This document shows, piece after piece, positions 1 to 64,000 of a stretch of 64,000 bases of DNA (positions are counted from its first letter, which is position 1; the number at the start of each line of letters is the position of its first letter). This DNA is from Acidimicrobiales bacterium (GTDB taxonomy: Bacteria > Actinomycetota > Acidimicrobiia > Acidimicrobiales > SZUA-35), in NCBI GenBank assembly GCA_020630065.1, contig JAHDCC010000002.1:113646-177645 (forward strand), given 5' to 3'. The notes under the pieces were generated by a model. It was not told the origin of the DNA and did no database searches. It was given only the letters and a program-made list of their open reading frames with translations. The position numbers and the translations under genes were made by a program.

Positions 1-1
1 A

Positions 2-2341
2 GTGTCTACTAAGGCGGCCGAAGTTCGCGTCGAACTCCAAGGGGCGCGTGCATCGTTTGATCGAACCGCCCAACAGGTCGGAACGACCAAAGAACAGATA
101 GCGTCAAACAACGAACGGCAACAAGAGTTAACTAATCGTCGGAACCGGTTCGAATCTCAGTTCAACGAACTCACAAACGCCGTTCCGCAACTCGAATCCG
201 ACGTTGAAACATCGGCAATCGCAGCAGAAAAAGCCGAAGAAACGTTGACACAAACAACCGACCGTCGTCGAGCCGCCGAAAAAGAGGCAAGTCGATGGAA
301 AGCAAGAGCCGACGCCTTAACCCAAGCTTTAGATGAGGCACGAGCCCAAGCAGGCATCGACACTTTGTCGGGCGCCGACGGAGTTCTCGGCACCCTGCTT
401 GATTTGGTTGCCATCGACGAAGGTTGGGAAGAAGCCGCGGTAGCCGCTATCGGAGAAGCGTTACAAGCCATCGTGATCGAAAGTGCTGGCGCCGCCAGAA
501 AAGCACTGTCGTTGCTGAACGCCAACGATACCGCTGGGGCCGTTCTGGCGCTTGGTAGCGCTGCCTCTACACGGCACGAACCTGTAGTGGCCGACGGTCG
601 GTCGTTACGGCCACATGTGAAGGCTCGACGCTCCGACGTGGAACCAATTCTAGACAGCCTCCTCGGACACGTTGTCGTCGTTGACGGTACCTGGGAATCG
701 GCGGTTGACGCTTCACTAGAGAACCCAACAGCACTGATCGTGACCACTCATGGCGACCGTTTCAGCCCCCACGGCTGGAGGATCGGCGCCGACAGTGCAG
801 GGGCGACCGGAGCAGCGCTAGAAGAAGCACTCATACGATCAGAAGAGACGCAGGCCGCCGTCGCCGAAGCGGTCACCGCCGCCTCGACAGCTCAGCAAGA
901 GGTCAAACAAGGCCGTCAACGGCAACGTCAGGCAGAAGTCGAAGCGCAGAAAGCTAAAAACGCGCTTAGTTCAGCCGAAACTGGGCTGAAGTCAGCCACC
1001 TCAGAATTTGAACAACTTGTCGCCGACCATTCCGCTCTAGAAACGCAACTCTCAGAGTTGCTTGAACGTCACGAAGTTGAACGCCAGCAGGTATCAGAAC
1101 TTGCCGAGAGTCTTCCAGCGTTGGAAGAACAAGAAGCCGAGCAAAGAAGACGAGCAGAAGCGCTCTCAGCATCGCGTAGTTCTTTAGAAGAACGTTCCCG
1201 CCAAATGGCAAGTAAACGTACCGAGCTAGAGGTTCGTGTCTCTGCACTTGAGCAGCAAACTTCGGCGTTGGGGCAACGGTGGCAAGAAACCGAATCTCGT
1301 TTGGAGCGACTGGTAGAAGAACGAGAACAAGCCAGAAGTCGCCGAGTGAAAATCGAAGCGTCTTTGGCGATTGTCGCCGAACTCGACCACGATCTGGACT
1401 CGCGGCTTACTGTGGTTACCGGCTGGGTCGCCCAGTTAGCGAACGAACAGCAAACACAGTCCGAGGCTGCCCGCAAAGTGTCGACGGCGCTAGCCGCCCA
1501 GCGAGAACGACGTTTAACGACCGAACGAACGTTGGCGGAACAAACCGATAAACAGAACCGGCTAGAACTCGCTGAAACCGAAAGTAGGGTCAAGTTAGAA
1601 ACGCTAACCCAAGCGCTTCGGCAAGACTTGGACACCGAGCCGGAAACGGCGATGGCGACCGAGGCTCCGGAGATCCCGGAAGGTAAATCTCCAGAAGCTC
1701 GACTACGTGAACTCGAACGAGACTTGCGGCTGATGGGTGCGATCAATCCGCTCGCAATCCAGGAATTCGATGAACTTAAAGAACGCTACGAATTTCTTGA
1801 AACCCAGCTCGCTGATGTAACAAGCGCACGACGGGATCTGCACACCTTAATACGTTCGATCGACGAAGAGATTGTCAGTGTGTTCGCTTCGGCCTATGCC
1901 GACGTGGCCGAGAACTTCAAAGCCTTGTTCGTTATCTTGTTCCCAGGCGGCAAAGGTAACCTGACTCTCACCAACCCAGAAGATATTCTCAACTGCGGTA
2001 TCGAGATCGAGGCGAAACCATCAGGAAAGAACGTGAAGAAGCTGTCGTTGCTTTCCGGTGGTGAACGATCACTCGTAGCGTTAGCATTCCTGTTTGCTGT
2101 CTTCCGCAGCCGTCCATCACCGTTCTATGTGATGGACGAGGTCGAAGCGGCGCTGGACGATATCAATCTGACCCGGTTCTTGTCGCTGATCGAAGAGTTC
2201 CGCAAGGAAGCGCAACTTATTATCGTCTCGCACCAAAAACGAACGATGGAGGGCGGCGACGTTCTCTACGGTGTTTCGATGAAACCAGGTGGCTCGTCGA
2301 AAGTTGTTTCGGAACGAGTCGACGACCGACTAGCCGGCTAG
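2..2341 (+). CDS. smc: Chromosome partition protein SMC, C-terminal part (5' end outside window)
   Basis: SMC is the ATPase of the condensin-like complex (with ScpA and ScpB) that organises and helps segregate the chromosome. The visible 779 residues start inside the first coiled coil. A globular hinge lies at about residues 120-260, then a long Glu/Gln/Arg-rich coiled coil, then the C-terminal ATPase half. That half has the ABC signature LSGGERS (about 684-690), Walker B and D-loop FYVMDEVEAALDD (about 708-720) and the switch histidine in IIVSHQKRTME. Full-length SMC is about 1,150-1,200 residues, so roughly the first third, with Walker A, lies upstream of base 1. The GTG at base 2 is only the first in-window start codon, not a real start. 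The gene is followed after 1 bp by the convergent VWA gene. Confidence 0.97.
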   Translation: MSTKAAEVRVELQGARASFDRTAQQVGTTKEQIASNNERQQELTNRRNRFESQFNELTNAVPQLESDVETSAIAAEKAEETLTQTTDRRRAAEKEASRWKARADALTQALDEARAQAGIDTLSGADGVLGTLLDLVAIDEGWEEAAVAAIGEALQAIVIESAGAARKALSLLNANDTAGAVLALGSAASTRHEPVVADGRSLRPHVKARRSDVEPILDSLLGHVVVVDGTWESAVDASLENPTALIVTTHGDRFSPHGWRIGADSAGATGAALEEALIRSEETQAAVAEAVTAASTAQQEVKQGRQRQRQAEVEAQKAKNALSSAETGLKSATSEFEQLVADHSALETQLSELLERHEVERQQVSELAESLPALEEQEAEQRRRAEALSASRSSLEERSRQMASKRTELEVRVSALEQQTSALGQRWQETESRLERLVEEREQARSRRVKIEASLAIVAELDHDLDSRLTVVTGWVAQLANEQQTQSEAARKVSTALAAQRERRLTTERTLAEQTDKQNRLELAETESRVKLETLTQALRQDLDTEPETAMATEAPEIPEGKSPEARLRELERDLRLMGAINPLAIQEFDELKERYEFLETQLADVTSARRDLHTLIRSIDEEIVSVFASAYADVAENFKALFVILFPGGKGNLTLTNPEDILNCGIEIEAKPSGKNVKKLSLLSGGERSLVALAFLFAVFRSRPSPFYVMDEVEAALDDINLTRFLSLIEEFRKEAQLIIVSHQKRTMEGGDVLYGVSMKPGGSSKVVSERVDDRLAG

Positions 2342-2342
2342 G

Positions 2343-3314
2343 TTACGGCAGCCGCTGGAACCAGAACAAGTTCAGGCCTGCTGCTATCACCAACAAAGCC
2401 AGCGAGGCGCCGATAAACCAGTCGGTGATTTCACGGTCCTCGGTTTCGAACCCGATGGCTGAACCGATGTTGTCGTAGACCGAGTTCAGTTCTTCAAGAG
2501 AGCTGGCGCTAAAGAACGTGCCGTTTGTGGCGTCCGAAACCGTTCGCAGACTGGACTCATCTACCGGCACCCCGATTGGAGCGTCTTCGATTTGTGGTGT
2601 CGCCGGATCATCATAGATGATGCTGCCAAATGGGGTGCCGAACGAAATAGTCGAAACAGGAACCCCTGCATCGAGCGCAGCTTGCGCCGCTAACGTGTCA
2701 GGGCGTCCCGCGGTGGTAGCTCCGTCAGAAAGCACAACTATTACTGCCGGAGCCGGGTTTCCGCTACTGTCGGCGGGAACGTTCTTAATGGCTTCAAGTG
2801 AAGTGAAGATAGCTTCTCCAACCGCGGTCCGTTCCGCTAGTTCCAAACCTTCAATGGTGGTGATGGCGGGGGTCCGGTCGGTTGTTGGTGGGACGAGGAC
2901 TGAAGCTGTTCCCGCAAACGCCACCACCCCGACGTTGAGTGTGGGTGGAAGCTCTTCGACAAATTCGGTAGCCGCCGCCTGGGCGGCCATGATGCGGGTT
3001 GGTGCGACATCGTCAGCTTCCATCGAAAGTGATACGTCGATGGCGACAATTACGGTTGCCCGCTCGCGAGGCACTTCAACACTCCGAGCCGGTTGAGCGA
3101 ATCCGGTGACCATAAGTAGTAACGCCAGAATAGTTAATCCTGCCGGTAGGTGTCGGCGTATGCCTGGACGTTCAGGAACAATTTCGTCGAAGAGGTCGAC
3201 GGACGAGAATCGGAGCGCATAGGTCTTTCGTTGCCGTTGCACGAGAAGGTATGCGACGAACAGGGCAGCGACTACGGCAAGAAAGACGAGTCGCCACGGG
3301 CTAAGAAAAGTCAT
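2343..3314 (-). CDS. VWA-domain membrane protein (BatA/BatB-like)
   Basis: This is a 323-residue protein of the aerotolerance (Bat) type. Transmembrane segments lie at about residues 7-25 and 57-75, a von Willebrand A domain follows, and a last transmembrane helix sits near residues 298-316. The metal-dependent adhesion site motif DVSLS and the later LSDGATT loop are intact, so divalent metal binding is likely. The domain would sit on the membrane surface. It is the last gene of a three-gene leftward unit (MoxR ATPase, DUF58, VWA), each overlapping the previous by 4 bp. In known systems MoxR ATPases act as chaperones for VWA proteins; the substrate here is unknown. The start ATG overlaps the DUF58 stop. 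Confidence 0.9.
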   Translation of the reverse strand: MTFLSPWRLVFLAVVAALFVAYLLVQRQRKTYALRFSSVDLFDEIVPERPGIRRHLPAGLTILALLLMVTGFAQPARSVEVPRERATVIVAIDVSLSMEADDVAPTRIMAAQAAATEFVEELPPTLNVGVVAFAGTASVLVPPTTDRTPAITTIEGLELAERTAVGEAIFTSLEAIKNVPADSSGNPAPAVIVVLSDGATTAGRPDTLAAQAALDAGVPVSTISFGTPFGSIIYDDPATPQIEDAPIGVPVDESSLRTVSDATNGTFFSASSLEELNSVYDNIGSAIGFETEDREITDWFIGASLALLVIAAGLNLFWFQRLP

Positions 3315-4240
3315 AGTCGGGTTTGTACCTGCCGTTGAAGTCGATGTTTGCGGGCTATCACGAATCTAGCCAAGTCAGTTAGCCATGGACGGTCGGTCGA
3401 TAGTTGAAGATGATCTACACGTAATGCCCGGAACGAGTCGGCGAGTTCGCTCTGTCGCTGCCGAGCTCTGTCGTTGTAGGCGGCTCGGACAGACGCTTTC
3501 TGAGTGGGGATGTATCGTTGCTGGCCGGTAGCTGCATCTTGGACCGTGATCGGCCCCACATTGGGCAACTCGAACTCTCGAGGGTCAGTTATTTGGATAG
3601 CGATGACATCGTGTTTGCGGGCTAGGGCCCCTAGCGCTATCTGCCAGCCCGGTTGGACTTTGAAGTCAGAGATGACGGCAACAAATCCGGTGGTGTTGGC
3701 GAGTGAGTTGCATCGGCTTAGCGCCGCAGTCAGGTCAGTCACCCCGGTTCCGTCCACACGGTCGGTGTCGGCTATTTGGTGCAGAATGCGTAGGAGATGT
3801 TTCCGGGAACCTCCGGGCTTGATCAACTCTTGGGTTCCTCGACCAGTCAGTAACGCTCCAAGTCGGTTGCCGTCTTGGTTGGTGAGGTAGGCGACAGCTG
3901 CTGACGCAGCCAGGGCGAGGTGTCGTTTTTCTTGAGAGTGGGTGCCGAAGTCAAGGCGGGCGGAGCGGTCAACCACCAGCCAGGTTTGTAGCTCGCGTTC
4001 GGCGATTGTCTGTCTTATATAGGTGTCAGGTAGTCGGGCGGAAACGTTCCAGTCGATGCGTCTCACATCGTCGCCGGGCTCGTAGCGTCGGGTTTCGCCG
4101 AGTTCGGTTCCGTGTCCGGCCGTTAGCCCTCTGTGGTCGCCTTGCAGTAGTCCATCAAGTCTTCTCGTGATCTCCAGCTCTAATCGCCTGAGGGTCTCTC
4201 GGGTCGACCCGTCAGCTACTTGAGATACATCTGAGTTCAT
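3311..4240 (-). CDS. DUF58 domain protein
   Basis: This 309-residue soluble protein carries the DUF58 hallmark, a stretch reading EPGDDVRRIDWN at about residues 56-67, followed by a VWA-like fold beginning at WLVVDRSARLDFG. No transmembrane segment is seen, although many DUF58 proteins have two N-terminal helices, so this is a short cytoplasmic form. DUF58 proteins are nearly always encoded beside MoxR ATPases and VWA proteins, as here, and are thought to be part of the same chaperone or assembly module. It overlaps the moxR stop codon (ATGA) and its own stop overlaps the VWA start, which implies one transcript with coupled translation. The molecular function is not established. Confidence 0.9.
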   Translation of the reverse strand: MNSDVSQVADGSTRETLRRLELEITRRLDGLLQGDHRGLTAGHGTELGETRRYEPGDDVRRIDWNVSARLPDTYIRQTIAERELQTWLVVDRSARLDFGTHSQEKRHLALAASAAVAYLTNQDGNRLGALLTGRGTQELIKPGGSRKHLLRILHQIADTDRVDGTGVTDLTAALSRCNSLANTTGFVAVISDFKVQPGWQIALGALARKHDVIAIQITDPREFELPNVGPITVQDAATGQQRYIPTQKASVRAAYNDRARQRQSELADSFRALRVDHLQLSTDRPWLTDLARFVIARKHRLQRQVQTRL

Positions 4241-5463
4241 GATTTGTCTGAGGGTTTCAGACGGTCAGCCAACCTCGGTTTTTGGGTGCTTGTGCTATCA
4301 GGTTTCGTTCGGTTGATGCGATCTGTCGGGTTCGGGGCCGGGACTTCTTCGGCTGGTTTGATTCCGGCCTCGGCTAGCGGTGTTGGGGTTTCGGCTGGCG
4401 GTTTGCCCGCTTCGCTGGTTGGGGTAGCGCTGGCCTGGGTAGGCGTCTGTGCAGGCGCTGTTGGTCTGGTTGGTTGCAGAAAGTTGGAGCCAGGAGAGAC
4501 AGATCCAGCCCGAACGATCGATAGTACCCGGTTCATGAGGTCCTCTACCGTAAGTTCTTTTGCGAGAGCCTCATAGGTGAGAACGAGCCGATGACGGAAG
4601 ACGTCTTTGGTGACGTCGAAAATATCTTGGGTGGTGACGTAGGTTCGTCCTCGTAGAAGGGCGAGGGCTCGACCGGCTGAGATTAACCCTAAGGTGGCCC
4701 GTGGACTCACACCGAATTCGAGCAATTCTGCCAGCTCGGGCATTCCTCTGAGTTCGGGTTCCCTAGTGGCCATGACGAGGTCAACCGCATATTGGGCGGC
4801 TGCGTTGTCGACAAAGACGTTGTCGGCCATTACTTGGTATGACTCGAGTTGTTCCAACGTGATGATCTGGTCGGCTTCGGGTGCACGTACCCCCATCCGT
4901 CGGACGATTTCGAGTTCATCGGCTGGTGACGGGTAGCCGACGGTTACTTTCATCAAGAATCGGTCGCGTTGGGCTTCCGGTAGCGTGTACACGCCTTCAG
5001 ATTCGACTGGGTTCTGGGTTGCTAATACCAGAAACGGCGACGGTACTTCTTTAGTGACCCCGCCGATTGAGACTTGGCCTTCGCCCATGACTTCAAGTAA
5101 CGCAGACTGCACCTTTGCGGGCGCCCGGTTTATTTCGTCGGTTAAAACCAGGTTAGAGAAGACGGGTCCCCACTCGATATCGAATGTTTCCGACGACGAC
5201 CGCCAAATCTGGGTGCCGATGAGGTCGGATGGCAGGAGATCAGGGGTGAACTGAAGGCGAGAGAAACTTCCACCGACAGTTCGGGCCAGGGTAGACACAG
5301 CCAACGTTTTGGCGAGGCCTGGAAGCCCTTCTAGTAGGATGTGTCCTCGAGCGAGTAGTGACACGACGAGCCGTTCGACCATATGGTCTTGGCCTACGAT
5401 GACTTTTTTCATTTCGTAGGTGACCCGTTCAAGGTCGGCCGCTACACGTTGACTTTGGTCCAT
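4237..5463 (-). CDS. MoxR-family AAA+ ATPase
   Basis: AAA+ ATPase of the MoxR class. It has Walker A in LPGLAKT, Walker B in LVLTDEINR, and the sensor region LATQNPVE, followed by the lid domain. The ATG at 5463 is preferred over an upstream in-frame GTG at 5493 because GAGGAG lies just before the ATG. This gives 408 residues: a canonical core of about 310 and an odd C-terminal tail of about 95 residues rich in Pro, Thr, Ala and Lys that looks disordered. It heads the MoxR-DUF58-VWA unit and is divergent from the htrA-like gene. MoxR proteins use ATP to remodel or insert metal cofactors into VWA-partnered complexes; the client is unknown here. Confidence 0.93.
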   Translation of the reverse strand: MDQSQRVAADLERVTYEMKKVIVGQDHMVERLVVSLLARGHILLEGLPGLAKTLAVSTLARTVGGSFSRLQFTPDLLPSDLIGTQIWRSSSETFDIEWGPVFSNLVLTDEINRAPAKVQSALLEVMGEGQVSIGGVTKEVPSPFLVLATQNPVESEGVYTLPEAQRDRFLMKVTVGYPSPADELEIVRRMGVRAPEADQIITLEQLESYQVMADNVFVDNAAAQYAVDLVMATREPELRGMPELAELLEFGVSPRATLGLISAGRALALLRGRTYVTTQDIFDVTKDVFRHRLVLTYEALAKELTVEDLMNRVLSIVRAGSVSPGSNFLQPTRPTAPAQTPTQASATPTSEAGKPPAETPTPLAEAGIKPAEEVPAPNPTDRINRTKPDSTSTQKPRLADRLKPSDKS

Positions 5464-5626
5464 TACTCTCCTCGACGGGCTGCGCGGGTTCACCCAGTAT
5501 AAGTTATTGCCAATCTATACGCCTCTACCTGAGAGCGGACTAAGAAACGAACCTTAAATCGTTGGTCTACGATTCGGGAACTGGCGTTGCATGTACTATC
5601 GTGGAGTTTCTGTCCGATGTTAGGAA

Positions 5627-6922
5627 ATGTCAACGCGTATGGCTGATGGAGCCACCCAACCCCCAGATTTGGACCCGTCGACGGTAGGTTCGTCGGCTGC
5701 GGACGTTTCGTCGGATTCGTCTTCAGCGAAGGTTGAAAGTTTTTGGTCTGCCCCGTCGGCGCCTCAACCAAAGTCCGATGCGCCGTCTCCCGGCTATTTA
5801 CCGCCGGTCAGTCCGCCAGAGAAACTGACTGTCAAAGCTGTTGGGGGTGCAGATTCCGCTCCGCCGGTTGTGGCTTCTTCTCGTCGGTCATCTAAATGGG
5901 GTTGGCGTGCTTTGGTTTCGTTCCTGGCTGGAGCGATCGTTATGGGCGGTGGCTATACAACGAGTAATATTTTGGCGGGTCGGAATCCTAGAGTTACCCG
6001 AGTGGCCGAGGTCGAGTCCTCGGTTGGCGAGGCGACTACCGAGTTGACCGATGCTGCTGGCGGCAATGTGGCTTCTGGTGTGGCTCAAGTGTTGGGCCCG
6101 GCAGTAGTACAGGTCGAAACCAATGTTGGCCTTGGTTCGGGGGTAATTTACGGTGACGGTCTAATTGTTACCAACGCCCACGTGCTGGCCGGTTCAGATC
6201 AGGTTCGGGTGCGGTTGTCTGATGGGCGGACACTGCCAGCCGAGATTTTGGGTGCTGCCGACACGGTTGATGTAGCTGTTGTTTCGGTTGGGGAGGGTCT
6301 AGATTTGCCGATTGCCCAGTTGGCCACCAACGAGACGGTCGTGGTGGGTCAGGAAGCGGTGGCTATCGGTTCGCCGTTCGAACTGCAGCAAACGGTGACC
6401 CAGGGTATCGTTTCGGCGGTCGCTCGTCCTGTTCAGGACCCATCGACGGGGACGATCACGGCGATGATCCAGACCGATGCTTCTATTAATCCCGGTAATT
6501 CGGGTGGTGCGCTTGCAGACGCACAGGGTCGTGTCGTTGGTATCAACACCGCTATTCAGACCGACGGTTCGGCCGGCAGTGTCGGTGTTGGGTTTGCTAT
6601 CCCGATCGACACGGTCATTAACGCTGCGGATCGGCTAGTGGCCGGGGAGACCCTCGAGTCCGGTTTGCTTGGTATCACTGGCGGGCAGACAACCGATGGT
6701 TCGGCTGGTGTGCAGGTTATTGAAGTTACACCTGGTTCGGGGGCCGAGCAGGCAGGGGTTCAGGTCGGGGACCGGATTTTGAGTTTCGACGATGCGCCGG
6801 TTACCCGCAGCGATGAGCTAGCAGGTCTAGTGGTTGCTCACCCGCCGGGTGATGAGGTAATTCTCGAAGTCGTTCGAGGCACCGAGAATTTGGAAATCAG
6901 GGTCACCCTCGGCGCCAAGTAA
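5627..6922 (+). CDS. Membrane-anchored HtrA/DegP-type serine protease with PDZ domain
   Basis: This 431-residue protein has a Pro/Ser-rich cytoplasmic N-terminus of about 90 residues, one transmembrane anchor at about 91-109, then a trypsin-like domain and a C-terminal PDZ domain (about 345-428). The catalytic triad is visible: His185 in TNAHV, Asp215 in DTVDVAVV, and Ser292 in NPGNSGGAL. The topology places the protease outside the membrane, where family members degrade or process misfolded envelope proteins; in actinobacteria PepD/HtrA proteins have this layout. It is divergent from the MoxR unit. The start is uncertain: AGGA lies only 2 nt before the ATG at 5627, and a second ATG follows at 5639. 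Confidence 0.94.
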   Translation: MSTRMADGATQPPDLDPSTVGSSAADVSSDSSSAKVESFWSAPSAPQPKSDAPSPGYLPPVSPPEKLTVKAVGGADSAPPVVASSRRSSKWGWRALVSFLAGAIVMGGGYTTSNILAGRNPRVTRVAEVESSVGEATTELTDAAGGNVASGVAQVLGPAVVQVETNVGLGSGVIYGDGLIVTNAHVLAGSDQVRVRLSDGRTLPAEILGAADTVDVAVVSVGEGLDLPIAQLATNETVVVGQEAVAIGSPFELQQTVTQGIVSAVARPVQDPSTGTITAMIQTDASINPGNSGGALADAQGRVVGINTAIQTDGSAGSVGVGFAIPIDTVINAADRLVAGETLESGLLGITGGQTTDGSAGVQVIEVTPGSGAEQAGVQVGDRILSFDDAPVTRSDELAGLVVAHPPGDEVILEVVRGTENLEIRVTLGAK

Positions 6923-7000
6923 AGCTTTCTGCGGTGGTCTAAAGTTCGTTGCCAAATTTGACGATAGCTTCAGCGATCCATTGGCAAAGGACAGGCACTT

Positions 7001-7777
7001 ATGACTCGACCTCTGGGTTGGCGCGTTGGTCGACCAACTGCAACCATTATCGCCTTTGTATCCGTTGCTCTGCTAGCTTCGGGATGCGGAAGTTCTTCGA
7101 CTTCTGCTGATGCGGCGAACTCCGACACAAGTCTGGTCAGCATCCCCAATACGATTGCGTTTGCCGAAGAAGAGTCAGACGATAATGCTGTCTCGGAAGA
7201 TTTAGAAGCCCCAGCGTCGACCACGACAAGCCAGCCAGTGGCTTCGACCGCCGCATCGAATAGTGTGCAGGCAGAACCGCCAGCCGATCAGAGCACGACC
7301 GCCACCTCAACCGTCATCGGCCCGGCAACTTGCTCAACGACAGACTACGAAGCGCCGCTGCTCGCCGGCTGGTACAGCATCGACTCTGTTCTCGGGAGTT
7401 GTTCGTTGTTTGCGACGATCCCCAGCCAGTCACTCGAATGTGATTGCACAGTTGGCGTCAGTATCCGGTCTTATCCAAATCAGGATGCCGCCAGCCGGGT
7501 TTCGGATTGGATATCGACTGGTGCCGGTTCGGCACCGCCAACTTCAACGTCGGTCCTCGGTGGGGCAGCGACGTTAGTTTCGGGTGAATGGGAACTCAGC
7601 GAAGTCCAAACAGGGGGATCCGGTCAAACCGAACAACGCTACATGTATGTGTTTGATGACGGCGTCTCCTCCGTCGAGGTGTCGGCAGGCGAATTCCAGG
7701 ATTGGGGCGGGAGCGAAACATTTGCTGACCGTAAAGCCGCTGTCGACCAAATTGCAGCCGGACTCGTACTCAAGTAG
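7001..7777 (+). CDS. Putative lipoprotein, unknown function
   Basis: The 258-residue product has an Arg-containing N-terminus, a hydrophobic segment and a lipobox LASGC with the lipidated cysteine at residue 29, so it is probably an envelope lipoprotein. A Ser/Thr/Ala-rich linker of about 80 residues follows. The C-terminal domain (about 105-258) contains four cysteines (TCSTTDY, GSCSLF, ECDC), possibly disulfides. I do not recognise the domain. It lies 78 bp downstream of the HtrA-like protease in the same direction, so co-transcription is possible. It sits in the non-conserved segment between smc and ftsY. Confidence 0.75.
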   Translation: MTRPLGWRVGRPTATIIAFVSVALLASGCGSSSTSADAANSDTSLVSIPNTIAFAEEESDDNAVSEDLEAPASTTTSQPVASTAASNSVQAEPPADQSTTATSTVIGPATCSTTDYEAPLLAGWYSIDSVLGSCSLFATIPSQSLECDCTVGVSIRSYPNQDAASRVSDWISTGAGSAPPTSTSVLGGAATLVSGEWELSEVQTGGSGQTEQRYMYVFDDGVSSVEVSAGEFQDWGGSETFADRKAAVDQIAAGLVLK

Positions 7778-7941
7778 CTAAATTCTCGATGAATGCGCCA
7801 GCCGTAGTCGAGATGAAGACGTCCATCGAGCTGGGATACGACGCACTGCGCTGATTCTGCAGGATTCATGGTGTGTTTCATAGGTCGGATATGCCGATGC
7901 GGTGCACCGTGGCCATCTCAACTGACTAGGCTCTACTAACG

Positions 7942-9117
7942 ATGGAACTCCTAGAAATTCTGATAGCTGCCGGTGGTGTTGGTACTGTAGGTCTCGTCGG
8001 GGCGTTTGTGCTGCTTCGGGGTCGAGCGTCTAAAACCGAACTGCCGACTTCAGCCAGTACAAGCCGATCGACGGCAACCAAAACGTCGCAAGACGTCGAA
8101 ACAATCGACGTAGACGATCCCGATGTCGACCTCCTAGAGGACGACATCGACGAACGAGTGCCCGACGTCGATGTTGTCGACGATAAACCTGAAGAGTCAC
8201 AAGACCTAGCCCCTGCGGTAAAACCGTCATTCTTTGATCGTTTAGGCAAAGCGCGTTCTGCATTCACCGGCTACCTCGGCGGACTCGCTGGCATCAGTCG
8301 AGTCGATGACGACACGTGGGAAGACCTCGAAGACGCTCTCATACAAGCCGACGTTGGTGTCCAAACGTCAATGTCGTTGATAGAAGACGTCAAAGCCGAA
8401 GCCAAAGAGCAAAAGACCGAAGACGGATCCGAAGTTCTTTCACTACTCAAAGCCCGAATGCATCGAGAGCTTGAAGACAAAGACCGCAGCCTGACGCTCG
8501 ACGACGGCGAAGTTAATGTTTGGCTTTTTGTTGGCGTGAACGGCGTCGGCAAAACCACCACTATCGGCAAACTGGGCAAACGGCTCACCCTGGAAGGCAA
8601 CAAGCCTCTCATGGCCGCAGGTGACACTTTTCGGGCAGCAGCCGCAGAACAACTCGGCATGTGGGCCGAACGGTCCGACGCCGAGTTCGTAAGAGGCTCC
8701 GAAGGCGGCGACCCGTCATCTGTGCTCTTTGACGGCGTACAAGCAGCCGAAGCCCGAGGATGCAACATCGTTCTCGGTGATACCGCCGGTCGATTGCATA
8801 ACAAGTCAAATCTGATGGAAGAGTTGTCGAAGGTCCGTCGGGTTGCGGCCAAAGGTGCCGGTCACGTCACCGAAGTACTCCTTGTTCTCGACGCCACTAC
8901 CGGACAAAACGGCATGGCCCAAGCCAAGGTGTTCACCGAAGCAGTCGACGTAACCGGGGTTGTCCTGACCAAGCTCGACGGCTCAGCTAAAGGCGGGATT
9001 GTGTTCGCCATCGAATCCGAATTGGGTATTCCGGTAAAACTGGTTGGTTTGGGCGAAGGGGTCGACGATTTGGTCGATTTCGAGCCGGTCGAATTCGTGG
9101 ATGCCCTGTTTGAATAG
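7942..9117 (+). CDS. ftsY: Signal recognition particle receptor FtsY
   Basis: FtsY is the SRP receptor GTPase that docks ribosome-nascent chain complexes at the membrane. The 391-residue protein has an N-terminal hydrophobic helix (about residues 5-27), then an acidic Asp/Glu-rich A domain (about 50-95) and the NG GTPase. Motifs include the P-loop GVNGVGKTTTIGKL, the DTFRAAA loop, DTAGR and TKLDGSAKGG. The family pairs with Ffh, whose gene follows 127 bp downstream. Many actinobacterial FtsY proteins have such a membrane anchor. The ATG at 7942 is well placed at the start of the hydrophobic segment. Confidence 0.98.
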   Translation: MELLEILIAAGGVGTVGLVGAFVLLRGRASKTELPTSASTSRSTATKTSQDVETIDVDDPDVDLLEDDIDERVPDVDVVDDKPEESQDLAPAVKPSFFDRLGKARSAFTGYLGGLAGISRVDDDTWEDLEDALIQADVGVQTSMSLIEDVKAEAKEQKTEDGSEVLSLLKARMHRELEDKDRSLTLDDGEVNVWLFVGVNGVGKTTTIGKLGKRLTLEGNKPLMAAGDTFRAAAAEQLGMWAERSDAEFVRGSEGGDPSSVLFDGVQAAEARGCNIVLGDTAGRLHNKSNLMEELSKVRRVAAKGAGHVTEVLLVLDATTGQNGMAQAKVFTEAVDVTGVVLTKLDGSAKGGIVFAIESELGIPVKLVGLGEGVDDLVDFEPVEFVDALFE

Positions 9118-9244
9118 GTCGTAAACGTTGCGGACCCCCTTGTTTCGGTGGGTGGTCGACTTCTCGAAGATAGCCTCGGCACGTATGACCATCGCTGTGT
9201 ATCGGGCCGCCTGGCCCGTCTCCGCGCTAACCTAAGAACTTCTC

Positions 9245-10750
9245 ATGTTTCAATCTCTCACTAACAAATTCGAAGGCATCTTTGAACGCCTATCCAAAAA
9301 AGGTGTTCTGTCCGAGGCCGATGTAGACGAAGCGCTCCGAGAAATCCGGATCGCCCTACTTGAAGCCGACGTCAACCTGTCGGTGGTTAAAAGCCTCCGG
9401 TCGAGGATTAAAGAGCGCGCCGTTGGTGAAGAAGTCCACAAGGCCTTAAATCCGGCCCAACAAGTCGTCAAGATCGTCAACGAGGAACTCACCGCGAGTT
9501 TGGGCGGCGAAACTATCTCGATCAAATACGCCTCGAAGCCGCCGACCGTTGTCATGATGGCCGGACTTCAGGGGTCTGGTAAAACTACCAGCACTGGTAA
9601 GTTGGCGAAATGGTTCAAGGCTCAGGGACGTAACCCGCTCCTTGTCGGTGCCGACTTGCAACGTCCGGCCGCCGTTGACCAGCTTCGCACTCTGGGTGAA
9701 CAGGTCGGAGTTCCAGTATTTAGCGACCCATCGAACCCGGTGCAAGCCGCCTCGATGGCTATCGACGAAGCCCGCAATACGGGTCGTGACGTCGTAATCG
9801 TCGACACCGCCGGCCGATTGGCTATCGATGAAGTGTTGATGGAGGAAGTCCGCCAGATATCAGATGCGGTCACCCCCGACTACACGTTCCTCGTTGTCGA
9901 CGCTATGACGGGTCAAGACGCCGTCAACGTTGCCGAAGCGTTCAACGACAAACTTTCACTCGACGGTGTGATTCTTACCAAACTCGACGGCGACGCCCGT
10001 GGTGGTGCTGCTCTCTCGGTTAAAGAAGTTGTTGGTAAACCGATCGCTTTTGCCGGTACCGGTGAAAAACTCGACGAGTTCGACCTTTTCCACCCCGATC
10101 GTATGGCCAGCCGAATCCTCGGTATGGGTGACGTTCTTACCTTAATCGAAAAAGCGGAAGACACGTTCGAGAAAGAGCAGGCTGAAGAGACTGCGGCTCG
10201 GATGCTTGAAGGCCAGTTCACGCTCGACGATTTTGTTGACACGATGCGGCAGCTCAAAAAAATGGGGCCACTGCAAAACTTGGTCGGAATGATGCCTGGC
10301 TTGCCTAAAGAGGCTCGTGACGTAGAGATCGACGACCGAGAAGTTGCTCGACTCGAAGCGATTGTTATGTCTATGACGCCCACTGAGCGGACTCAGCCCG
10401 AGTTGATCGACGCCAGTCGACGGGCCCGTATCGCCCAAGGTTCGGGCGTGAACCCGAGCGCTGTTTCCGATCTGGTCAAGCAGTTCATGCAGATGCGTAA
10501 AATGATGAAACGCTTCGGAGACGCTGGCACAAAGAAGATAAAGAAGAACCGAAAAAAGCGCGACAAGAAGAAAAACAAGAACAAGGGTCGTGGAGGTCGA
10601 ACCACCCCGAGAGGTGGCGGTCGGGTCACTCCAAAAGCTACCAAGCTGAAGAGTAAGAAAGGTCTAACGCTTCCCGGTTTGGACCAAATAAGTGACCGTC
10701 AGCTCGAAGAGTTCGGTGAGAACTTGGAAAGCATGAACAACGACCAATAA
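9245..10750 (+). CDS. ffh: Signal recognition particle protein Ffh
   Basis: Ffh is the SRP GTPase that binds signal sequences and 4.5S RNA. The N domain is at about residues 1-85. The G domain carries GLQGSGKTTSTGKL, DTAGRL and TKLDGDARGG. The Met-rich M domain runs from about 300 to 430, with the RNA-binding SRRARIAQGSG motif. At 501 residues it is longer than the usual 430-450, because of a C-terminal tail (about 425-470) very rich in Lys, Arg and Gly, then a short acidic end. The tail could add RNA or ribosome affinity; this is inference. It is followed by a 232-bp gap with hairpins before rpsP. Confidence 0.98.
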   Translation: MFQSLTNKFEGIFERLSKKGVLSEADVDEALREIRIALLEADVNLSVVKSLRSRIKERAVGEEVHKALNPAQQVVKIVNEELTASLGGETISIKYASKPPTVVMMAGLQGSGKTTSTGKLAKWFKAQGRNPLLVGADLQRPAAVDQLRTLGEQVGVPVFSDPSNPVQAASMAIDEARNTGRDVVIVDTAGRLAIDEVLMEEVRQISDAVTPDYTFLVVDAMTGQDAVNVAEAFNDKLSLDGVILTKLDGDARGGAALSVKEVVGKPIAFAGTGEKLDEFDLFHPDRMASRILGMGDVLTLIEKAEDTFEKEQAEETAARMLEGQFTLDDFVDTMRQLKKMGPLQNLVGMMPGLPKEARDVEIDDREVARLEAIVMSMTPTERTQPELIDASRRARIAQGSGVNPSAVSDLVKQFMQMRKMMKRFGDAGTKKIKKNRKKRDKKKNKNKGRGGRTTPRGGGRVTPKATKLKSKKGLTLPGLDQISDRQLEEFGENLESMNNDQ

Positions 10751-10837
10751 CAAATCCGTACCAACCTTGACGCCGATGTTACGGACAGTCGGCAAGCTGG
10801 TGGAGCTGACGGTTAGGGGCGCTACGCTCATACAGTG

Positions 10838-10869
10838 CTCAATTCGCCTTGCCTGGCAAGCTAATTGAG
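10838..10869 (+). terminator. Hairpin between ffh and rpsP, possible terminator
   Basis: An outer 7-bp stem (10838-10844 with 10863-10869) encloses an inner 5-bp stem (10848-10852 with 10856-10860). It is followed by a T-rich but interrupted run, 10870-10890. It may end ffh transcription or belong to the rpsP leader. There is no continuous U-tract, so termination is not certain. Confidence 0.4.
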
Positions 10870-10896
10870 TTGTGTTAGTTTATTTCTTGTTCCTCA

Positions 10897-10924
10897 AGGG
10901 GCAAGAGTTGCCTCTACGAGAGGC
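10897..10924 (+). promoter_or_regulatory. Alternative hairpins in the rpsP leader
   Basis: Segment 10897-10904 pairs with 10908-10915 (8 bp, one G-T), while 10910-10915 also pairs perfectly with 10919-10924 (6 bp). The two hairpins share bases 10910-10915, so they exclude each other. They lie 59 bp before the S16 start. This is the geometry of an attenuator or a translation-control leader, but no terminator U-tract follows. Confidence 0.35.
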
Positions 10925-10982
10925 TAGATCGCAAGACCATAAAGATTCAAGTCCTAACTTGTAGGCAAGAAGAGAGATTCCT

Positions 10983-11324
10983 GTGGCTGTTCGACTCCGT
11001 CTCATGCGGATGGGTAAAAAGAAGCAACCGGTTTACCGTGTAGTGGCGGCAGACACCCGCTCGCCTCGAGACGGACGGTTCATTCAGATCGTTGGTACAT
11101 ACAACCCTCGTACCGAACCATCGTTGATCAACATCGATAACGCAAAAGCCGTCCGATGGTTGCGAGAAGGCGCTCAGCCATCCGAGCGTGTCCAAAAAAT
11201 TCTGGAGCTATCAGGCGCATGGTCAGCGTTCAAAGATGGCACGTCGGTTGAAGATCTTGAAGCTGCCGCTGCCAAAGCAGCCGAAGCCGAAGCGGTTGAA
11301 ACAGCTGAGGCTGTCGACGCGTGA
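10983..11324 (+). CDS. rpsP: 30S ribosomal protein S16
   Basis: A 113-residue S16. The conserved N-terminus MAVRLRLMRMGKKKQPVYR and the GTYNP and ALRWL-like (AVRWLREGAQPS) motifs are present, followed by an Ala/Glu-rich C-terminal tail of about 30 residues typical of actinobacteria. The start is GTG with AAGAGAGA upstream. It heads the translation-coupled operon rpsP-KH-rimM-trmD: the stop overlaps the next GTG start by 4 bp. S16 binds 16S rRNA early in 30S assembly, and RimM, encoded two genes on, helps mature the same part of the 30S subunit. Confidence 0.98.
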   Translation: MAVRLRLMRMGKKKQPVYRVVAADTRSPRDGRFIQIVGTYNPRTEPSLINIDNAKAVRWLREGAQPSERVQKILELSGAWSAFKDGTSVEDLEAAAAKAAEAEAVETAEAVDA

Positions 11325-11575
11325 GCACATCACCTGCGCCAACAGCTGAAGCTGTTCTGTTGCACCTCTGCCAGTCGATGGTTAGCCAGCCCGACGACGT
11401 CTCTATCGAGACAACCGCCGATGGCGACAACGTTCGTCTAGATGTTCGAGTCAACCAAGACGACATGGGCCGAGTTATCGGTCGACGAGGTCGAGTAGCT
11501 TCAGCTATTCGTACCGTCGTTGGTGCGGCTGCGGCAAAAGATGGCGTATCGACCGAGGTCGAGTTCGTCGAGTGA
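11321..11575 (+). CDS. khpA: KH-domain RNA-binding protein (KhpA/YlqC family)
   Basis: An 84-residue single KH domain protein. The RNA-contacting GxxG loop is in VIGRRGR (about residues 49-55). Family members bind RNA, often as a dimer with a Jag/KhpB partner, and affect cell division and translation. The position between rpsP and rimM is the standard one in Gram-positive bacteria. GTG start inside the rpsP stop; its own stop overlaps the rimM start, so translation is probably coupled across all three genes. Confidence 0.93.
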   Translation: MSTSPAPTAEAVLLHLCQSMVSQPDDVSIETTADGDNVRLDVRVNQDDMGRVIGRRGRVASAIRTVVGAAAAKDGVSTEVEFVE

Positions 11576-12087
11576 GTCCAGCTAGCTCGGAAGGCTCCGA
11601 GTTGCTTGAAGTAGGCTATATCGGCAAAGCGAACGGGCTTGCCGGTGGTGTAGTCGTAACATTAGTTACCGACCGTGTCCAGGAGCGTACCGCTCCTGGC
11701 GCTCGTCTTTTTGCTGAAACCGAATGGCTTGAGGTTTCGTCGGCCCGGCCACATAAAGACCGATGGGTGATCACCTTCGCTGGTCTCACCAGCAGAGAAG
11801 ACATCGAACCCTTACGGGGCCGGGTGCTGACAGCGGAACCGATCGACGATCCAGATGAACTATTCGTTCACGCCTTGATCGGCTGTTCGGTTCACGACGT
11901 CGACGGTAATGATCACGGTGAGGTGGTCTCGGTAGTGGCAAACCCAGCGTCAGATCTGCTTGAACTTGCATCAGGGAAACTGGTGCCTCTCGCTTTTTAT
12001 GTTTCTCACGACCAGTCGACGATAGTGGTTGACGTTCCCGCCGGTTTGTTGGATGACGAAGCTGTGGTCGTCGACCGAAACGACTAG
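11572..12087 (+). CDS. rimM: Ribosome maturation factor RimM
   Basis: RimM (171 residues) assists maturation of the 30S head and binds S19. The N-terminal domain starts LEVGYIGKANGLAGGV, matching the family's GxIxxxHGLxG pattern with Asn instead of His, and the C-terminal PRC-barrel domain has GCSVHDVDG and LLELASG. It starts with GTG overlapping the KH gene stop, and trmD follows after 12 bp. The rimM-trmD pair is almost universal in bacteria. Confidence 0.95.
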   Translation: MSPASSEGSELLEVGYIGKANGLAGGVVVTLVTDRVQERTAPGARLFAETEWLEVSSARPHKDRWVITFAGLTSREDIEPLRGRVLTAEPIDDPDELFVHALIGCSVHDVDGNDHGEVVSVVANPASDLLELASGKLVPLAFYVSHDQSTIVVDVPAGLLDDEAVVVDRND

Positions 12088-12099
12088 GGGAGTGCTCGT

Positions 12100-12828
12100 G
12101 TGCGTATAGATATTCTCACAATCTTCCCGGACCTGGTCGAGGGTTTCGCATCGACTTCACTACTTGGCAAAGCCAGACGAGAAGGCATTATCGATGTAAA
12201 TATTCACGACTTGCGGTCGGTTGCCATCGACCCTCATCGTTCGGTCGACGATAGCCCATTCGGGGGCGGCGCTGGCATGGTTCTAAAGCCGGAACCGATC
12301 TTTGACACGGTAGAAAAGGTCAACCCGCCTCGCCCGTTGCTGTATCTATCTCCATCAGGTCGTCGCCTGGACCAGGCGTATGCCCAAGAACTTTCCGAAC
12401 TGGATGGATTCTCGTTACTTTGCGGCCGGTATGAAGGCGTTGATGAACGAGTGCGAGAACACCTCGTAGATGGCGAAATATCGATTGGCGACTACGTGCT
12501 TGCCGGAGGCGAGATTGCGGCCGGGGTAGTACTTGAAGCGGTTGGCCGGTTGGTGCCCGGAATGTTAGGAAACTATGATTCGGTCGAGGAAGAATCATTC
12601 TCAGACGGCTTAGTCGAGTATCCGCACTACACTCGACCTGCTACGTTTCGGAGTTGGGAGACCCCAGAGGTCCTGCTTTCCGGCAATCACAAACGGATCG
12701 AAGATTGGCGAAAAGCTCAAGCTTTAGCCCGCACCATCAAGTGGCGTCCAGATCTAATCGAGACTCGTGGTGGGCTGTCGGATAGCGACCGTCGTCTCCT
12801 CGCCGAGTTCGATCTCGACGAAACCTAG
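12100..12828 (+). CDS. trmD: tRNA (guanine-N1)-methyltransferase TrmD
   Basis: TrmD is a SPOUT-fold enzyme that uses S-adenosylmethionine to methylate G37 of tRNAs and so prevents frameshifting. The 242-residue sequence has the N-terminal DILTIFPDLVEG, the substrate loop DDSPFGGGAGMVLKPEP, LCGRYEGVDERV and the knot motif SIGDYVLAGGE. GTG start with AGGGGAG 8 bp upstream. It closes the rpsP operon. Confidence 0.98.
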   Translation: MRIDILTIFPDLVEGFASTSLLGKARREGIIDVNIHDLRSVAIDPHRSVDDSPFGGGAGMVLKPEPIFDTVEKVNPPRPLLYLSPSGRRLDQAYAQELSELDGFSLLCGRYEGVDERVREHLVDGEISIGDYVLAGGEIAAGVVLEAVGRLVPGMLGNYDSVEEESFSDGLVEYPHYTRPATFRSWETPEVLLSGNHKRIEDWRKAQALARTIKWRPDLIETRGGLSDSDRRLLAEFDLDET

Positions 12829-12940
12829 ACTAGCTCAATATGAATATCGCTACGGGCGTTAGTAGTGTTGCGACGGGCCGGCGGTCCGAATAGGTGGCTT
12901 GAAATCGGTATTATAAGTGCATGGGGGAGAAGCAGCGAAT

Positions 12941-13570
12941 ATGGCGACGTTAGTTGGTAGAAAGCCGAAAGTCGCAGTTGCTTGGCTTGCCCTGGCGTTT
13001 GGACTCTTGTTCGGCTCGATCTTTCTAGGAGTGGGTCTAGTCGTTCGGGCGAATATAACCCCGTACGAAGGGGGAGTCACGACCGAAGGCGTGGTTGTCG
13101 ACGCCGTTGAGGAGAGAGATTCTGACGGTGATAGAACCTTTAGCGCGGTTGTCGAATTTCAACACGCCGAAACGGGGGAAACTTTTACCGCGGTTGGCTC
13201 AGTCAGCAGCTCGTCAGCTCCGACGATTGGTGACACCCGGACGGTCTCTTACTTGGTGGATTCACCATCTGAAGCACGAGTCATCGAACACCAATGGTTT
13301 CCCTGGATATTCATTGTCATAGGGGCCGGTGTTCTCAGTCTCGTCGCTGTTGGCCTTCTGCGGGCCGGTCTTCGTCAGGTGCTCTCCTTGCGAGGCATCC
13401 AGAGGAACGGCGAGTTGGGCTCGCCGGCCTCTGATGTGGACGCTTCAGCGCCTAGAGACGCTGTTAGCGGTTCGTCGGATGATGTGTATCAACCGTTCGG
13501 ACAAGACGACGATTCGATACAAGACGAGTCAATACAGGACGGACCGATCACGGGAGGCCCCCTAGAATAA
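12941..13570 (+). CDS. DUF3592-like membrane protein
   Basis: A 209-residue protein with transmembrane segments near residues 11-35 and about 120-143. Between them is an extracytoplasmic beta-rich domain containing RTFSAVVEFQ and GETFTAVGS, the pattern of DUF3592 proteins. The C-terminal 50 residues are Asp/Ser-rich. The ATG at 12941 is chosen because GGGGGAG lies 11 bp upstream; an in-frame start at 12917 adds 8 residues. Function is unknown. It sits between trmD and rplS, where a housekeeping gene is not usual. Confidence 0.75.
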   Translation: MATLVGRKPKVAVAWLALAFGLLFGSIFLGVGLVVRANITPYEGGVTTEGVVVDAVEERDSDGDRTFSAVVEFQHAETGETFTAVGSVSSSSAPTIGDTRTVSYLVDSPSEARVIEHQWFPWIFIVIGAGVLSLVAVGLLRAGLRQVLSLRGIQRNGELGSPASDVDASAPRDAVSGSSDDVYQPFGQDDDSIQDESIQDGPITGGPLE

Positions 13571-13590
13571 CGACGCATACGAGTCAGTTA

Positions 13591-13619
13591 GTTGCAAAAC
13601 CCGCGCGGTGGGGTGCAAC
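13591..13619 (+). promoter_or_regulatory. Hairpin in the rplS leader
   Basis: A 6-bp stem (13591-13596 with 13614-13619) with three further inner C-G pairs, 77 bp before the L19 start. L19 leader structures are known in other bacteria, but I cannot match this one to a described family. Confidence 0.25.
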
Positions 13620-13695
13620 CGGGCTAGTTGGCTCGTACTATTGACTAGTCGTTAATCGCGGGCCGCAGGTTCGCATATAAGTAGTAGGATCTGGA

Positions 13696-14040
13696 ATGAA
13701 CCCCACACAGCTAGTAGAGCAAGATCTCCTCCGAACAGATCTGCCTGAATTTGCTCCTGGTGACACTGTCAAAGTTCACGTGAAAGTAGTTGAGGGCAAG
13801 CGTCAACGTATCCAGGTTTTTGAGGGCGCAGTCATCGCCCGTCGTGGGTTCGGTCTAGGCGAAACGTTCACCGTGCGGAAGCTCAGCTTCGGCGTGGGAG
13901 TAGAGCGTTGTTTCCCTATCAACTCACCTATCATCGACAAGATCGAAGTGAAGACTCAAGGCGACGTACGCCGAGCTAAGCTGTACTACCTGCGTGACCG
14001 CGTAGGCAAGTCTGCGAAGATCAAAGAAAAGCGTAACTAA
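13696..14040 (+). CDS. rplS: 50S ribosomal protein L19
   Basis: A 114-residue L19. Conserved segments include [45 protein letters not shown] and [19 protein letters not shown]. It lies at the 30S-50S interface. It is followed directly by DUF2469; the lepB and rnhB genes that lie here in many actinobacteria are absent. Confidence 0.98.
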
Positions 14041-14072
14041 GCTAACGCAACATTCGGCAGGGATTTGCTGTA

Positions 14073-14360
14073 GTGAGTAGCGAAGATCTTGAGAAGTACG
14101 AAGCGGAAATCCAGCTAGCCCTGGTCAAAGAGTATCGCGACGTCATGCCGATGTTTTCCTACGTCGTCGAGACCGAACGTCGATTTTATTTGGCGAATAA
14201 GGTCGAGCAAGAAGAAGACCCGGAGTCGGGTTTTGTCACCTATAACCTGACCGATGCTTGGGTATGGGACATGTACCGCCAGTCGAGGTTCTTGACCTCC
14301 GTCCAGATTTCGAGTTCTCGGGGAATCTCCATTGAGGAACTTCCCGCTTCTGAAGTTTGA
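14073..14360 (+). CDS. DUF2469 family protein
   Basis: A 95-residue acidic protein of the actinobacterium-specific DUF2469 family, recognisable from EDLEKYEAEIQLALVKEYRD and the FSYVVETERRFYLANKV segment. Function is unknown. The gene is conserved next to rnhB and yraN in actinobacteria, and here it directly precedes yraN, whose TTG start overlaps its stop. GTG start. It is good evidence for the phylum. Confidence 0.93.
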   Translation: MSSEDLEKYEAEIQLALVKEYRDVMPMFSYVVETERRFYLANKVEQEEDPESGFVTYNLTDAWVWDMYRQSRFLTSVQISSSRGISIEELPASEV

Positions 14361-14710
14361 CCGGGCGTAATCAACAAATCGGTCGATGGGGCGAAGACCT
14401 GGCGGCTCGTTGGTACCTCGAACACGGATTCGACGTCGTTGAACAAAACTGGACGGTCAACGAAGGCGAGCTGGATCTCATAGCCATCGATAGGGATTCT
14501 TCTACCGTTGTGTTCTGTGAGGTGAAGACTCGCACATCAAGTCGGTTCGGGACCGGTGCAGAAGCCGTCACCAAGACCAAGCAGCGCCAGGTCAGAAAAG
14601 TGGCGATGCTGTGGCTACAACAGCACAACGAACGGTTCAACGACATCCGATTTGACGTGGCGTCAGTCGATGGTGACGGTGACGTGAACTTGATTGAAGG
14701 CTGCTTCTAG
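14357..14710 (+). CDS. YraN/UPF0102 endonuclease-like protein
   Basis: A 117-residue UPF0102 protein with a restriction-endonuclease-like fold. It has IGRWGEDLAARWYLE, the acidic residues of NEGELDLIAID and the core VVFCEVKTR (ExK), matching the PD-(D/E)xK nuclease pattern. The substrate is not known. The start is TTG, overlapping the DUF2469 stop by 4 bp. In actinobacteria it is typically followed by comM and dprA, which here lie 1.3 kb on. Confidence 0.93.
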   Translation: MTGRNQQIGRWGEDLAARWYLEHGFDVVEQNWTVNEGELDLIAIDRDSSTVVFCEVKTRTSSRFGTGAEAVTKTKQRQVRKVAMLWLQQHNERFNDIRFDVASVDGDGDVNLIEGCF

Positions 14711-14778
14711 GCAGGCGAGACAATAGTCACCATTTGCTTCGACTGGGAGATAGTTCTGTCGTGAGGTACGCTTACTAG

Positions 14779-15150
14779 GTGAGCGTTTCCGACCCGATAG
14801 CCGAAGAACTACAGACAGATCCAGTGGAGATCCAAGTAGAACCGCTTTCTGGGCAGGAAGAGCAAGAGGAAGCCCAACGAGGATTTAGCCGTTCGGTAAT
14901 CATCTCCGGTGTGCGGTGCCTGATCACCTACATAATTTTGCCGTTTGTTTTTCCGACCGCTCTCGGCGCTCTTGGCCCAGCATTGGGGCTTGTCGTCGGA
15001 ACGATAGCGCTGGTATCGAACGTGTTTAGTATCCGTCGGTTCTGGCGGGCCAATCACCCGTGGCGTAAGCCAATCACCGTCATCCATCTTGGGGTCATCG
15101 CACTGCTGGTCTATCTGATGGTGCGAGACATTCAGCATCTGCTGGGCTAG
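14779..15150 (+). CDS. Small multi-pass membrane protein
   Basis: A 123-residue protein with a soluble acidic N-terminus of about 35 residues and three predicted transmembrane segments (about 41-60, 65-83, 97-117). The basic segment between helices two and three (RRFWRANHPWRK) should face the cytoplasm. No enzymatic motif is seen. GTG start with poor ribosome-binding site. The 3' end overlaps nothing on its own strand; a convergent zinc-ribbon gene follows. Confidence 0.7.
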   Translation: MSVSDPIAEELQTDPVEIQVEPLSGQEEQEEAQRGFSRSVIISGVRCLITYIILPFVFPTALGALGPALGLVVGTIALVSNVFSIRRFWRANHPWRKPITVIHLGVIALLVYLMVRDIQHLLG

Positions 15151-15168
15151 TCGTCTTCGCTGTTCGGC

Positions 15169-15429
15169 TTAATGTCGGGAGCGGTTATTCCAGCAGGCCC
15201 GGTGCCAGTGGCGGCGTAGGTCGGGAGCTGACCTGGGTACCGCAACCATATGCCCCATCCCGGCTGGGATAAATCGGTTACAACCTGGGCAGAGATATTC
15301 TTTAGTTGCCTGGTATGGCTGAACAAACCTGGTTTCAGTGTCATCGGTGTCGGACGGATCGGGGGCGCGGCGAGGCCCTGTATGTTTCGGTCTTTTCTTT
15401 TTTGGTTTCTTCTTTTTGGAACGAGACAT
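15169..15429 (-). CDS. Small zinc-ribbon-like protein of actinobacterial type
   Basis: An 86-residue protein with a very basic N-terminus (SRSKKKKPKKKRP) and a compact metal-site pattern: CPGC at about residues 48-51, GMGH, then HWHRACW near the end. Homologues are common in actinobacteria and often labelled, without good support, as ATP/GTP-binding proteins; I see no nucleotide-binding motif. A Cys2-His/Cys zinc site is inferred. The basic tail suggests nucleic-acid contact. An overlapping frame on the same strand (to 15464) is less likely. Confidence 0.8.
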   Translation of the reverse strand: MSRSKKKKPKKKRPKHTGPRRAPDPSDTDDTETRFVQPYQATKEYLCPGCNRFIPAGMGHMVAVPRSAPDLRRHWHRACWNNRSRH

Positions 15430-15445
15430 AGCGGTGTGCCGGGAA

Positions 15446-15556
15446 TTATCCGAAAATAACCCAAGTTAAGAGGGCGGCCACGACGAAAAACGCGGAAGCC
15501 ACAAACCAGTAATCACTAGGACGGGCTTTATATTTACGGTTCGGATCGAATCCCAT
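15446..15556 (-). CDS. 36-residue single-pass membrane protein
   Basis: A very short gene. The N-terminus MGFDPNRKYKARPSDYW is basic, followed by one hydrophobic helix of about 19 residues (FVASAFFVVAALLTWVIFG) reaching the stop. The sequence pattern, a charged cytoplasmic head with one clean transmembrane helix and no frame breaks, looks like a real small membrane protein. It lies 16 bp upstream of the zinc-ribbon gene on the same strand and probably shares its transcript. It is divergent from the cytochrome gene. Confidence 0.7.
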   Translation of the reverse strand: MGFDPNRKYKARPSDYWFVASAFFVVAALLTWVIFG

Positions 15557-15576
15557 TGTTCAAGTATGGCTAGGAT

Positions 15577-15936
15577 GTGGCGATGATGGCGAATAAAGGC
15601 ATATGGATTTTTCCGGTTGTGGTACTGGTAAGTGTTTTCTTGGCGGCTTGTGGCGATTCGACGGCTGCTCCCACGTTCGACTCGAGCGATTCAGAACTCG
15701 TAACTGGCCAGGAAATTTACAGCAACAACTGTTCTCGATGTCACCTCAATGACGGTGCGGGTGGTTCTGGTGTTCAGCTGAATGAAGGTAAGGTTTTGGC
15801 GTCATACCCAGACGCAGCCGACCAGCGGGCATTCATCGTCGAGGGTAATGGCCGGATGCCGGGATTTGGTGGGAGCCTTTCGGATGCCGAGATTGACGCG
15901 GTTGTGCGTTACACCCGTGAAGTCCTAGCAGAGTAA
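15577..15936 (+). CDS. Lipoprotein c-type cytochrome (single haem)
   Basis: A 119-residue protein with a signal peptide ending in the lipobox LAAC (Cys25), so it is anchored outside the membrane. The mature part has one haem c site, CSRCH (Cys52-His56), and a distal methionine candidate in GRMPGFGG, giving a class I monohaem cytochrome. The GTG at 15577 or the ATG at 15583 could start it. It stands alone, so its redox partner (for example a terminal oxidase) is elsewhere. No CcmF/ResB-type maturation gene is in the window. Confidence 0.9.
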   Translation: MAMMANKGIWIFPVVVLVSVFLAACGDSTAAPTFDSSDSELVTGQEIYSNNCSRCHLNDGAGGSGVQLNEGKVLASYPDAADQRAFIVEGNGRMPGFGGSLSDAEIDAVVRYTREVLAE

Positions 15937-16077
15937 GCCTGAAGAGGTTGTAACTCTGAGACTGTCACAGTAGCCGTCTACAGTAAATTTTGTAGTGACC
16001 GCCGACGTTGTTCGGCCTTGTGGCTTGAAGCCGCCCTAATTCTTTATGGCGATGTTTATCGCCGAGGCGGTAGAGAA

Positions 16078-17607
16078 ATGTTGGCCACGATTCAGTCGGC
16101 GGTTGTTGTTGGAGTGACCGGCCACAGCGTGTCGGTAGAGGTGCATGTCAGTAACGGTTTGCCCGGATATACCTTGGTTGGCCTTCCCGACGCGTCCTGT
16201 CGGGAGTCGAGGGATCGGGTGCGAGCGGCTATTCTTTCCAGCGGCCTGAAATGGCCAGCGAAGCGAGTCACGATAAATCTGGCTCCGACGGAGCTTCGTA
16301 AACATGGCGCTTCGCTTGACCTGCCTATTGCACTTGCCATCCTGGCTGCATCCGAGCAGATACCTCCCGATTCGCTTCGCCATGTGGGCGCTGTAGGCGA
16401 GCTGGGTCTTGACGGTTCGGTTCGTGCGGTGCCGGGTCTTGTCTGTCTGGCTGATGCCATATCTTCCACTGAACTAATTGTTCCAGTTGAGGGGGCGCGT
16501 CAAGCAGCTGTGGTCAGGCCGGGAGCGGTCCGTTCGGTGGAACATTTACGTCCCCTTGTCGCCGCTTTAGCTGGTGATGAACCAGTTCCCAGCATTGTAG
16601 AACCAGACCCAACAGGACCCGTTTCTGAAGCATGTACTGCCGACCTTCGTCATGTTCGTGGCCAGCCGATGGCCCGTTGGGCGTTGGAGGTAGCTGCCGC
16701 TGGAGGTCACCACATTCTTCTTGTCGGTCCTCCGGGTGCTGGCAAAACAATGCTGGCAAGTCGGCTTGTGGGACTACTTCCTCCTTTGGCTAACAGTCGG
16801 GCGATCGAGACTACACGGGTTCATTCGGCGGCAGGTTTAGAGGTGCCTTCAACCGGTTTGATTCGGACACCACCGTTTCGTGCGCCTCATCATGGGGCGT
16901 CGTTTGTTTCCATGGTTGGCGGAGGTTCGTCGTCTCTTCGCCCCGGCGAAATCAGCTGTGCCCACGGAGGTGTTCTTTTCTTGGACGAATTGGGCGAGTT
17001 CCCAGTTTCGGTCCTCGACTCGTTACGGCAGCCACTAGAAGAGGGCGTCGTTCGGGTCAGCAGGGCGGCGCGTTCAGCAACAATGCCCGCTGATTTCCTT
17101 TTAGTTGCAGCCATGAACCCATGCCCGTGTGGTCAGGGAGGAACGGGGGGAACCTGTCGTTGTAGTGACGCGGCGCGAGCACGGTATTCCCGCCGATTGT
17201 CAGGCCCGTTACTTGACCGGTTTGGAATCCGGGTTGAAGTTAAACCCCCAGACCCGTCGTTGCTGCTCGACGGACCCAACGAGGAAACTTCGGTTGAGGT
17301 CGCAGCTCGGGTGTGCTCGGCCCGTCAAAAGGCGAACGAGCGCGGTGTGCGATGTAACGCGTTGTTGGCGCATGGTCAGTTAGAGACGGTGGCACCGCTA
17401 ACCGCAGGGGCGAAAAACCTGTTGCGCGTAATGCTTGAAGAAGGGCAGTTGACTGGGCGAGGTTTGCGACAAGTGAGGGTTCTGGCATTGACGCTGGCCG
17501 ACCTAGACGATGACCGCGAACCGGGTAAACCTTTAGACGTCGACGTGTTGCATGCTGCTGTAGGGCTGCGGGGCGTTCCCGCGTCGGTGTTCGGGGAAGC
17601 GGCATGA
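16078..17607 (+). CDS. comM: ComM/YifB-like Mg-chelatase-related AAA+ ATPase
   Basis: A 509-residue protein of the YifB/ComM family. The N-terminal ChlI-like domain includes GLPGYTLVGLPDASCRESRDR, then Walker A GPPGAGKTMLASRL, Walker B LFLDELGEF, and AMNPCPCG with the conserved cysteines, then a C-terminal helical domain. In Vibrio, ComM is a hexameric branch-migration helicase that aids integration during natural transformation. Translation is assigned to the ATG at 16078, since 20 upstream codons encode no conserved sequence. dprA follows with 4-bp overlap, fitting a shared role in handling incoming single-stranded DNA. Confidence 0.95.
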   Translation: MLATIQSAVVVGVTGHSVSVEVHVSNGLPGYTLVGLPDASCRESRDRVRAAILSSGLKWPAKRVTINLAPTELRKHGASLDLPIALAILAASEQIPPDSLRHVGAVGELGLDGSVRAVPGLVCLADAISSTELIVPVEGARQAAVVRPGAVRSVEHLRPLVAALAGDEPVPSIVEPDPTGPVSEACTADLRHVRGQPMARWALEVAAAGGHHILLVGPPGAGKTMLASRLVGLLPPLANSRAIETTRVHSAAGLEVPSTGLIRTPPFRAPHHGASFVSMVGGGSSSLRPGEISCAHGGVLFLDELGEFPVSVLDSLRQPLEEGVVRVSRAARSATMPADFLLVAAMNPCPCGQGGTGGTCRCSDAARARYSRRLSGPLLDRFGIRVEVKPPDPSLLLDGPNEETSVEVAARVCSARQKANERGVRCNALLAHGQLETVAPLTAGAKNLLRVMLEEGQLTGRGLRQVRVLALTLADLDDDREPGKPLDVDVLHAAVGLRGVPASVFGEAA

Positions 17608-18764
17608 GTGGGCCTTTAGATGTATCCGACGAAATCATCGCCAAATTGATGATCCTGTCGCTACCCAAAGTTGGTCCCGCTCGGGCCGCCTGGCTACTAC
17701 AAGCCGGCTCAGCGGTAGAGGCCGTCCGCCATCTTGAACACCGTAGTCTGGCACCCTCGTGGGGGCGGCTCCCTTCAGGAGTATCAAAAACACTAGTTAA
17801 TACCTGGTTTGATCACATCCGCAAGCTCAACTCGTCCGAGCTGCTGGCGGAAGAGCTAAACCAAGGGGCTGAGATCTTGGATGACCAACATGGCGACTGG
17901 CCGTTTAGCGACGACCCCGAACCTCCACTTCTACTCTTTTGCAAGGGCGACACGTCACTTCTTGGACGGCAGCCGTCGGTGGCCATTGTCGGTACCCGGC
18001 GCTGTACCGCCGTGGGGCGTCGAGTAGCTTTTACACTGGGCGCCGACTTGGCCGAGGCGGGTGTCGCCATAGTGAGTGGTCTGGCTGCAGGAATCGATAC
18101 AGCCGCCCACCGAGGAGCGCTTTCGTCAGACGGTGCTGTTATCGGGATAGCGGGCACCGGACTCGACGTCGTCTACCCTGCGTCGAACTACGACTTATGG
18201 CAAGAGGTTGCATCACGAGGGGTACTTGCTGCCGAGTCTCGCCGGGGCACCAAACCAGAACGATGGCGGTTTCCGGCGCGTAACCGGCTCATAGCCGGTC
18301 TGGTCGACGCCGTAATTGTAGTTGAGTCACATAAGTCTGGAGGGGCGCTACTTACCGTCGACGAGGCTGCCGAACGGGGTTGTCCCGTGTTTGCAGTACC
18401 CGGCTCGGTAATGAGCCCAGCCTCGGACGGTTCAAACAACCTTTTGCGTGATGGCTGCAACGTTGTGACGTCGGCAGACGACGTATTGGCCTACCTCGAC
18501 CTGGTTTCGCCTCACCCAAGACCTGGTGTTGCCCAGGTGCCTGAAGATGAATCTAGTATCGAGCAGCAAGCGCTGCCGTTGTCTCCGTCGCCAGATCTAC
18601 TAACGGCAGTCGTTCTTCAAACATCCGCTGGTCCTGTTCATATCGATCAGCTAGTGGTGGAGCTGGGTATGCACCCGGCGCAACTGCTCGGGCATTTGCG
18701 GCGATTTGAACAACAAGGCCACGTCAGTATTGACGGCTCGACCGTCTGTCTGCCCGACCTCTAG
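17604..18764 (+). CDS. dprA: DNA-processing protein DprA
   Basis: DprA loads RecA on incoming single-stranded DNA. The 386-residue protein has a SAM-like N-terminus, a Rossmann core with VGTRRCTAVGRR and SGLAAGIDTAAHRGAL, RNRLIAGLVDAVIVVE and SGGALLTVDEA, and a C-terminal winged-helix domain (about 325-386). Overlap with comM by 4 bp indicates one operon. Its presence says nothing on its own about natural competence, as dprA is widespread. Confidence 0.97.
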   Translation: MSGPLDVSDEIIAKLMILSLPKVGPARAAWLLQAGSAVEAVRHLEHRSLAPSWGRLPSGVSKTLVNTWFDHIRKLNSSELLAEELNQGAEILDDQHGDWPFSDDPEPPLLLFCKGDTSLLGRQPSVAIVGTRRCTAVGRRVAFTLGADLAEAGVAIVSGLAAGIDTAAHRGALSSDGAVIGIAGTGLDVVYPASNYDLWQEVASRGVLAAESRRGTKPERWRFPARNRLIAGLVDAVIVVESHKSGGALLTVDEAAERGCPVFAVPGSVMSPASDGSNNLLRDGCNVVTSADDVLAYLDLVSPHPRPGVAQVPEDESSIEQQALPLSPSPDLLTAVVLQTSAGPVHIDQLVVELGMHPAQLLGHLRRFEQQGHVSIDGSTVCLPDL

Positions 18765-18840
18765 ATCACAATGATGACTATACGCGGGCATCCATAACGC
18801 CAAAAAGATTTGGCCCTGGCTGGTATCGGGTCTAGGGGTA

Positions 18841-19029
18841 ATGATTATTGCCGTTGAAGTCCTCAGCAGCCTACGGTTCTTTTTCAACCTCAAACTGTCA
18901 ACGCTTCTAATCATGCTGGTGAGTTTCGCTGCCGGTATCGGATTGATTCTTCGTTCGTTGAAGTCAATCGATAAGAGTGATCCTAAACCGCCCTGGCAAG
19001 ACGCCTTTGACGGATTGTCCAAAGGATAG
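18841..19029 (+). CDS. Small membrane protein, hypothetical
   Basis: A 62-residue frame with one or two hydrophobic stretches (about 2-12 and 18-38) and a charged C-terminus ending in PPWQDAFDGLSKG. AGGGG lies 4 bp before the ATG, which supports translation. It sits in the 427-bp space between dprA and whiG. I see no family match. The rest of that space (18765-18840 and 19030-19191) shows no clear coding or structural signal. Confidence 0.5.
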   Translation: MIIAVEVLSSLRFFFNLKLSTLLIMLVSFAAGIGLILRSLKSIDKSDPKPPWQDAFDGLSKG

Positions 19030-19191
19030 GGACATGCTTCAACTGGTAGCGTGCAGCCGAAACCCCACTGCCCTGCAGAAAACGCACCAACAACACTATT
19101 AAGTTGCCTGCCAGTCACGGCTTGTAGATCACTCGGTTACATCTAGCTAAAGGTCCCCAACGGGCAGCTAGAGGTCAGCTACATTCGCCCC

Positions 19192-20211
19192 GTGACCGCA
19201 GCACGCCAGCGATATCTAACCGCCTTGGGATTTACCAAGGTAGAAGACAAAACTCCGCTAAAAGGCCCATCCGCGCGTCATCCAAGCGGCCTAAACCCGA
19301 AAATAACTGCCCCGCAACCTCACATAAAGTGGCAAAGCGTCGACGGAGAGTGGGAGAGAGGTTCGACTGACAAAGTCGTCTCGATCCGACGGAACTCCAA
19401 TCGAAAGACTTTGGCGGGATCAGTGGCTACAACCGACAATAAACCTACGTTAGACGCAAGCGCGCTAGACGACGTCTGGAAGCGATACAAAGAAACCAAC
19501 GGGGCGCAAGAACGAGATGAACTAATTGTTTTCTATTCGCCGCTTGTGAAATACGTGGCAAGCCGTGTCGCAGCCGGTTTACCACAAAGCGTCGATCACG
19601 CAGATTTGGTCAGTTATGGCATGTTCGGATTGATCGATGCGATTACGAAATTCGACCTCGAGCGGGGCTACAAATTTGAAACCTACGCCATCTCGCGAAT
19701 AAAGGGCGCCGTTCTCGACGAACTCCGCTCGATCGACTGGGTGCCACGATCGGTCCGGTCGAAGGCAAAAATGATAGAACGAGCCCTTATTAAGCTGGAG
19801 GCGAAGAATCACCGAGTGCCATCGGACCGAGAGATCGCAGACGAGTTAGGTTTAACCCGCAAACAGCTCAACAACATGTACAAGCAGATCTCCTCGCTTG
19901 GCCTGGTGGCATTAGACGGCGTACTGTCCGGGAACGGGGCTGAAAGCCTCACCTTCGGCGACACCCTCGCTGACCGAAGTGACGGTCCAGGCGGCGTCTA
20001 CGAACGTCAAGAAACCCGTCAAATGTTGGCTGAAGCCATCAACACCATGAACGAACGGGAAAAGATTGTTCTCACCCTCTACTACTACGAGAACTTGACG
20101 TTGGCAGAGATCGGCGATGTGTTGGGCGTAACCGAAAGTCGAGTCTGTCAGATCCACACCAAGGCTGTGCTGCAACTCCGCTCACGTTTAGCGACCGCCG
20201 AACGGATCTAG
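19192..20211 (+). CDS. whiG: RNA polymerase sigma factor, WhiG/FliA type
   Basis: A sigma-70 family factor of the WhiG/FliA group. Region 2 runs from about residue 105 with KYVASRVAAGLPQSVDHADL, GMFGLIDAITKFD and YKFETYAISRIKGAVLDELR; region 3 follows with DREIADELGL; region 4 is at about 280-330 with LTLAEIGDVLGVTESRVCQIH. WhiG controls aerial hypha fate in Streptomyces and FliA controls flagella; the regulon here is unknown. At 339 residues from the GTG it has about 75 extra N-terminal residues compared with typical members, so a later start is possible. Gene order dprA-whiG-rpsB is typical of actinobacteria. Confidence 0.95.
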   Translation: MTAARQRYLTALGFTKVEDKTPLKGPSARHPSGLNPKITAPQPHIKWQSVDGEWERGSTDKVVSIRRNSNRKTLAGSVATTDNKPTLDASALDDVWKRYKETNGAQERDELIVFYSPLVKYVASRVAAGLPQSVDHADLVSYGMFGLIDAITKFDLERGYKFETYAISRIKGAVLDELRSIDWVPRSVRSKAKMIERALIKLEAKNHRVPSDREIADELGLTRKQLNNMYKQISSLGLVALDGVLSGNGAESLTFGDTLADRSDGPGGVYERQETRQMLAEAINTMNEREKIVLTLYYYENLTLAEIGDVLGVTESRVCQIHTKAVLQLRSRLATAERI

Positions 20212-20433
20212 CTTAAGGCCATCAGGGCTTCAGATTCTAAACCGGTTGGTGACCGTCGGCATATCCTGTCATTTTGCTTGTGTGACAGAGGTTTTGCTTC
20301 GAGGTCTGTCGGCTAGACTCGTTTCGGGCTTCGAGACTCGAAGTTCGCTACTAAACCAACCCCTTTCTAGTTGAAATCCACGGTCTTGGCTACGGTCGAG
20401 CAAGCTGGAAAGGCCCAACAACCGGAGGAAAAC

Positions 20434-21366
20434 GTGACTGCAGTTGTCACCATGCGCCAAATGATCGATGCCGGAGTGCATTTCGGTCACCAGACCCGTC
20501 GCTGGAACCCAAAGATGAAGCGATTCATTCACGGTGAGCGAAACGGCGTCTACATCATCGACCTGATCGAAACCATGAAACGGGTCGAAGCAGCGTACAC
20601 CTTCGTGCGTGATACCGTCGCTGACGGTGGAACCGTCTTGTTCGTAGGAACAAAACGGCAAGCACAAGACTCAATCCGTCAGGCCGCTAACTCCGTTGGC
20701 ATGCCATACGTCGACCAGCGTTGGTTGGGTGGAATGCTCACCAACTACCAAACGATCTCAAAGCGAGTAGCGAAACTCATCGAGTACGAGCGCATGCGGA
20801 CAGCAGGCGACTTCGAAGAGATGCCGAAAAAAGAAGCGCTCCGCTACACCCGAGAACTAGAAAAGCTTGAACGCAACATCGGCGGAATCAAGACCATGGG
20901 TAAAGTGCCAAGTGTCGTGTTCGTTATGGACACCTTGGTCGAGCACATTGCGGTCACCGAAGCCCGAAAGTTGGGCATCCCGGTAGTCGCTGTCGTAGAC
21001 ACCAACTGCGACCCAGACCTCATCACCTACCCAATCCCAGGTAACGACGACGCAATTCGTTCAACCAACCTGCTGACCCAGGTCGTAGCCGAAGCGGTAG
21101 CTGAAGGCAAGATAATGCACGCCCAGAAAAACGGTGCTGCTCCAACCTCGACCGAACGCTCTCCAGAGGAAACAGCGGCCATCGAAGCTGAGCAAGCTGA
21201 AGCTCGGGCACAGGCAGCTGCTGCTGCAGCAGAACGAGAAGCTCGAGTGCAGGCCGGGATCAATGCGGCTGCTGCTCCAGCGGCAACATCCGAAGAACCT
21301 ACTCCGGTTCCTGAAACCCCTGCTCCAGCCGCTGACGCCGCTGCTCCTGAATCAGCAGAAGGCTAA
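20434..21366 (+). CDS. rpsB: 30S ribosomal protein S2
   Basis: S2, with [57 protein letters not shown] and the [12 protein letters not shown] segments. The GTG at 20434 is the true start: CCGGAGGAAAAC lies directly upstream; an earlier in-frame TTG adds unconserved residues. The 310-residue product has a C-terminal extension of about 80 residues rich in Ala, Glu and Pro, common in actinobacterial S2. A small 6-bp hairpin (20329-20343) lies in the leader. tsf follows after 41 bp. Confidence 0.98.
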
Positions 21367-21407
21367 TAGGTCGATCATCACATCGTAAGAAAGTACCAAA
21401 TATAACT

Positions 21408-22187
21408 ATGTCTATCACTGCGAAAGACGTCCAAGAGCTGCGCAAATCAACCGGCGCTGGCATGATGGACGCAAAACGAGCACTCACCAACGCTGATGGG
21501 GACTTCGAGGCCGCCGTTCAAATCCTTCGGGAAAAAGGACTGGCAAAAGCCGCGAAAAGAACCGATCGTGAAAACACCGAAGGCGTAATCGCTATCGCTA
21601 GCGACGAAACTGGCGCAGCGCTCGTTCAACTTAAGTCAGAAACAGATTTTGCGGCTAAATCAGAAGAGTTCAACAAGTTCGCTCAATCGCTAGCCGACGT
21701 CGTGTTGGCTGACGGTGAAGCTGGTATCGAGTCAAAAGCCAGCGAACTTGAAGATCTGAAACTCATCGTGAAAGAAAACATCGAAGTTGGTCAGGTAGCA
21801 CGCTACGAGTCAACCGACTCGAACGTGCTCGACGCCTACCTCCACGGTGGCGGTCAAGCCGGAGTTCTGATCGAGGCCGAAAATGTTGACGTCGAAACAC
21901 TTCACGAGATCGCTATGCACATAGCATTTGCTAAACCGGCGTATCTGGCACGAGACGAAGTCCCATCAGACGAGATCGAAAAAGAGCGAGCAGCCCTTCT
22001 CGAGATCACCAAGAGCGAAGGTAAACCAGAGCAAGCTTGGGACAAGATCGTAGAAGGTCGAGTAAGTGCTTGGTTGGGCGATCGAGTTTTGCTAGAACAA
22101 GGTGTCTTCGGTGAGAAAGAAAAAGTGAGCGCCAAGATTGGTGCTGGAACCATCACCCGGTTCGCATTTGTTAAGGTCGGCGCATAG
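21408..22187 (+). CDS. tsf: Elongation factor Ts
   Basis: EF-Ts is the nucleotide exchange factor of EF-Tu. The 259-residue sequence has the N-terminal UBA-like domain (ITAKDVQELRKSTGAGMMDAK) and the TDFAAKSEEF core, with the conserved TDF that contacts EF-Tu. rpsB-tsf is a conserved operon. A strong intrinsic terminator lies 64 bp after the stop, so most transcripts probably end before pyrH. Confidence 0.98.
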   Translation: MSITAKDVQELRKSTGAGMMDAKRALTNADGDFEAAVQILREKGLAKAAKRTDRENTEGVIAIASDETGAALVQLKSETDFAAKSEEFNKFAQSLADVVLADGEAGIESKASELEDLKLIVKENIEVGQVARYESTDSNVLDAYLHGGGQAGVLIEAENVDVETLHEIAMHIAFAKPAYLARDEVPSDEIEKERAALLEITKSEGKPEQAWDKIVEGRVSAWLGDRVLLEQGVFGEKEKVSAKIGAGTITRFAFVKVGA

Positions 22188-22250
22188 TCAACCTCGACAA
22201 GTCGACGCGTAGGTGTTGACAAATCTTCAACAGATCAAGCCAAAACTATC

Positions 22251-22290
22251 CATCACGTCGAAGATCAGTCGGTCTTCGGCGTGATGTTTT
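22251..22290 (+). terminator. Intrinsic terminator after tsf
   Basis: A 15-bp stem (22251-22265 with 22272-22286, two G-T pairs) with a 6-nt loop is followed directly by TTTTAT. This is a classical Rho-independent terminator. It separates rpsB-tsf from pyrH-frr, although readthrough may still feed pyrH. Confidence 0.9.
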
Positions 22291-22323
22291 ATCCGCCAAG
22301 CGAACACAAGATGGAGACAACAT

Positions 22324-23049
22324 ATGGCAACCACAGGTAGATGGAGACGAGTTCTACTGAAACTTTCTGGTGAGGCGTTTGCCGGCGACAAAGGTTTTGG
22401 TATCGACGGCAAAGTCGTCCAGTCGATCGTCGACGATGTCGTCTCTGTCCGTGAAGAGTTTGATCTTGAGGTGGCCATAGTCGTCGGCGGCGGAAATATT
22501 TGGAGAGGGATGTCTGGCGCAGCAGGCGGTCTGGATCGTGCTCAAGCTGACTATATGGGTATGCTCGCAACCGTCATGAACGCCCTGGCGGTCCAAGACG
22601 TTCTCGAACAACGCGGTGTCTCCACCAGAGTCCAGTCAGCAATCAGAATGCCGCAGGTGGCCGAAGAGTACATTCGTCGCCGGGCTATTCGCCACCTGGA
22701 AAAGGGTCGGGTTGTGATCTTTGCTGCCGGTACCGGTAACCCGTACTTCACCACCGACACCACAGCAGCCCTCAGGGGTGTCGAAATCGATGCCGATGTC
22801 CTACTCAAAGGCACCCACGGTGGGGTTGACGGAATTTACACCGACGATCCTCGCACTAACCCCGAAGCGACTAAGATAGACAAACTGGACTATCTGGAAG
22901 TCCTCAATAAAGGGTTACGGGTCATGGATTCGACCGCAATTGCTCACGCCAAAGAAAATAGCTTGCCGATCGTCGTTTTTGATCTAATGGGAGAAGGTAA
23001 CCTTCGAGGCCTGCTAGCTGGCGAATCCATAGGTACGATAGTCGAATGA
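22324..23049 (+). CDS. pyrH: Uridylate kinase
   Basis: PyrH phosphorylates UMP to UDP with ATP. The 241-residue protein is in the amino-acid-kinase fold: [35 protein letters not shown] and the C-terminal [14 protein letters not shown] are present. ATG start 3 bp after AACAT; GGAGACAAC is upstream. The stop overlaps frr by 4 bp, a conserved pair in bacteria. Confidence 0.98.
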
Positions 23050-23612
23050 GCGAATTAGTTGACCTAGTGATAAGTGACAGCAAAGAGCGGATGGAAAAAG
23101 CGGTAGCCCATGCTCGATCCGATTTCGCTAACGTTCGTGGTGGTCGCGCTTCTCCTGACCTGGTCGAGAAGTTGCGGGTGGAAGCATACGGTTCCGAGAT
23201 GAAAGTGCTCGAATTAGCAACCGTATCTGTTCCTGAAGCCCGACTAGTTCTGGTCACCCCGCACGATCCCGCCAACCTGGACGGCATAGACCGTTCGATC
23301 AGAAATTCGGATCTTGGGGTTTCGCCGTCGAACGACGGACGGGTCCTGCGTATCAATTTCCCCGCCCTGACCGAAGAGCGACGCAAAGAGCTAGTCAAGG
23401 TTGTACGAAAGATGGCTGAAGACGGCCGAATCGCTATACGTAACCTTCGTCGGGAAGGTCGTAAAGAGTTAGAAAGCGCAGAGAAGGATGGTCAGCTAAG
23501 CTCAGATGAGCTAGCTAGAGCAGAAAAAGACTTAGATAAGCTGACTCAAGACTCTGAGAAACAGGTTGATGAGGCATTGTCAACCAAAGAAGCCGAATTG
23601 ATGGAAGTATAG
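23046..23612 (+). CDS. frr: Ribosome recycling factor
   Basis: RRF splits post-termination ribosomes with EF-G. The 188-residue length and motifs [40 protein letters not shown] and [14 protein letters not shown] are typical. It starts within the pyrH stop codon. cdsA follows after 88 bp. Confidence 0.98.
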
Positions 23613-23700
23613 ATGTAGCAGTACTATGACACGCTTGAGGGGGCATGTAATAACGGCGGAAAGGTATGAATCGGTAGCGATCTGATTTGAAAGGATCAAG

Positions 23701-25557
23701 ATGGTCGAAAGAAATAAACGTCGTAGGCAGAACGAGAGTTCTGACGATGAAATTTCCACCTCTGTCGAGGAATCGCAACTAGTCGACCCCCTCAGTGAGG
23801 CCCCTTCTGCTACCGCCACCACTGCGGAGGAGACAGTAGCCGACCGGGCCCGTCGAACCAGTGAAGCTGCCGGGCTCGCCCACTGGACCGCACCCCCAAC
23901 GGGTCATGTGCCTAAAGTCCTCGGTGATCGAGCTTTGTCAGGCCAATGGGACGACCCCAATAGTGATGGATGGGCCTCGCCCGATAACCCTAGTTGGGGT
24001 GGTTCAGATATAGGAGACGCATTCTCCGATCCCGAACCTCTCGCTATCGACCCGACCGAGTCAACCGATGGATTTGGGGACAGAACACGCGACCCACTGG
24101 CTGATTTCGCGGCCACGCCCGGTTCTGTGACTCGAGATCCGCTGGCCGACTTTGTAACCGCAGATCCAAATCCAACAGATGAAATATCGGCCGTTGACAC
24201 GCCCCCAAGTTTGCCTTCCAGCCCGGTTGAACCGGAGTTCGAAGATGAGGTCGACTTGACCGTTGAGGCTAGTCCTCCCGAGTTGCCGGTGGGGCGTGAC
24301 CGATCATCCGATGCAGGAGTGTCTCCGGCAAACCTTCGTCCGAAACATCGGTCTATCGCAGCCGAAAAGCGAACGGTGTTCGACCTTCCACCTTCGGAAC
24401 AGCTTGGAGCGGCACGAGCTCCTGCTGAAGCCAATGAGCACAATTTGACTGTCTCTGCGGAAATGATCGATACCGACGACACCGTTGCGATACGCGACAA
24501 CCCGATGACAACGAGTCCGGCTCAGTCGATGCCGGCGGACGTTTCGCTGGTGAGCGCGGATTCGTACCCGCCAAAACCGACGTCGCCTGATGTCTCAATA
24601 GCGCCTGAACCACCAGCTGGGGCAGCGTCCGAAACGCTGGCCGCAGCCACCTATGGTGATGAAACCGACAGTACCGAAGTGGTAGAAACACCGCCGAAGG
24701 CTCCGGCCTCAAGCGAAACCGACCCGGCGCCAGCGGCTAAAGGTGCGGGACGAAACTTGGTCCAAGCAACGTCGGTCGGCGTGGTTTTGGCTGCAGCGGT
24801 CGGGGTTGCCCTATGGTTCGGTGCAGCGGCAACGGCTGGTTTGATCACGTTGTTCGGCGTGTTAGCGATCATGGAATTTTATGATGCTATGCGCCATGCT
24901 GGTCTCCGACCAGCCTCGCTGCTTGGCATGATCGGTGTGGCATCAATCCAAATCGGCGTCTACTTTCAGGGTGCTAATGCCTATCCTCTAGTTCTTGCTT
25001 TGACGGTTGTGTTTGGTGTCTTGTGGTACCTCGTCGGTGCCGACCGGGAACGTCCCGTGCTCAACTTGGGTCTCACAATGATGGGTCTGTTGTGGGTTGG
25101 TGGATTGGCCGGCTTTGGCGTGTTGATTGTGACCCAGCCGGGTGGCACAGGTCTTCTACTTGCCGCCATCATAATTACGGTAGCTTCCGACACGTTGGCC
25201 TATATTGGGGGTCGATCTATCGGTTCGACTCCGTTTCATTCTGTCAGTCCGAACAAAACGTGGGAAGGGACCCTTATCGGGTTTGCCGGAGCCCTTTTCT
25301 TTGGCCTTGCGATCGGATTGCTAGACGTTATCCCTATCTTTGACGGCCGAGTGGCGAGCACCCTAGTGCTAGCCGCTGTGGTTGGGGTACTTGCCCCGAT
25401 GGGTGATTTGGCAGAATCAATGATGAAACGCGACCTTGGCGTAAAAGACATGGGCTCACTTTTGCCAGGTCATGGCGGAGTGATGGACCGGCTTGACGGT
25501 CTTTTGTTTGCCCTTCCAGGAGCGTATTATGTGGGACTGCTGTTTAACCTGTTCTAG
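23701..25557 (+). CDS. cdsA: Phosphatidate cytidylyltransferase with long acidic N-terminal extension
   Basis: The C-terminal 270 residues are a CdsA enzyme, which makes CDP-diacylglycerol from phosphatidate and CTP for all phospholipid synthesis. It has about eight transmembrane helices from about residue 352 and the CDS signature KRDLGVKDMGSLLPGHGGVMDR near the C-terminus, with the conserved acidic residues. The first 345 residues are unusual: low-complexity, acidic, Pro/Ser/Thr-rich, likely disordered and cytoplasmic, with a direct repeat of TRDPLADF or RTRDPLADF around residues 128-152. Usual CdsA is about 270-300 residues. The frame is continuous and the codon use matches its neighbours. 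dxr overlaps its stop by 1 bp. Confidence 0.95.
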   Translation: MVERNKRRRQNESSDDEISTSVEESQLVDPLSEAPSATATTAEETVADRARRTSEAAGLAHWTAPPTGHVPKVLGDRALSGQWDDPNSDGWASPDNPSWGGSDIGDAFSDPEPLAIDPTESTDGFGDRTRDPLADFAATPGSVTRDPLADFVTADPNPTDEISAVDTPPSLPSSPVEPEFEDEVDLTVEASPPELPVGRDRSSDAGVSPANLRPKHRSIAAEKRTVFDLPPSEQLGAARAPAEANEHNLTVSAEMIDTDDTVAIRDNPMTTSPAQSMPADVSLVSADSYPPKPTSPDVSIAPEPPAGAASETLAAATYGDETDSTEVVETPPKAPASSETDPAPAAKGAGRNLVQATSVGVVLAAAVGVALWFGAAATAGLITLFGVLAIMEFYDAMRHAGLRPASLLGMIGVASIQIGVYFQGANAYPLVLALTVVFGVLWYLVGADRERPVLNLGLTMMGLLWVGGLAGFGVLIVTQPGGTGLLLAAIIITVASDTLAYIGGRSIGSTPFHSVSPNKTWEGTLIGFAGALFFGLAIGLLDVIPIFDGRVASTLVLAAVVGVLAPMGDLAESMMKRDLGVKDMGSLLPGHGGVMDRLDGLLFALPGAYYVGLLFNLF

Positions 25558-26747
25558 TGGCTAAAACTGTTGGCATTCTCGGCTCTACTGGATCTATCGG
25601 AACTCAAACCATAGATGTCGTTCATTCTGACCCGGACTCATATCGAGTTGTGGTTCTAGCTGCAGGATCCAATGTCGATCAGCTGGTAGAGCAGGTAGAA
25701 GACGTTCGCCCCGAGTTTGTTACCTTGGCTGATGAGTCGAAACTTGATGAGCTTGCCTCGCGGATTGATTCCTCGGTAAAGATAGTTTCGGGTCCCCGAG
25801 CACTAGCCGAAGTTGCCGAGATCGCAGATGTCACCATCAACGGGGTTGTCGGGTTTGCTGGGCTTCCCGCGACGTTAGCTTGTTTACAAGCTGGCAAGCG
25901 TTTGGGATTAGCCAACAAAGAGTCCTTGATCGCTGCTGGGCCAGTAGCTCAAAAAGCTCGACGTACGCAGGGTGCCGAACTGATTCCCGTCGACAGTGAA
26001 CACGCTGCGATCCATCAATGTCTGGGTACAGCTGAACAACGCCGCTCTATTTCCCGGCTCCAGATAACGGCTTCCGGGGGGCCGTTTCGAGGCAAGACAA
26101 TCGAGGAGCTAGCCAACGTAACGGTCGCTGATGCCTTAAACCATCCAACGTGGTCTATGGGGCCGAAGATCACGGTTGACTCGTCGACGTTGATGAATAA
26201 GGGGCTAGAGGTGATCGAAGCCCACGAGTTGTTCGGTGCGCCTGCCCAGGAAGATCAAGTTGGGCTTGGTTTTGACGATATTGATGTCGTCGTTCATCCT
26301 CAATCGATAGTGCACTCCATGGTTACATTCACCGATGGTTCTACGATCGCCCAGTTGTCGGAGCCTACAATGCGTCTCCCAATTGGATATGCGTTGGCGT
26401 TTCCTACTCGGCTGCCGCATCCGTTTGGTGCAGTGGATTGGGCTGAAGCTCACCGGCTAGATTTTGAACCGCCTGATCGGGCTGCGTTTCCATGTCTCGA
26501 ATTGGCGTTCGAGGCAGGTCGGTTAGGGAATTGCGCCCCTGCCTGGTTGAGTGCCGCTAATGAAGTAGCCGTTGAAGCGTTTTTGGATGAGAGAATTCGC
26601 TGGTCTGAAATACCCCAGGTCATCGAGATGGTTATGATGTCGTATGAAGGTTCCCGAGCTGACACACTAGAAGAAGTCCTAGCGGGTGATGCTCAGGCAC
26701 GTCGCCTGGCCGAATCGGTTATTCGGGAGAAAGTAACTACGTGTTAA
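25557..26747 (+). CDS. dxr: 1-deoxy-D-xylulose 5-phosphate reductoisomerase
   Basis: DXR converts DXP to 2-C-methyl-D-erythritol 4-phosphate with NADPH, the first committed step of the MEP isoprenoid pathway. The 396 residues contain the NADPH motif GSTGSIGTQT, the metal and substrate motif PVDSEHAAIHQC, TASGGPFR and NKGLEVIEAHELF. GTG start overlaps the cdsA stop. The order cdsA-dxr-rseP-ispG is conserved in actinobacteria. Confidence 0.98.
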   Translation: MAKTVGILGSTGSIGTQTIDVVHSDPDSYRVVVLAAGSNVDQLVEQVEDVRPEFVTLADESKLDELASRIDSSVKIVSGPRALAEVAEIADVTINGVVGFAGLPATLACLQAGKRLGLANKESLIAAGPVAQKARRTQGAELIPVDSEHAAIHQCLGTAEQRRSISRLQITASGGPFRGKTIEELANVTVADALNHPTWSMGPKITVDSSTLMNKGLEVIEAHELFGAPAQEDQVGLGFDDIDVVVHPQSIVHSMVTFTDGSTIAQLSEPTMRLPIGYALAFPTRLPHPFGAVDWAEAHRLDFEPPDRAAFPCLELAFEAGRLGNCAPAWLSAANEVAVEAFLDERIRWSEIPQVIEMVMMSYEGSRADTLEEVLAGDAQARRLAESVIREKVTTC

Positions 26748-28015
26748 ATAACGAACGTATTCCAGAGCAACGAGAAGCGCCGCCCTTAATGGGGGAACCG
26801 CGTGAACGGGACCCTGATCAACCGGCGCATCCCCTTGTCACCTTGCTTGGTTTGGCCGCCATCGTTGGCCTGTTCGCTTGGTTGTGGGTTGGTGCCGGTT
26901 TTGCGTACTTCACCATCGTGGTCGGATTGGTGGTGATGATTACGTTGCACGAGCTGGGTCACTATTTGACCGCCCGTTGGAGCGGAATGAAAGTTACCCA
27001 GTTCTTTCTGTTTTTTGGTCCTCGGATTGCGTCGTTTCATCGTAAAGGGATCGAGTACGGTATCAGGCTGGTTCCAGCTGGCGCGTTCGTCCGCATCGTT
27101 GGTATGACCAACCTCGACGAGTGTGCCCCTGAAGATGAACCGTACGCCTACAAGAACTCGACATATCCCCGCAAAATGTGGGTTATCACCGCCGGTTCGA
27201 TGATGCATTTCATACAGGCGATTATTTTGTTTACCGTCCTAGCCGTTGTCGTCGGTAGTCCTGACCGTACCTCGGCGTGGAATATCGAATCGTTGGCTGA
27301 GCTCGACAACGGAGACCTAGCTCCTTCGGCAGTGGCCGGGTTGGAGCCCGGTGATTCGATTGTTCGGGTCGATGACCAGCAGACGGTATTGTACGAAGAT
27401 CTGACCGATTACGTGTCGGAGAGGCCTGGGGAGAATGTCACCGTTGTTGTTGACCGTGGTGGGGAAGAGCTCACGTTCGATGTTGAACTTGCCGAACGAA
27501 CGCGTCAAGGTAACCAGGTCGGTTTTCTAGGTATCCAACCCGAGTTCTCAGTGGTGGACCGTAACGCTCTAAACGGTCCTAAGGCGTTCGTCGACGTATC
27601 ATGGTTGTCGTTGCAGGGTGTGGCTCAGCTGCCGGTCAGCATCGTAAAGTCGGTTCCTCTGCTGTTTGATGGGCCCGAGGAAGTTTCGGTAACGTCGAGC
27701 GAAGCGTCGGAACGTCCTGTCTCGTTGGTTGGCGTTGTGCGGTTTGGTGGTAGCGAAGGTTCCACTTGGGCTACCCAGTTAGGCCTGCTGGCGTTTATAA
27801 ACGTCTTTGTTGGATGGTTTAACCTCATTCCACTACTGCCGTTTGATGGAGGTCACGCCGCTATCGCCACCTACGAGCGCATCCGGTCCCGTAAGGGGCG
27901 TAGGTACCAGGCCGATGTCGGCAAGGCAGTGCCCATCTTCTACGGAACGGTGCTTTTCTTAGCCGTGATGTTCTTTTCAACTATATGGCTTGACATTGTG
28001 CGACCCATCAGCTGA
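26741..28015 (+). CDS. rseP: Site-2 intramembrane zinc protease (RseP/M50 family)
   Basis: A 424-residue M50 metalloprotease. The zinc motif HELGH is at about residues 70-74 in a transmembrane helix, a PDZ domain lies near residues 195-255, and the second metal site motif is NLIPLLPFDGGHAAIA near residue 365. About four transmembrane segments are visible. These enzymes cut anti-sigma factors and other membrane proteins inside the bilayer after a first cut, possibly by an HtrA-type protease. An extra 28-residue Pro/Glu-rich N-terminus is present. GTG start, 7-bp overlap with dxr. Confidence 0.95.
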   Translation: MLNNERIPEQREAPPLMGEPRERDPDQPAHPLVTLLGLAAIVGLFAWLWVGAGFAYFTIVVGLVVMITLHELGHYLTARWSGMKVTQFFLFFGPRIASFHRKGIEYGIRLVPAGAFVRIVGMTNLDECAPEDEPYAYKNSTYPRKMWVITAGSMMHFIQAIILFTVLAVVVGSPDRTSAWNIESLAELDNGDLAPSAVAGLEPGDSIVRVDDQQTVLYEDLTDYVSERPGENVTVVVDRGGEELTFDVELAERTRQGNQVGFLGIQPEFSVVDRNALNGPKAFVDVSWLSLQGVAQLPVSIVKSVPLLFDGPEEVSVTSSEASERPVSLVGVVRFGGSEGSTWATQLGLLAFINVFVGWFNLIPLLPFDGGHAAIATYERIRSRKGRRYQADVGKAVPIFYGTVLFLAVMFFSTIWLDIVRPIS

Positions 28016-28040
28016 TGCCCACTAGGCGTAGTGTGTAGTC

Positions 28041-29279
28041 ATGGACGCAGGAGCAGTTAGTTTTCAGCGACGTAAGACCCGACAAATCAGCGTCGGCGAT
28101 GTCCCTGTTGGTGGAGATGCGCCGATAACGGTGCAGTCGATGACCATCACCAAAACCGCTGATGTGGAAGGCACGCTTCAACAGATCTATTCTCTGGCCG
28201 CTGCTGGCGCCGACATCGTCCGATGCACCTGTAACACTACGGAGGCGGCCGAAGGTTTGGCTCGGATCGTGCCCCGTAGCCCTGTGCCGATCGTGGCTGA
28301 TATCCATCACCAGTATCGGCGGGCACTTGAGGCGTTGGAGGCCGGCGTTGATTGTCTGCGGCTTAACCCAGGCAATATTCGCAAGCCAGAACACATCAAA
28401 GCGGTTGCTTCTGAAGCCAAAGACCGGAACGTGCCTATTCGTATTGGGGTCAACGGCGGGAGCCTGGATCCTGACATGTACGAGAAGTACGGGGGTAAGG
28501 TCACCCCTGAAGCTATGGTCGAGTCGGCTCAACGTGAGATAGCGTACTTTGAAGAGGTCGACTTCGATCTGATCAAGATCTCGGTGAAGGCGTCTAATGT
28601 TCCGTTGATGATCGAGGCGTACCGACAGCTTTCTGAAGTCACGGATCATCCGTTGCACCTTGGGGTGACCGAAGCCGGACCTCCTCCAGGGGGCATCCTG
28701 AAAGCAACAGCGGGGATAGCGACGTTGCTGGCCGAAGGTATCGGCGACACTATTAGATATTCGTTGACGTCTGACCCAGTAGATGAAGCTCGCATGGGTC
28801 GAATGCTGCTTGAAGCTTACGGCTTGCGTGAACGTAAGAACGTCGACTTGATTGCTTGCCCGTCGTGTGGGCGGGCAGAAATCGATGTCTATAAGGTGGC
28901 GCAAGACGCTCAAGCGGCGTTCGCCGATAAACAAATTCCACTACAGGTGGCCGTCATGGGTTGTGTCGTGAACGGTCCTGGCGAGGCTCGTGACGCCGAC
29001 ATCGGTATTGCGGCCGGTAACAAACGAGGTCATCTTTTTGTTCGTGGAACGAACGTTGCCGTTGTCCCCGAGGACGAGATGGTCCCAACGCTCGTAGAGT
29101 GGGCCGAGTTCATCAAATCCGAGGGTATCGAGGCTGCGATGGCTCGGGCTGAGTCGACTCGTGAAGAGGCGAGGCGGGCGGCTGAAGAAGACCGTCAGCG
29201 GAACCTGAACGAAAAGGGTGACGACGCCAACGACTCGGAACAAATGGTTGAGCTACTTCGGTCTAGCCGAGATAGCTAG
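28041..29279 (+). CDS. ispG: 4-hydroxy-3-methylbut-2-en-1-yl diphosphate synthase IspG
   Basis: IspG (GcpE) is the 4Fe-4S enzyme converting MEcPP to HMBPP, the penultimate MEP pathway step. The TIM-barrel domain has QSMTITKTADVEGT and CLRLNPGNI; the cluster-binding cysteines are in CPSCGR and in MGCVVNGPGEARDADIG. The 412 residues include a C-terminal tail of about 40 charged residues (ESTREEARRAAEEDRQRN) not needed for catalysis. The conserved housekeeping run stops after this gene and resumes at rimP 18 kb later. Confidence 0.98.
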   Translation: MDAGAVSFQRRKTRQISVGDVPVGGDAPITVQSMTITKTADVEGTLQQIYSLAAAGADIVRCTCNTTEAAEGLARIVPRSPVPIVADIHHQYRRALEALEAGVDCLRLNPGNIRKPEHIKAVASEAKDRNVPIRIGVNGGSLDPDMYEKYGGKVTPEAMVESAQREIAYFEEVDFDLIKISVKASNVPLMIEAYRQLSEVTDHPLHLGVTEAGPPPGGILKATAGIATLLAEGIGDTIRYSLTSDPVDEARMGRMLLEAYGLRERKNVDLIACPSCGRAEIDVYKVAQDAQAAFADKQIPLQVAVMGCVVNGPGEARDADIGIAAGNKRGHLFVRGTNVAVVPEDEMVPTLVEWAEFIKSEGIEAAMARAESTREEARRAAEEDRQRNLNEKGDDANDSEQMVELLRSSRDS

Positions 29280-29411
29280 CGCGTAAACAGGTTTGCTTAA
29301 AGCGACGGGCCTCCGAGGCTGCTCGCTGAATGGCAACTTCGAAGGCCCGACGACGCAGTGTTGGGATCTGGATAGGTTTGGGTTCCACACCAGCTGCGTG
29401 CCCGACGACGA

Positions 29412-30179
29412 CTAGTGCATGTATAGTCCGCCGTCGACGTTTAATGTTTGGCCTGTCATGAACCCGGCGGTTTCTCCGAGGAGGTAGTGGATGGCTGCGG
29501 CGATATCTGTCGGTGTCCCGATCCGGTCGACGAGAAGGTTTTCGGCCATTTCCTTCTTGCGAGCGTCGGTGAGGGTTCCGCCCATTATGTCGGTGTCGAT
29601 TGGCCCGGGGGAGATGGCGTTGACTGTTATCCCATGTCCGCCAAGTTCTCGGGCGAGACTTCTCGTGAATCCGATCACTCCCGCTTTAGCGGCGGAATAT
29701 GCCGTCTTGGAGTAGGTTCCGCCACCTATTTGGGCCGAAACTGATGTGATGCTCACGACCCGGCCAATCCCATTGGCTACCATAGTTTCGACCGCTCGAC
29801 GGGTCGTGTAGTGAACCCCGTTGAGGTTGATGTCGATAACCCTTCGCCATTCGGTGTCGTCAACTTCGAGGTAGGGGACGGGGGAAGAAACTCCAGCGAG
29901 GTTGACCAGTCCGACGAGCTGCGGTAGTTCCGCCTCGAAGTGATCGAACGCAGCCCGTACGGCTGCCTCATCCGCCACGTTTGCACCGGCGCCCGCGGCG
30001 GCGACTCCGTGTTGGCTAGCGATGTCGCTTGCGGCTTTTTGGGCGGCGGTTTCGTCGAGGTCGAGGATGCCTATGTTCCAGCCCTGTTCAGCAAGGAAGT
30101 GGGCGGCCGAGCGCCCTATGCCTCGTTCGGATGCTGCGCCGGTTAGCACGGCAGACTTGGATTCGGGGAACGTGATCAT
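29412..30179 (-). CDS. SDR-family oxidoreductase
   Basis: A 255-residue classical short-chain dehydrogenase/reductase. The cofactor loop is TGAASERGIG (about residues 14-23), with Asp-Leu-Asp after beta-2 (LDLD), which favours NAD(H). The catalytic set is NLAG, Ser in VSITSVS, and Tyr-x3-Lys in YSAAK. ISPGPIDTDI and the C-terminal LNVDGGLYMH are typical. The closest named types are 3-oxoacyl-ACP reductase-like or sugar-alcohol dehydrogenases; the position beside a sugar isomerase-like gene and a ribose-type importer favours a polyol or sugar acid. The 132 bp to ispG hold no clear gene. The isomerase-like gene lies 46 bp upstream on the same strand. Confidence 0.88.
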   Translation of the reverse strand: MITFPESKSAVLTGAASERGIGRSAAHFLAEQGWNIGILDLDETAAQKAASDIASQHGVAAAGAGANVADEAAVRAAFDHFEAELPQLVGLVNLAGVSSPVPYLEVDDTEWRRVIDINLNGVHYTTRRAVETMVANGIGRVVSITSVSAQIGGGTYSKTAYSAAKAGVIGFTRSLARELGGHGITVNAISPGPIDTDIMGGTLTDARKKEMAENLLVDRIGTPTDIAAAIHYLLGETAGFMTGQTLNVDGGLYMH

Positions 30180-30225
30180 TGTGTGCTTTCTTCAGTTTGG
30201 TGTGTGTGTTGGGCGCGCATCGAGG

Positions 30226-31176
30226 CTAAACGGCTCCTTCGAGCAGGCCACGAAGGTAGTCCTGGTTGGTGGCGCATACCCCGAGGCTGTCGCCACCGTA
30301 TTGCTCCATAAGGAAGACGCCATCAAATCCGAGTTCGATGGCGTCGTTCACGACTTGTCGATAGTTGATCAGGCCGGTTTCGAGGGTCGATGGGGTAGAC
30401 GTGTACCAGCTGCCGTCGGCGGCTTCGTCTCGGACATAGTTTTTCATGTGCCAGTAGTTTGTGTATGGCAGGGTTTTGGCGTGCATTTCTCGCCAGTCTT
30501 CGATCGGCCGGTGGAGGCGTATGAGGTTGGCGATGTCGGGGTTGAGTCCGACGTTGTCGAGTCCGACTTCTTCGATTAGTTGGACAGCTGAATCGGCTGT
30601 GCCAAGGTAGGTGTCTTCGTACATCTCGAGGGCGACTGGTAGTCCAACGTCGTTGGCGTGCGATCCGAGTTCTTTGATTCTTGATACTGCGGTGGCGCGA
30701 GTTTCTTTGTCGTCTGGGTCGGTGGGTCCTTGTGCTGTCCAGAACCAGAGGGCCTTTTCTTGGGCAGGCGTAAACGGTTGATGAAGCCCTGTGGAGAAGA
30801 CGCCGATTCCCATTTCGGCGCATGCGTCGATTGATCGGTGGGCGTAGGCGAGGTTTATTTCTCCTCGTCCTGGTTGGATGACGCTTTGGCGTTGGACGTG
30901 GAGTGAGACGATTGTGACGTCGTGCTGTCGGGCGGCGTCGAGAAGTTCTTTTCGTCGTGCTGGTTCTAGGTCCGCTGGCCGGATGTGGCTGTCGGCTAGT
31001 TCGATCGCCGTGAACCCTAGGCGTGCTACCTCGGCGAAGATGTCTGCCCATTTTTCGGATGGGGCATCTTGGAGCTTTACTCCGTGTTGATCCACTCGGT
31101 CGAACCCGTGCATACATGCCGCTATTGGCCAGGTTTGAGCTGTATGTCCAGCCGTGGAAGTGCTTGTTTTCTCCAT
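30226..31176 (-). CDS. Sugar phosphate isomerase/epimerase-like TIM-barrel protein
   Basis: A 316-residue protein of the AP-endonuclease-2-like barrel family (sugar phosphate isomerase/epimerase, IolE/Hyi-like). Candidate metal-binding acids and histidines are in IELADSH, IVSLHVQ, ALEMYEDTYLG, NPDIANL, HMKNY and FLMEQYGGDS. The ATG at 31176 is preferred over 31191 because GAGG lies 6 bp before it. With the SDR gene it forms a leftward pair facing the importer genes, so it probably acts on the imported sugar or its oxidised form. The exact reaction is not recognised. Confidence 0.82.
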   Translation of the reverse strand: MEKTSTSTAGHTAQTWPIAACMHGFDRVDQHGVKLQDAPSEKWADIFAEVARLGFTAIELADSHIRPADLEPARRKELLDAARQHDVTIVSLHVQRQSVIQPGRGEINLAYAHRSIDACAEMGIGVFSTGLHQPFTPAQEKALWFWTAQGPTDPDDKETRATAVSRIKELGSHANDVGLPVALEMYEDTYLGTADSAVQLIEEVGLDNVGLNPDIANLIRLHRPIEDWREMHAKTLPYTNYWHMKNYVRDEAADGSWYTSTPSTLETGLINYRQVVNDAIELGFDGVFLMEQYGGDSLGVCATNQDYLRGLLEGAV

Positions 31177-31213
31177 TACGTCCTCGTCCATAGATAAGTA
31201 TCAATAAATATAC

Positions 31214-31249
31214 ATCATATATGAAATATGATTATCTTGCCAACGTTGG
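31214..31249. promoter_or_regulatory. Operator-like palindromes upstream of the isomerase gene
   Basis: Two inverted repeats lie side by side in an A+T-rich stretch: 31214-31220 with 31226-31232 (7-bp arms, 5-bp gap), and the 10-bp perfect palindrome CCAACGTTGG at 31240-31249. They lie 38-73 bp before the leftward isomerase start, where its promoter should be. A LacI- or GntR-type regulator is a plausible binder. The 338-bp gap 31177-31514 is otherwise non-coding. Confidence 0.45.
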
Positions 31250-31438
31250 ATGTTTGGGTGAGGGGTCCGCCTACTAGAGGCCTTTTTATGAGAATCTTCG
31301 ATCATCGCCTCGTCTTGGGGGCTCGTGTTGTGAATCGAGTTGATTTTCTGCCGCTTAGCGCCGACTCGGTATCTGTCTGAAGTTCTGTGAAGGAGGCAGG
31401 TTTTTGGGGTGCTGCTTGATTTATCGGGATCAAGTTTG

Positions 31439-31453
31439 TCCAACGGCGTTGGA
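31439..31453. promoter_or_regulatory. Operator-like palindrome upstream of the importer genes
   Basis: TCCAACGGCGTTGGA has 7-bp arms around a single central base. It shares the half-site CCAACG with the palindrome at 31240-31249 at the other end of the same intergenic region, and lies 62 bp before the permease start. The pair suggests one regulator acting on both divergent units. Confidence 0.45.
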
Positions 31454-31514
31454 TTTGAGCTGTGACCGGCGCTACTGTATTTCCTACAGGATATATTAGA
31501 TTTGAAAGATTAGC

Positions 31515-32486
31515 ATGACTACTGTTTCCCAACGGCGCTCTGGTGTCTCAGCTCTTCTCGGTCGCTACCAGATCGAAGCTGCGATGTTTGTTTCGCTGCT
31601 TATTCTCTGCGTAGGGCTGACGGCTCTCCAGCCGAGATTCCTAACCTCTGCAAACCTCAGCAACGTCCTCGGTCAGGTCATGGTGCTTGGCATCATCGCC
31701 ATCGGGCAGACGCTAGTGATTCTCACCGGTGGTATCGACCTCAGTGTTGGAGGCATATCTGCCTTGTCGGTGATGGTCGGCGGATTAGTGATGCAGGAAC
31801 ACGGTACGTTTCCCGGGGTTGTTGTCATGCTGTTGACCGGCCTTCTCATCGGAACCGTCAACGGAATACTCGTGGCCTACGTAGATTTACCACCCTTCAT
31901 CGTCACACTCGGCATGGTCTCCATAGCCGCATCACTGACCTTTGTGATCTCAGATGGCCGCTCCTTGATTGGGCTACCAGAAACCTACGAATGGTTTGGA
32001 TCAGGAACAGTTGGCCCAGTCAAGTTCTTTATCGTCGCCTTCCTCGTTCTCTACGTGCTCGCACATATCTTTATGACCCGGACCAAAGCTGGCAGATTTA
32101 TCTACGCCATTGGGTCAAACACTGAGGCCGCACGACTATCCGGTATCAAAGTGTCGAGATATTTGGTTATCCCATACGCCGTCACCGGTCTGCTTTGCGC
32201 ATTCGCCATGATGATCGAATCATCGCGGCTTGGCGCAATCGACCCAAACACTGGTGTCGGGTTTGAGCTGACAACTATCGCTGCGGTCGTCATCGGCGGA
32301 GCCAGCCTGATGGGTGGCAAAGGCAGCATCATCGGAACTCTGATCGGAATGCTCATCATCGGCGTTCTGCAAAACGGTCTAAACATTATTGGCGTCAACG
32401 CATTCTGGCAAGGAACCGCACTCGGCGTCGTCATCATCTTGGCTGTAGTCCTCGACCGGGTAGTCCGTCGACGTCGGTCCACCTAG
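31515..32486 (+). CDS. Ribose-type ABC transporter permease
   Basis: A 323-residue integral membrane protein of the RbsC/BPD_transp_2 class with about ten hydrophobic segments. The family motif GGIDLSVGG appears at about residues 72-80, and the cytoplasmic loop AIGSNTEAARLSGI, which contacts the ATPase, at about 197-210. It is the first gene of the rightward importer unit (permease, binding protein, hairpin, ATPase), an unusual gene order. The substrate is a sugar or polyol by family; it cannot be named from sequence. Confidence 0.92.
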   Translation: MTTVSQRRSGVSALLGRYQIEAAMFVSLLILCVGLTALQPRFLTSANLSNVLGQVMVLGIIAIGQTLVILTGGIDLSVGGISALSVMVGGLVMQEHGTFPGVVVMLLTGLLIGTVNGILVAYVDLPPFIVTLGMVSIAASLTFVISDGRSLIGLPETYEWFGSGTVGPVKFFIVAFLVLYVLAHIFMTRTKAGRFIYAIGSNTEAARLSGIKVSRYLVIPYAVTGLLCAFAMMIESSRLGAIDPNTGVGFELTTIAAVVIGGASLMGGKGSIIGTLIGMLIIGVLQNGLNIIGVNAFWQGTALGVVIILAVVLDRVVRRRRST

Positions 32487-32555
32487 ACGAAGAACGCAGC
32501 TCCGACCGTTTCGGCGGTCAAAACAAGTAAACGGTAAATACAAAGGGAGAAAACA

Positions 32556-33620
32556 ATGAAAAACCAACGAATAACCGGCCTAGCTGCCGTAGCGCTTTCG
32601 AGCGCTCTTGCTATGGCAGCTTGCAGCTCCGGTTCGACCACCAGCTCGGATACAGCGGCCGGTGGCGAAGAACCCGCTGACACATCTGTTGCCTCGGGCC
32701 CCAACGACGGCGACGGAGACAGCGCTACCGGGTGTGATGGTGCAGAAATTGCATACATCACACCCGGACTCAATGTTCCGTTCTGGCGTTCGTTGTCTGC
32801 TGGTGTAAAGCGAGAAGCCGAAGCCGCCGGAGCCACCGTCACCGACTTCGACAGCAAAAACAGCAACAGTACCCAGTTTCAGAACGCCCAAGACGCGATC
32901 ACGGCCGGTGCGTCAGCCATCATCATTTCACCAACCGATTCAGCATCAGCGCCAGCGGTGCTTGAGCTAGCGGCTGAAGCTGAAGTGCCAGTATTTATCG
33001 CCGATATCGGAACCGATGAAGGTGAGTTCGTCTCCTTCATCAAGACCGACAACGTAGCTGGAGCAGCCGACGCCGGTACATACCTTGTAGAGCAACTCAA
33101 CGCCAAGGGAATCACCAGTGGCGAGATCGGTATGATTGGCATCTCTCAGACCCGTCAGAACGGTAAAGACCGAACCCAAGGTTTCTCCGATGTGGTCACC
33201 GAAGCCGGATTCACCATTCTTCCCCTGCTGGAATCGAACGACTACACCCGCTCGGAAGGACTGCGATTTGGACAAGACCTGATCGTTGGCTCTCCCGAAA
33301 TGGTCGGCATGTTCTCTCAGCATGACGAAGCTTCTCAAGGTGCAATCACCGCTATCGAAGGTGCAGATGCATCCGACATCGTTCTTGTTGGATTCGACGG
33401 TAGCCCCGACACCTTCCAGTCGATCACTGACAAAAAGATGGCAGGAGCCGCAATGCAGCAACCGGTGCTTATGGGACAAGAAGCCTTCAAGGCAGCATGT
33501 ACCCACTTAGGTGGAGGAACACCCGAAAAGGAAGTCATCGTCAACACCGTCTTAGTTACCCAGGACAACGTCGACGACGTTAAAGCCGAAGTTGAAGACA
33601 AGGTCTTCGCTGAAGAGTAA
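32556..33620 (+). CDS. Sugar ABC transporter substrate-binding lipoprotein (RbsB-like)
   Basis: A 354-residue periplasmic-binding-protein-1 family lipoprotein. The signal peptide ends at the lipobox AMAAC (Cys23), followed by a Ser/Thr/Gly-rich linker. The mature domain has AEIAYITPGLNVPFWRSL, DAITAGASAIIISPTDS and DIVLVGFDGSPDT, as in ribose- or inositol-type binding proteins. A strong hairpin follows the stop codon. It would deliver the substrate to the permease encoded upstream and the ATPase encoded downstream. Confidence 0.93.
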   Translation: MKNQRITGLAAVALSSALAMAACSSGSTTSSDTAAGGEEPADTSVASGPNDGDGDSATGCDGAEIAYITPGLNVPFWRSLSAGVKREAEAAGATVTDFDSKNSNSTQFQNAQDAITAGASAIIISPTDSASAPAVLELAAEAEVPVFIADIGTDEGEFVSFIKTDNVAGAADAGTYLVEQLNAKGITSGEIGMIGISQTRQNGKDRTQGFSDVVTEAGFTILPLLESNDYTRSEGLRFGQDLIVGSPEMVGMFSQHDEASQGAITAIEGADASDIVLVGFDGSPDTFQSITDKKMAGAAMQQPVLMGQEAFKAACTHLGGGTPEKEVIVNTVLVTQDNVDDVKAEVEDKVFAEE

Positions 33621-33632
33621 ATACTAATGTTT

Positions 33633-33662
33633 GTTGGGGTGGTGGAGGTCCACCGCCCCAAC
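33633..33662 (+). promoter_or_regulatory. Strong hairpin after the sugar-binding-protein gene
   Basis: A 13-bp stem (33633-33645 with 33650-33662, one G-T) with a 4-nt loop starts 13 bp after the stop codon. No T-tract follows, so it is not a classical terminator. A role in protecting the binding-protein mRNA or limiting ATPase expression is inferred. Confidence 0.7.
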
Positions 33663-33737
33663 AGCACATGGGCAACACGTGGGCATCGGGCTGCCCCAAC
33701 TGGTTGCATAACATAGAGTCTGTAAGAGGAACCCGTC

Positions 33738-35315
33738 ATGGATGAACAAGTAACAACCAACCCCACCCCGATCGTCGAGGTCAACGGAATCACAAAGTCG
33801 TTTGGGGTCACGCAAGCACTCCGGGGCGTTGACCTTCAAATCGGGGCAGGCGAAGTAGTGGCCTTGATGGGGGAGAACGGGGCAGGAAAATCCACTCTCG
33901 GGAAAGTGATCGCAGGTGTTCACCGACCCGACGCCGGAACCGTTCGAGTCGACGGTCAAGAAGTATCGTTTGGTTCGACCAGGGACGCCCTCGAGTACGG
34001 CATTGCGATAGTGCTCCAAGAGTTTAACCTAATCCCCGATATGACCGTGGCCGAAAACCTTTGCTTAACCCGCGACGACGGCTATCTCGGGTCATGGTGG
34101 CGGAACTCCAAAAGGCAACGTCAAATCGCCATCAATGCGATCAACAGTCTCGAATTGGATTTTGGAATTGACCCGGATGCACTCGTCAGCTCGCTTAGCA
34201 TCGCCAAGCAGCAGATAATCGAAATCGTTCGCTCTATGTCGGCTGATGCTCGCCTATTTATTTTAGACGAACCGACGGCGGCGTTAGGGCGCCGGGAAGT
34301 CGAGGCGCTACTGGCCATTATCAGACGGCTGAAGGCAAACGGATCTTCGGTAGTGATCGTTACCCATCGACTCGACGAAGTTTATGCGGTCTCTGACCGT
34401 ATAGCGGTGCTACGCGATGGTGCAGGCAACGGCGAATTCGATCCAGAGACTACCGGTCAAGAAGAGGTGGTCAAAGCGATGGTTGGCCGTGAACTGGGAG
34501 CCGAATTGCAGGCCGCCCGTAAAAGGACACATGACGCTGGTCAAGTGGTGCTTGACGTGAACGATCTTGTGGTGGCTGGTGCTTCTAATCCGGTCAGTTT
34601 CTCGGTCCGTCAGGGGGAAATAATTGGGATCGCCGGGCTAGTTGGAGCTGGTCGAAGCGAACTTGTCCGAGCAATATTTGGCGCCGACGAAGCGCGTTCG
34701 GGAAACGTCTCTGTTAGCGGACGAGTCGGCCTCATGAAATCGCCCTCAGCGGCGGTCGATAACGGGTTAGCTTTGGTGCCTGAAGATAGAAAAGGGCAAG
34801 GCCTTCATCTCGATCTAAGTATCCACGAAAACGCGACCTTAGCAGTCCTGGCTCGGAAGGGCGGATTTTGGTTACATGACCGAGACCTGCGTAAAGCGGT
34901 AGCGGAAAAGATCTCTGATCTTCGAATAAAAATTGGAGATATAGATGACCTAGCGAGTTCGTTGAGTGGAGGAAACCAGCAGAAAGTTGTTCTAGCCAAG
35001 TGGTTGTTAGCGGAACCTGAAGTTCTGGTTCTCGACGAACCTACCCGTGGCGTCGATGTAGGTGCTCGAGCCGACTTCTACCGGCTCATCGATGCATTAG
35101 TCGAAAAAGGTCTAGCAGTAATAGTAATCTCGTCAGAGCTGCCAGAGGTAATGGCGCTCGCAGACCGGATATTGGTCATGAACCAAGGTGAGATCGTGGC
35201 CGAATTGCCGGGAGACGATACCACTGAGGCTGAAATCTTGTCGTACACCGATGTCGGAAAATCTGGAACCAACGAAGAACATCGGGTGCCAGTCGAACAA
35301 ACCCAGATCGCCTAA
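33738..35315 (+). CDS. Sugar ABC transporter ATP-binding protein, two ABC domains (RbsA-like)
   Basis: A 525-residue double ATPase of the RbsA/MglA class. The first domain has Walker A GENGAGKSTLGK, signature SLSIAKQQ and Walker B LFILDEPTAALG. The second has the degenerate P-loop LVGAGRSELV typical of this class, signature LSGGNQQKVV and VLDEPTRGVDVGAR. It energises uptake with the permease at 31515 and the lipoprotein at 32556. The cyclase gene begins 7 bp after its stop. Confidence 0.94.
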   Translation: MDEQVTTNPTPIVEVNGITKSFGVTQALRGVDLQIGAGEVVALMGENGAGKSTLGKVIAGVHRPDAGTVRVDGQEVSFGSTRDALEYGIAIVLQEFNLIPDMTVAENLCLTRDDGYLGSWWRNSKRQRQIAINAINSLELDFGIDPDALVSSLSIAKQQIIEIVRSMSADARLFILDEPTAALGRREVEALLAIIRRLKANGSSVVIVTHRLDEVYAVSDRIAVLRDGAGNGEFDPETTGQEEVVKAMVGRELGAELQAARKRTHDAGQVVLDVNDLVVAGASNPVSFSVRQGEIIGIAGLVGAGRSELVRAIFGADEARSGNVSVSGRVGLMKSPSAAVDNGLALVPEDRKGQGLHLDLSIHENATLAVLARKGGFWLHDRDLRKAVAEKISDLRIKIGDIDDLASSLSGGNQQKVVLAKWLLAEPEVLVLDEPTRGVDVGARADFYRLIDALVEKGLAVIVISSELPEVMALADRILVMNQGEIVAELPGDDTTEAEILSYTDVGKSGTNEEHRVPVEQTQIA

Positions 35316-35322
35316 GGGGCAC

Positions 35323-36132
35323 ATGATGTCTAACTCTACTAATCAGCGGATCGTAGATTTGAGTCTTTTGGTCGGTGAAGAGTATCCGTGTAGTTGGCCG
35401 ACCCACGTTCCGTTCCAACAGAAAATCTACAACTACTTTGCTAACACAGGGGCAGCTGACGCGCCGTTGTTTTCTCATCACGGTGCATATCACACCAGGT
35501 GGCTTCTCATTGACGAACACACCGGTACTCATTTTGATGCACCAGCCCACTTCCTTCCTCCAGAAGAGTCCGGTCTGGAACACGCTGGTCCGCAGGGCAA
35601 CGTTAGTGCCGAACAGGTCCCGTTAGAACAGCTCATCGGCCCCGCAGTGGTTATTGATGTCTCTGTTCTTCTCGACCAAGAAGTGGAGGATGGCCAAAGC
35701 CCATACATACGCGCCGGCCACGTCCAACAGGCCGAAGCCGAGTTTGGGGACATCGAGGCGGGCGACATTGTTCTGTTCCGAAGCGGATGGGACCGACTGC
35801 ACTATAAACCTGGGCCTGAAGGTTCTGCATACGTGACCGACCCTTTCCTGCATCAGACAGGACCCGGATGGCCAGCGCTGTCGATAGAAGCGGCTGATTA
35901 CTTACTTGAGCGTGGGGTGTCTTGTGTTGGTATTGATTCGCCGAGCATGGGTTCTGCTCACGATGGTGCTGCGGTCCACATAGCGGCACTAGGGCAGGGT
36001 TGTGTATTTATCGAGTCGTTGGCGAACTTGGATAAACTTCCAGAACGCGGTGCGACCTTCTTTTTCGCTCCGTTACGGCTCGCCCGTAGCAGCGGGGCAC
36101 CCGGTCGAGCCTTTGCAATGTTGTCTAGTTGA
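35323..36132 (+). CDS. Cyclase-family metal hydrolase (kynurenine formamidase-like fold)
   Basis: A 269-residue protein with the cyclase/PF04199 metal motif HTGTHFDAPAHF (about residues 65-76), plus GIDSPSMGSAHDGAAVH later. Family members include arylformamidase, isatin hydrolase and enzymes that open small cyclic or formylated substrates; the metal is usually Zn or Mn. ATG at 35323 has AGGGG 4 bp upstream and sits 7 bp after the ATPase stop, so it belongs to the importer operon. This suggests it opens a lactone, lactam or amide in the imported compound; that is inference. Confidence 0.88.
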   Translation: MMSNSTNQRIVDLSLLVGEEYPCSWPTHVPFQQKIYNYFANTGAADAPLFSHHGAYHTRWLLIDEHTGTHFDAPAHFLPPEESGLEHAGPQGNVSAEQVPLEQLIGPAVVIDVSVLLDQEVEDGQSPYIRAGHVQQAEAEFGDIEAGDIVLFRSGWDRLHYKPGPEGSAYVTDPFLHQTGPGWPALSIEAADYLLERGVSCVGIDSPSMGSAHDGAAVHIAALGQGCVFIESLANLDKLPERGATFFFAPLRLARSSGAPGRAFAMLSS

Positions 36133-36204
36133 TGCCGTAGGCAGTCGTAGAACCCTATAGTAGATATTCGATATGTTTCAGCTCGTAGCAAAGAAGGCGA
36201 CAAG

Positions 36205-36894
36205 GTGAGTCCCGACATTCCTCAATTGAGACCACTGAGTACCAATAGTCGACAGGGGTTACCGGAGTGGGTCTATGACTCCCTTATCGATTTGCTGCTA
36301 GAGGGAAGTCTTAAACCAGGCCAGCCGCTTCGTATTGATGCGGTAGCCGAACAGCTTGGAGTGTCCGCCACGCCGGTGCGCGAAGCGTTGGTACGGCTAC
36401 AGGCCACCGGTCTTGTCTCACGGGCCACCCATAAAGGGTTCCGCGTGGCCCCCGAACCTGACGGTGCTGAACTTGTCCAACTAATCGAGGCTCGGTTGTA
36501 CTTCGAACCAACCGCCGCCAGGGTCGCATGTGAAGCCGGAGATCCGGGGCTAACCGAGCAACTGCGGGCCGCGTACAGAAGTCAGGAAGAAGCCGGGTCA
36601 AACGAAAGTTTCGAAGAGTTTCGACAGTTTCTCCGGGGGGACCAGATGTTCCACCAAGCAATCATAAACGGCACCGGAAACAACTTTGTGGCGATGGCGG
36701 CTGAAGCCATCAACGGCCATGTTCAACGATTTCGTGCGTTCCACGGACGTGTCATAACCGACCGAACCGAAACACTTGACGAGCACCTCAAAATTCTTCA
36801 AGCCTTCGAAAACGGTGATCCAGAGGCAGCCGAAGCCGCGATGCGTAACCACCTGATTCAAGTTCGAGAGCGCGTTTCAGTAACCCATAGCTGA
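36205..36894 (+). CDS. GntR-family transcriptional regulator, FadR subfamily
   Basis: A 229-residue regulator. The N-terminal winged helix includes AVAEQLGVSATPVREALVRL at about residues 47-66, and the C-terminal all-helical FCD domain binds a small acid or sugar-acid effector. The FCD metal-site pattern is partly visible in QMFHQAIINGTGN. GTG start. It lies 72 bp after the cyclase gene and is the likely regulator of the sugar or acid cluster at 29.4-36.1 kb. Confidence 0.93.
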   Translation: MSPDIPQLRPLSTNSRQGLPEWVYDSLIDLLLEGSLKPGQPLRIDAVAEQLGVSATPVREALVRLQATGLVSRATHKGFRVAPEPDGAELVQLIEARLYFEPTAARVACEAGDPGLTEQLRAAYRSQEEAGSNESFEEFRQFLRGDQMFHQAIINGTGNNFVAMAAEAINGHVQRFRAFHGRVITDRTETLDEHLKILQAFENGDPEAAEAAMRNHLIQVRERVSVTHS

Positions 36895-36973
36895 CCAACA
36901 TTTCGTAGGCCATCCGGCCCCAAAGTTGTTGATTGTCGTGTTAACGCAGTGTGAAAGCGAAAGATTTTTGTTG

Positions 36974-37002
36974 TTGACACCCGTCACTTGATGTACTGTA
37001 AG
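36974..37002 (+). promoter_or_regulatory. Candidate promoter of the urea/amide importer operon
   Basis: A consensus -35 hexamer TTGACA (36974-36979) and a weak -10-like TGTAAG at 36997-37002, spaced by 17 bp. Transcription from here would give a leader of about 230 nt before the binding-protein gene, containing several hairpins. Confidence 0.5.
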
Positions 37003-37004
37003 AG

Positions 37005-37061
37005 AACGGCGAAGATGCTGTAGAGTCCGGCAGGACTCAAACATATAACGGCGAAGAAGCC
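37005..37061 (+). promoter_or_regulatory. Candidate ANTAR-responsive leader: tandem hexaloop hairpins
   Basis: An 11-nt direct repeat AACGGCGAAGA occurs at 37005-37015 and 37047-37057. Each copy starts a small hairpin with a six-base loop: 37006-37021 (5-bp stem, loop GAAGAT) and 37050-37061 (3-bp stem, loop GAAGAA). A third hairpin lies between (37023-37038, 6-bp stem). ANTAR proteins are known to bind paired hairpins with six-base loops, usually A at position 1 and G at position 4; here G4 is met but A1 is not. An AmiR-type ANTAR gene ends this operon. No strong U-tract follows, which weakens an antitermination model. Confidence 0.45.
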
Positions 37062-37150
37062 ACGAGATATTTGACCGGGATTCCCGGCAGGTTCGAACGT
37101 GTGCGTATTGCTGTTTCTTATACCTTCTGTGTTTCCCCAGGCTCGTGAGT

Positions 37151-37176
37151 GGGTCTGGACATTCGTATGTCCACCC
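37151..37176 (+). promoter_or_regulatory. Hairpin in the importer leader
   Basis: TGGACAT (37156-37162) pairs with ATGTCCA (37167-37173) over a 4-nt loop, extended by three G-C pairs after a 2-nt bulge. A mildly T-rich stretch follows. It may be the terminator element controlled by the upstream hairpins, or simply leader structure. The remaining parts of 36895-37238 hold a CCGGG/CCCGG hairpin at 37075-37087 and no gene. Confidence 0.35.
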
Positions 37177-37238
37177 TCGCCCTTTGCTTGTGTGTCGTAC
37201 TTCGGTGGCACCGTGCCGCCGGGAGATGGAGGAGGAAC

Positions 37239-38570
37239 ATGGCAATACTGGCCAACAAAAACCCGAATTCGGGTAGCAAATTTACATGGAAAATAGGATC
37301 GATACTTTTGACGCTCGGCCTCGTGCTAGCGGCATGTAGCAGCGGTCAAGAAAGCAGCGAAGCAGGGTCTGACACTACTGGGTCGAAAGGCTCATCTGAG
37401 GACAACGGCAACGGTGAAGCTAGTGGCGAGCCGATTACTATCGGCTCGATATTTGACCTCACCGGCGGCCTCAACATTTACGGCATCCAACAAGATCGAG
37501 CGCTGCAATTGGCGGTCAACAACCTCAACGACAACGGCGGAGTTCTAGGCCGAACCGTTGAGGTATCGACGGCTGACGCCCAGTCCGAAGATACCAAATA
37601 CACCCAATTTGCAAACACGTTGATCCAACGAGACGAAGTTGTTGCGCTGTTTGCTGGTCTAACCAGCTCATCACGCGAAGCTATTCGTCCGATCATTCGT
37701 GAAAACGAGATTCCATACTTCTACTCATCGTTGTATGAAGGTGGAGCATGCGATAAACAAACATTTGTTACCGGAGCTACCGCTTCGCAGCAGATGAGCG
37801 TTCTGATCGAATGGGCGGTCAAAGAGTACGGCAACAAGATTTATCTCATGGCGCCGGACTACAACTTTGGAACTATCTCTGGCCACTGGGTTGAGTTCTA
37901 TGCCAAAGAGTTCGACGCCACCGTTGTTGGACAGGACTTTATCCCACTGACGGTTACCGACTATCAACCGGTCATCAACAAGATTCAGGCAGCTGATCCT
38001 GACTTTGTTGTTGCTATTCCCGTTGGCGCAAACCAGACAGGGTTCTTGGAACAGTTCTCGGCGGCCGGTCTCAAAGAAGACATCGGCATCGTTTCGACCA
38101 ACTACGGATCGGGCAACCAACAAATCGTTGTTTCCCCCGAAGCCGGAGACGGAATCATTGCTTCCCAAGAATATTTCATGGTCGTTGACGAACCAGCTAA
38201 CAAAGAATTCGTCGACCTCTGGGAAGACGCATATGGTCTAGAAGAACCAATCGTCTCTGAGGCTGCTGATGTCTGGAACGCGGTTAACCTTTGGGCTGCC
38301 GCAGTGGAACTGGCGGGAACCACCGATAACGAAGCCGTTATCGAAGCTCTCGAGAGTGGACTTACATTCTCCGGTCCAAACGGCGTCGTGGAAATGAACC
38401 CAGGTTCTCACCACCTGACACAGAATATCTACATCGTTGAAGGTAACGACCAGCAGGAGTTCGAAGTAATCGAGACCTTCGAAGCAGCTGAACCTAGCTA
38501 CGAGAACGGGATCTGTGACCTAGTCGCCGACCCAGAAATCACCGAGCATTTCACCCCCGGTGATCTCTAA
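37239..38570 (+). CDS. Urea/short-chain amide-type ABC transporter substrate-binding lipoprotein
   Basis: A 443-residue periplasmic-binding protein of the UrtA/FmdD/AmiC group. The signal peptide has lipobox LAAC (Cys33), then a Gly/Ser-rich linker of about 35 residues. The domain begins PITIGSIFDLTGGLNIYG and contains YFYSSLYEGGACD and VTGATASQQM, the positions where family members contact urea or amides. The ATG at 37239 follows GGAGGAGGAAC, a near-perfect ribosome-binding site; the frame extends upstream but without a plausible leader peptide. It is followed by two strong hairpins and then the permease genes. The precise ligand is not known. Confidence 0.92.
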   Translation: MAILANKNPNSGSKFTWKIGSILLTLGLVLAACSSGQESSEAGSDTTGSKGSSEDNGNGEASGEPITIGSIFDLTGGLNIYGIQQDRALQLAVNNLNDNGGVLGRTVEVSTADAQSEDTKYTQFANTLIQRDEVVALFAGLTSSSREAIRPIIRENEIPYFYSSLYEGGACDKQTFVTGATASQQMSVLIEWAVKEYGNKIYLMAPDYNFGTISGHWVEFYAKEFDATVVGQDFIPLTVTDYQPVINKIQAADPDFVVAIPVGANQTGFLEQFSAAGLKEDIGIVSTNYGSGNQQIVVSPEAGDGIIASQEYFMVVDEPANKEFVDLWEDAYGLEEPIVSEAADVWNAVNLWAAAVELAGTTDNEAVIEALESGLTFSGPNGVVEMNPGSHHLTQNIYIVEGNDQQEFEVIETFEAAEPSYENGICDLVADPEITEHFTPGDL

Positions 38571-38595
38571 ATAGTAAGAGCGCAGTGAAGCGCAC

Positions 38596-38662
38596 GGAAG
38601 GGGTACTGCGGTACCCCTTCCATCTGGTATTTCGTTGGGTCTTGAGCTCAACGAAATACCAG
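38596..38662 (+). promoter_or_regulatory. Two perfect tandem hairpins between binding protein and permease genes
   Basis: Hairpin one has an 11-bp perfect stem (38596-38606 with 38611-38621) and a 4-nt loop. Hairpin two has a 14-bp perfect stem (38624-38637 with 38649-38662) and an 11-nt loop. Neither has a U-tract. They begin 26 bp after the binding-protein stop. Likely roles are 3'-end protection of the binding-protein mRNA and lowered expression of the downstream genes. Confidence 0.8.
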
Positions 38663-38706
38663 GTGCGTCGAACCTTCAAAGACTACATCGAAAGGGAAAT
38701 AGGTCT

Positions 38707-39573
38707 ATGGACCTTGATTATTTACTTGTACTACTACTTGGATCGGTGACCGCGGCGGCAACGTTACTGATCGCCACCGTTGGGCTAGCCGTTGTCTACG
38801 GACTTATGGGGGTCGTGAATCTGGCTCACGGTGAGTTTCTCATGTTCGGCGCCTACACGACCCTGACTGTCACTCGAATGGGTGTCCCGTTTGTGCTCGC
38901 AATTCTGGTGGGTGTCATCATCACTAGTTTGTTTGGAGCCATCGTCGAAGTGCTTCTCATCAAACCGATGTATGGGCGTCTGCTGGACACCATGTTGGCA
39001 ACGTGGGGGCTGAGTTTGGTTCTCGTCCAAGCAGCGGTATTACAGTTCGGAACCGTCACGCCTGGTGTTGGGCTTCCTCAGTGGAGCATCAGCATTGGGG
39101 ACTTCGAGATGTCTACGTACTTGCTTCTGATGGTTCCAGCCGCAGCGGTAATAGTCGCAGCCATCTACCTTCTCTTTACTCGAACCTCTTACGGGGTGAT
39201 GGCCCGAGCATCCATTCAAGATCGACAGATGGCCTCAGCCGTCGGCATCGAAACTTCGTGGATTAACACTATTACTTTTGCGTTAGGCGCAGGCCTTGCC
39301 GGATTAGCTGGCGGGCTTCTACTCCCTGCCGTACCAGCGACCCCAGATATGGGTTTGTTGTTCGTAATAAAAGCGTTTCTAATCGTGGTGTCGGCCGGAC
39401 CAGCAGCTTTGTCTGGAACAGCAGCGACCGGCGGCATTTTAGCTTCCACCACGAGTGTCACCGCCAACATTTGGGGATCAGCGCTTGGTGACCTTATGTT
39501 CTTTGTGGCGACAATAGCGATCCTTCGGCTGTTCCCTCTTGGGATTTCTCACAAGTGGAGGATCCGTCTATGA
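38707..39573 (+). CDS. Branched-chain amino acid/urea-type ABC permease (UrtB/LivH-like)
   Basis: A 288-residue permease with about eight transmembrane segments. VYGLMGVVNLAHGEFLMFGAY is the family signature near residues 30-50, and the cytoplasmic RASIQDRQMASAVGI loop (about 165-180) is the ATPase contact. It lacks the long N-terminal extracytoplasmic domain found in many UrtB proteins. The ATG at 38707 is used; the upstream in-frame start lies within the second hairpin. The next gene's ATG overlaps its TGA. Confidence 0.92.
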   Translation: MDLDYLLVLLLGSVTAAATLLIATVGLAVVYGLMGVVNLAHGEFLMFGAYTTLTVTRMGVPFVLAILVGVIITSLFGAIVEVLLIKPMYGRLLDTMLATWGLSLVLVQAAVLQFGTVTPGVGLPQWSISIGDFEMSTYLLLMVPAAAVIVAAIYLLFTRTSYGVMARASIQDRQMASAVGIETSWINTITFALGAGLAGLAGGLLLPAVPATPDMGLLFVIKAFLIVVSAGPAALSGTAATGGILASTTSVTANIWGSALGDLMFFVATIAILRLFPLGISHKWRIRL

Positions 39574-41450
39574 GCGTCCAATCTGTAACAACACCTCCAG
39601 AACGCTCCGCTTCAGAACTCCAAGAGTCTCTAGGCACGAAATCCCGGCCACTTTCAGATCGATTTTGGTGGATGGCTCCGGTTCTAGCTAGCGTCATCAT
39701 GCTGGCCGTTGTGTTTATCAAAGAGGAGTCGTTTGCATTTGTAGCGACCTCTTGGATCATATTTGGGATCGTCGGGTTAAGCCTAGACCTGGTCTGGGGT
39801 AAATCTGGACTTTTGAGCCTTGGTCAAACCGCACTCTTTGGCATCGGCGGATATGTAGGCGCCATCGCGGCGATTAACTTATCGGACATAACCGGTAACA
39901 CACTGGTCTGGGCCATACCGTTTGGGGCAGGTGCCGGAGCGTTGGCAGCCCTACTCCTAGGTTGGCTCATGTTTTATGCCAACATGGGCAACTTACAACG
40001 AACGATCTTGACCTATACCTCCACGTTATTGTTACTGACCCTTATGGTGTCGTTCACCGCCACGTTCGGTGACGCAGTCGTTGGCGGAACGAATGGCCTA
40101 GGCAGCATTCCGTCCTACGTTCTGGGGTTCGGCGAAGGAGCTGAACGGGTTAGTTCCCGGGTCATGTTCGTAACCGTGGTGGTGATTGCGTGCAGTATTT
40201 TGTTGGCGACGATCAGACTGATGCGCTCGCCGTTTGGCACCGTCATCGACTGCATTCGCTTAGACGTAACCAAAGCTGACTTGCTTGGGTTTGATACTCG
40301 ACAATACCAGCTCCGACTTTTTGTTCTCTCAGGAGCGATTGCCGGCGTCGGCGGAGGACTGTTTGTCCTATGGGCGAATTTCGTAAACCCATCGATATTC
40401 AGCAATCAGAATGCCCTGTTCATACCTATCTATGTTTTGGTCGGTGGAATTGGCACACTCTTCGGAGGTTTCGTCGGGGCGATCGCCGTGGGCTGGTTAT
40501 CGTTCTGGCTCGGTGGAGGCGCAGGAGGGGGACAGACCACTCTTGTGCTCGGTGTGCTGCTCATTCTTCTTGTCCGTTTCAACCGCTCTGGACTGTTCGG
40601 AATAGCGGCCAGTGTCTGGCGTCGATTGCGACCGAAGGAGACCACGGTCGTTAAATCCGAACCGGTGAAGGTTGATTTCGAACTGTTGCAGCGACTCCGC
40701 GAAGGTCAAACAAAACCATCAGAGATTTCACTCGTAACCAACGACGCCTCCAAGTCGTTTGGAGGAGTGAAACCGGTAGACGAAGTATCGCAACGATTTA
40801 CCCCAGGCAGTGTACATTGTGTGATCGGGCCCAACGGGGCCGGAAAAAGCTCGTACCTGAAGGTATGCACCGGTGCGTATAAACCGGATAGCGGATCGGT
40901 ATCGATCAACGGCGTAGACGTTACGTCGACCGACCCACACAAACGGGTTGCCTTGGGCCTTGGCGTAAAAAACCAAAAAGCTCAAGTGTTCGCCGAGCTT
41001 GATGTGCGAACGAACCTGTGGGTCGCTGCGTACTCACGAAGCAGAAATTCGGATCACGCAGATAGCACGGTTGACGCCATGCTGCAGATGTTAGGCATGA
41101 CCAAAGGGGCGGACCGGTTAGCCGGAGACCTTTCTCACGGTGAGCAGCAATGGCTCGACATCGGCATGGTATTATGCCTGGCCCCTGACGTCATTCTGCT
41201 AGACGAACCAGCGGCGGGTATGACGGGCGAAGAGCGGGAACAACTCGCAGCACTCGTACGAGCCTTAACCGAAACGGCTGCCGTGGTTGTCGTCGAACAC
41301 GATATGGGATTTATTCAATCGCTCGACCCGGAGGTAACCGTTCTGCATCAAGGTGCCGTCTTTACTCAAGGTGATATCGAAGAGGTCCGCAGCGACGAGC
41401 GGGTGCTCGACATTTATTTAGGAAGGCGTGAACATGTTCGAGATAACTAA
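39570..41450 (+). CDS. Fused permease-ATPase (UrtC-UrtD-like) of urea/amide importer
   Basis: A 626-residue fusion. The N-terminal 350 residues are a LivM/UrtC permease with about nine to ten helices (GLSLDLVWGKSGLLSLGQT near residue 65-83). The C-terminal 245 residues are an ABC ATPase: Walker A GPNGAGKSSYLK, signature LSHGEQQWLDIGM and Walker B ILLDEPAAGMTGEE. The LSHGE and AGMT wording is diagnostic of UrtD rather than LivG. UrtC and UrtD are normally separate proteins. ATG at 39570, overlapping the previous stop (ATGA), with GGAGG upstream. The junction is in frame, with a linker of about 30 residues containing EPVKVDFELLQRLREG. Confidence 0.92.
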   Translation: MSVQSVTTPPERSASELQESLGTKSRPLSDRFWWMAPVLASVIMLAVVFIKEESFAFVATSWIIFGIVGLSLDLVWGKSGLLSLGQTALFGIGGYVGAIAAINLSDITGNTLVWAIPFGAGAGALAALLLGWLMFYANMGNLQRTILTYTSTLLLLTLMVSFTATFGDAVVGGTNGLGSIPSYVLGFGEGAERVSSRVMFVTVVVIACSILLATIRLMRSPFGTVIDCIRLDVTKADLLGFDTRQYQLRLFVLSGAIAGVGGGLFVLWANFVNPSIFSNQNALFIPIYVLVGGIGTLFGGFVGAIAVGWLSFWLGGGAGGGQTTLVLGVLLILLVRFNRSGLFGIAASVWRRLRPKETTVVKSEPVKVDFELLQRLREGQTKPSEISLVTNDASKSFGGVKPVDEVSQRFTPGSVHCVIGPNGAGKSSYLKVCTGAYKPDSGSVSINGVDVTSTDPHKRVALGLGVKNQKAQVFAELDVRTNLWVAAYSRSRNSDHADSTVDAMLQMLGMTKGADRLAGDLSHGEQQWLDIGMVLCLAPDVILLDEPAAGMTGEEREQLAALVRALTETAAVVVVEHDMGFIQSLDPEVTVLHQGAVFTQGDIEEVRSDERVLDIYLGRREHVRDN

Positions 41451-42132
41451 CGCGACTGGTGGCTATGAGAAAACTCGGATAATCGAAGACGCGTCCATCA
41501 AGGTCGACAAGGGTGAAGTGGTAGCACTGTTGGGGCGAAACGGTGTGGGCAAGACCACACTGTTCAAATATGCCATGGGATTGATCGACCGAGAAAACGG
41601 CTCGGTCAGTCTCGGCGGCAAAGAGCTTCCGGCGGCGACGTCTCGTCGGGTCCGAGCCGGCTTGGGTTACGTCCCACAGGGGAGGTTCGTGTTTCCACGG
41701 CTTACGGTTTCGGAGAACATAGCGGCCGCTGCAGCTGCGAACCGGCATGATCGTAAGAAAGCTGTCGCTCAGGCCCTCGAAGACTTTCCTCTGCTTAAAC
41801 CCAAGGCCAACACGTTGGCTGGCAAACTTAGCGGCGGTCAACAACAAGTTTTGGCTATGGCCCGGGCGTTAGCAACCGAACCTGAAGTGCTTTTGCTCGA
41901 CGAACCCACCGAAGGCATTCAACCGTCGATTATCGACGACATCGCCGGGATCATCAAAACGCTTAATGTCGAACGGGGGATTTCGATTCTTGTGGCTGAA
42001 CAAGATCTCGAGTTTTGTCGAGCGGTCGCTAAACGGGCCTACGTCATGGATCGTGGCCAAATCGTCGACGAGGTTTCGATCGAGGCTCTGCTAGAAAACG
42101 AAGAGCTCGTGCAACGATTGCTCGGCGTATGA
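41434..42132 (+). CDS. urtE: ABC transporter ATP-binding protein UrtE-like
   Basis: A 232-residue ATPase. Walker A GRNGVGKTTLFK, signature LSGGQQQVLAMARAL and Walker B VLLLDEPTEGIQPSIID are present; the TEGIQPSI continuation is characteristic of UrtE. It pairs with the UrtD-like half of the fusion to form the importer's two ATPases. GTG at 41428 is in frame, but GGAAGG is spaced correctly only for the ATG at 41434. Overlaps the preceding gene by 17 bp and the next by 4 bp. Confidence 0.92.
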   Translation: MFEITNATGGYEKTRIIEDASIKVDKGEVVALLGRNGVGKTTLFKYAMGLIDRENGSVSLGGKELPAATSRRVRAGLGYVPQGRFVFPRLTVSENIAAAAAANRHDRKKAVAQALEDFPLLKPKANTLAGKLSGGQQQVLAMARALATEPEVLLLDEPTEGIQPSIIDDIAGIIKTLNVERGISILVAEQDLEFCRAVAKRAYVMDRGQIVDEVSIEALLENEELVQRLLGV

Positions 42133-42350
42133 GTAGCGAAACAGAATCGACGACACAAAACTCAGCGCTGGCGACAGCAGCCGCATATCGTCGGGCGATG
42201 GGATGGCCGCCGCTCGAAGGGGACGTCCTCAAAGAGGTTGTCGTCATCCTCGAATCGGCCCGTAGGACAGTCGAACGAATCGAAGTCGACCCGGCGACGT
42301 TGCCAGCGGTATGTACTACAGCCCCGACTTTAGTTGGAGATAAACCATGA
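42129..42350 (+). CDS. Small AtzG/GatC-like amidase partner protein (probable)
   Basis: A 73-residue acidic protein translated through coupled starts (ATGA overlaps on both sides, with urtE and the amidase gene). It has a short helical pattern, AAAYRRAMGWPPLEGD, then VVVILESARRTVERIEVDP and a Pro-containing tail. This resembles the layout of DUF4089/AtzG, the GatC-like small subunit that binds the amidase AtzE, more than any other family I know. The similarity is by eye and weak. Position directly before an amidase-signature gene supports it strongly. Confidence 0.6.
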   Translation: MSSETESTTQNSALATAAAYRRAMGWPPLEGDVLKEVVVILESARRTVERIEVDPATLPAVCTTAPTLVGDKP

Positions 42351-43756
42351 ACTCGGCCACCATTTTGTCGCTTTCAGTGCAGGAGCTCTCAGAACGTATT
42401 CGAACACTCGAATTGTCCTCGACCGAGGTAGCGACCTCAGTTGTCGACCGTCTCGAAGAGTTGCAAGACGAACTCAATACCTTTGTGTACTGGGACCGAG
42501 ACCTAATCTTTCATCGAGCCGCCGAGCTCGATGCGCTAGCAAAAGTTGGCGACTTTGCCGGTGACCTTCATGGCATCCCACTAGCGGTAAAAGACAATTT
42601 TCTAACCGCCGACTGTCCGAGCACGGTTGGTTCAAGGGTGAACCATGCCCGAGGGGTACCCCGGACAGATTCGGCTCCCGTCCATGCCCTACGCTCCAAC
42701 GGTGCCCTTATTGTCGGTAAAACCAATATGCACGAATGGGCCTACGGTGCAACAAACGAGGTGTCGGCTAGTGGCCGAACCCGTAACCCATGGAACCCAA
42801 ATCGCATTACCGGTGGCTCTAGTGGTGGTTCTGGTGCGGCGTTAGCGGCGCGAATCGTTCCCGCCGCTCTCGGTTCCGATACGGGAGGCTCGATCAGGAT
42901 TCCGGCAGCCGCCTGCGGAGTGAGTGGTCTCAAACCTTCGTTTGGTGTTCACAATCTCGATGGTGTTCTTCCGTTGGCATGGTCGTTCGATGTTCCAGGA
43001 CCAATGGCTCGTACAGCGGTCGATTTGGGACTCTTACTTCGGGCAATGTTGCCAGCATCGGCGGTGTCGAGTCTCTCGACATCTTTGATGGCTTTGGATG
43101 ATTTGCGGATTGGTAAAGTTTCTGGCAGCGATGTTGTTGTCAGCGTCGAGGTTGATGAAGCCTTAGATGTGGCGGTCGCGGTTCTTGCTGAAGCTGGAGC
43201 GAAAGTCGATAGTGCCGAGGTAAACAACATGGCGTTTAGCTTTGATGTTTGGAAAGTTATTCTCCACGCAGAAGCCGCCGCCTATCACACGGATTTGTTG
43301 ACCGATCAAAACGATCGATACTCAACCGGTGTGCGTACCCAACTTGAAGCTGGCCGGGCGATTCCGGCTGCCGACTATCTCCAAGCCCAACGGTTTAGGC
43401 GAGAGTTCAGCGCACAAGTTCTTCGACTATTTGATCGATTCGATGTGCTGCTGTTGCCAACGTTGCCGGTTTGTGCCCCACCTGCTGGTCGACATGACCT
43501 GGTTGTGAGGGACGTTCCGATAACGGCTCAAGACGCCATGACTCGCTTGCCGAGTTTGGCCAGTTTTACCGGTCTTCCAGCGGTGACGGTGCCATGTGGG
43601 TTCGGCGACGAAGGTCTACCGGTCGGAATGAGCTTGATCGGCCGTCCGGGATCTGATTTCGGCCTCGTGTCACTCGCAGCACGCTTTCAGGAGCTAACGT
43701 CGTGGCATGAATCATCTCCTGGGCTGGTAACTGACCTGGGTGAACGTGGAGGGTGA
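42347..43756 (+). CDS. Amidase-signature family amidohydrolase
   Basis: A 469-residue amidase-signature enzyme (GatA/AtzE relatives). The Ser-cisSer-Lys triad is visible: catalytic Lys in LAVKDNF (about residue 80) and the Gly/Ser-rich block TGGSSGGSGAALAARIVP to GSDTGGSIRIPAA (about 158-188) with the two serines. The family cleaves linear amides to acid and ammonia. Linked to a urea/amide importer, an AmiC-like sensor and an AmiR-like regulator, it probably releases ammonia from an imported amide, ureide or carbamoyl compound. It is not the nitrilase-type AmiE of Pseudomonas. Possible true substrates include carboxybiuret-like compounds, but this is not shown. Confidence 0.92.
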   Translation: MNSATILSLSVQELSERIRTLELSSTEVATSVVDRLEELQDELNTFVYWDRDLIFHRAAELDALAKVGDFAGDLHGIPLAVKDNFLTADCPSTVGSRVNHARGVPRTDSAPVHALRSNGALIVGKTNMHEWAYGATNEVSASGRTRNPWNPNRITGGSSGGSGAALAARIVPAALGSDTGGSIRIPAAACGVSGLKPSFGVHNLDGVLPLAWSFDVPGPMARTAVDLGLLLRAMLPASAVSSLSTSLMALDDLRIGKVSGSDVVVSVEVDEALDVAVAVLAEAGAKVDSAEVNNMAFSFDVWKVILHAEAAAYHTDLLTDQNDRYSTGVRTQLEAGRAIPAADYLQAQRFRREFSAQVLRLFDRFDVLLLPTLPVCAPPAGRHDLVVRDVPITAQDAMTRLPSLASFTGLPAVTVPCGFGDEGLPVGMSLIGRPGSDFGLVSLAARFQELTSWHESSPGLVTDLGERGG

Positions 43757-43757
43757 C

Positions 43758-44885
43758 GTGACAAACAAAAAAGCAGTCCGTCGTGTAGGGGTACTGTTTT
43801 CGAATACGGGGGTCATGAGTGTCACCGAAGAAGCACACCTCAAAGGGGTCTTAGTTGCGATTGAGGAGATCAACAACGACCCAACTGCGACTTTTCTGAT
43901 TGAACCCATCGTCGAAGATCCTGGGTCTGATCCGAATCAGTACAAGGTGCTGGCAAAGAAGCTGGCTACCGTCGATGGCGTTTCCGCTATCTTTGGTTGT
44001 TGTTCCTCAGCGAGTCGCAAGGCAGTACTTCCAATCTTGGCTCGATACGGCACTGTTCTGTTCTATCCCTCTGTGTATGAGGGGTTCGAGTACTCGCCAA
44101 ATGTGGTGTATGGGGGAGCGACCCCAAACCAGACCGTTTTGCCGTTGATCGAGTACCTTTTCTCCAACTACGGTACCAGACTTTATACGGTTGGTTCTGA
44201 CTATATTTACGCTCGTGAGATCAATCGGATAGTCGCCGAGTTGCTTGACGACGGGGCCGGAACGATTGTTGGCGAGTCGTATGTGCCGCTAGGTTCCCCA
44301 GGGTCGGCTTTTGGGCGCGTGGCCCAAGACGTTGCCTCTAGCGATATCGATGCTGTGCTGTCAACGGTCGTTGGTGCCGATACCTCTCTTCTATATGAAG
44401 CGGTTATCGACGCTGGGTGTTCCGCCCCGATTGCGAGTCTGACTACGACCGAAAGCGAGTTAGCTACGATCAGGGCCGACGCTACAGCTGGTCACATAAC
44501 TGCTGCGTGCTATTTTGGGGCGCTGCAGACCGAAGAGAACCAAGTATTCCGGTCGATCTATCAGCAGCGGTACGGCCCTGGTGATATACCCTCGATCTAT
44601 GCCCAAACGACGTATTCACAAGTCCATGCGTATGCAAAGGCCTGTAGCTTCATTGGGTCGGATGATCCGGAAGAATTGTTGGAGGCCGTTAACGGGCTTC
44701 GCTATGTCGCTCCTCAAGGCGCGATGTTGGTTGACGCGGACAATAATCACGTATACAACGTCCCGAGGATTGGGCTGTCGCGTGCAGACGGTGAGTTCGA
44801 TATTGTCTGGCAAGGTGAACAAACCAAGCCTGACCCGTACCTTATTGCCTATGATCGTGAAGTCCCGACGTTTACCGATGCTTAG
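43758..44885 (+). CDS. amiC: AmiC-like cytoplasmic amide sensor
   Basis: A 375-residue periplasmic-binding-protein fold without signal peptide, which fits AmiC, the cytoplasmic amide receptor that restrains the antiterminator AmiR. Typical segments are VGVLFSNTGVMSVTE, LFYPSVYEGFEYSPNVVYGG, PNQ, GSDYIYARE, VLSTVVGADT, PIASLTTTESE and the end RPDPY-like KPDPYLIAYD. The GTG at 43758 has GGAGG 6 bp upstream and begins 1 bp after the amidase stop. Binding an inducing amide should release AmiR, encoded 24 bp downstream. Confidence 0.95.
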   Translation: MTNKKAVRRVGVLFSNTGVMSVTEEAHLKGVLVAIEEINNDPTATFLIEPIVEDPGSDPNQYKVLAKKLATVDGVSAIFGCCSSASRKAVLPILARYGTVLFYPSVYEGFEYSPNVVYGGATPNQTVLPLIEYLFSNYGTRLYTVGSDYIYAREINRIVAELLDDGAGTIVGESYVPLGSPGSAFGRVAQDVASSDIDAVLSTVVGADTSLLYEAVIDAGCSAPIASLTTTESELATIRADATAGHITAACYFGALQTEENQVFRSIYQQRYGPGDIPSIYAQTTYSQVHAYAKACSFIGSDDPEELLEAVNGLRYVAPQGAMLVDADNNHVYNVPRIGLSRADGEFDIVWQGEQTKPDPYLIAYDREVPTFTDA

Positions 44886-44909
44886 CTCGATGTCGCAGGT
44901 CGCTGGCCG

Positions 44910-45512
44910 ATGACAAGGTCTGACCCGTCGAAACGGCTTCTCAAAACGCTTCGCAAAGCCCGAGTGGGGGTGTTTCACCCTCCGGATGAAGACGGTGAGA
45001 ATCTAGAACAACAACTTCGCCGTATTGGCTGTCAGGTTACAACCCATTGGCCTCCTCCATCTACGTTGGTTGACGATCTGGATGTGGTGTTTTTTCTAGA
45101 TGGCCCTGACTATCAAGATCTTCATCAGCCGTACTCTGATTCTCGTTCTGCTGCGTTGGTGGCAATCGTTGAGTTCGAGAGCCCACTCGAAATTCAACGC
45201 CTTGTCGACGCCAATATTCACGGTACGATCGCTAAGCCGATCCAGTCGATTGGTGTGTTGGCATGTATGGCTTCGGCGCTTGGGTTGTTCCGGTATGAGT
45301 CGCGGCTGACAGCTCGGATCGATAAGTTGGACGAAATGCTGAAGACCCGTCGGACCGTCGAGCGGGCCACCCAGGTATTAGCGTCTCATCGTAATGTCTC
45401 TGAAGATGAAGCGTATGTGATGATCCGCCGTGAAGCGATGAATAAACAGATCACGATTTTTGAGATGGCTACTTCGGTCCTTAATGCTGATCAGTTCTTT
45501 ACCGGTATCTAG
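44910..45512 (+). CDS. amiR: AmiR-like ANTAR-domain transcription antiterminator
   Basis: A 200-residue protein with a pseudo-receiver domain (about 15-130), a coiled coil and a C-terminal ANTAR RNA-binding domain (about 140-195: RRTVERATQVLASHRNVSEDEAYVMIRREAMN). The receiver lacks a clear phosphoacceptor pocket, as in Pseudomonas AmiR, which is controlled by AmiC binding rather than phosphorylation. ANTAR proteins bind paired hairpins in leaders to prevent termination; the operon's own leader at 37005-37061 is the natural target. Last gene of the amide operon. Confidence 0.94.
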   Translation: MTRSDPSKRLLKTLRKARVGVFHPPDEDGENLEQQLRRIGCQVTTHWPPPSTLVDDLDVVFFLDGPDYQDLHQPYSDSRSAALVAIVEFESPLEIQRLVDANIHGTIAKPIQSIGVLACMASALGLFRYESRLTARIDKLDEMLKTRRTVERATQVLASHRNVSEDEAYVMIRREAMNKQITIFEMATSVLNADQFFTGI

Positions 45513-45520
45513 TTGAGGTT

Positions 45521-45805
45521 TTAAGGTGCCAGCACCAAGGTTGATTTGTCCCAGTCGATATTCAACAGCTGGGCGGCGACTTGGTCGGTTATGTCACGCC
45601 GAAGCTTGCCAAATGCTCGGGCCCTGACAACGTCAGGCAGGTCTTGGTCATTAATTGTGTCGACGAGAACTGCGTTGACCTGTTCGAGTAGCCGAAGTTC
45701 AGCGCGGAATTGGTTGGCGTAGGCCACGGCGTCTTGAGCATGTTGTTCAAAGCCGTCTTCAGCGATGCTGGTGGCTAGCTGCTGGTACAGGTCGTCGTTG
45801 TTCAT
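45521..45805 (-). CDS. Hypothetical small helical protein
   Basis: A 94-residue acidic, mostly helical protein with DLYQQLATSIAEDGFEQHAQ and DVVRARAFGKLRRDITDQVAAQL. No cysteine, transmembrane segment or known motif is seen. It lies on the opposite strand to amiR (convergent) and divergent from the LysR gene, so LysR may control it. Family is not recognised. Confidence 0.6.
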   Translation of the reverse strand: MNNDDLYQQLATSIAEDGFEQHAQDAVAYANQFRAELRLLEQVNAVLVDTINDQDLPDVVRARAFGKLRRDITDQVAAQLLNIDWDKSTLVLAP

Positions 45806-45886
45806 ATAGCCAACCTAACCACCTAGTAGCAATAGTAAAAACGATATTAACTGGCTTTATTGATTAGAAGTTCTTATTGTTTATGT

Positions 45887-46798
45887 ATGTTGGAGAATAT
45901 TGAACTTCGTCACCTGCTGACGCTTCGAGCTGTCGCTGAGGCAGGTACATTCGCCAAAGCGGCCGGTCGTCTCGGCTACACCCAGTCTGCGGTTAGTCAA
46001 CAGATCGCCGTATTGGAACGTATGGTTGGCTGTCCGCTCTTTGATCGCCCGAAAGGTCCCAAACCGCCTTTGTTGACCGCCGCTGGACGTCTAGTGGTTG
46101 AGCACGGCCGCGAAATCGAACGAAGTGTTGAGTCCCTATCTCGGGCGCTAGAGGATATGGCAGCGGGCAGAGCAGGTCGGCTGCGTCTTGGGACCTTTCC
46201 AAGTATTTCGTCTCGTATCGTGCCTGACGTGGTTGCGTTGATGAAACAACAAGCCCCAGACGTGGCAATTGAACTCGTCGAAGAGGACGTCAAAGTCTCC
46301 ACCGTTCAGCGACTACACGACGGCGAGATCGATATATGTTTTCTTGTCAGCGAATATCCAGGACTTACTCAGCAACTTGTTCTCGAAGACCATCACGTGG
46401 TTATTACCCGAGCCGATAGAGCCACAGAGAACTCGACGATTCCACTGTCTGAGGTCATGAGCGAACCGATTCTTGGAATGCCGGCAGCAGATGTCTGTTC
46501 GGTTTTTCTCGAGGATGGTCTTCGTCGACTTGGGTATAAACCATCCTGGACCTACCGTTCGGCCGATAACTCGACGGTCCAGTCGATGGCTCGTTCCGGA
46601 TTGGGGCGCGGGTTAATGCCGATGCTGACGGTTGACACCACCGATACCGAAGTGGTGTTTCAGCGTCCAGATCCTCCGCTTCCGGTCCGCAAAGTTTATC
46701 TAAGTCGTTTGGAGTCTAGGACGCTGTCTCCTGCCGAAGAACTATTTTGGGACCTGGCGGTGCGTGTTTCATCGGAGGTCGCCCAAGCTTGGTTATAG
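45887..46798 (+). CDS. LysR-family transcriptional regulator
   Basis: A 303-residue LysR-type regulator. The winged helix-turn-helix (about 5-62) has LRHLLTLRAVAEAGTFAKAAGRLGYTQSAVSQQI, and the effector domain starts at RLRLGTFPSISSRIV. ATG at 45887; an earlier in-frame ATG (45860) is less likely. The 81-bp A+T-rich space to the divergent 94-residue gene is the expected binding region. The effector and target are unknown; the adjacent divergent gene is the most likely target. Confidence 0.93.
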   Translation: MLENIELRHLLTLRAVAEAGTFAKAAGRLGYTQSAVSQQIAVLERMVGCPLFDRPKGPKPPLLTAAGRLVVEHGREIERSVESLSRALEDMAAGRAGRLRLGTFPSISSRIVPDVVALMKQQAPDVAIELVEEDVKVSTVQRLHDGEIDICFLVSEYPGLTQQLVLEDHHVVITRADRATENSTIPLSEVMSEPILGMPAADVCSVFLEDGLRRLGYKPSWTYRSADNSTVQSMARSGLGRGLMPMLTVDTTDTEVVFQRPDPPLPVRKVYLSRLESRTLSPAEELFWDLAVRVSSEVAQAWL

Positions 46799-46805
46799 GA
46801 CTGAC

Positions 46806-47105
46806 TTAGGTGGATGGATCATCTGAAACGTCGTCGATGGCATCGGCTTCGTTGGCGTCGAGTTCAGCGGCGACGGTGGAGGTATCGATCTTGGCGCGGA
46901 TTTCGTCAAACATCGAATCGCTGTTGTCAATCTCAGTTTGGATGCTATCTAACCGTTGTTCAGGGGTAGCTGCTAGTTCGTTTTCTCGTCGAGTGAGATC
47001 ACTGTCTAAACGATCTTCTAGATCTTCTTTTACTTTCTTAGCTTCGGCGGATTCCGAAGAGAACCAGTTCTTAAGCGATGTTAGGAAGGATTCAGCTGCA
47101 CTCAT
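46806..47105 (-). CDS. Hypothetical acidic coiled-coil protein
   Basis: A 99-residue protein, strongly charged: an amphipathic start (AAESFLTSLKNWFSSE), then coiled-coil-like heptads rich in Glu, Asp, Lys (AEAKKVKEDLEDRLDSDL) and an acidic end. The start ATG at 47105 is chosen over an earlier in-frame one at 47135. A plus-strand frame over the same bases is Ser-rich and looks like a shadow. It is convergent with lysR and divergent from rimP. Function unknown. Confidence 0.65.
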   Translation of the reverse strand: MSAAESFLTSLKNWFSSESAEAKKVKEDLEDRLDSDLTRRENELAATPEQRLDSIQTEIDNSDSMFDEIRAKIDTSTVAAELDANEADAIDDVSDDPST

Positions 47106-47240
47106 AGGGGGTGTCCGTTCTCTGATAGGGGACAATTCACGTCAAAACGAGATAACCTTGCACAGATGTACGAGCGTGGGCTGACGCCCACGCTTTTCAC
47201 TTTACATCGAGACAGCAGCCATTGGGAGGTGGAGACGGTC

Positions 47241-47849
47241 ATGGATACACAAACAGCTATATACGAATTACTTGAGCCGATCGTTGGCACTGTCGACGTT
47301 GAATTGTTCGATGTCGAATGGACTGGGGGAACTCTACGGGTGACCGTCGATAAACCAGGTGGCATTTCAACAAGTCAGATAGTTGAGGTGAACCGTTTGA
47401 TTTCACCCGTTCTCGACCAACATGACCCTATTAGCGGTCGATACACACTCGAAGTTTCCAGCCCCGGTGTCGAACGCCGGCTGAACCGCCCCAAACACTA
47501 TGACCGGGCAGTCGGTGAGTTAGTTCTCATAAAGCTTATCGGAAGCGGTAAAGCCCAAACCTCAGATGATGAGAAGCCGATTCGTCGAATCAAAGGAAAG
47601 CTGACCTCGTCGACCGAAACAGCTATTGTTGTTTCTGCGTCTGAAATTGACGGCGTCGAACTATCTGATACCGTCGAACATCGCATAGAACTCGATCGAA
47701 TATCAAAGGCGAGAACAGTATTCGATTGGGGCACGAAAGAAAAACCAGGCAAAGGACCTAAGAAGGGTTCGAAGTCTTCCGCCAAGAAAAAGTCTAAGAA
47801 AAGCACTACAACCGAAAGTACAACTAAAGAGGTCCACAATGGGAAATGA
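47241..47849 (+). CDS. rimP: Ribosome maturation factor RimP
   Basis: RimP is needed for 30S assembly. The 202-residue protein has the N-terminal domain with VELFDVEW, LRVTVDKPGGI and LEVSSPGVERRL, the C-terminal Sm-like domain, and a Lys/Ser-rich tail of about 30 residues. The ATG at 47241 has GGTGGAG upstream; an earlier in-frame start at 47166 adds unlike residues. Its end overlaps nusA by 11 bp. It restarts the housekeeping order after the accessory island. Confidence 0.96.
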   Translation: MDTQTAIYELLEPIVGTVDVELFDVEWTGGTLRVTVDKPGGISTSQIVEVNRLISPVLDQHDPISGRYTLEVSSPGVERRLNRPKHYDRAVGELVLIKLIGSGKAQTSDDEKPIRRIKGKLTSSTETAIVVSASEIDGVELSDTVEHRIELDRISKARTVFDWGTKEKPGKGPKKGSKSSAKKKSKKSTTTESTTKEVHNGK

Positions 47850-49113
47850 GATGGTTGATGCGCTACAGGCGCTTGCCGACGATCGAGGAATCTCCGTAGA
47901 CAAACTGTATGGCATTATGGCCAACGCATTAGAGTCTGCTTATAAACGCACACCGGATGCGTTCGAATTTGCATGGGTCACCATCGACCCGTCAACGTTT
48001 GACATCCGCGTGTTCGCCCAGGACATCGATGAATACGGTGACCCATACGGTCCCGAGCTAGATGTTACCCCCGACAACTTTGGTCGGATCGCCGCCCAAA
48101 CCACGAAACAGATCCTCATGCAGGGTATTCGTGAAGAAGAACGAGAGATGAAGTACGAGGAGTACGCTGGGCGCGAAGGCGACATCGTTACCGGAATCGT
48201 GCAGCAGTCAGACTCTCGATACACGCTGCTGGACCTTGGCCGTGTCGAAGCCTTGCTGCCACAGGCAGAGAAAGTCTCATCTGGTCCTCGGGTTGAAGGT
48301 GGTGCCCGAGTTAAGGCCTACATCGTCGAGGTTCGCCGGACGGCTAAGGGGCCACAGATCGTTGTCAGTCGCACCCACCCAGGTTTGATCAAACGATTGT
48401 TTGAACTAGAGGTTCCCGAAATCGCTGACGGCATCGTCGAAATAAAGGCCTGCGCCCGTGAACCGGGACATCGCACCAAAATCTCCGTGGCCTCAAACGA
48501 CCAGAACGTCGACCCGGTCGGCGCCTGTGTAGGTGCCCGTGGTTCTCGTGTCCGAATGGTTGTCAACGAACTCAACGGCGAAAAAGTCGACATCATTCCG
48601 TACACCGATGACCCGTACGAGTTCGTGGCTAAAGCTCTTTCTCCCGCAAAGGTGAAAGAGGTTCGAATCGACTACGACACCGGCACCGCCGAAGTGATTG
48701 TTCCAGATTTTCAACTCTCGCTAGCGATTGGTAAAGAAGGCCAAAACGCTCGATTAGCGCATCGTTTGACCGGTTGGCGAATCGATATCAAGAGCGAAAC
48801 TCAAATCGCAGAAGAGAAAGCTCAAAGCGAAGCCTACGAAGGTGAAGAGTGGGCCGAAGGTGAATGGATCGTCGATCCTGACAGCGGTGAACAGCTTTGG
48901 CAGCCCGCCGATGGTTCACCCGCCATTTCTGCTGAAGAGTGGAATCAACAGTCCGAAGCAGACCCAGAAGAAACCTCGACCGACGACGACGCTGGCGACG
49001 CTGATAGTGGTGACGACAGTGGCGGTGACGGAAATAACAACGAGGCCGATGATGTTGCAACCTCAGAAGCTGAGGACGATGACAACAGCGGCGACGACGA
49101 AGAAGAAGAGTAA
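47839..49113 (+). CDS. nusA: Transcription termination/antitermination factor NusA
   Basis: NusA (424 residues) has the N-terminal RNA polymerase-binding domain, an S1 domain (from about GREGDIVTGIV), and two KH domains with GARGSRVRMV and IGKEGQNARLA. The C-terminal 75 residues are an acidic tail of Asp, Glu, Asn and Ser, absent from most NusA proteins and possibly an interaction or autoinhibition element. AGAGG sits 6 bp before the ATG at 47839. It starts inside rimP. Confidence 0.97.
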   Translation: MGNEMVDALQALADDRGISVDKLYGIMANALESAYKRTPDAFEFAWVTIDPSTFDIRVFAQDIDEYGDPYGPELDVTPDNFGRIAAQTTKQILMQGIREEEREMKYEEYAGREGDIVTGIVQQSDSRYTLLDLGRVEALLPQAEKVSSGPRVEGGARVKAYIVEVRRTAKGPQIVVSRTHPGLIKRLFELEVPEIADGIVEIKACAREPGHRTKISVASNDQNVDPVGACVGARGSRVRMVVNELNGEKVDIIPYTDDPYEFVAKALSPAKVKEVRIDYDTGTAEVIVPDFQLSLAIGKEGQNARLAHRLTGWRIDIKSETQIAEEKAQSEAYEGEEWAEGEWIVDPDSGEQLWQPADGSPAISAEEWNQQSEADPEETSTDDDAGDADSGDDSGGDGNNNEADDVATSEAEDDDNSGDDEEEE

Positions 49114-49135
49114 CTAGAACGAAAGCCCCTACGAA

Positions 49136-49438
49136 TTGACGCAGCAACGGTCGCAGCCAGAACGAACATGTATTGGATGTCGGACCAAGAGATCCGTAAC
49201 CCAATTGCTACGCCTTCAAGCCGACCGGTCCAGTGACCTAAAAGTCGCTGAACTGGTCGGAGGTAGGGGTGCATGGATATGTCTAGCCAATGCAACCAAA
49301 TGTTTCGACGTTGCCGTCAAATCCAGGAGTTTTCAACGGTCGCTACGTCGAAACGTGACCGAAGAATCGATTAGCCTCGCCCGAGAAAAGATCTTGCAGA
49401 TCTGCGACATTGCGGCGGGGGATAGAACAACTATATGA
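49136..49438 (+). CDS. ylxR: YlxR (DUF448) family protein
   Basis: A 100-residue YlxR protein. The signature ERTCIGCRTK at the N-terminus, and GGRGAWIC later, are those of the family, which has been reported to bind RNA and to modulate RNase P in Bacillus. TTG start. It lies between nusA and infB, its standard place. Confidence 0.93.
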   Translation: MTQQRSQPERTCIGCRTKRSVTQLLRLQADRSSDLKVAELVGGRGAWICLANATKCFDVAVKSRSFQRSLRRNVTEESISLAREKILQICDIAAGDRTTI

Positions 49439-49561
49439 CAGAAGAACCGCTGAGAAGTAATTGATAGCAGCTCCGTAAGGCTAACGACCCACGTGGCGCT
49501 AGCATTGTGAGTCGCATAGCCGGTCGTCGGCGTGCATACCGATAAGGGTGAAAACAGCAAC

Positions 49562-52468
49562 GTGCCAGCAAAAGTCCGTGTTTATGAACTAGCACGAGAG
49601 ATGGGCCTCTCAAACAAAGAAGTGATTGACCTCTGCAACTCGTTAGGAGTTGGAGTAAAGAGCCATTCATCTTCCATAGTGGACGCCCAGGCTGACCGCG
49701 TCCGTCGCAAAGCCGAACGAGAAGGCCTCATACGAGAGCCAGCCGAAGATGAAGTCGAAGAGCCAGCACCGGCCAAGAAGGCGCCGAAGCCGACGCCTAA
49801 GCCTGCTACTCCAGCAAAGAAAGCGGCACCGGCTCCAGCTCCGGCGACGCCCGCTGAACCCAAACCGGCACCGCCAGCGAAACCGGTGAGTTCTGCGAGT
49901 AAGGTCGTCTCCTCTGGCAGTAACCCAGGTTCGGCCCCAATTCCGCCTCCACCGCCTGCGATCAAGGCATCTGCACCCCAGCCTCCGAGTCGACCAGTTC
50001 AGGCTCCTGTCGAGCCTCCTGCGCCTGCTCCGGCGAAGAGTGAGGCTCCTCCGGTCAAGAAGGCCCCTGCGCCCGCAGAAGCTACTCCTGAAGCTCCAAA
50101 GGTCGAGAAAGTCGAACCTGAGGCAAAAGCGCCTGAAGCTCCGGTCGAGGAAACATCAAAGAAGCCGGAAGCTAAGCCCGAGTCGAAAGCTACGTCCGAC
50201 CCGAAGGCCAAGCCCGAAACGAAAGCTAAACCAGAAGCAGGAACTAAACCAAAGGGACAGGCTCCGAAAAGCCCGGCTCCTAAAGGTAAAGGCAGTAAGC
50301 CGATTCCTCCTCCTCCCGGACCTCCTCGCGGCCGGGGTGGTAAACCGATTCCTCCTCCCCCTGGTGGCGGGCAAAGTCGTAAAGCTGCACCCAGCGGTGG
50401 CCCTAACCGCGGCGGCGGTGGTTCTAACTATCGCGGTGGCCCAAACCGAGGTGGCGGAAACCAAAACCGACCAGCAGCAGCATCTCCCGGTGGTCCTAAC
50501 CGAAGCGGTCCGGCTCCCGGTGGCGGCGGTCCAGCAAACCGCGGCCGTGGCGGCCCGAATCGTGGCGGCCCTAACCGAGGCCCCGGCAACCGAGGTCGCA
50601 GCCGTCGAAAGAGTCGACGACGTTCACGCGACGAACTTACCCCAATGGTGGTGCAGTCCTACTCGTCTGAAGACGCGCCAGTACCTACCGGTACCGTCAT
50701 CATCGAGCGGGCTTCAACCGCCCAAGACCTTGGTCCAAAACTAAACCGTACAGCGGTCGACGTTGTTCGTTGTTTGCTGACCAACGGTGAAATGGTGACG
50801 GCTACCCAGTCGCTGACCGACGAAATGATTGAGATGTTCGCCGCAGACGTCGGCGTAGAGATCAAGCTGATCAATCCCGGTGAAGAACAAGAAGTCGAAC
50901 TTCGTAAATTGTTGGAAGTCGAAGAGGTTGAAGACACCTCAGGTCTTCCACTTCGGCCACCGGTCATCACTGTTATGGGTCACGTCGACCATGGTAAAAC
51001 ACTGCTCTTGGACCGCATCCGTTCGGCAAACGTCGTAGCGGGCGAAGCTGGTGGCATCACCCAGCACATCGGTGCATACCAAATTACTCACGACGACAAG
51101 TTGATCACATTCCTCGACACCCCCGGCCACGAGGCGTTCACCGCCATGCGTGCCCGTGGAGCCGACGCCACCGACATCGTGGTGCTGGTAGTGGCTGCCG
51201 ATGACGGTGTTATGCCTCAGACGTTAGAAGCTCTCGATCACGCTAAAGCTGCTGAAGTCCCAATCATCGTGGCCATCAACAAGATGGACCGCGAGGGTGC
51301 AAACCCAGACCGCGTGATGACACAGCTCTCAGAGCGTGGGCTCGTTCCTGAAAGTTGGGGCGGAGACACCATTATGGTGCCGACCTCGGCAATGAACGGC
51401 GACGGTATTGATGACCTCATCGACAACTTGCTCCTAATCGCTGAAGTCGAAGACCTTCGAGCCACCGACGAAGATCGAGCAGCCGGTTCGGTACTTGAAT
51501 CTAACCTCGACATCGGCCGTGGCCCAGTCGCTACCGTTCTCGTCGAACGTGGAACACTACGGGTCGGAGATCCGCTAGTAACCGGAGCATCTTGGGGACG
51601 AATTCGTGCTTTGATCAATGATCGAGGCGAAAACGTTACCGAAGCTGGCCCATCCACACCGGTCCAGGTACTTGGTCTAAGCGATGTTGCCGAAGCTGGC
51701 GACACGTTTATCGTTGCTCCGAATGAGAAAGTCGCCGCCAAGGTTGCTTCCACTCGAGAACACTGGATGCGTTTGTCGAGCCTCGGAATCAACGCAGCCG
51801 CCGGCTCCGGCGGAGCGAAGCTCGAAGATATCTTCCGTCAAATCCAGGCTGGCGAAAAAGCCACACTCAACCTGATTGTCAAAGCAGACGTAAACGGCTC
51901 GCTAGAAGCCGTAACCGACAGTCTTAAGAAGATGGAACGTGACGAAGTCAAACTGGCGTTTGTCCTTCGAGGTGTCGGTGGAATCACCGAGAACGACGTC
52001 CAGCTTGCCGCTGCATCGAACGCAACCATCTTAGGTTTCAATGTTCGGCCCGACAGAAAAGCTCGAGAACTCGCTGATCAAGAAAAAGTGGAGGTCCGTA
52101 ACTACGAGATCATCTACAAACTTCTCGAAGACATCGAAAAAGCGATGCTCGGTATGTTGGAGCCGGAATACGAAGAAGTCATCACCGGTGATGCTGAGGT
52201 TCGAGAAATATTCCGAGTTCCAAAAATCGGGGCAATCGCCGGTTGTATGGTCACCAACGGAGTTATTACCCGCGGTTCCAAAGTACGTTTCCTTCGAGAG
52301 GGAACGATCATTTGGAAGGGCTCACTGCAATCACTTCGCCGCTTCAAAGACGACGTCAAAGAGGTGGCATCCGGTTTCGAGTGTGGCATCGGCTTGTCGG
52401 ATTTCCAGGACCTTAAGGAAGGCGACATCATCGAAACGTTCGAAGAACGAGAGATCCCCCGCGAATAA
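49562..52468 (+). CDS. infB: Translation initiation factor IF-2
   Basis: IF-2 brings initiator tRNA to the 30S subunit. The start is taken at the GTG (49562), giving the canonical [20 protein letters not shown] opening; a further upstream frame adds 10 residues. Residues about 60-365 are low-complexity: first Pro/Ala/Lys-rich, then a Gly/Arg/Asn/Pro block with repeated GGPNRGG. The GTPase has [22 protein letters not shown] and NKMD, followed by domains II, III and IV. The total of about 968 residues is long compared with Bacillus IF-2 (about 716) but normal for actinobacteria. Confidence 0.98.
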
Positions 52469-52920
52469 TGGGTAAACGTTCTCGGCCACCTCGTCGAACA
52501 CGCCCTGCAACGCAGCGACACTATCAACGAACAGCTCGGCTCAATCCTCTTATCCAAGAGATTGTTGCCGAGTACTTCGAAGATGTTGAAGATGACCGGC
52601 TTGGTCTGCTTACCATCACCGGAGTCGAAGTAGACGCTGACCTAAACGTGGCCCAAGTGTTCGTTTCGAATCTGGATGCCGATATGGCAGCAGAAACCGA
52701 CTTCGATGACCAACGGGACCAAGATGTACTAGAGGCGCTCGAGGAACATCAACGAGAAGTTCGTCTAGCTGTAGCTCGCAGCGCCCGGCTGCGGAAAACC
52801 CCCAATATCGTGTTTGGGTTCGACCCTGCGGTGCGCGCAGGAGCAAAAATGGACCAGTTGTTGAGCGAGATTCAGCGCTCCGATTCCGGTTCTGCGACGG
52901 ACGTTGGCGAAGAGGAATAA
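52468..52920 (+). CDS. rbfA: Ribosome-binding factor A
   Basis: RbfA is a KH-fold factor that binds 16S rRNA near the 5' helix during cold or late 30S maturation. The 150-residue protein has LNPLIQEIVAEYFEDVED, LLTITGVEVDADLNVAQVFVS and PNIVFGFDPAVRAGAKMDQLL. Basic N-terminus. ATG overlaps the infB stop by 1 bp. truB starts 2 bp after its stop. Confidence 0.96.
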   Translation: MGKRSRPPRRTRPATQRHYQRTARLNPLIQEIVAEYFEDVEDDRLGLLTITGVEVDADLNVAQVFVSNLDADMAAETDFDDQRDQDVLEALEEHQREVRLAVARSARLRKTPNIVFGFDPAVRAGAKMDQLLSEIQRSDSGSATDVGEEE

Positions 52921-52922
52921 CT

Positions 52923-53798
52923 GTGGGTCGGCGCCGGTCCAGAAAGCCAGATTCGGGTGTTAGCGGCTGCATTATCTGTAACAAACCCGCCGGGATCACA
53001 AGCCATGGTGTCGTAGACGTCGTACGCAAATCTCTGGGTACCAGCAAAGTCGGGCATGCCGGAACCCTTGACCCTGACGCCACCGGGGTGCTCGTTATCG
53101 GTGTCGGAGCAGGAACTAAACTGCTGCAATTCGTTACCGGCGTAGATAAACGCTACGTCGGCGAAATAACGTTCGGCACTGAAACGTCGACTCTAGATGC
53201 TGCGGGCGAGGTCACCGCTACCTATGAAATGTCTGTCCTGCCAGCCGAGGTGCAAATCGCTGCCGATAGTTACGTCGGAGACATAGAGCAGATCCCGCCG
53301 ATGGTTTCAGCTGTTCGAGTGAACGGAAAGCGGCTTCATCAGCTGGCTCGAGAGGGAATAGAGGTTGAACGTAAACCTCGCCCGGTCTCGGTCTTCGAGT
53401 TTACTACCTCGCCAACGACAGACAAGAATATCTACAACGCCGAGATTCACTGCTCTTCGGGGACCTACGTTCGTACATTGGCGGCTGATGTCGGCACATC
53501 GTTGGGCGGTGGCGCTCACCTTAGTGGTTTAAAACGAACCTCTGTAGGGCCGTTTCTGTTGGAAGAGGCCTGCGAGATGGAAGAGCTAGTGATGCTTGAC
53601 CATAGTGAGCTGCTTCGAGGGATGGCGGTCCTCCACGTCGAAGATGACATCGCTCGACAGGTAAGAAACGGTAGGCCGCTCGGTCCGTCAGCGGGAACAG
53701 GTCGGCTAGCGATTAAAGATAGCGATGATACGTTGTTAGCCGTCTACCATGTCATTAATGGTGAACTCCGGCCTGCGAAAGTCTTGGCCGGCAACTAG
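52923..53798 (+). CDS. truB: tRNA pseudouridine-55 synthase TruB
   Basis: TruB forms pseudouridine at position 55 of the T-loop of most tRNAs. The 291 residues include GHAGTLDPDATGVLVI with the catalytic Asp50, KRYVGEITFGTETST, and VSAVRVNGKRLHQLAREG, plus a C-terminal PUA-like part. GTG start, 2 bp after rbfA. The order infB-rbfA-truB-ribF is standard. Confidence 0.97.
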   Translation: MGRRRSRKPDSGVSGCIICNKPAGITSHGVVDVVRKSLGTSKVGHAGTLDPDATGVLVIGVGAGTKLLQFVTGVDKRYVGEITFGTETSTLDAAGEVTATYEMSVLPAEVQIAADSYVGDIEQIPPMVSAVRVNGKRLHQLAREGIEVERKPRPVSVFEFTTSPTTDKNIYNAEIHCSSGTYVRTLAADVGTSLGGGAHLSGLKRTSVGPFLLEEACEMEELVMLDHSELLRGMAVLHVEDDIARQVRNGRPLGPSAGTGRLAIKDSDDTLLAVYHVINGELRPAKVLAGN

Positions 53799-53811
53799 TG
53801 GAAGTCAGCAA

Positions 53812-54765
53812 ATGAGGGTCGTCTCTGATCTAACGAACTGTAATACGTCGGGCGATGGTCACGTTGTGGCGATCGGCGTTTATGACGGGGTGCATTTAGG
53901 GCACCGGTCGGTTATCGACCTGGCGCGACGTGCAGCGTCAATCCGGGGCGAGGGGGATGTCAAAACGGCTGTGGTCACGTTCGAACCCCATCCGGCATAT
54001 GTGCTTCGTTCCGATAATGCCCCGAAACTTTTGACGACGTTAGAACATAAATTGGAATTGTTGGAATCGGCCGGGGTGGACACCACCGTCGTAGTTCCCT
54101 TCGACCATCAACGGGCTGCTGAAACGCCGGAAGAGTTCGTACAGTCGGTTCTCGTCGACTGCCTTCGTGCTCAACTTGTTGTGGTTGGTCACGATTTTCA
54201 TTTTGGAGCCAAACGAGCAGGTAACGTCGAAGTTCTTACCAAACTTGGTTTGACGCACGGTTTCGATGTTGAAGGTCTAAGGCTGTTGCCTCGTACCGAT
54301 GGCCCGGTGGAACCGATCTCTTCCACCGCTGTTCGGCGGGCGCTTGCGGGTGGAAACGTTGCTATCGCCGCAGACATGTTGGGCCGGAATCATGAAGTGT
54401 GGGGTACGGTCGTTCACGGTGATCAGCGTGGCCGTCAGATCGGTTTCCCCACGGCCAATATCGCGGTTGGTTCGATGTATGCGGTTCCCGCTGATGCCGT
54501 CTACGCCGGTTGGTATGTGCGTCCCGATGGGAGCAGATGGCCAACGGCGATAAATGTTGGTAAGCGGCCAACGTTTTATCAAAACGCTGAACACTCGGTT
54601 GTCGAAGCCCACCTGATCGGTTTCGATGGTCAACTTTATGATGAACTGGCGCGTGTTGAGTTTGTGCAATTACTACGTTCCGAACAGCGGTTTGACGGGA
54701 TCGAAGCGCTGGTCGCTCAACTCCGTGTCGATGTTGAGCGGGCCACAAGCGTACTGAAAAGTTAA
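53812..54765 (+). CDS. ribF: Bifunctional riboflavin kinase / FMN adenylyltransferase
   Basis: RibF makes FMN and FAD from riboflavin and ATP. The 317-residue protein has the nucleotidyltransferase motif GVYDGVHLGHRSVID and the ISSTAVRRAL part in the first half, and the riboflavin kinase motif GRQIGFPTANI in the second. The ATG at 53812 is used; upstream in-frame codons overlap truB. Last gene of the nusA-ribF housekeeping run. Confidence 0.97.
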   Translation: MRVVSDLTNCNTSGDGHVVAIGVYDGVHLGHRSVIDLARRAASIRGEGDVKTAVVTFEPHPAYVLRSDNAPKLLTTLEHKLELLESAGVDTTVVVPFDHQRAAETPEEFVQSVLVDCLRAQLVVVGHDFHFGAKRAGNVEVLTKLGLTHGFDVEGLRLLPRTDGPVEPISSTAVRRALAGGNVAIAADMLGRNHEVWGTVVHGDQRGRQIGFPTANIAVGSMYAVPADAVYAGWYVRPDGSRWPTAINVGKRPTFYQNAEHSVVEAHLIGFDGQLYDELARVEFVQLLRSEQRFDGIEALVAQLRVDVERATSVLKS

Positions 54766-54822
54766 GAAGTCCCGAGCGTAAATTACGACGCAGTCGTTGT
54801 CGAACCGAAGTACTCTGACCGG

Positions 54823-56103
54823 GTGGACGCTTCTCAATCCGACATACCCGTCAATCGATCCCGGTTGCAACGCAAAACGCTTTGGGTTCTCTTTGTGGTT
54901 TCAGGGGCTTCCCGCGGCGGGTTGGCGATCATTTTTGCCGTTTCAGCCTTGTTGGTGGGGGAGATCTTGAACTCTGAACGGTGGACGGGTAGCGCCTTGG
55001 CGGTTGCTACCGCAGGGTCTGCCATCAGTTCGACTCCGTTGAGTTCTGTGATGAATCGTTATGGCCGTCGAACTGGCATGGTCGCAGGGTTTGTCGTCGC
55101 TTTAGCTGGGTGTGGGGTCGCAGCTTTTGGTGGACAACGATCGAGCATCGTAGCGTTGTTGGTTGGTTTGTTTCTAGTCGGAGTTGGTTTGGCGGCTGCT
55201 AGTTTGGCGAGATACGCAGCAGCAGACTTAGCCGACCCTAAGAACAAGGCAAAAGCGATCAGTTCAGTTGTGTTTGCATCAACGATCGGTGCAGTTGGGG
55301 GTCCGACCCTGGTTGGGCTTAGTAACCGGTTTGGCGCAGCGTTAGGGCTAAGCGAACTTATCGGGGCGTTCCTGTTCGGTGCTTTTTTCTTTGCGGCGGC
55401 GGCTGCTATTACCTGGATGTTCCTCCGGCCTGATCCGTTGTTAGTGGCTAGGGGAGCTCAGTCGGATAACACAACCACTACGTCGAGTCTCGTCGGTGGG
55501 TTCGCAGCTATTAGCGGTTCTAGTTCAGCCCGCCTAGCTCTTGTTGGCCTGACCATTGCTACTGCGGTGATGGTGATGGTTATGGCGATGACGCCTGTTC
55601 ATATGGTCGCCCACGATCATGGGTTGCAAGACGTTGGTTGGGTGATTTCGGTTCATACCGCTGGGATGTTTGCGTTTGCCCCCATCGCCGGGTACGTGTC
55701 CGACACCTTTGGGCGTCGACCAACGTTGGGTGTTGCCAGCGTTCTCTTGGTTCTGGCGACGTCGCTCACAGCCCTGGCAGGGGATGCTCCGCTGCCCCTA
55801 CTCTTTGCCGGATTGTTCCTGTTGGGGCTTGGTTGGAGTTTTGGTTTTGTTGCTGCGAGTGCGCTTCTTAGCGAATCAATTCTCGATCAGACTAGGCGTA
55901 CGGCCGCCCAGGGGGCTGCCGATCTTTTAGCTGCTGTTGCGGGTGGTGTAGCTGCGTTGGCGTCTGGGTTTGTCGTGTCGATGACGGGATATCACGTCCT
56001 GTCGATGGTTGGCATTGTGTTGTCGGGATTGCTCGCAGTGTGTCTGGTGCTGGAACGTCAGCGCCGGGTTGGGGAGCCCCAAGACCTTGCTGCGGTAGTT
56101 TAG
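54823..56103 (+). CDS. MFS transporter
   Basis: A 426-residue protein with about 12 hydrophobic segments in two halves. MFS marks are NRYGRRTGM in the loop between helices two and three and the corresponding DTFGRRPTLG in the second half. The direction and substrate cannot be told from sequence; the general pattern resembles drug:H+ antiporters of the DHA1 type. GTG start. It converges on the mutarotase gene with a 4-bp overlap of the 3' ends. Confidence 0.9.
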   Translation: MDASQSDIPVNRSRLQRKTLWVLFVVSGASRGGLAIIFAVSALLVGEILNSERWTGSALAVATAGSAISSTPLSSVMNRYGRRTGMVAGFVVALAGCGVAAFGGQRSSIVALLVGLFLVGVGLAAASLARYAAADLADPKNKAKAISSVVFASTIGAVGGPTLVGLSNRFGAALGLSELIGAFLFGAFFFAAAAAITWMFLRPDPLLVARGAQSDNTTTTSSLVGGFAAISGSSSARLALVGLTIATAVMVMVMAMTPVHMVAHDHGLQDVGWVISVHTAGMFAFAPIAGYVSDTFGRRPTLGVASVLLVLATSLTALAGDAPLPLLFAGLFLLGLGWSFGFVAASALLSESILDQTRRTAAQGAADLLAAVAGGVAALASGFVVSMTGYHVLSMVGIVLSGLLAVCLVLERQRRVGEPQDLAAVV

Positions 56104-56897
56104 GTCGTTGCCGGTTGGCTGAATAGGATTGAAGTTTTGAGTTCTAGTTGTTGGCCCGCTTCGAAGATGTTTGGTGATTGGTTGGCTTCATTGGGGGGTC
56201 CTGTCTGGGGTTCGACGCAGGTGGCATCGGACGGTTCTGTGTAGATGACCCAGTGATCGGTAGAAGCTGAAATGGTTGCTTCGAGCTGATTCCATCTAAG
56301 GACTGGATCGGCTGCTAGTGAACGAAAGCAGTTGTCCCAGGGCGGATCTGACGGTGCTTGGGTTCGACCAGTTGGTATTTCTCGCTGATCTAGTTCGTAC
56401 ATTTCAGCGGCTTCGAAGATGAGTGAAAGTTCGTCTTGGTTGGTTAGTCGCTGGTTAAACCACGGGTGAAATCCGATGGATAAAGGTTGGCGTTCAGAGG
56501 CGGTGGCGGTGAGTGAAAGTTCGATTCGACTTGGGAAGACCTCTACATGTTGGGTCGCCATACCTTTCCACGGCCATGGTTTGGTGAATTCCCATTGGGT
56601 AGTGCAGCTGGTGTTTGTTGTGGCCACGATGCGCCAAGGTTGGAGGTAGCCGTAACCGTGAATTGCGTGTGGCCCTAGGGTGGGCGGAAGTTTGTGGATA
56701 GTTCCGTCGATGTCGATAGTTCCGTCAGCTATTCGTCCAGCAAAGGGGACCATGGGGTAACAACCCCACCCCATCGGGTCCGGTGTTTGGGGTCGGAGGA
56801 GTTCGTGGCTGTATGCCTGTATCGATTGCACTCGGCCACCGTCGTTGGGGGCAATGGTGGCTTCAACGTTTTCGGAGGTGATCGTGATTGTGCTCAT
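56100..56897 (-). CDS. galM: Aldose 1-epimerase (mutarotase)
   Basis: A 265-residue galactose mutarotase-like protein that interconverts alpha and beta anomers of aldoses. The catalytic histidines are in GPHAIHGYG and GFHPWFN, and the catalytic base candidate is Glu in NIFEAGQ near the C-terminus. The ATG at 56897 overlaps the ROK gene stop (ATGA), so the two are co-transcribed. In this setting it probably supplies alpha-D-xylose to xylose isomerase. It is shorter than the E. coli GalM (346), closer to YihR/YeaD-like forms. Confidence 0.88.
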   Translation of the reverse strand: MSTITITSENVEATIAPNDGGRVQSIQAYSHELLRPQTPDPMGWGCYPMVPFAGRIADGTIDIDGTIHKLPPTLGPHAIHGYGYLQPWRIVATTNTSCTTQWEFTKPWPWKGMATQHVEVFPSRIELSLTATASERQPLSIGFHPWFNQRLTNQDELSLIFEAAEMYELDQREIPTGRTQAPSDPPWDNCFRSLAADPVLRWNQLEATISASTDHWVIYTEPSDATCVEPQTGPPNEANQSPNIFEAGQQLELKTSILFSQPATT

Positions 56898-58141
56898 CGG
56901 TCGGTTGCTTGTAGTTCGGATGCTGAAATACGGGCGTCGATTGCTTGAGGGAGCGTGGCGAATGCGTGGTCCCAAGCGAATTCTGCTGCGCCTTGTAGCT
57001 GTGCTTTGTCTCTGAGTTCCGATGGGACGACTTCACAGTTTTCAATAATGGCGGGCATCACTCGCTGGTTAAGTTCGGCGTAGAGCGCATTGATTACGTA
57101 GGGGTAGGCGGGGCCGAGAAAACCTCCGAGAATAATCATTTGAGGGTTTAGTACGCTGATGATTCCAGCGAGTCCTACGCCTAACCAATGGCCATGGACT
57201 TCATAGGCCTTTAGTGTTTTGTCGTCGCCTTGAGCTGCGTTTGTGAGTGAGTCGGCGACGGCCTGATATGTGAATGGTTGGTCGCTGCCTATTCGTTCGA
57301 TTAGCGCTTCGGATCCGATGACGGTTTCCCAGCATCCGATTGCCCCGCATCGGCAGGTGCGCCCTTTTTGTTCGACCGGAAGGTGGCCTACTTCTCCTGC
57401 GAGGCCTCTGGTGCCAGAAAGTAAGGTTCCGTCCGAAATGATGCCGCCACCGATTCCGATGTCGGCTGATACGAACAAGATGTTGTTGATACCGGTTGCC
57501 GCTCCTCGGCGTTGTTCCGCTAGAGCTCCAAGGTCGGCTTCGTTTCGGATCGATATTGCGGTCGATGCGGATAGCTTTTCGTGAAGTAATTGACCAAACG
57601 GAACGTTTTCCCATCCGAGGTTGGGTCCAGCGAGTATGACGTTGTTTTCAGGTTCTACTAGGCCGGGTACCGCTATTCCGATTCCGTAGATGTGGGTCTT
57701 GGATGGGATTTCGTTGATGATGGATTCGATGAATTTCGCGAGGTCGGTGGCGACAAGTTCGGGGTGGTTTCGATTTCTGTCTCGCGTGGTGTGGCGGAGT
57801 TTGATAGCTTCACCTCCGATCCCGACAACGGCAACGGCAATCGAATCGACTAAGATCTCGACGCCGATAACTGCGCTGCTTTGATGTGCTGGATGGACGG
57901 TGGGTGAGGGGCGTCCTCGGGAGCCGTTTGATTCGACTACATATTCGGAAACGAGTTCGTTGGTAGTGAGTTCCCCGACGAGCATTCCGACGGTATTGCG
58001 GGACAAGCCGGTTTGGTCGACGATTTCAGATCGGGTAAGTGGGCCTTTAATGTGGACAAGTTTGAGGATGGCTGAAAGATTGTTATGTCGGACTAGTTCG
58101 CTTCTTAGGCCTGATTTGCCAGTTGTCTTTGGTTTGCTCAC
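56894..58141 (-). CDS. ROK-family transcriptional repressor (XylR-type)
   Basis: A 415-residue ROK regulator. The N-terminal winged helix (about 30-75) has GPLTRSEIVDQTGLSRNTVG; the ROK domain follows with GIGIAVPG, the zinc-site motif CRCGAIGCWE, and the GGFLGPAYPYV end. The DxGGT phosphate-binding motif of ROK kinases is absent, so it is a regulator and not a kinase. It is divergent from the xylose importer, and the 183-bp gap holds a perfect palindrome overlapping the importer promoter. By analogy with Bacillus XylR it should repress in the absence of xylose. Confidence 0.93.
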   Translation of the reverse strand: MSKPKTTGKSGLRSELVRHNNLSAILKLVHIKGPLTRSEIVDQTGLSRNTVGMLVGELTTNELVSEYVVESNGSRGRPSPTVHPAHQSSAVIGVEILVDSIAVAVVGIGGEAIKLRHTTRDRNRNHPELVATDLAKFIESIINEIPSKTHIYGIGIAVPGLVEPENNVILAGPNLGWENVPFGQLLHEKLSASTAISIRNEADLGALAEQRRGAATGINNILFVSADIGIGGGIISDGTLLSGTRGLAGEVGHLPVEQKGRTCRCGAIGCWETVIGSEALIERIGSDQPFTYQAVADSLTNAAQGDDKTLKAYEVHGHWLGVGLAGIISVLNPQMIILGGFLGPAYPYVINALYAELNQRVMPAIIENCEVVPSELRDKAQLQGAAEFAWDHAFATLPQAIDARISASELQATDR

Positions 58142-58233
58142 GAGATCTCAATCTAGCTTGTGTTGCGGGTGTAGCACTTTTGGTGGGTTGCTCGACTGCT
58201 TTGTGACGGTTTTCAGATCACGAGTTGTGACTC

Positions 58234-58276
58234 TTGACCAACTCCTCTTAATATGTAATAGTGTATTACATATTAA
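58234..58276 (+). promoter_or_regulatory. xyl promoter with ROK operator palindrome
   Basis: A -35 element TTGACC (58234-58239) and an extended -10, TGTAATAG (58254-58261), are 16 bp apart. A 29-bp perfect palindrome spans 58248-58276: 13-bp arms (58248-58260 and 58264-58276) around GTG. It covers the -10 and the likely start site, so a bound repressor would block RNA polymerase. The xylF start follows 49 bp later. Confidence 0.85.
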
Positions 58277-58324
58277 CGTAGATGGTCTGCTGGCGCCAGG
58301 GCGTCGTGGACAAGGGGAGACATT

Positions 58325-59449
58325 ATGAAAGAACCAAGAACCAAACTATTCGCACTCTTAGCAGGACTTGCCTTAGTTGCCGCCTCGTGCGGAGGCTCAG
58401 CAGAAAGTGATACAACCGGCAGCGATGATACGTCGGGAACCGAGGAAGGCTCAGAGTCAACCGCCGATGGCGATTCTGGGTCAGCTGATGGGGGGTCGGT
58501 CGGATTTATCTTGCCAGACTCGGCATCGTCCGCTCGATGGGAAGCGTTTGATCGGCCACTGATTGAACAGGCCTGTGAAGAGTCTGGAATCGAGTGTGTG
58601 ATCCAAAATGCCGAAGGCGATAAAGACAACATGGCAACTATCGCAGATCAAATGATCGCCGACGGTGTCGCTGTTCTGGCCATCGTAAACCTGGATTCAG
58701 AATCTGGAGCAGCGATTCAAGAAAAAGCATCAGCGGCGGGCGTCAAAAACATCGACTATGACCGGTTAACACTTGGCGGTTCAGCCGATGCCTACGTCTC
58801 ATTCGACAACGTCGCTGTCGGCACAGCACAAGGCGAAGGTCTCATCCAATGTTTTGACGGTGATACCGAAGGCAAAAAGATCATCCAATTGCACGGCTCA
58901 CCGACCGACAACAACGCAACATTGTTTAAGCAGGGCTACCAGGACGCTATCAAGGACGCCGGGTTCGAAACCGTCGGTGAAGAAGCCGTTCCGGACTGGG
59001 ACAATGCCCAGGCAGGAACCATCTTTGAACAGCTTCTAACCAGTGCCTCAGGTGAAGTCGACGGTCTGCTCGCCGCCAACGATGGTGTCTCGCTGGCAGC
59101 TCAAGCGGTACTCGAAGACTCAGGTCTTACCGTTCCGGCGACCGGTCAAGACGCAACGGTCGAAGGACTCAGGGCAATACTCTCTGGCCGGCAGTGTATG
59201 ACGGTATACAAGCCGGTGGTGGAGGAAGCCCAAGGAGCTGTTGCAACAGCGGTAGCACTCTTGAATGGCGACGACATTCCAGCCAACGCCACCATCGATA
59301 ACGAAAACGGAGAAATCCCATACGTCCAAGCCGAGATTCAGTCAATCTTCATTGAGGATGTCAAAGTCCCGGTAGCGGATGGATTTGTATCGGTCGAAGA
59401 GGTCTGTGAAGGACTCGAAGCTGAATGTGAGCAGTACGGCGTCAAATAG
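58325..59449 (+). CDS. xylF: D-xylose-type ABC transporter substrate-binding lipoprotein
   Basis: A 374-residue sugar-binding lipoprotein: signal peptide ending VAASC (Cys22), Ser/Asp/Gly-rich linker, then a PBP1 fold. VGFILPDSASSARWEAFDRPL, IDYDRLTLGGSADAYVSFDN and the GSPTDNNATLFKQGY part match XylF-type proteins. It is the first gene of the xylose importer and is followed by a hairpin, then xylG. Located with xylA and xylB, D-xylose is the likely ligand. Confidence 0.93.
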   Translation: MKEPRTKLFALLAGLALVAASCGGSAESDTTGSDDTSGTEEGSESTADGDSGSADGGSVGFILPDSASSARWEAFDRPLIEQACEESGIECVIQNAEGDKDNMATIADQMIADGVAVLAIVNLDSESGAAIQEKASAAGVKNIDYDRLTLGGSADAYVSFDNVAVGTAQGEGLIQCFDGDTEGKKIIQLHGSPTDNNATLFKQGYQDAIKDAGFETVGEEAVPDWDNAQAGTIFEQLLTSASGEVDGLLAANDGVSLAAQAVLEDSGLTVPATGQDATVEGLRAILSGRQCMTVYKPVVEEAQGAVATAVALLNGDDIPANATIDNENGEIPYVQAEIQSIFIEDVKVPVADGFVSVEEVCEGLEAECEQYGVK

Positions 59450-59464
59450 CCGAGTGTGACACGA

Positions 59465-59506
59465 AGGGTGGGCGTTCCAGAGTTCGATATCTGGTTTGCC
59501 CACCCT
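59465..59506 (+). promoter_or_regulatory. Strong hairpin between xylF and xylG
   Basis: A 9-bp stem (59465-59473 with 59498-59506), a 3x3 internal loop and a 5-bp inner stem (59477-59481 with 59490-59494) with an 8-nt loop. No T-tract follows. It begins 16 bp after the xylF stop and resembles the structures after the other two binding-protein genes in the window. Confidence 0.75.
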
Positions 59507-59532
59507 CAGTATCTACAGGAGAAGTTTAAGCA

Positions 59533-60306
59533 ATGAGCCAAACACCACTTCTAGAAGTGTCAAAAGTAAACAAACGTTTCGGGCCAGTCCATGTTCTCCA
59601 CGACGTCGATTTAAAGATGTACCCCGGAACTGTGACCGCCCTTATCGGGGATAATGGTGCAGGAAAATCGACGCTGGTCAAAAGTATTGCTGGCATCCAC
59701 CCAATCGACTCCGGGACCATCACATTCGATGGTGAAGCGGTGACGATCGACAATCCGAAGGACGCTTCCGCCCTCGGAATCGAAGTGGTGTATCAAGATC
59801 TAGCACTCTGCGAAAACCTCGACATCGTACAGAATCTTTTCTTAGGACGCGAACTTACCGAACGCGGGTTGCTAGACGAAAAAACTATGGAGCAGCGAAC
59901 TAGGGAAACGCTGGCAAGTCTTTCGGTGCGAACGATAAAGAGCGTTCGCCAACGGGTCTCGTCGCTGTCCGGCGGGCAGCGTCAGACAGTGGCGATAGCA
60001 AAAGCAGTGCTGTGGGATTCCAAAGTCGTCATCTTAGACGAACCCACCGCCGCCCTTGGAGTCGCCCAAACCGAACAAGTAAACAAACTGGTTCGACGTT
60101 TGGCCGAAAAGGGTATAGCCGTCGGACTGATTAGCCACAACATGAACGACGTTATCGCCGTGTCGGACCGTGTGGCCGTCATGTATTTAGGACGTATGGC
60201 CGCAGACATCGAAGTAACCGAAACAACGTCTAATGAACAACTCGTCGAACTGATCACTTCGGGACGGTCAGGCGACGTAGGGATACAAGAAGAGGTGAAC
60301 CAATGA
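59533..60306 (+). CDS. xylG: Sugar ABC transporter ATPase, single domain (XylG/FrcA-like)
   Basis: A 257-residue ATPase with Walker A GDNGAGKSTLVK, signature LSGGQRQTVAIAKAV and Walker B VVILDEPTAALGVAQTEQV. It has one ABC domain, whereas E. coli XylG and the RbsA-like protein at 33738 have two, so it should work as a homodimer, like FrcA of the fructose importer. The xylH ATG overlaps its stop by 4 bp. Confidence 0.92.
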   Translation: MSQTPLLEVSKVNKRFGPVHVLHDVDLKMYPGTVTALIGDNGAGKSTLVKSIAGIHPIDSGTITFDGEAVTIDNPKDASALGIEVVYQDLALCENLDIVQNLFLGRELTERGLLDEKTMEQRTRETLASLSVRTIKSVRQRVSSLSGGQRQTVAIAKAVLWDSKVVILDEPTAALGVAQTEQVNKLVRRLAEKGIAVGLISHNMNDVIAVSDRVAVMYLGRMAADIEVTETTSNEQLVELITSGRSGDVGIQEEVNQ

Positions 60307-61592
60307 ACGAAAACGCAACGCCCAACGACGCAGGTTTCGCACTGACCGATTTCGCTCTTGACGGAGCAAAAGTCGACTTCAAGACTGCTATATCGGATCG
60401 GGTATCAGAACTTCGAGCCGGTGACCTCGGTTCGCTGCCAGCGATTCTGGCGATAGCCGTCCTCGTCACAATCTTCGGCTTGGTCAACCCTTCCAGTTTT
60501 TTAACCCTGTTGAACTTTGCAAACTTTTTAGAGCAAGCATCAGGTGTAATCGTCATAGCTATGGCAGTGTCTTTCACTCTGTTGCTGGGTGAAATCGACC
60601 TCGCTGCCGGATTCACTGCGGGTGTCTCAGCAGCCGTACTGGCAACTCGACTGCAGGAATGGCCTTTGGTGCCATCGGTGCTTCTAGCTGCAACGGTAGC
60701 GGTCATCCTTGGTACCTTCACCGGCTACATGGTCGCCAAAGTAGGCATACCTTCCTTTGTCGTCACTCTTGCCAACGTATTGTTGTTCCAGGGCATCTTG
60801 TTACTTCTGGTTCGCGACGGTGGAAGTGTTCGAATCTCAGATCCATTGGTGAAAGGTCTGGTTGGGGGTACTCTCAGTCCGATTCTGTCCTGGCTGGTCT
60901 CATTGGTCGGCCTAGCCCTCTACGCCTATGTGATGATACGCAAACAGCGAAACTCCCACGGGGCGATTCCACGTTCGGTCGCCGCTATTAAAGTCGGAGC
61001 GGCGGCGGTGGCCCTCATCGTTGTCACCACGATGCTGAATACGAATCGAGCATTTGGGCGAGCTCCAGAACCAATCCAAGGCCTACCCACCGTAGTCCCC
61101 ATCATAGCGATCATCCTGTTCCTCCTGAACGTGTTGCTCACAAGAACTAAATATGGACGCCATCTCTATGCTGTCGGCGGAAACCCTGAGGCTGCGAGAC
61201 GAGCTGGCATTAACGTAGCTTCACTCCGGCTCTCAGCCTTCGCCATCTGCGGTCTTCTGGCAGGTATCGGTGGAGCGTTCTTAGCATCACGGGTAAATTC
61301 GGTAGACCCCAATACCGGCGCCAACGACACGCTGCTTTTGGCTGTAGGAGCAGCGGTCATAGGCGGCACATCATTATTCGGGGGACAGGGCAGAATGCTC
61401 AATGCCGTCCTCGGTGGGTTCGTGCTCGCTCTCATCCCAAACGGCCTGACGCTCATCGGGAAACAGGTTTTACCCCTATGGGGTGAAATCGACTTTGGAA
61501 GTTCAGGTATCAAATTTATTTGCGCCGGCGCGGCGTTGCTAATTGCATCGTCAGTCGACGCCTTAAGTCGAAGTCAAGGACAAGTGAGATAG
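60303..61592 (+). CDS. xylH: Xylose ABC transporter permease XylH-like
   Basis: A 429-residue permease with ten or more hydrophobic segments and an N-terminal cytoplasmic part of about 45 residues. The family motif reads GEIDLAAGFTAG (GGIDLSVG in RbsC), and the ATPase-contact loop is AVGGNPEAARRAGIN. A larger central region (about 200-260), absent from the 323-residue permease at 31515, is typical of XylH. xylA starts 2 bp after its stop. Confidence 0.93.
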   Translation: MNENATPNDAGFALTDFALDGAKVDFKTAISDRVSELRAGDLGSLPAILAIAVLVTIFGLVNPSSFLTLLNFANFLEQASGVIVIAMAVSFTLLLGEIDLAAGFTAGVSAAVLATRLQEWPLVPSVLLAATVAVILGTFTGYMVAKVGIPSFVVTLANVLLFQGILLLLVRDGGSVRISDPLVKGLVGGTLSPILSWLVSLVGLALYAYVMIRKQRNSHGAIPRSVAAIKVGAAAVALIVVTTMLNTNRAFGRAPEPIQGLPTVVPIIAIILFLLNVLLTRTKYGRHLYAVGGNPEAARRAGINVASLRLSAFAICGLLAGIGGAFLASRVNSVDPNTGANDTLLLAVGAAVIGGTSLFGGQGRMLNAVLGGFVLALIPNGLTLIGKQVLPLWGEIDFGSSGIKFICAGAALLIASSVDALSRSQGQVR

Positions 61593-61594
61593 AT

Positions 61595-62923
61595 ATGAAT
61601 GACTTTTTTTCTTCGGTTACCCAGCCGATTCCGTTTGAGGGCCCAGAATCCGAGAACCCGTTGGCGTTCCGTTGGTATGACGCCGATCGTTTGGTCGCTG
61701 GGAAACCTATGCGGGATCATCTTCGGTTCGCTGTTTGTTATTGGCATAGCTTTGCCTGGGACGGGTTCGACATTTTTGGTCAGGGAACTCTAGATAGGCC
61801 ATGGATTGGTTCTGGTGGTGACGCCATGGACGCAGCCAAAATGAAGATGGCGGCTGCGTTTGAATTCTTCGAAAAACTAGGGACGCCGTTCTATTGCTTC
61901 CACGATGTCGACATAGCGCCGCCCGGCGACACCTTAGCCGAGACAGCTAGAAATCTCGACGAAATGGCGACACTAGCACTCAGCTACCAAGAGTCGACGG
62001 GTGTCGAGTTGCTTTGGGGCACCGCAAATCTGTTCTCCGAAAAAAAGTATATGGCTGGGGCTGCCACCAACCCGGACCCGGAAGTATTCGCTCACGCAGC
62101 TGGCCAGATATGCCACGCCCTCGAAACCACACATCGTCTCGGTGGACACAACTATGTTATGTGGGGAGGTCGAGAAGGTTACGAAACTCTTTTAAACACC
62201 GACTATCAACAAGAGCGAGAACAGCTTGGACGGATGCTGGCATTGGTCGTTGAACATAAACACAAGATCGGTTTTGATGGGCCAATACTTTTAGAACCGA
62301 AACCGTTCGAGCCCACCAAACACCAGTACGACTTCGACGTCGCTGCCTGCGACGCGTTCTTGCAACGCTACGACTTAGTCGATGACGTGAAGCTCAACAT
62401 CGAAGTTAACCACGCAACCCTTTCCGGCCACGACTTCGACCACGAGATAGCGGCAGCGTTTGCGTCAAACCTGTTTGGCAGCATCGACGCCAATGCGGGC
62501 GATGACCGACTCGGATGGGATGTTGATCGATTTCCCGTTTCGGTGGAGCAGATGAGTCTTGGCATGTATCAAATCTTGCGTAACGGGGGCTTCACTACCG
62601 GTGGCCTGAACTTTGACTCTAAACTACGACGCCAATCGATCGACCGAGAAGACCTGTTCTACGGTCACATCGGTGGCATGGATGTCATGGCTAGAAGCCT
62701 ATTGATCGCCGCTGAATTACTGGCTGATGGCGTGGTGGAGGATGTCCTCAAGAGCCGTTACCAGAGCTGGACTAACCCGCTTGGTCAGGGGATCCTTGGC
62801 GGCTCAGAAACGTTGGAATCACTTCGCCTGCATGCTTCTGAAAATGACTACGTAGCCCCCGCTTCGGGCCAACAAGAACATCTTGAAAACGTTGTACGTC
62901 GATATATCGAACAGGTTCGTTAA
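61595..62923 (+). CDS. xylA: Xylose isomerase, class II
   Basis: XylA converts D-xylose to D-xylulose using two divalent metals. At 442 residues it matches the longer class II. Catalytic residues are recognisable: His in YCFHDVD (about residue 100), Glu in LLEPKP (about 232), Lys in EPTKHQYD, and the later metal acids in IDANAGDDRLGWDVDRFP. WDGFDIFGQGTL and NFDSKLRRQSID are conserved. ATG at 61595 follows xylH by 2 bp; an upstream in-frame extension overlaps xylH. Confidence 0.97.
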   Translation: MNDFFSSVTQPIPFEGPESENPLAFRWYDADRLVAGKPMRDHLRFAVCYWHSFAWDGFDIFGQGTLDRPWIGSGGDAMDAAKMKMAAAFEFFEKLGTPFYCFHDVDIAPPGDTLAETARNLDEMATLALSYQESTGVELLWGTANLFSEKKYMAGAATNPDPEVFAHAAGQICHALETTHRLGGHNYVMWGGREGYETLLNTDYQQEREQLGRMLALVVEHKHKIGFDGPILLEPKPFEPTKHQYDFDVAACDAFLQRYDLVDDVKLNIEVNHATLSGHDFDHEIAAAFASNLFGSIDANAGDDRLGWDVDRFPVSVEQMSLGMYQILRNGGFTTGGLNFDSKLRRQSIDREDLFYGHIGGMDVMARSLLIAAELLADGVVEDVLKSRYQSWTNPLGQGILGGSETLESLRLHASENDYVAPASGQQEHLENVVRRYIEQVR

Positions 62924-64000
62924 TGGTGTTGGTGCTTGGAGTAGATTCTTCAACTCAATCGACTAAAGTCCAGGTCCGCGACGTCGAGTCGGGCAAGATA
63001 CTCGGATCGGGTTCGGCCTCCCATCCAGCGACAACACCTCCCGTGTCCGAACAGGACCCGAACTCATGGTGGGTTGCTCTGGCTGAAGCTGTTGCTCAAC
63101 TCGACCCATCGCTGCGATCCGAGGTTGTTGCTATGGCCGTGGCCGGTCAACAACACGGCCTGGTTCTGATAGACGGTGACAACAAATCGGTTCGACCGGC
63201 AAAACTATGGAACGACACCACCTCAGCCCCAGACGCCGAACACCTGCTCGCTAGACTGGCGCCCGAGGTGTGGGCTAACAAATGTGGCAGTGTGCCTGGA
63301 GCCAGTTTTACCATCTCGAAGTTGGCATGGATTGTTCGATCCGAACCGGAGACACTCAACCGGGTCGATAAAGTCATGCTTCCTCACGACTACTTGACAT
63401 GGCGTTTAACAGGCCGGCATGTAACCGATCGAGGCGACGCGTCGGGTACCGGTTGGTTCGACCCCGTAGCCAACACCTATCGAACCGAACTATTAGGCTG
63501 TGTGGTCGACGATCCGTCGGCCTGGCTCAATCGACTCCCCGCCTTGGTCGATCACAACTCTGCAGTTGGAGAGCTGCGTTCACCAGCGGCCGCCGAGCTA
63601 GGCCTAAACAAATCGGTCCTAGTAGGGGTCGGCACCGGCGACAATATGGCTGGTGCAATTGGGTTAGGTTTAGAACCCGGCGACGTGGCAATGTCACTTG
63701 GTACATCGGGAACCGTCTACTCCGTATCGGAGCGCCCGGTGAACGATCCATCAGGTTTAGTAGCAGGCTTTGCTGACGCGAATGGTCTGTACCAACCGCT
63801 GGTCTGTACCTTAAACGCCACCCGTGTGACCGATAGTGTGGCACGATGGTTAGGCACCGACGCCGTAGGTTTGGGGGATTTGGCGTTATCGGCAGAACCG
63901 GGTTCCGAAAGCCCCGTGCTGATCCCATTCTTCGATGGTGAACGAACCCCGAACTTGCCGCACGCTTCCGGTGAAATGTTTGGTCTGCGGACTAACACAT
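62923..64000 (+). CDS. xylB: Xylulokinase, N-terminal part (3' end outside window)
   Basis: The frame opens at the ATG overlapping the xylA stop by 1 bp and remains open to the last base. The 359 visible residues are an FGGY-family kinase: LVLGVDSSTQSTKVQVRDV (ATP-binding phosphate loop), AVAGQQHGLVLID, KLWNDTTSAPDAE, GVGTGDNMAGAIG and SLGTSGTVYSV. XylB phosphorylates D-xylulose to xylulose 5-phosphate, which enters the pentose phosphate pathway. The full length should be about 480 residues. Confidence 0.95.
   Translation, partial: MVLVLGVDSSTQSTKVQVRDVESGKILGSGSASHPATTPPVSEQDPNSWWVALAEAVAQLDPSLRSEVVAMAVAGQQHGLVLIDGDNKSVRPAKLWNDTTSAPDAEHLLARLAPEVWANKCGSVPGASFTISKLAWIVRSEPETLNRVDKVMLPHDYLTWRLTGRHVTDRGDASGTGWFDPVANTYRTELLGCVVDDPSAWLNRLPALVDHNSAVGELRSPAAAELGLNKSVLVGVGTGDNMAGAIGLGLEPGDVAMSLGTSGTVYSVSERPVNDPSGLVAGFADANGLYQPLVCTLNATRVTDSVARWLGTDAVGLGDLALSAEPGSESPVLIPFFDGERTPNLPHASGEMFGLRTNT

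Follow-up and report, generated by a model that had tools for sequence, protein, structure and literature searches.

A predicted amide-responsive operon joining a Urt-type importer lacking key urea contacts to an amidase-signature hydrolase and AmiC/AmiR

What is carried by an importer that resembles urea transporters and is encoded together with an amidase and the amide-sensing pair AmiC/AmiR, and how is its synthesis controlled? The question is raised by a cluster at positions 36974-45512 (+ strand) of the window, the 64,000-nucleotide stretch of an Acidimicrobiales genome analyzed here. A promoter-like site (36974..37002), composed of TTGACA at 36974-36979, a 17-nt spacer and TGTAAG at 36997-37002, is followed by a structured leader ending at the urtA ATG at 37239, which has the ribosome site GGAGG. 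The genes encode a UrtA-like substrate-binding protein with the lipobox VLAAC (37239..38570), a UrtB-like permease (38707..39573), a UrtC-UrtD fusion of permease and ATPase (39555..41450), a UrtE-like ATPase (41428..42132), a 73-aa protein (42129..42350), an amidase-signature hydrolase (42347..43756), AmiC (43740..44885) and AmiR (44910..45512). Pfam matches were well above cut-off for Peripla_BP_6, BPD_transp_2, ABC_tran, Amidase, Peripla_BP_5 and AmiR_N plus ANTAR. The nine elements that the original prediction had placed on one strand, the leader and eight genes, are thus all present on the + strand, and its statement that most downstream genes overlap or almost touch is borne out by the junctions of the last seven: −19 nt for urtB/urtCD, −23 for urtCD/urtE, −4 for urtE/73-aa ORF and for 73-aa ORF/amidase, −17 for amidase/amiC (or +1 from the probable amiC start GTG 43758, which has the better ribosome site) and +24 for amiC/amiR. 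The sole sizeable gap, +136 nt between urtA and urtB, contains two neighbouring strong hairpins (38596..38664, fold z-score −8) with no U-run on the 3′ side. These were considered as a dispersed repeat, which was rejected since they occur only once in the window's genome. Spacing, gene order and the single leader point to one transcript.

The same seven main genes were found in the same order in 33 other fetched loci, mostly from Alpha-, Beta- and Gammaproteobacteria, so that the arrangement is not due to chance. The co-occurrence of AmiC-ANTAR pairs with Urt and amidase-signature genes in these loci, together with the Pfam assignments, upholds the proposed linkage of AmiC/AmiR to an importer of the Urt type and to an amidase that is not of the nitrilase family. 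With at least 33 further occurrences in genomes and plasmids, nearly all of them proteobacterial, the cluster is a conserved module of many proteobacteria and not a peculiarity of the window's genome. The host phylum is Actinomycetota (by WhiB), and this UrtA was found in none of 395 other sampled genomes of the phylum, which suggests that the operon was acquired horizontally. Base composition provides no hint that the transfer was recent: the GC content of the operon (0.52-0.55) resembles that of the flanking DNA.

The regulatory proteins match those of the solved Pseudomonas aeruginosa complex. AmiC aligns to P. aeruginosa AmiC (1pea) with an E value of 7e-70, retains equivalents of Ser85, Tyr104 and Tyr152 and has no signal peptide at its N-terminus, as predicted for a cytoplasmic amide receptor. 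The adjoining gene product, AmiR, is an AmiR-like antiterminator in which the AmiR_N pseudo-receiver and the ANTAR domain both score above their Pfam cut-offs, and it matches 1qo0 AmiR with an E value of 7e-22. Among 396 Actinomycetota genomes, this is the only AmiR_N match above cut-off.

The RNA on which such an antiterminator might act is best seen in the relatives. In 34 proteobacterial orthologous leaders a promoter precedes two tandem hexaloop hairpins, P1 and P2, with the same TTGAC promoter directly 5′ of P1 and the ANTAR-type leader directly 5′ of urtA. RNAalifold, unprompted, yielded the same tandem-hairpin structure from the 34 leaders, whose alignment pairs in 97.5% of cells and shows covariation above every shuffle. 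The first loop position is a purine in both loops of 32 of the 34, and position 4 is G in 32 (P1) and 24 (P2). A terminator that overlaps P2 and is mutually exclusive with it was found in 30 of the 34, mutual exclusion of hairpin and terminator being the known design of ANTAR antitermination. This leader, conserved in about 34 genomes, keeps its hairpin logic while its promoter region varies, and constitutes a test set for the reading of RNA by AmiR-type proteins, including loops that start with G instead of A.

The window leader appears to follow the same plan. P1, ACGGC[GAAGAU]GCUGU (37006..37021), a hexaloop with a C-G closing pair, is present in both the MFE and the centroid folds, with the position and loop type of P1 in the 34 relatives; P2, GGC[GAAGAA]GCC, is predicted at 37050..37061. 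Between them folds a middle hairpin, GAGUCC-GGCA-GGACUC (37023..37038), which is also present in L037-L039 and L046, the relatives nearest to the window operon and those that its leader most resembles. A terminator-like structure (37047..37119, −28.2 kcal/mol), in which AACGGCGA pairs with UUGCUGUU followed by UCUU, takes up the 5′ arm of P2, so that the two are mutually exclusive. Its U tract is weak; L037 and L038 have an equivalent terminator, AAGCGGCAAAG/UUUGCUGCUU, followed by a U-run. A second strong hairpin, UGGACAU-UCGU-AUGUCCA (37147..37181), is not conserved; it is a possible further terminator of uncertain role. The window's genome contains a single copy of the paired motif GGCGAAGANGCY...GGCGAAGANGCY, and a tandem as good or better arose in 20 of 20,000 leader shuffles. 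Under the classic ANTAR rule, loop position 1 is A and loop position 4 is G. Both window loops have G at positions 1 and 4, and because they begin with G a hexaloop scan limited to A1/G4 found nothing in this leader. An Rfam search of the window gave no match. The covariance model R1, built from the 34 proteobacterial leaders, missed the window leader, its best window matches looking like chance, and missed those of the closest relatives as well, because these leaders, with their middle hairpin, are too divergent. The window leader is therefore supported by structural analogy and by a shuffle test of moderate strength; by that analogy, its architecture of two hexaloop hairpins, the second exclusive with a terminator, fits AmiR antitermination.

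All five Urt functions are encoded in four genes, and the UrtC-UrtD fusion is found likewise in the orthologous loci; the permease UrtB is 56-58% identical to the relatives compared. In NCBIfam, the A, B, D and E proteins score best against urea Urt models, yet none reaches the cut-off (UrtA 351 vs 494.8 bits, UrtB 258 vs 374, UrtD 239 vs 304, UrtE 260 vs 286). The pocket of urea-binding UrtA includes Trp120, Gln144 and Asn246 (PMC10392092). In the window protein these are Leu141, Leu165 and Val262, and they are replaced in nearly all UrtA orthologs, Gln144 by Leu and Asn246 by Val in 48 of 49; the Asn246 position, a gap in one of two alignments, is never Asn. At two further urea contacts, Ser122 and Tyr190, Ser and Tyr are retained. 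Judged by its sequence, the binding protein is no urea receptor, and since key contacts are replaced the importer should not be named a urea importer. A family that matches urea models best and has a pocket devoid of key urea contacts may mislead annotation-based surveys of the nitrogen cycle. UrtA and AmiC, only ~25% identical, are both hydrophobic where urea receptors carry Gln and Asn, and it is plausible that they recognize the same ligand. The exported and cytoplasmic receptors probably share one transcript, so that it can be asked whether uptake and sensing specificity co-evolve.

The hydrolase belongs to PF01425, and its Ser-Ser-Lys triad (Lys82, Ser158, Ser182) is invariant. A small ORF occupies the slot before the amidase in most loci. 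The 73-aa protein of the window gave no credible match in Pfam, NCBIfam or the PDB, and specifically none to PF13318; a PF13318 search within the class returned nothing, as did its controls. Profile-profile comparison (hhalign) of the small protein with AtzG, the partner subunit of the AtzE amidase, gave 84% probability and a score of 30.4, whereas none of 200 column shuffles exceeded 14.4, and the position directly upstream of the amidase gene fits AtzG. The protein is probably an AtzG-like subunit, which would pair with the amidase.

We consider it probable that the operon imports and hydrolyses a primary amide other than urea and is induced by the same or a related amide through AmiC/AmiR antitermination. 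Genes, order, conservation, leader architecture and the catalytic and pocket residues are read directly from the sequence; antitermination and an amide ligand are what we infer. In the model, AmiR would be held by cytoplasmic AmiC as long as ligand is absent, and RNA polymerase would halt at the leader terminator, leaving importer, amidase and regulators at a basal level. An entering amide would bind AmiC and set AmiR free, whose ANTAR dimer would bind P1 and P2. The formation of P2 would remove the 5′ arm of the terminator, allowing transcription of the entire operon. The lipoprotein UrtA would then deliver substrate to the UrtB/UrtCD/UrtE importer, and ammonia would be released as a nitrogen supply by the amidase acting with its probable AtzG-like subunit. 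With amiC and amiR at the 3′ end of the transcript, the circuit would be autoregulated. The R1 miss, the weak U tract, the G-start loops and the urtA-urtB gap with its hairpins were counted against this reading.

Which amide this would be can be narrowed only tentatively. A possible, though rather doubtful, proposal is that the natural substrate of this route of uptake, sensing and hydrolysis derives from an amino acid, as indole-3-acetamide, phenylacetamide or 5-aminovaleramide do. Amino-acid 2-monooxygenases produce primary amides, and five loci (L047, L062, L065, L066, L055) have a tryptophan 2-monooxygenase-like gene close to the operon; moreover, among curated models the amidase scores second best against indoleacetamide hydrolase (311 bits, below cut-off, vs 312.5 for AtzE). 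However, three of those five loci are from one genus, the encoded enzyme is only distantly related to known 2-monooxygenases and might simply be an ordinary oxidase, and one search, made without positive control, found no such gene in the window's genome. We regard as unlikely the full scenario of a widespread operon family whose urea-annotated importer carries amino-acid-derived amides (e.g. indole-3-acetamide), with AmiC as their cytoplasmic sensor and an AtzG-dependent amidase as their hydrolase; in that scenario an actinobacterium would have acquired an ANTAR-controlled route for taking up auxin precursors or related aryl amides. It is equally improbable that the transporter is truly of urea type and that a ureide, for example biuret or 1-carboxybiuret, is what the AtzE/AtzG-like enzyme acts on. 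The Urt models, the AtzG-like protein and the presence of AtzE among the nearest solved relatives of the amidase (33% identity to AtzE of pADP-1) speak for a urea or ureide operon, as do the urease genes adjoining other AmiC/AmiR pairs in Aminobacter and Ancylobacter; against it stand the unmet Urt cut-offs, the replaced pocket residues, an AtzE score far from its cut-off of 461 bits, and the operon and examined flanking gene clusters, in which no urease, atzD or atzF was seen. That AmiC/AmiR controls something else and is merely a neighbour of the importer and amidase genes, as the R1 miss might suggest, is very improbable given the order kept across three proteobacterial classes, the ANTAR-type leader before urtA in the relatives and the single occurrence of the hairpin motif in the genome.

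We also compared the operon with known systems. P. aeruginosa amiEBCRS shares AmiC, AmiR (AmiR_N plus ANTAR), a paired-hexaloop leader with terminator, and regulatory genes that are transcribed last; in place of the nitrilase-type AmiE, the window has the Urt-type ABC importer and the amidase-signature enzyme with its probable AtzG-like subunit, and no AmiS channel was found among its ORFs. The original prediction knew of no described system with this make-up, and our literature search found no published description of this gene set. However, a Klebsiella plasmid operon, amiE-amiC-amiR-ABC, joins AmiC/AmiR, an amidase and an ABC importer, and UrtABCDE together with amidase/formamidase genes has been described (PMC13209695), so that the novelty is less than first implied. 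In the Klebsiella operon the amidase is AmiE and the importer, encoded by four genes, belongs to a different transporter cluster; it has neither the Urt family nor an amidase-signature enzyme. Relative to the homologous five-function UrtABCDE urea importer, C and D are fused here. A 2012 study (PMC3369931) predicted ANTAR RNA motifs ahead of urea-type transporters. For the AtzG-AtzE 1-carboxybiuret hydrolase (atzDGEHF and hpx-like clusters), too, an amidase-signature gene is immediately preceded by a gene for a small protein, there a non-catalytic subunit; in the window no AtzD, AtzF or AtzH was identified. What is new here is the leader shared among proteobacteria, the non-urea pocket, the resemblance of the small protein to AtzG and the nearby 2-monooxygenase-like gene in five loci. 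AmiC/AmiR genes also lie beside a Urt-type importer and an amide hydrolase in Labrenzia (amiC-amiR-urtABCDE-amiE, L032) and Rhizobium (amiC-amiR-nitrilase-urt-amidase, L034), both of which differ from the window in gene order and hydrolases, their importer proteins being far less similar (28-45% identity).

The operon at 36974-45512 of the window is a real, conserved variation on regulated amide operons already known. Its nine predicted elements, a leader followed by urtA, urtB, urtCD, urtE, a 73-aa ORF, the amidase gene, amiC and amiR, were all located on the + strand in the expected places by sequence and Pfam, the matches (Peripla_BP_6; BPD_transp_2; BPD_transp_2 and ABC_tran in one protein, a UrtC-UrtD fusion; ABC_tran; Amidase; Peripla_BP_5; AmiR_N and ANTAR) being all far over cut-off. 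The close packing of the genes was likewise found, with overlaps of 4-23 nt or spacing within ~25 nt downstream of the urtB start, and the sole large intergenic gap (136 nt) separates urtA from urtB. This gap contains at 38596-38664 two neighbouring, highly stable hairpins of 11 and 19 bp, without U-runs and present as a single copy in the genome, that perhaps set the urtA mRNA level apart from that of the remaining genes. The pairing of an exported with a cytoplasmic receptor was borne out by the lipobox LVLAAC of UrtA (N-terminus, 37239-37350) and by the lack of a signal peptide in AmiC. The aligned proteobacterial UrtA orthologs have ordinary signal peptides, whereas the lipobox of the window UrtA is an adaptation to the actinobacterial envelope. 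Upstream, at 33738-36894, lie genes for a sugar-type ABC ATPase, a putative cyclase/formamidase (PF04199) and a GntR/FCD regulator, with no conserved tie to the operon.

The arrangement is not due to chance. A UrtA-profile scan, with one genome per species, yielded 49 loci; when three plasmids are added to these, 33 loci besides the window carry A-B-CD-E-amidase-AmiC-AmiR, all seven in order, and several of the others are interrupted by contig ends. Plasmids of Variovorax paradoxus, Vibrio nigripulchritudo and Rhizobium sp. TH2 have a gene order identical to that of the window, with protein identities of 64-69% for UrtA, 56-58% for UrtB, 53-57% for UrtCD, 58-62% for UrtE, 41-47% for the amidase, 46-51% for AmiC and 39-47% for AmiR. 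The hosts are mostly Alpha-, Beta- and Gammaproteobacteria, and a partial gene set occurs in a single unclassified MAG contig and a single Spirochaetota MAG contig. The genome of the window encodes six WhiB proteins, a family found among 14 control genomes only in Corynebacterium glutamicum; on this basis the host is regarded as an actinomycete. Since no UrtA ortholog was found in 395 other sampled genomes of the phylum or in 38 other genomes of the family, and AmiR_N exceeds its cut-off only in this genome among those sampled from the phylum, horizontal gain from a proteobacterial lineage appears the simplest reading. The trees of the importer and of the amidase/regulator proteins place the window on a long branch, grouped with Variovorax, Microvirga and several MAGs. 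The GC content of the operon is level with its surroundings, hence the transfer would not be recent. The sole further ANTAR protein detected in the genome (L001, G000:C7:199349-199507) lies away from the operon and does not match AmiR_N.

In 34 relatives the region 5' of urtA opens with a TTGAC promoter directly followed by two small hairpins, P1 and P2, typically GTGC[GACGAT]GCAC and AGC[GACGCA]GCT; RNAalifold, unprompted, returned exactly the same two helices. Helix cells are paired in 97.5% of cases, three pairs show both-sided changes, and the covariation score surpassed that of every one of 500 shuffles and of every slid version, although sequence relatedness may inflate the shuffle counts. 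In 30 of the 34, folding gives a terminator stem that takes the 5' arm or loop of P2 and ends in a T run, which is doubtful in one or two cases. This is the published ANTAR target design (PMC3369931), in which hexaloop hairpins come in pairs and the second cannot form together with a terminator. G occupies loop position 4 in 32/34 (P1) and 24/34 (P2) leaders; position 1, for which the published rule is A, is a purine in 32/34 for either hairpin, G being commoner than A. In L048 (2182-2291) and most proteobacterial leaders, a conserved segment 3' of the terminator (e.g. GTGTTCAGC) is complementary to GCTGAACAC right after P2 and may form an additional long-range helix.

The leader of the window has its promoter at the same distance as the relatives and folds, on the + strand, into P1 (37006-37021, ACGGC[GAAGAU]GCUGU), a middle hairpin (37023-37038) and P2 (37050-37061, GGC[GAAGAA]GCC). 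The terminator strand AACGGCGA (37047-37054) includes the P2 5' arm and has as alternative partner UUGCUGUU (37108-37115), with UCUU directly after it. Three leader hairpins, ordered as in the window, are also found in the loci closest to it in the tree (L037, L038, L039 and L046); in L037 and L038 the terminator has its counterpart in AAGCGGCAAAG/UUUGCUGCUU with a U-run. Across 3.7 Mb the two-copy motif is found a single time, and when the leader was dinucleotide-shuffled 20,000 times an equally good tandem arose in 20 cases; the motif alone is no proof, because the same scan found eight further such tandems elsewhere in the window. A covariance model built from the 34 leaders detected neither this leader nor those of its nearest relatives and so gives no sequence-model match, which makes the case one of shared architecture and place.

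In Prochlorococcus UrtA, mutation of Ser122, Gln144, Tyr190 or Asn246, and likewise W120A, strongly reduces or abolishes urea binding (PMC10392092). In an alignment with the structure of a marine UrtA, 7s6e, Ser143 and Tyr208 of the window protein are conserved, whereas Trp120 is replaced by Leu141, Gln144 by Leu165 and Asn246 by Val262, the last site being a gap in one alignment, Val in the other and Asn in neither. The 49 operon orthologs have Leu at the Trp120 site (49/49), Leu at the Gln144 site (48/49) and Val at the Asn246 site (48/49). Among the compared residues of Pseudomonas aeruginosa AmiC, which we take to line its pocket, Ser85, Tyr104 and Tyr152 are kept (Ser90, Tyr109, Tyr157), whereas Tyr83, Thr106 and Pro107 become Cys88, Ser111 and Val112; the structure comparison shows a Thr106/Asn106 difference in 1qnl. 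Judging by these pocket residues, both receptors would be suited to a carboxamide whose side group is non-polar, rather than to urea.

The catalytic residues of the amidase-signature family are present in the amidase as Lys82, Ser158 and Ser182 and do not vary among the four aligned proteins. Of the curated models, AtzE (312 bits) and indoleacetamide hydrolase (311 bits) score best with it, each under cut-off, and its identity to AtzE of pADP-1 is 33%. Most loci have a counterpart of the small ORF that precedes the amidase gene (42129-42350); the ORF product matches neither Pfam nor NCBIfam. A profile of 26 such proteins reached AtzG with 84% probability and a score of 30.4, against at most 14.4 in 200 column-shuffled controls. 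AtzE is insoluble in the absence of AtzG, its non-catalytic partner (PMC6219798). The small protein and the amidase of the window would likely form a heteromeric enzyme.

A flavoprotein of 700-776 aa (partial in two loci), whose top match among solved structures is tryptophan 2-monooxygenase (E 9e-25), adjoins the operon in five loci (L047:18275-20602, L062:6584-8707, L066:7345-9519, L065:2-994 and L055:18040-19167). Enzymes of this type convert amino acids to primary amides, and these neighbours hint at amino-acid-derived amides as substrates. The MetX-like hydrolase and second amidase of Variovorax and Microvirga loci are further hints bearing on the substrate. The MetX-like alpha/beta hydrolase (PRK07581 subfamily) stands within or next to the operon in L028 (6342-7349), L064, L061 and L069; in Variovorax the second amidase (PRK08310) lies 3' of amiR.

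The working of the operon would follow that of the P. aeruginosa amidase operon, though AmiE and AmiS are both absent. No description of the present combination was found in the open-access papers searched, but kin of it are described: in Klebsiella, AmiC/AmiR occur together with AmiE and an ABC importer (PMC13209695), albeit a different importer, and Pseudomonas veronii has urtABCDE with a formamidase and without AmiC/AmiR (PMC13209695). On annotated plasmids AmiC/AmiR adjoin UrtABCDE in Labrenzia (L032) and a Urt-type importer in Aminobacter and Rhizobium (L034), but the hydrolases are AmiE, urease, and nitrilase plus amidase, respectively. Ancylobacter, like Aminobacter, has urease genes in the AmiC/AmiR neighbourhood (loci L031-L034 being those of all four genera).
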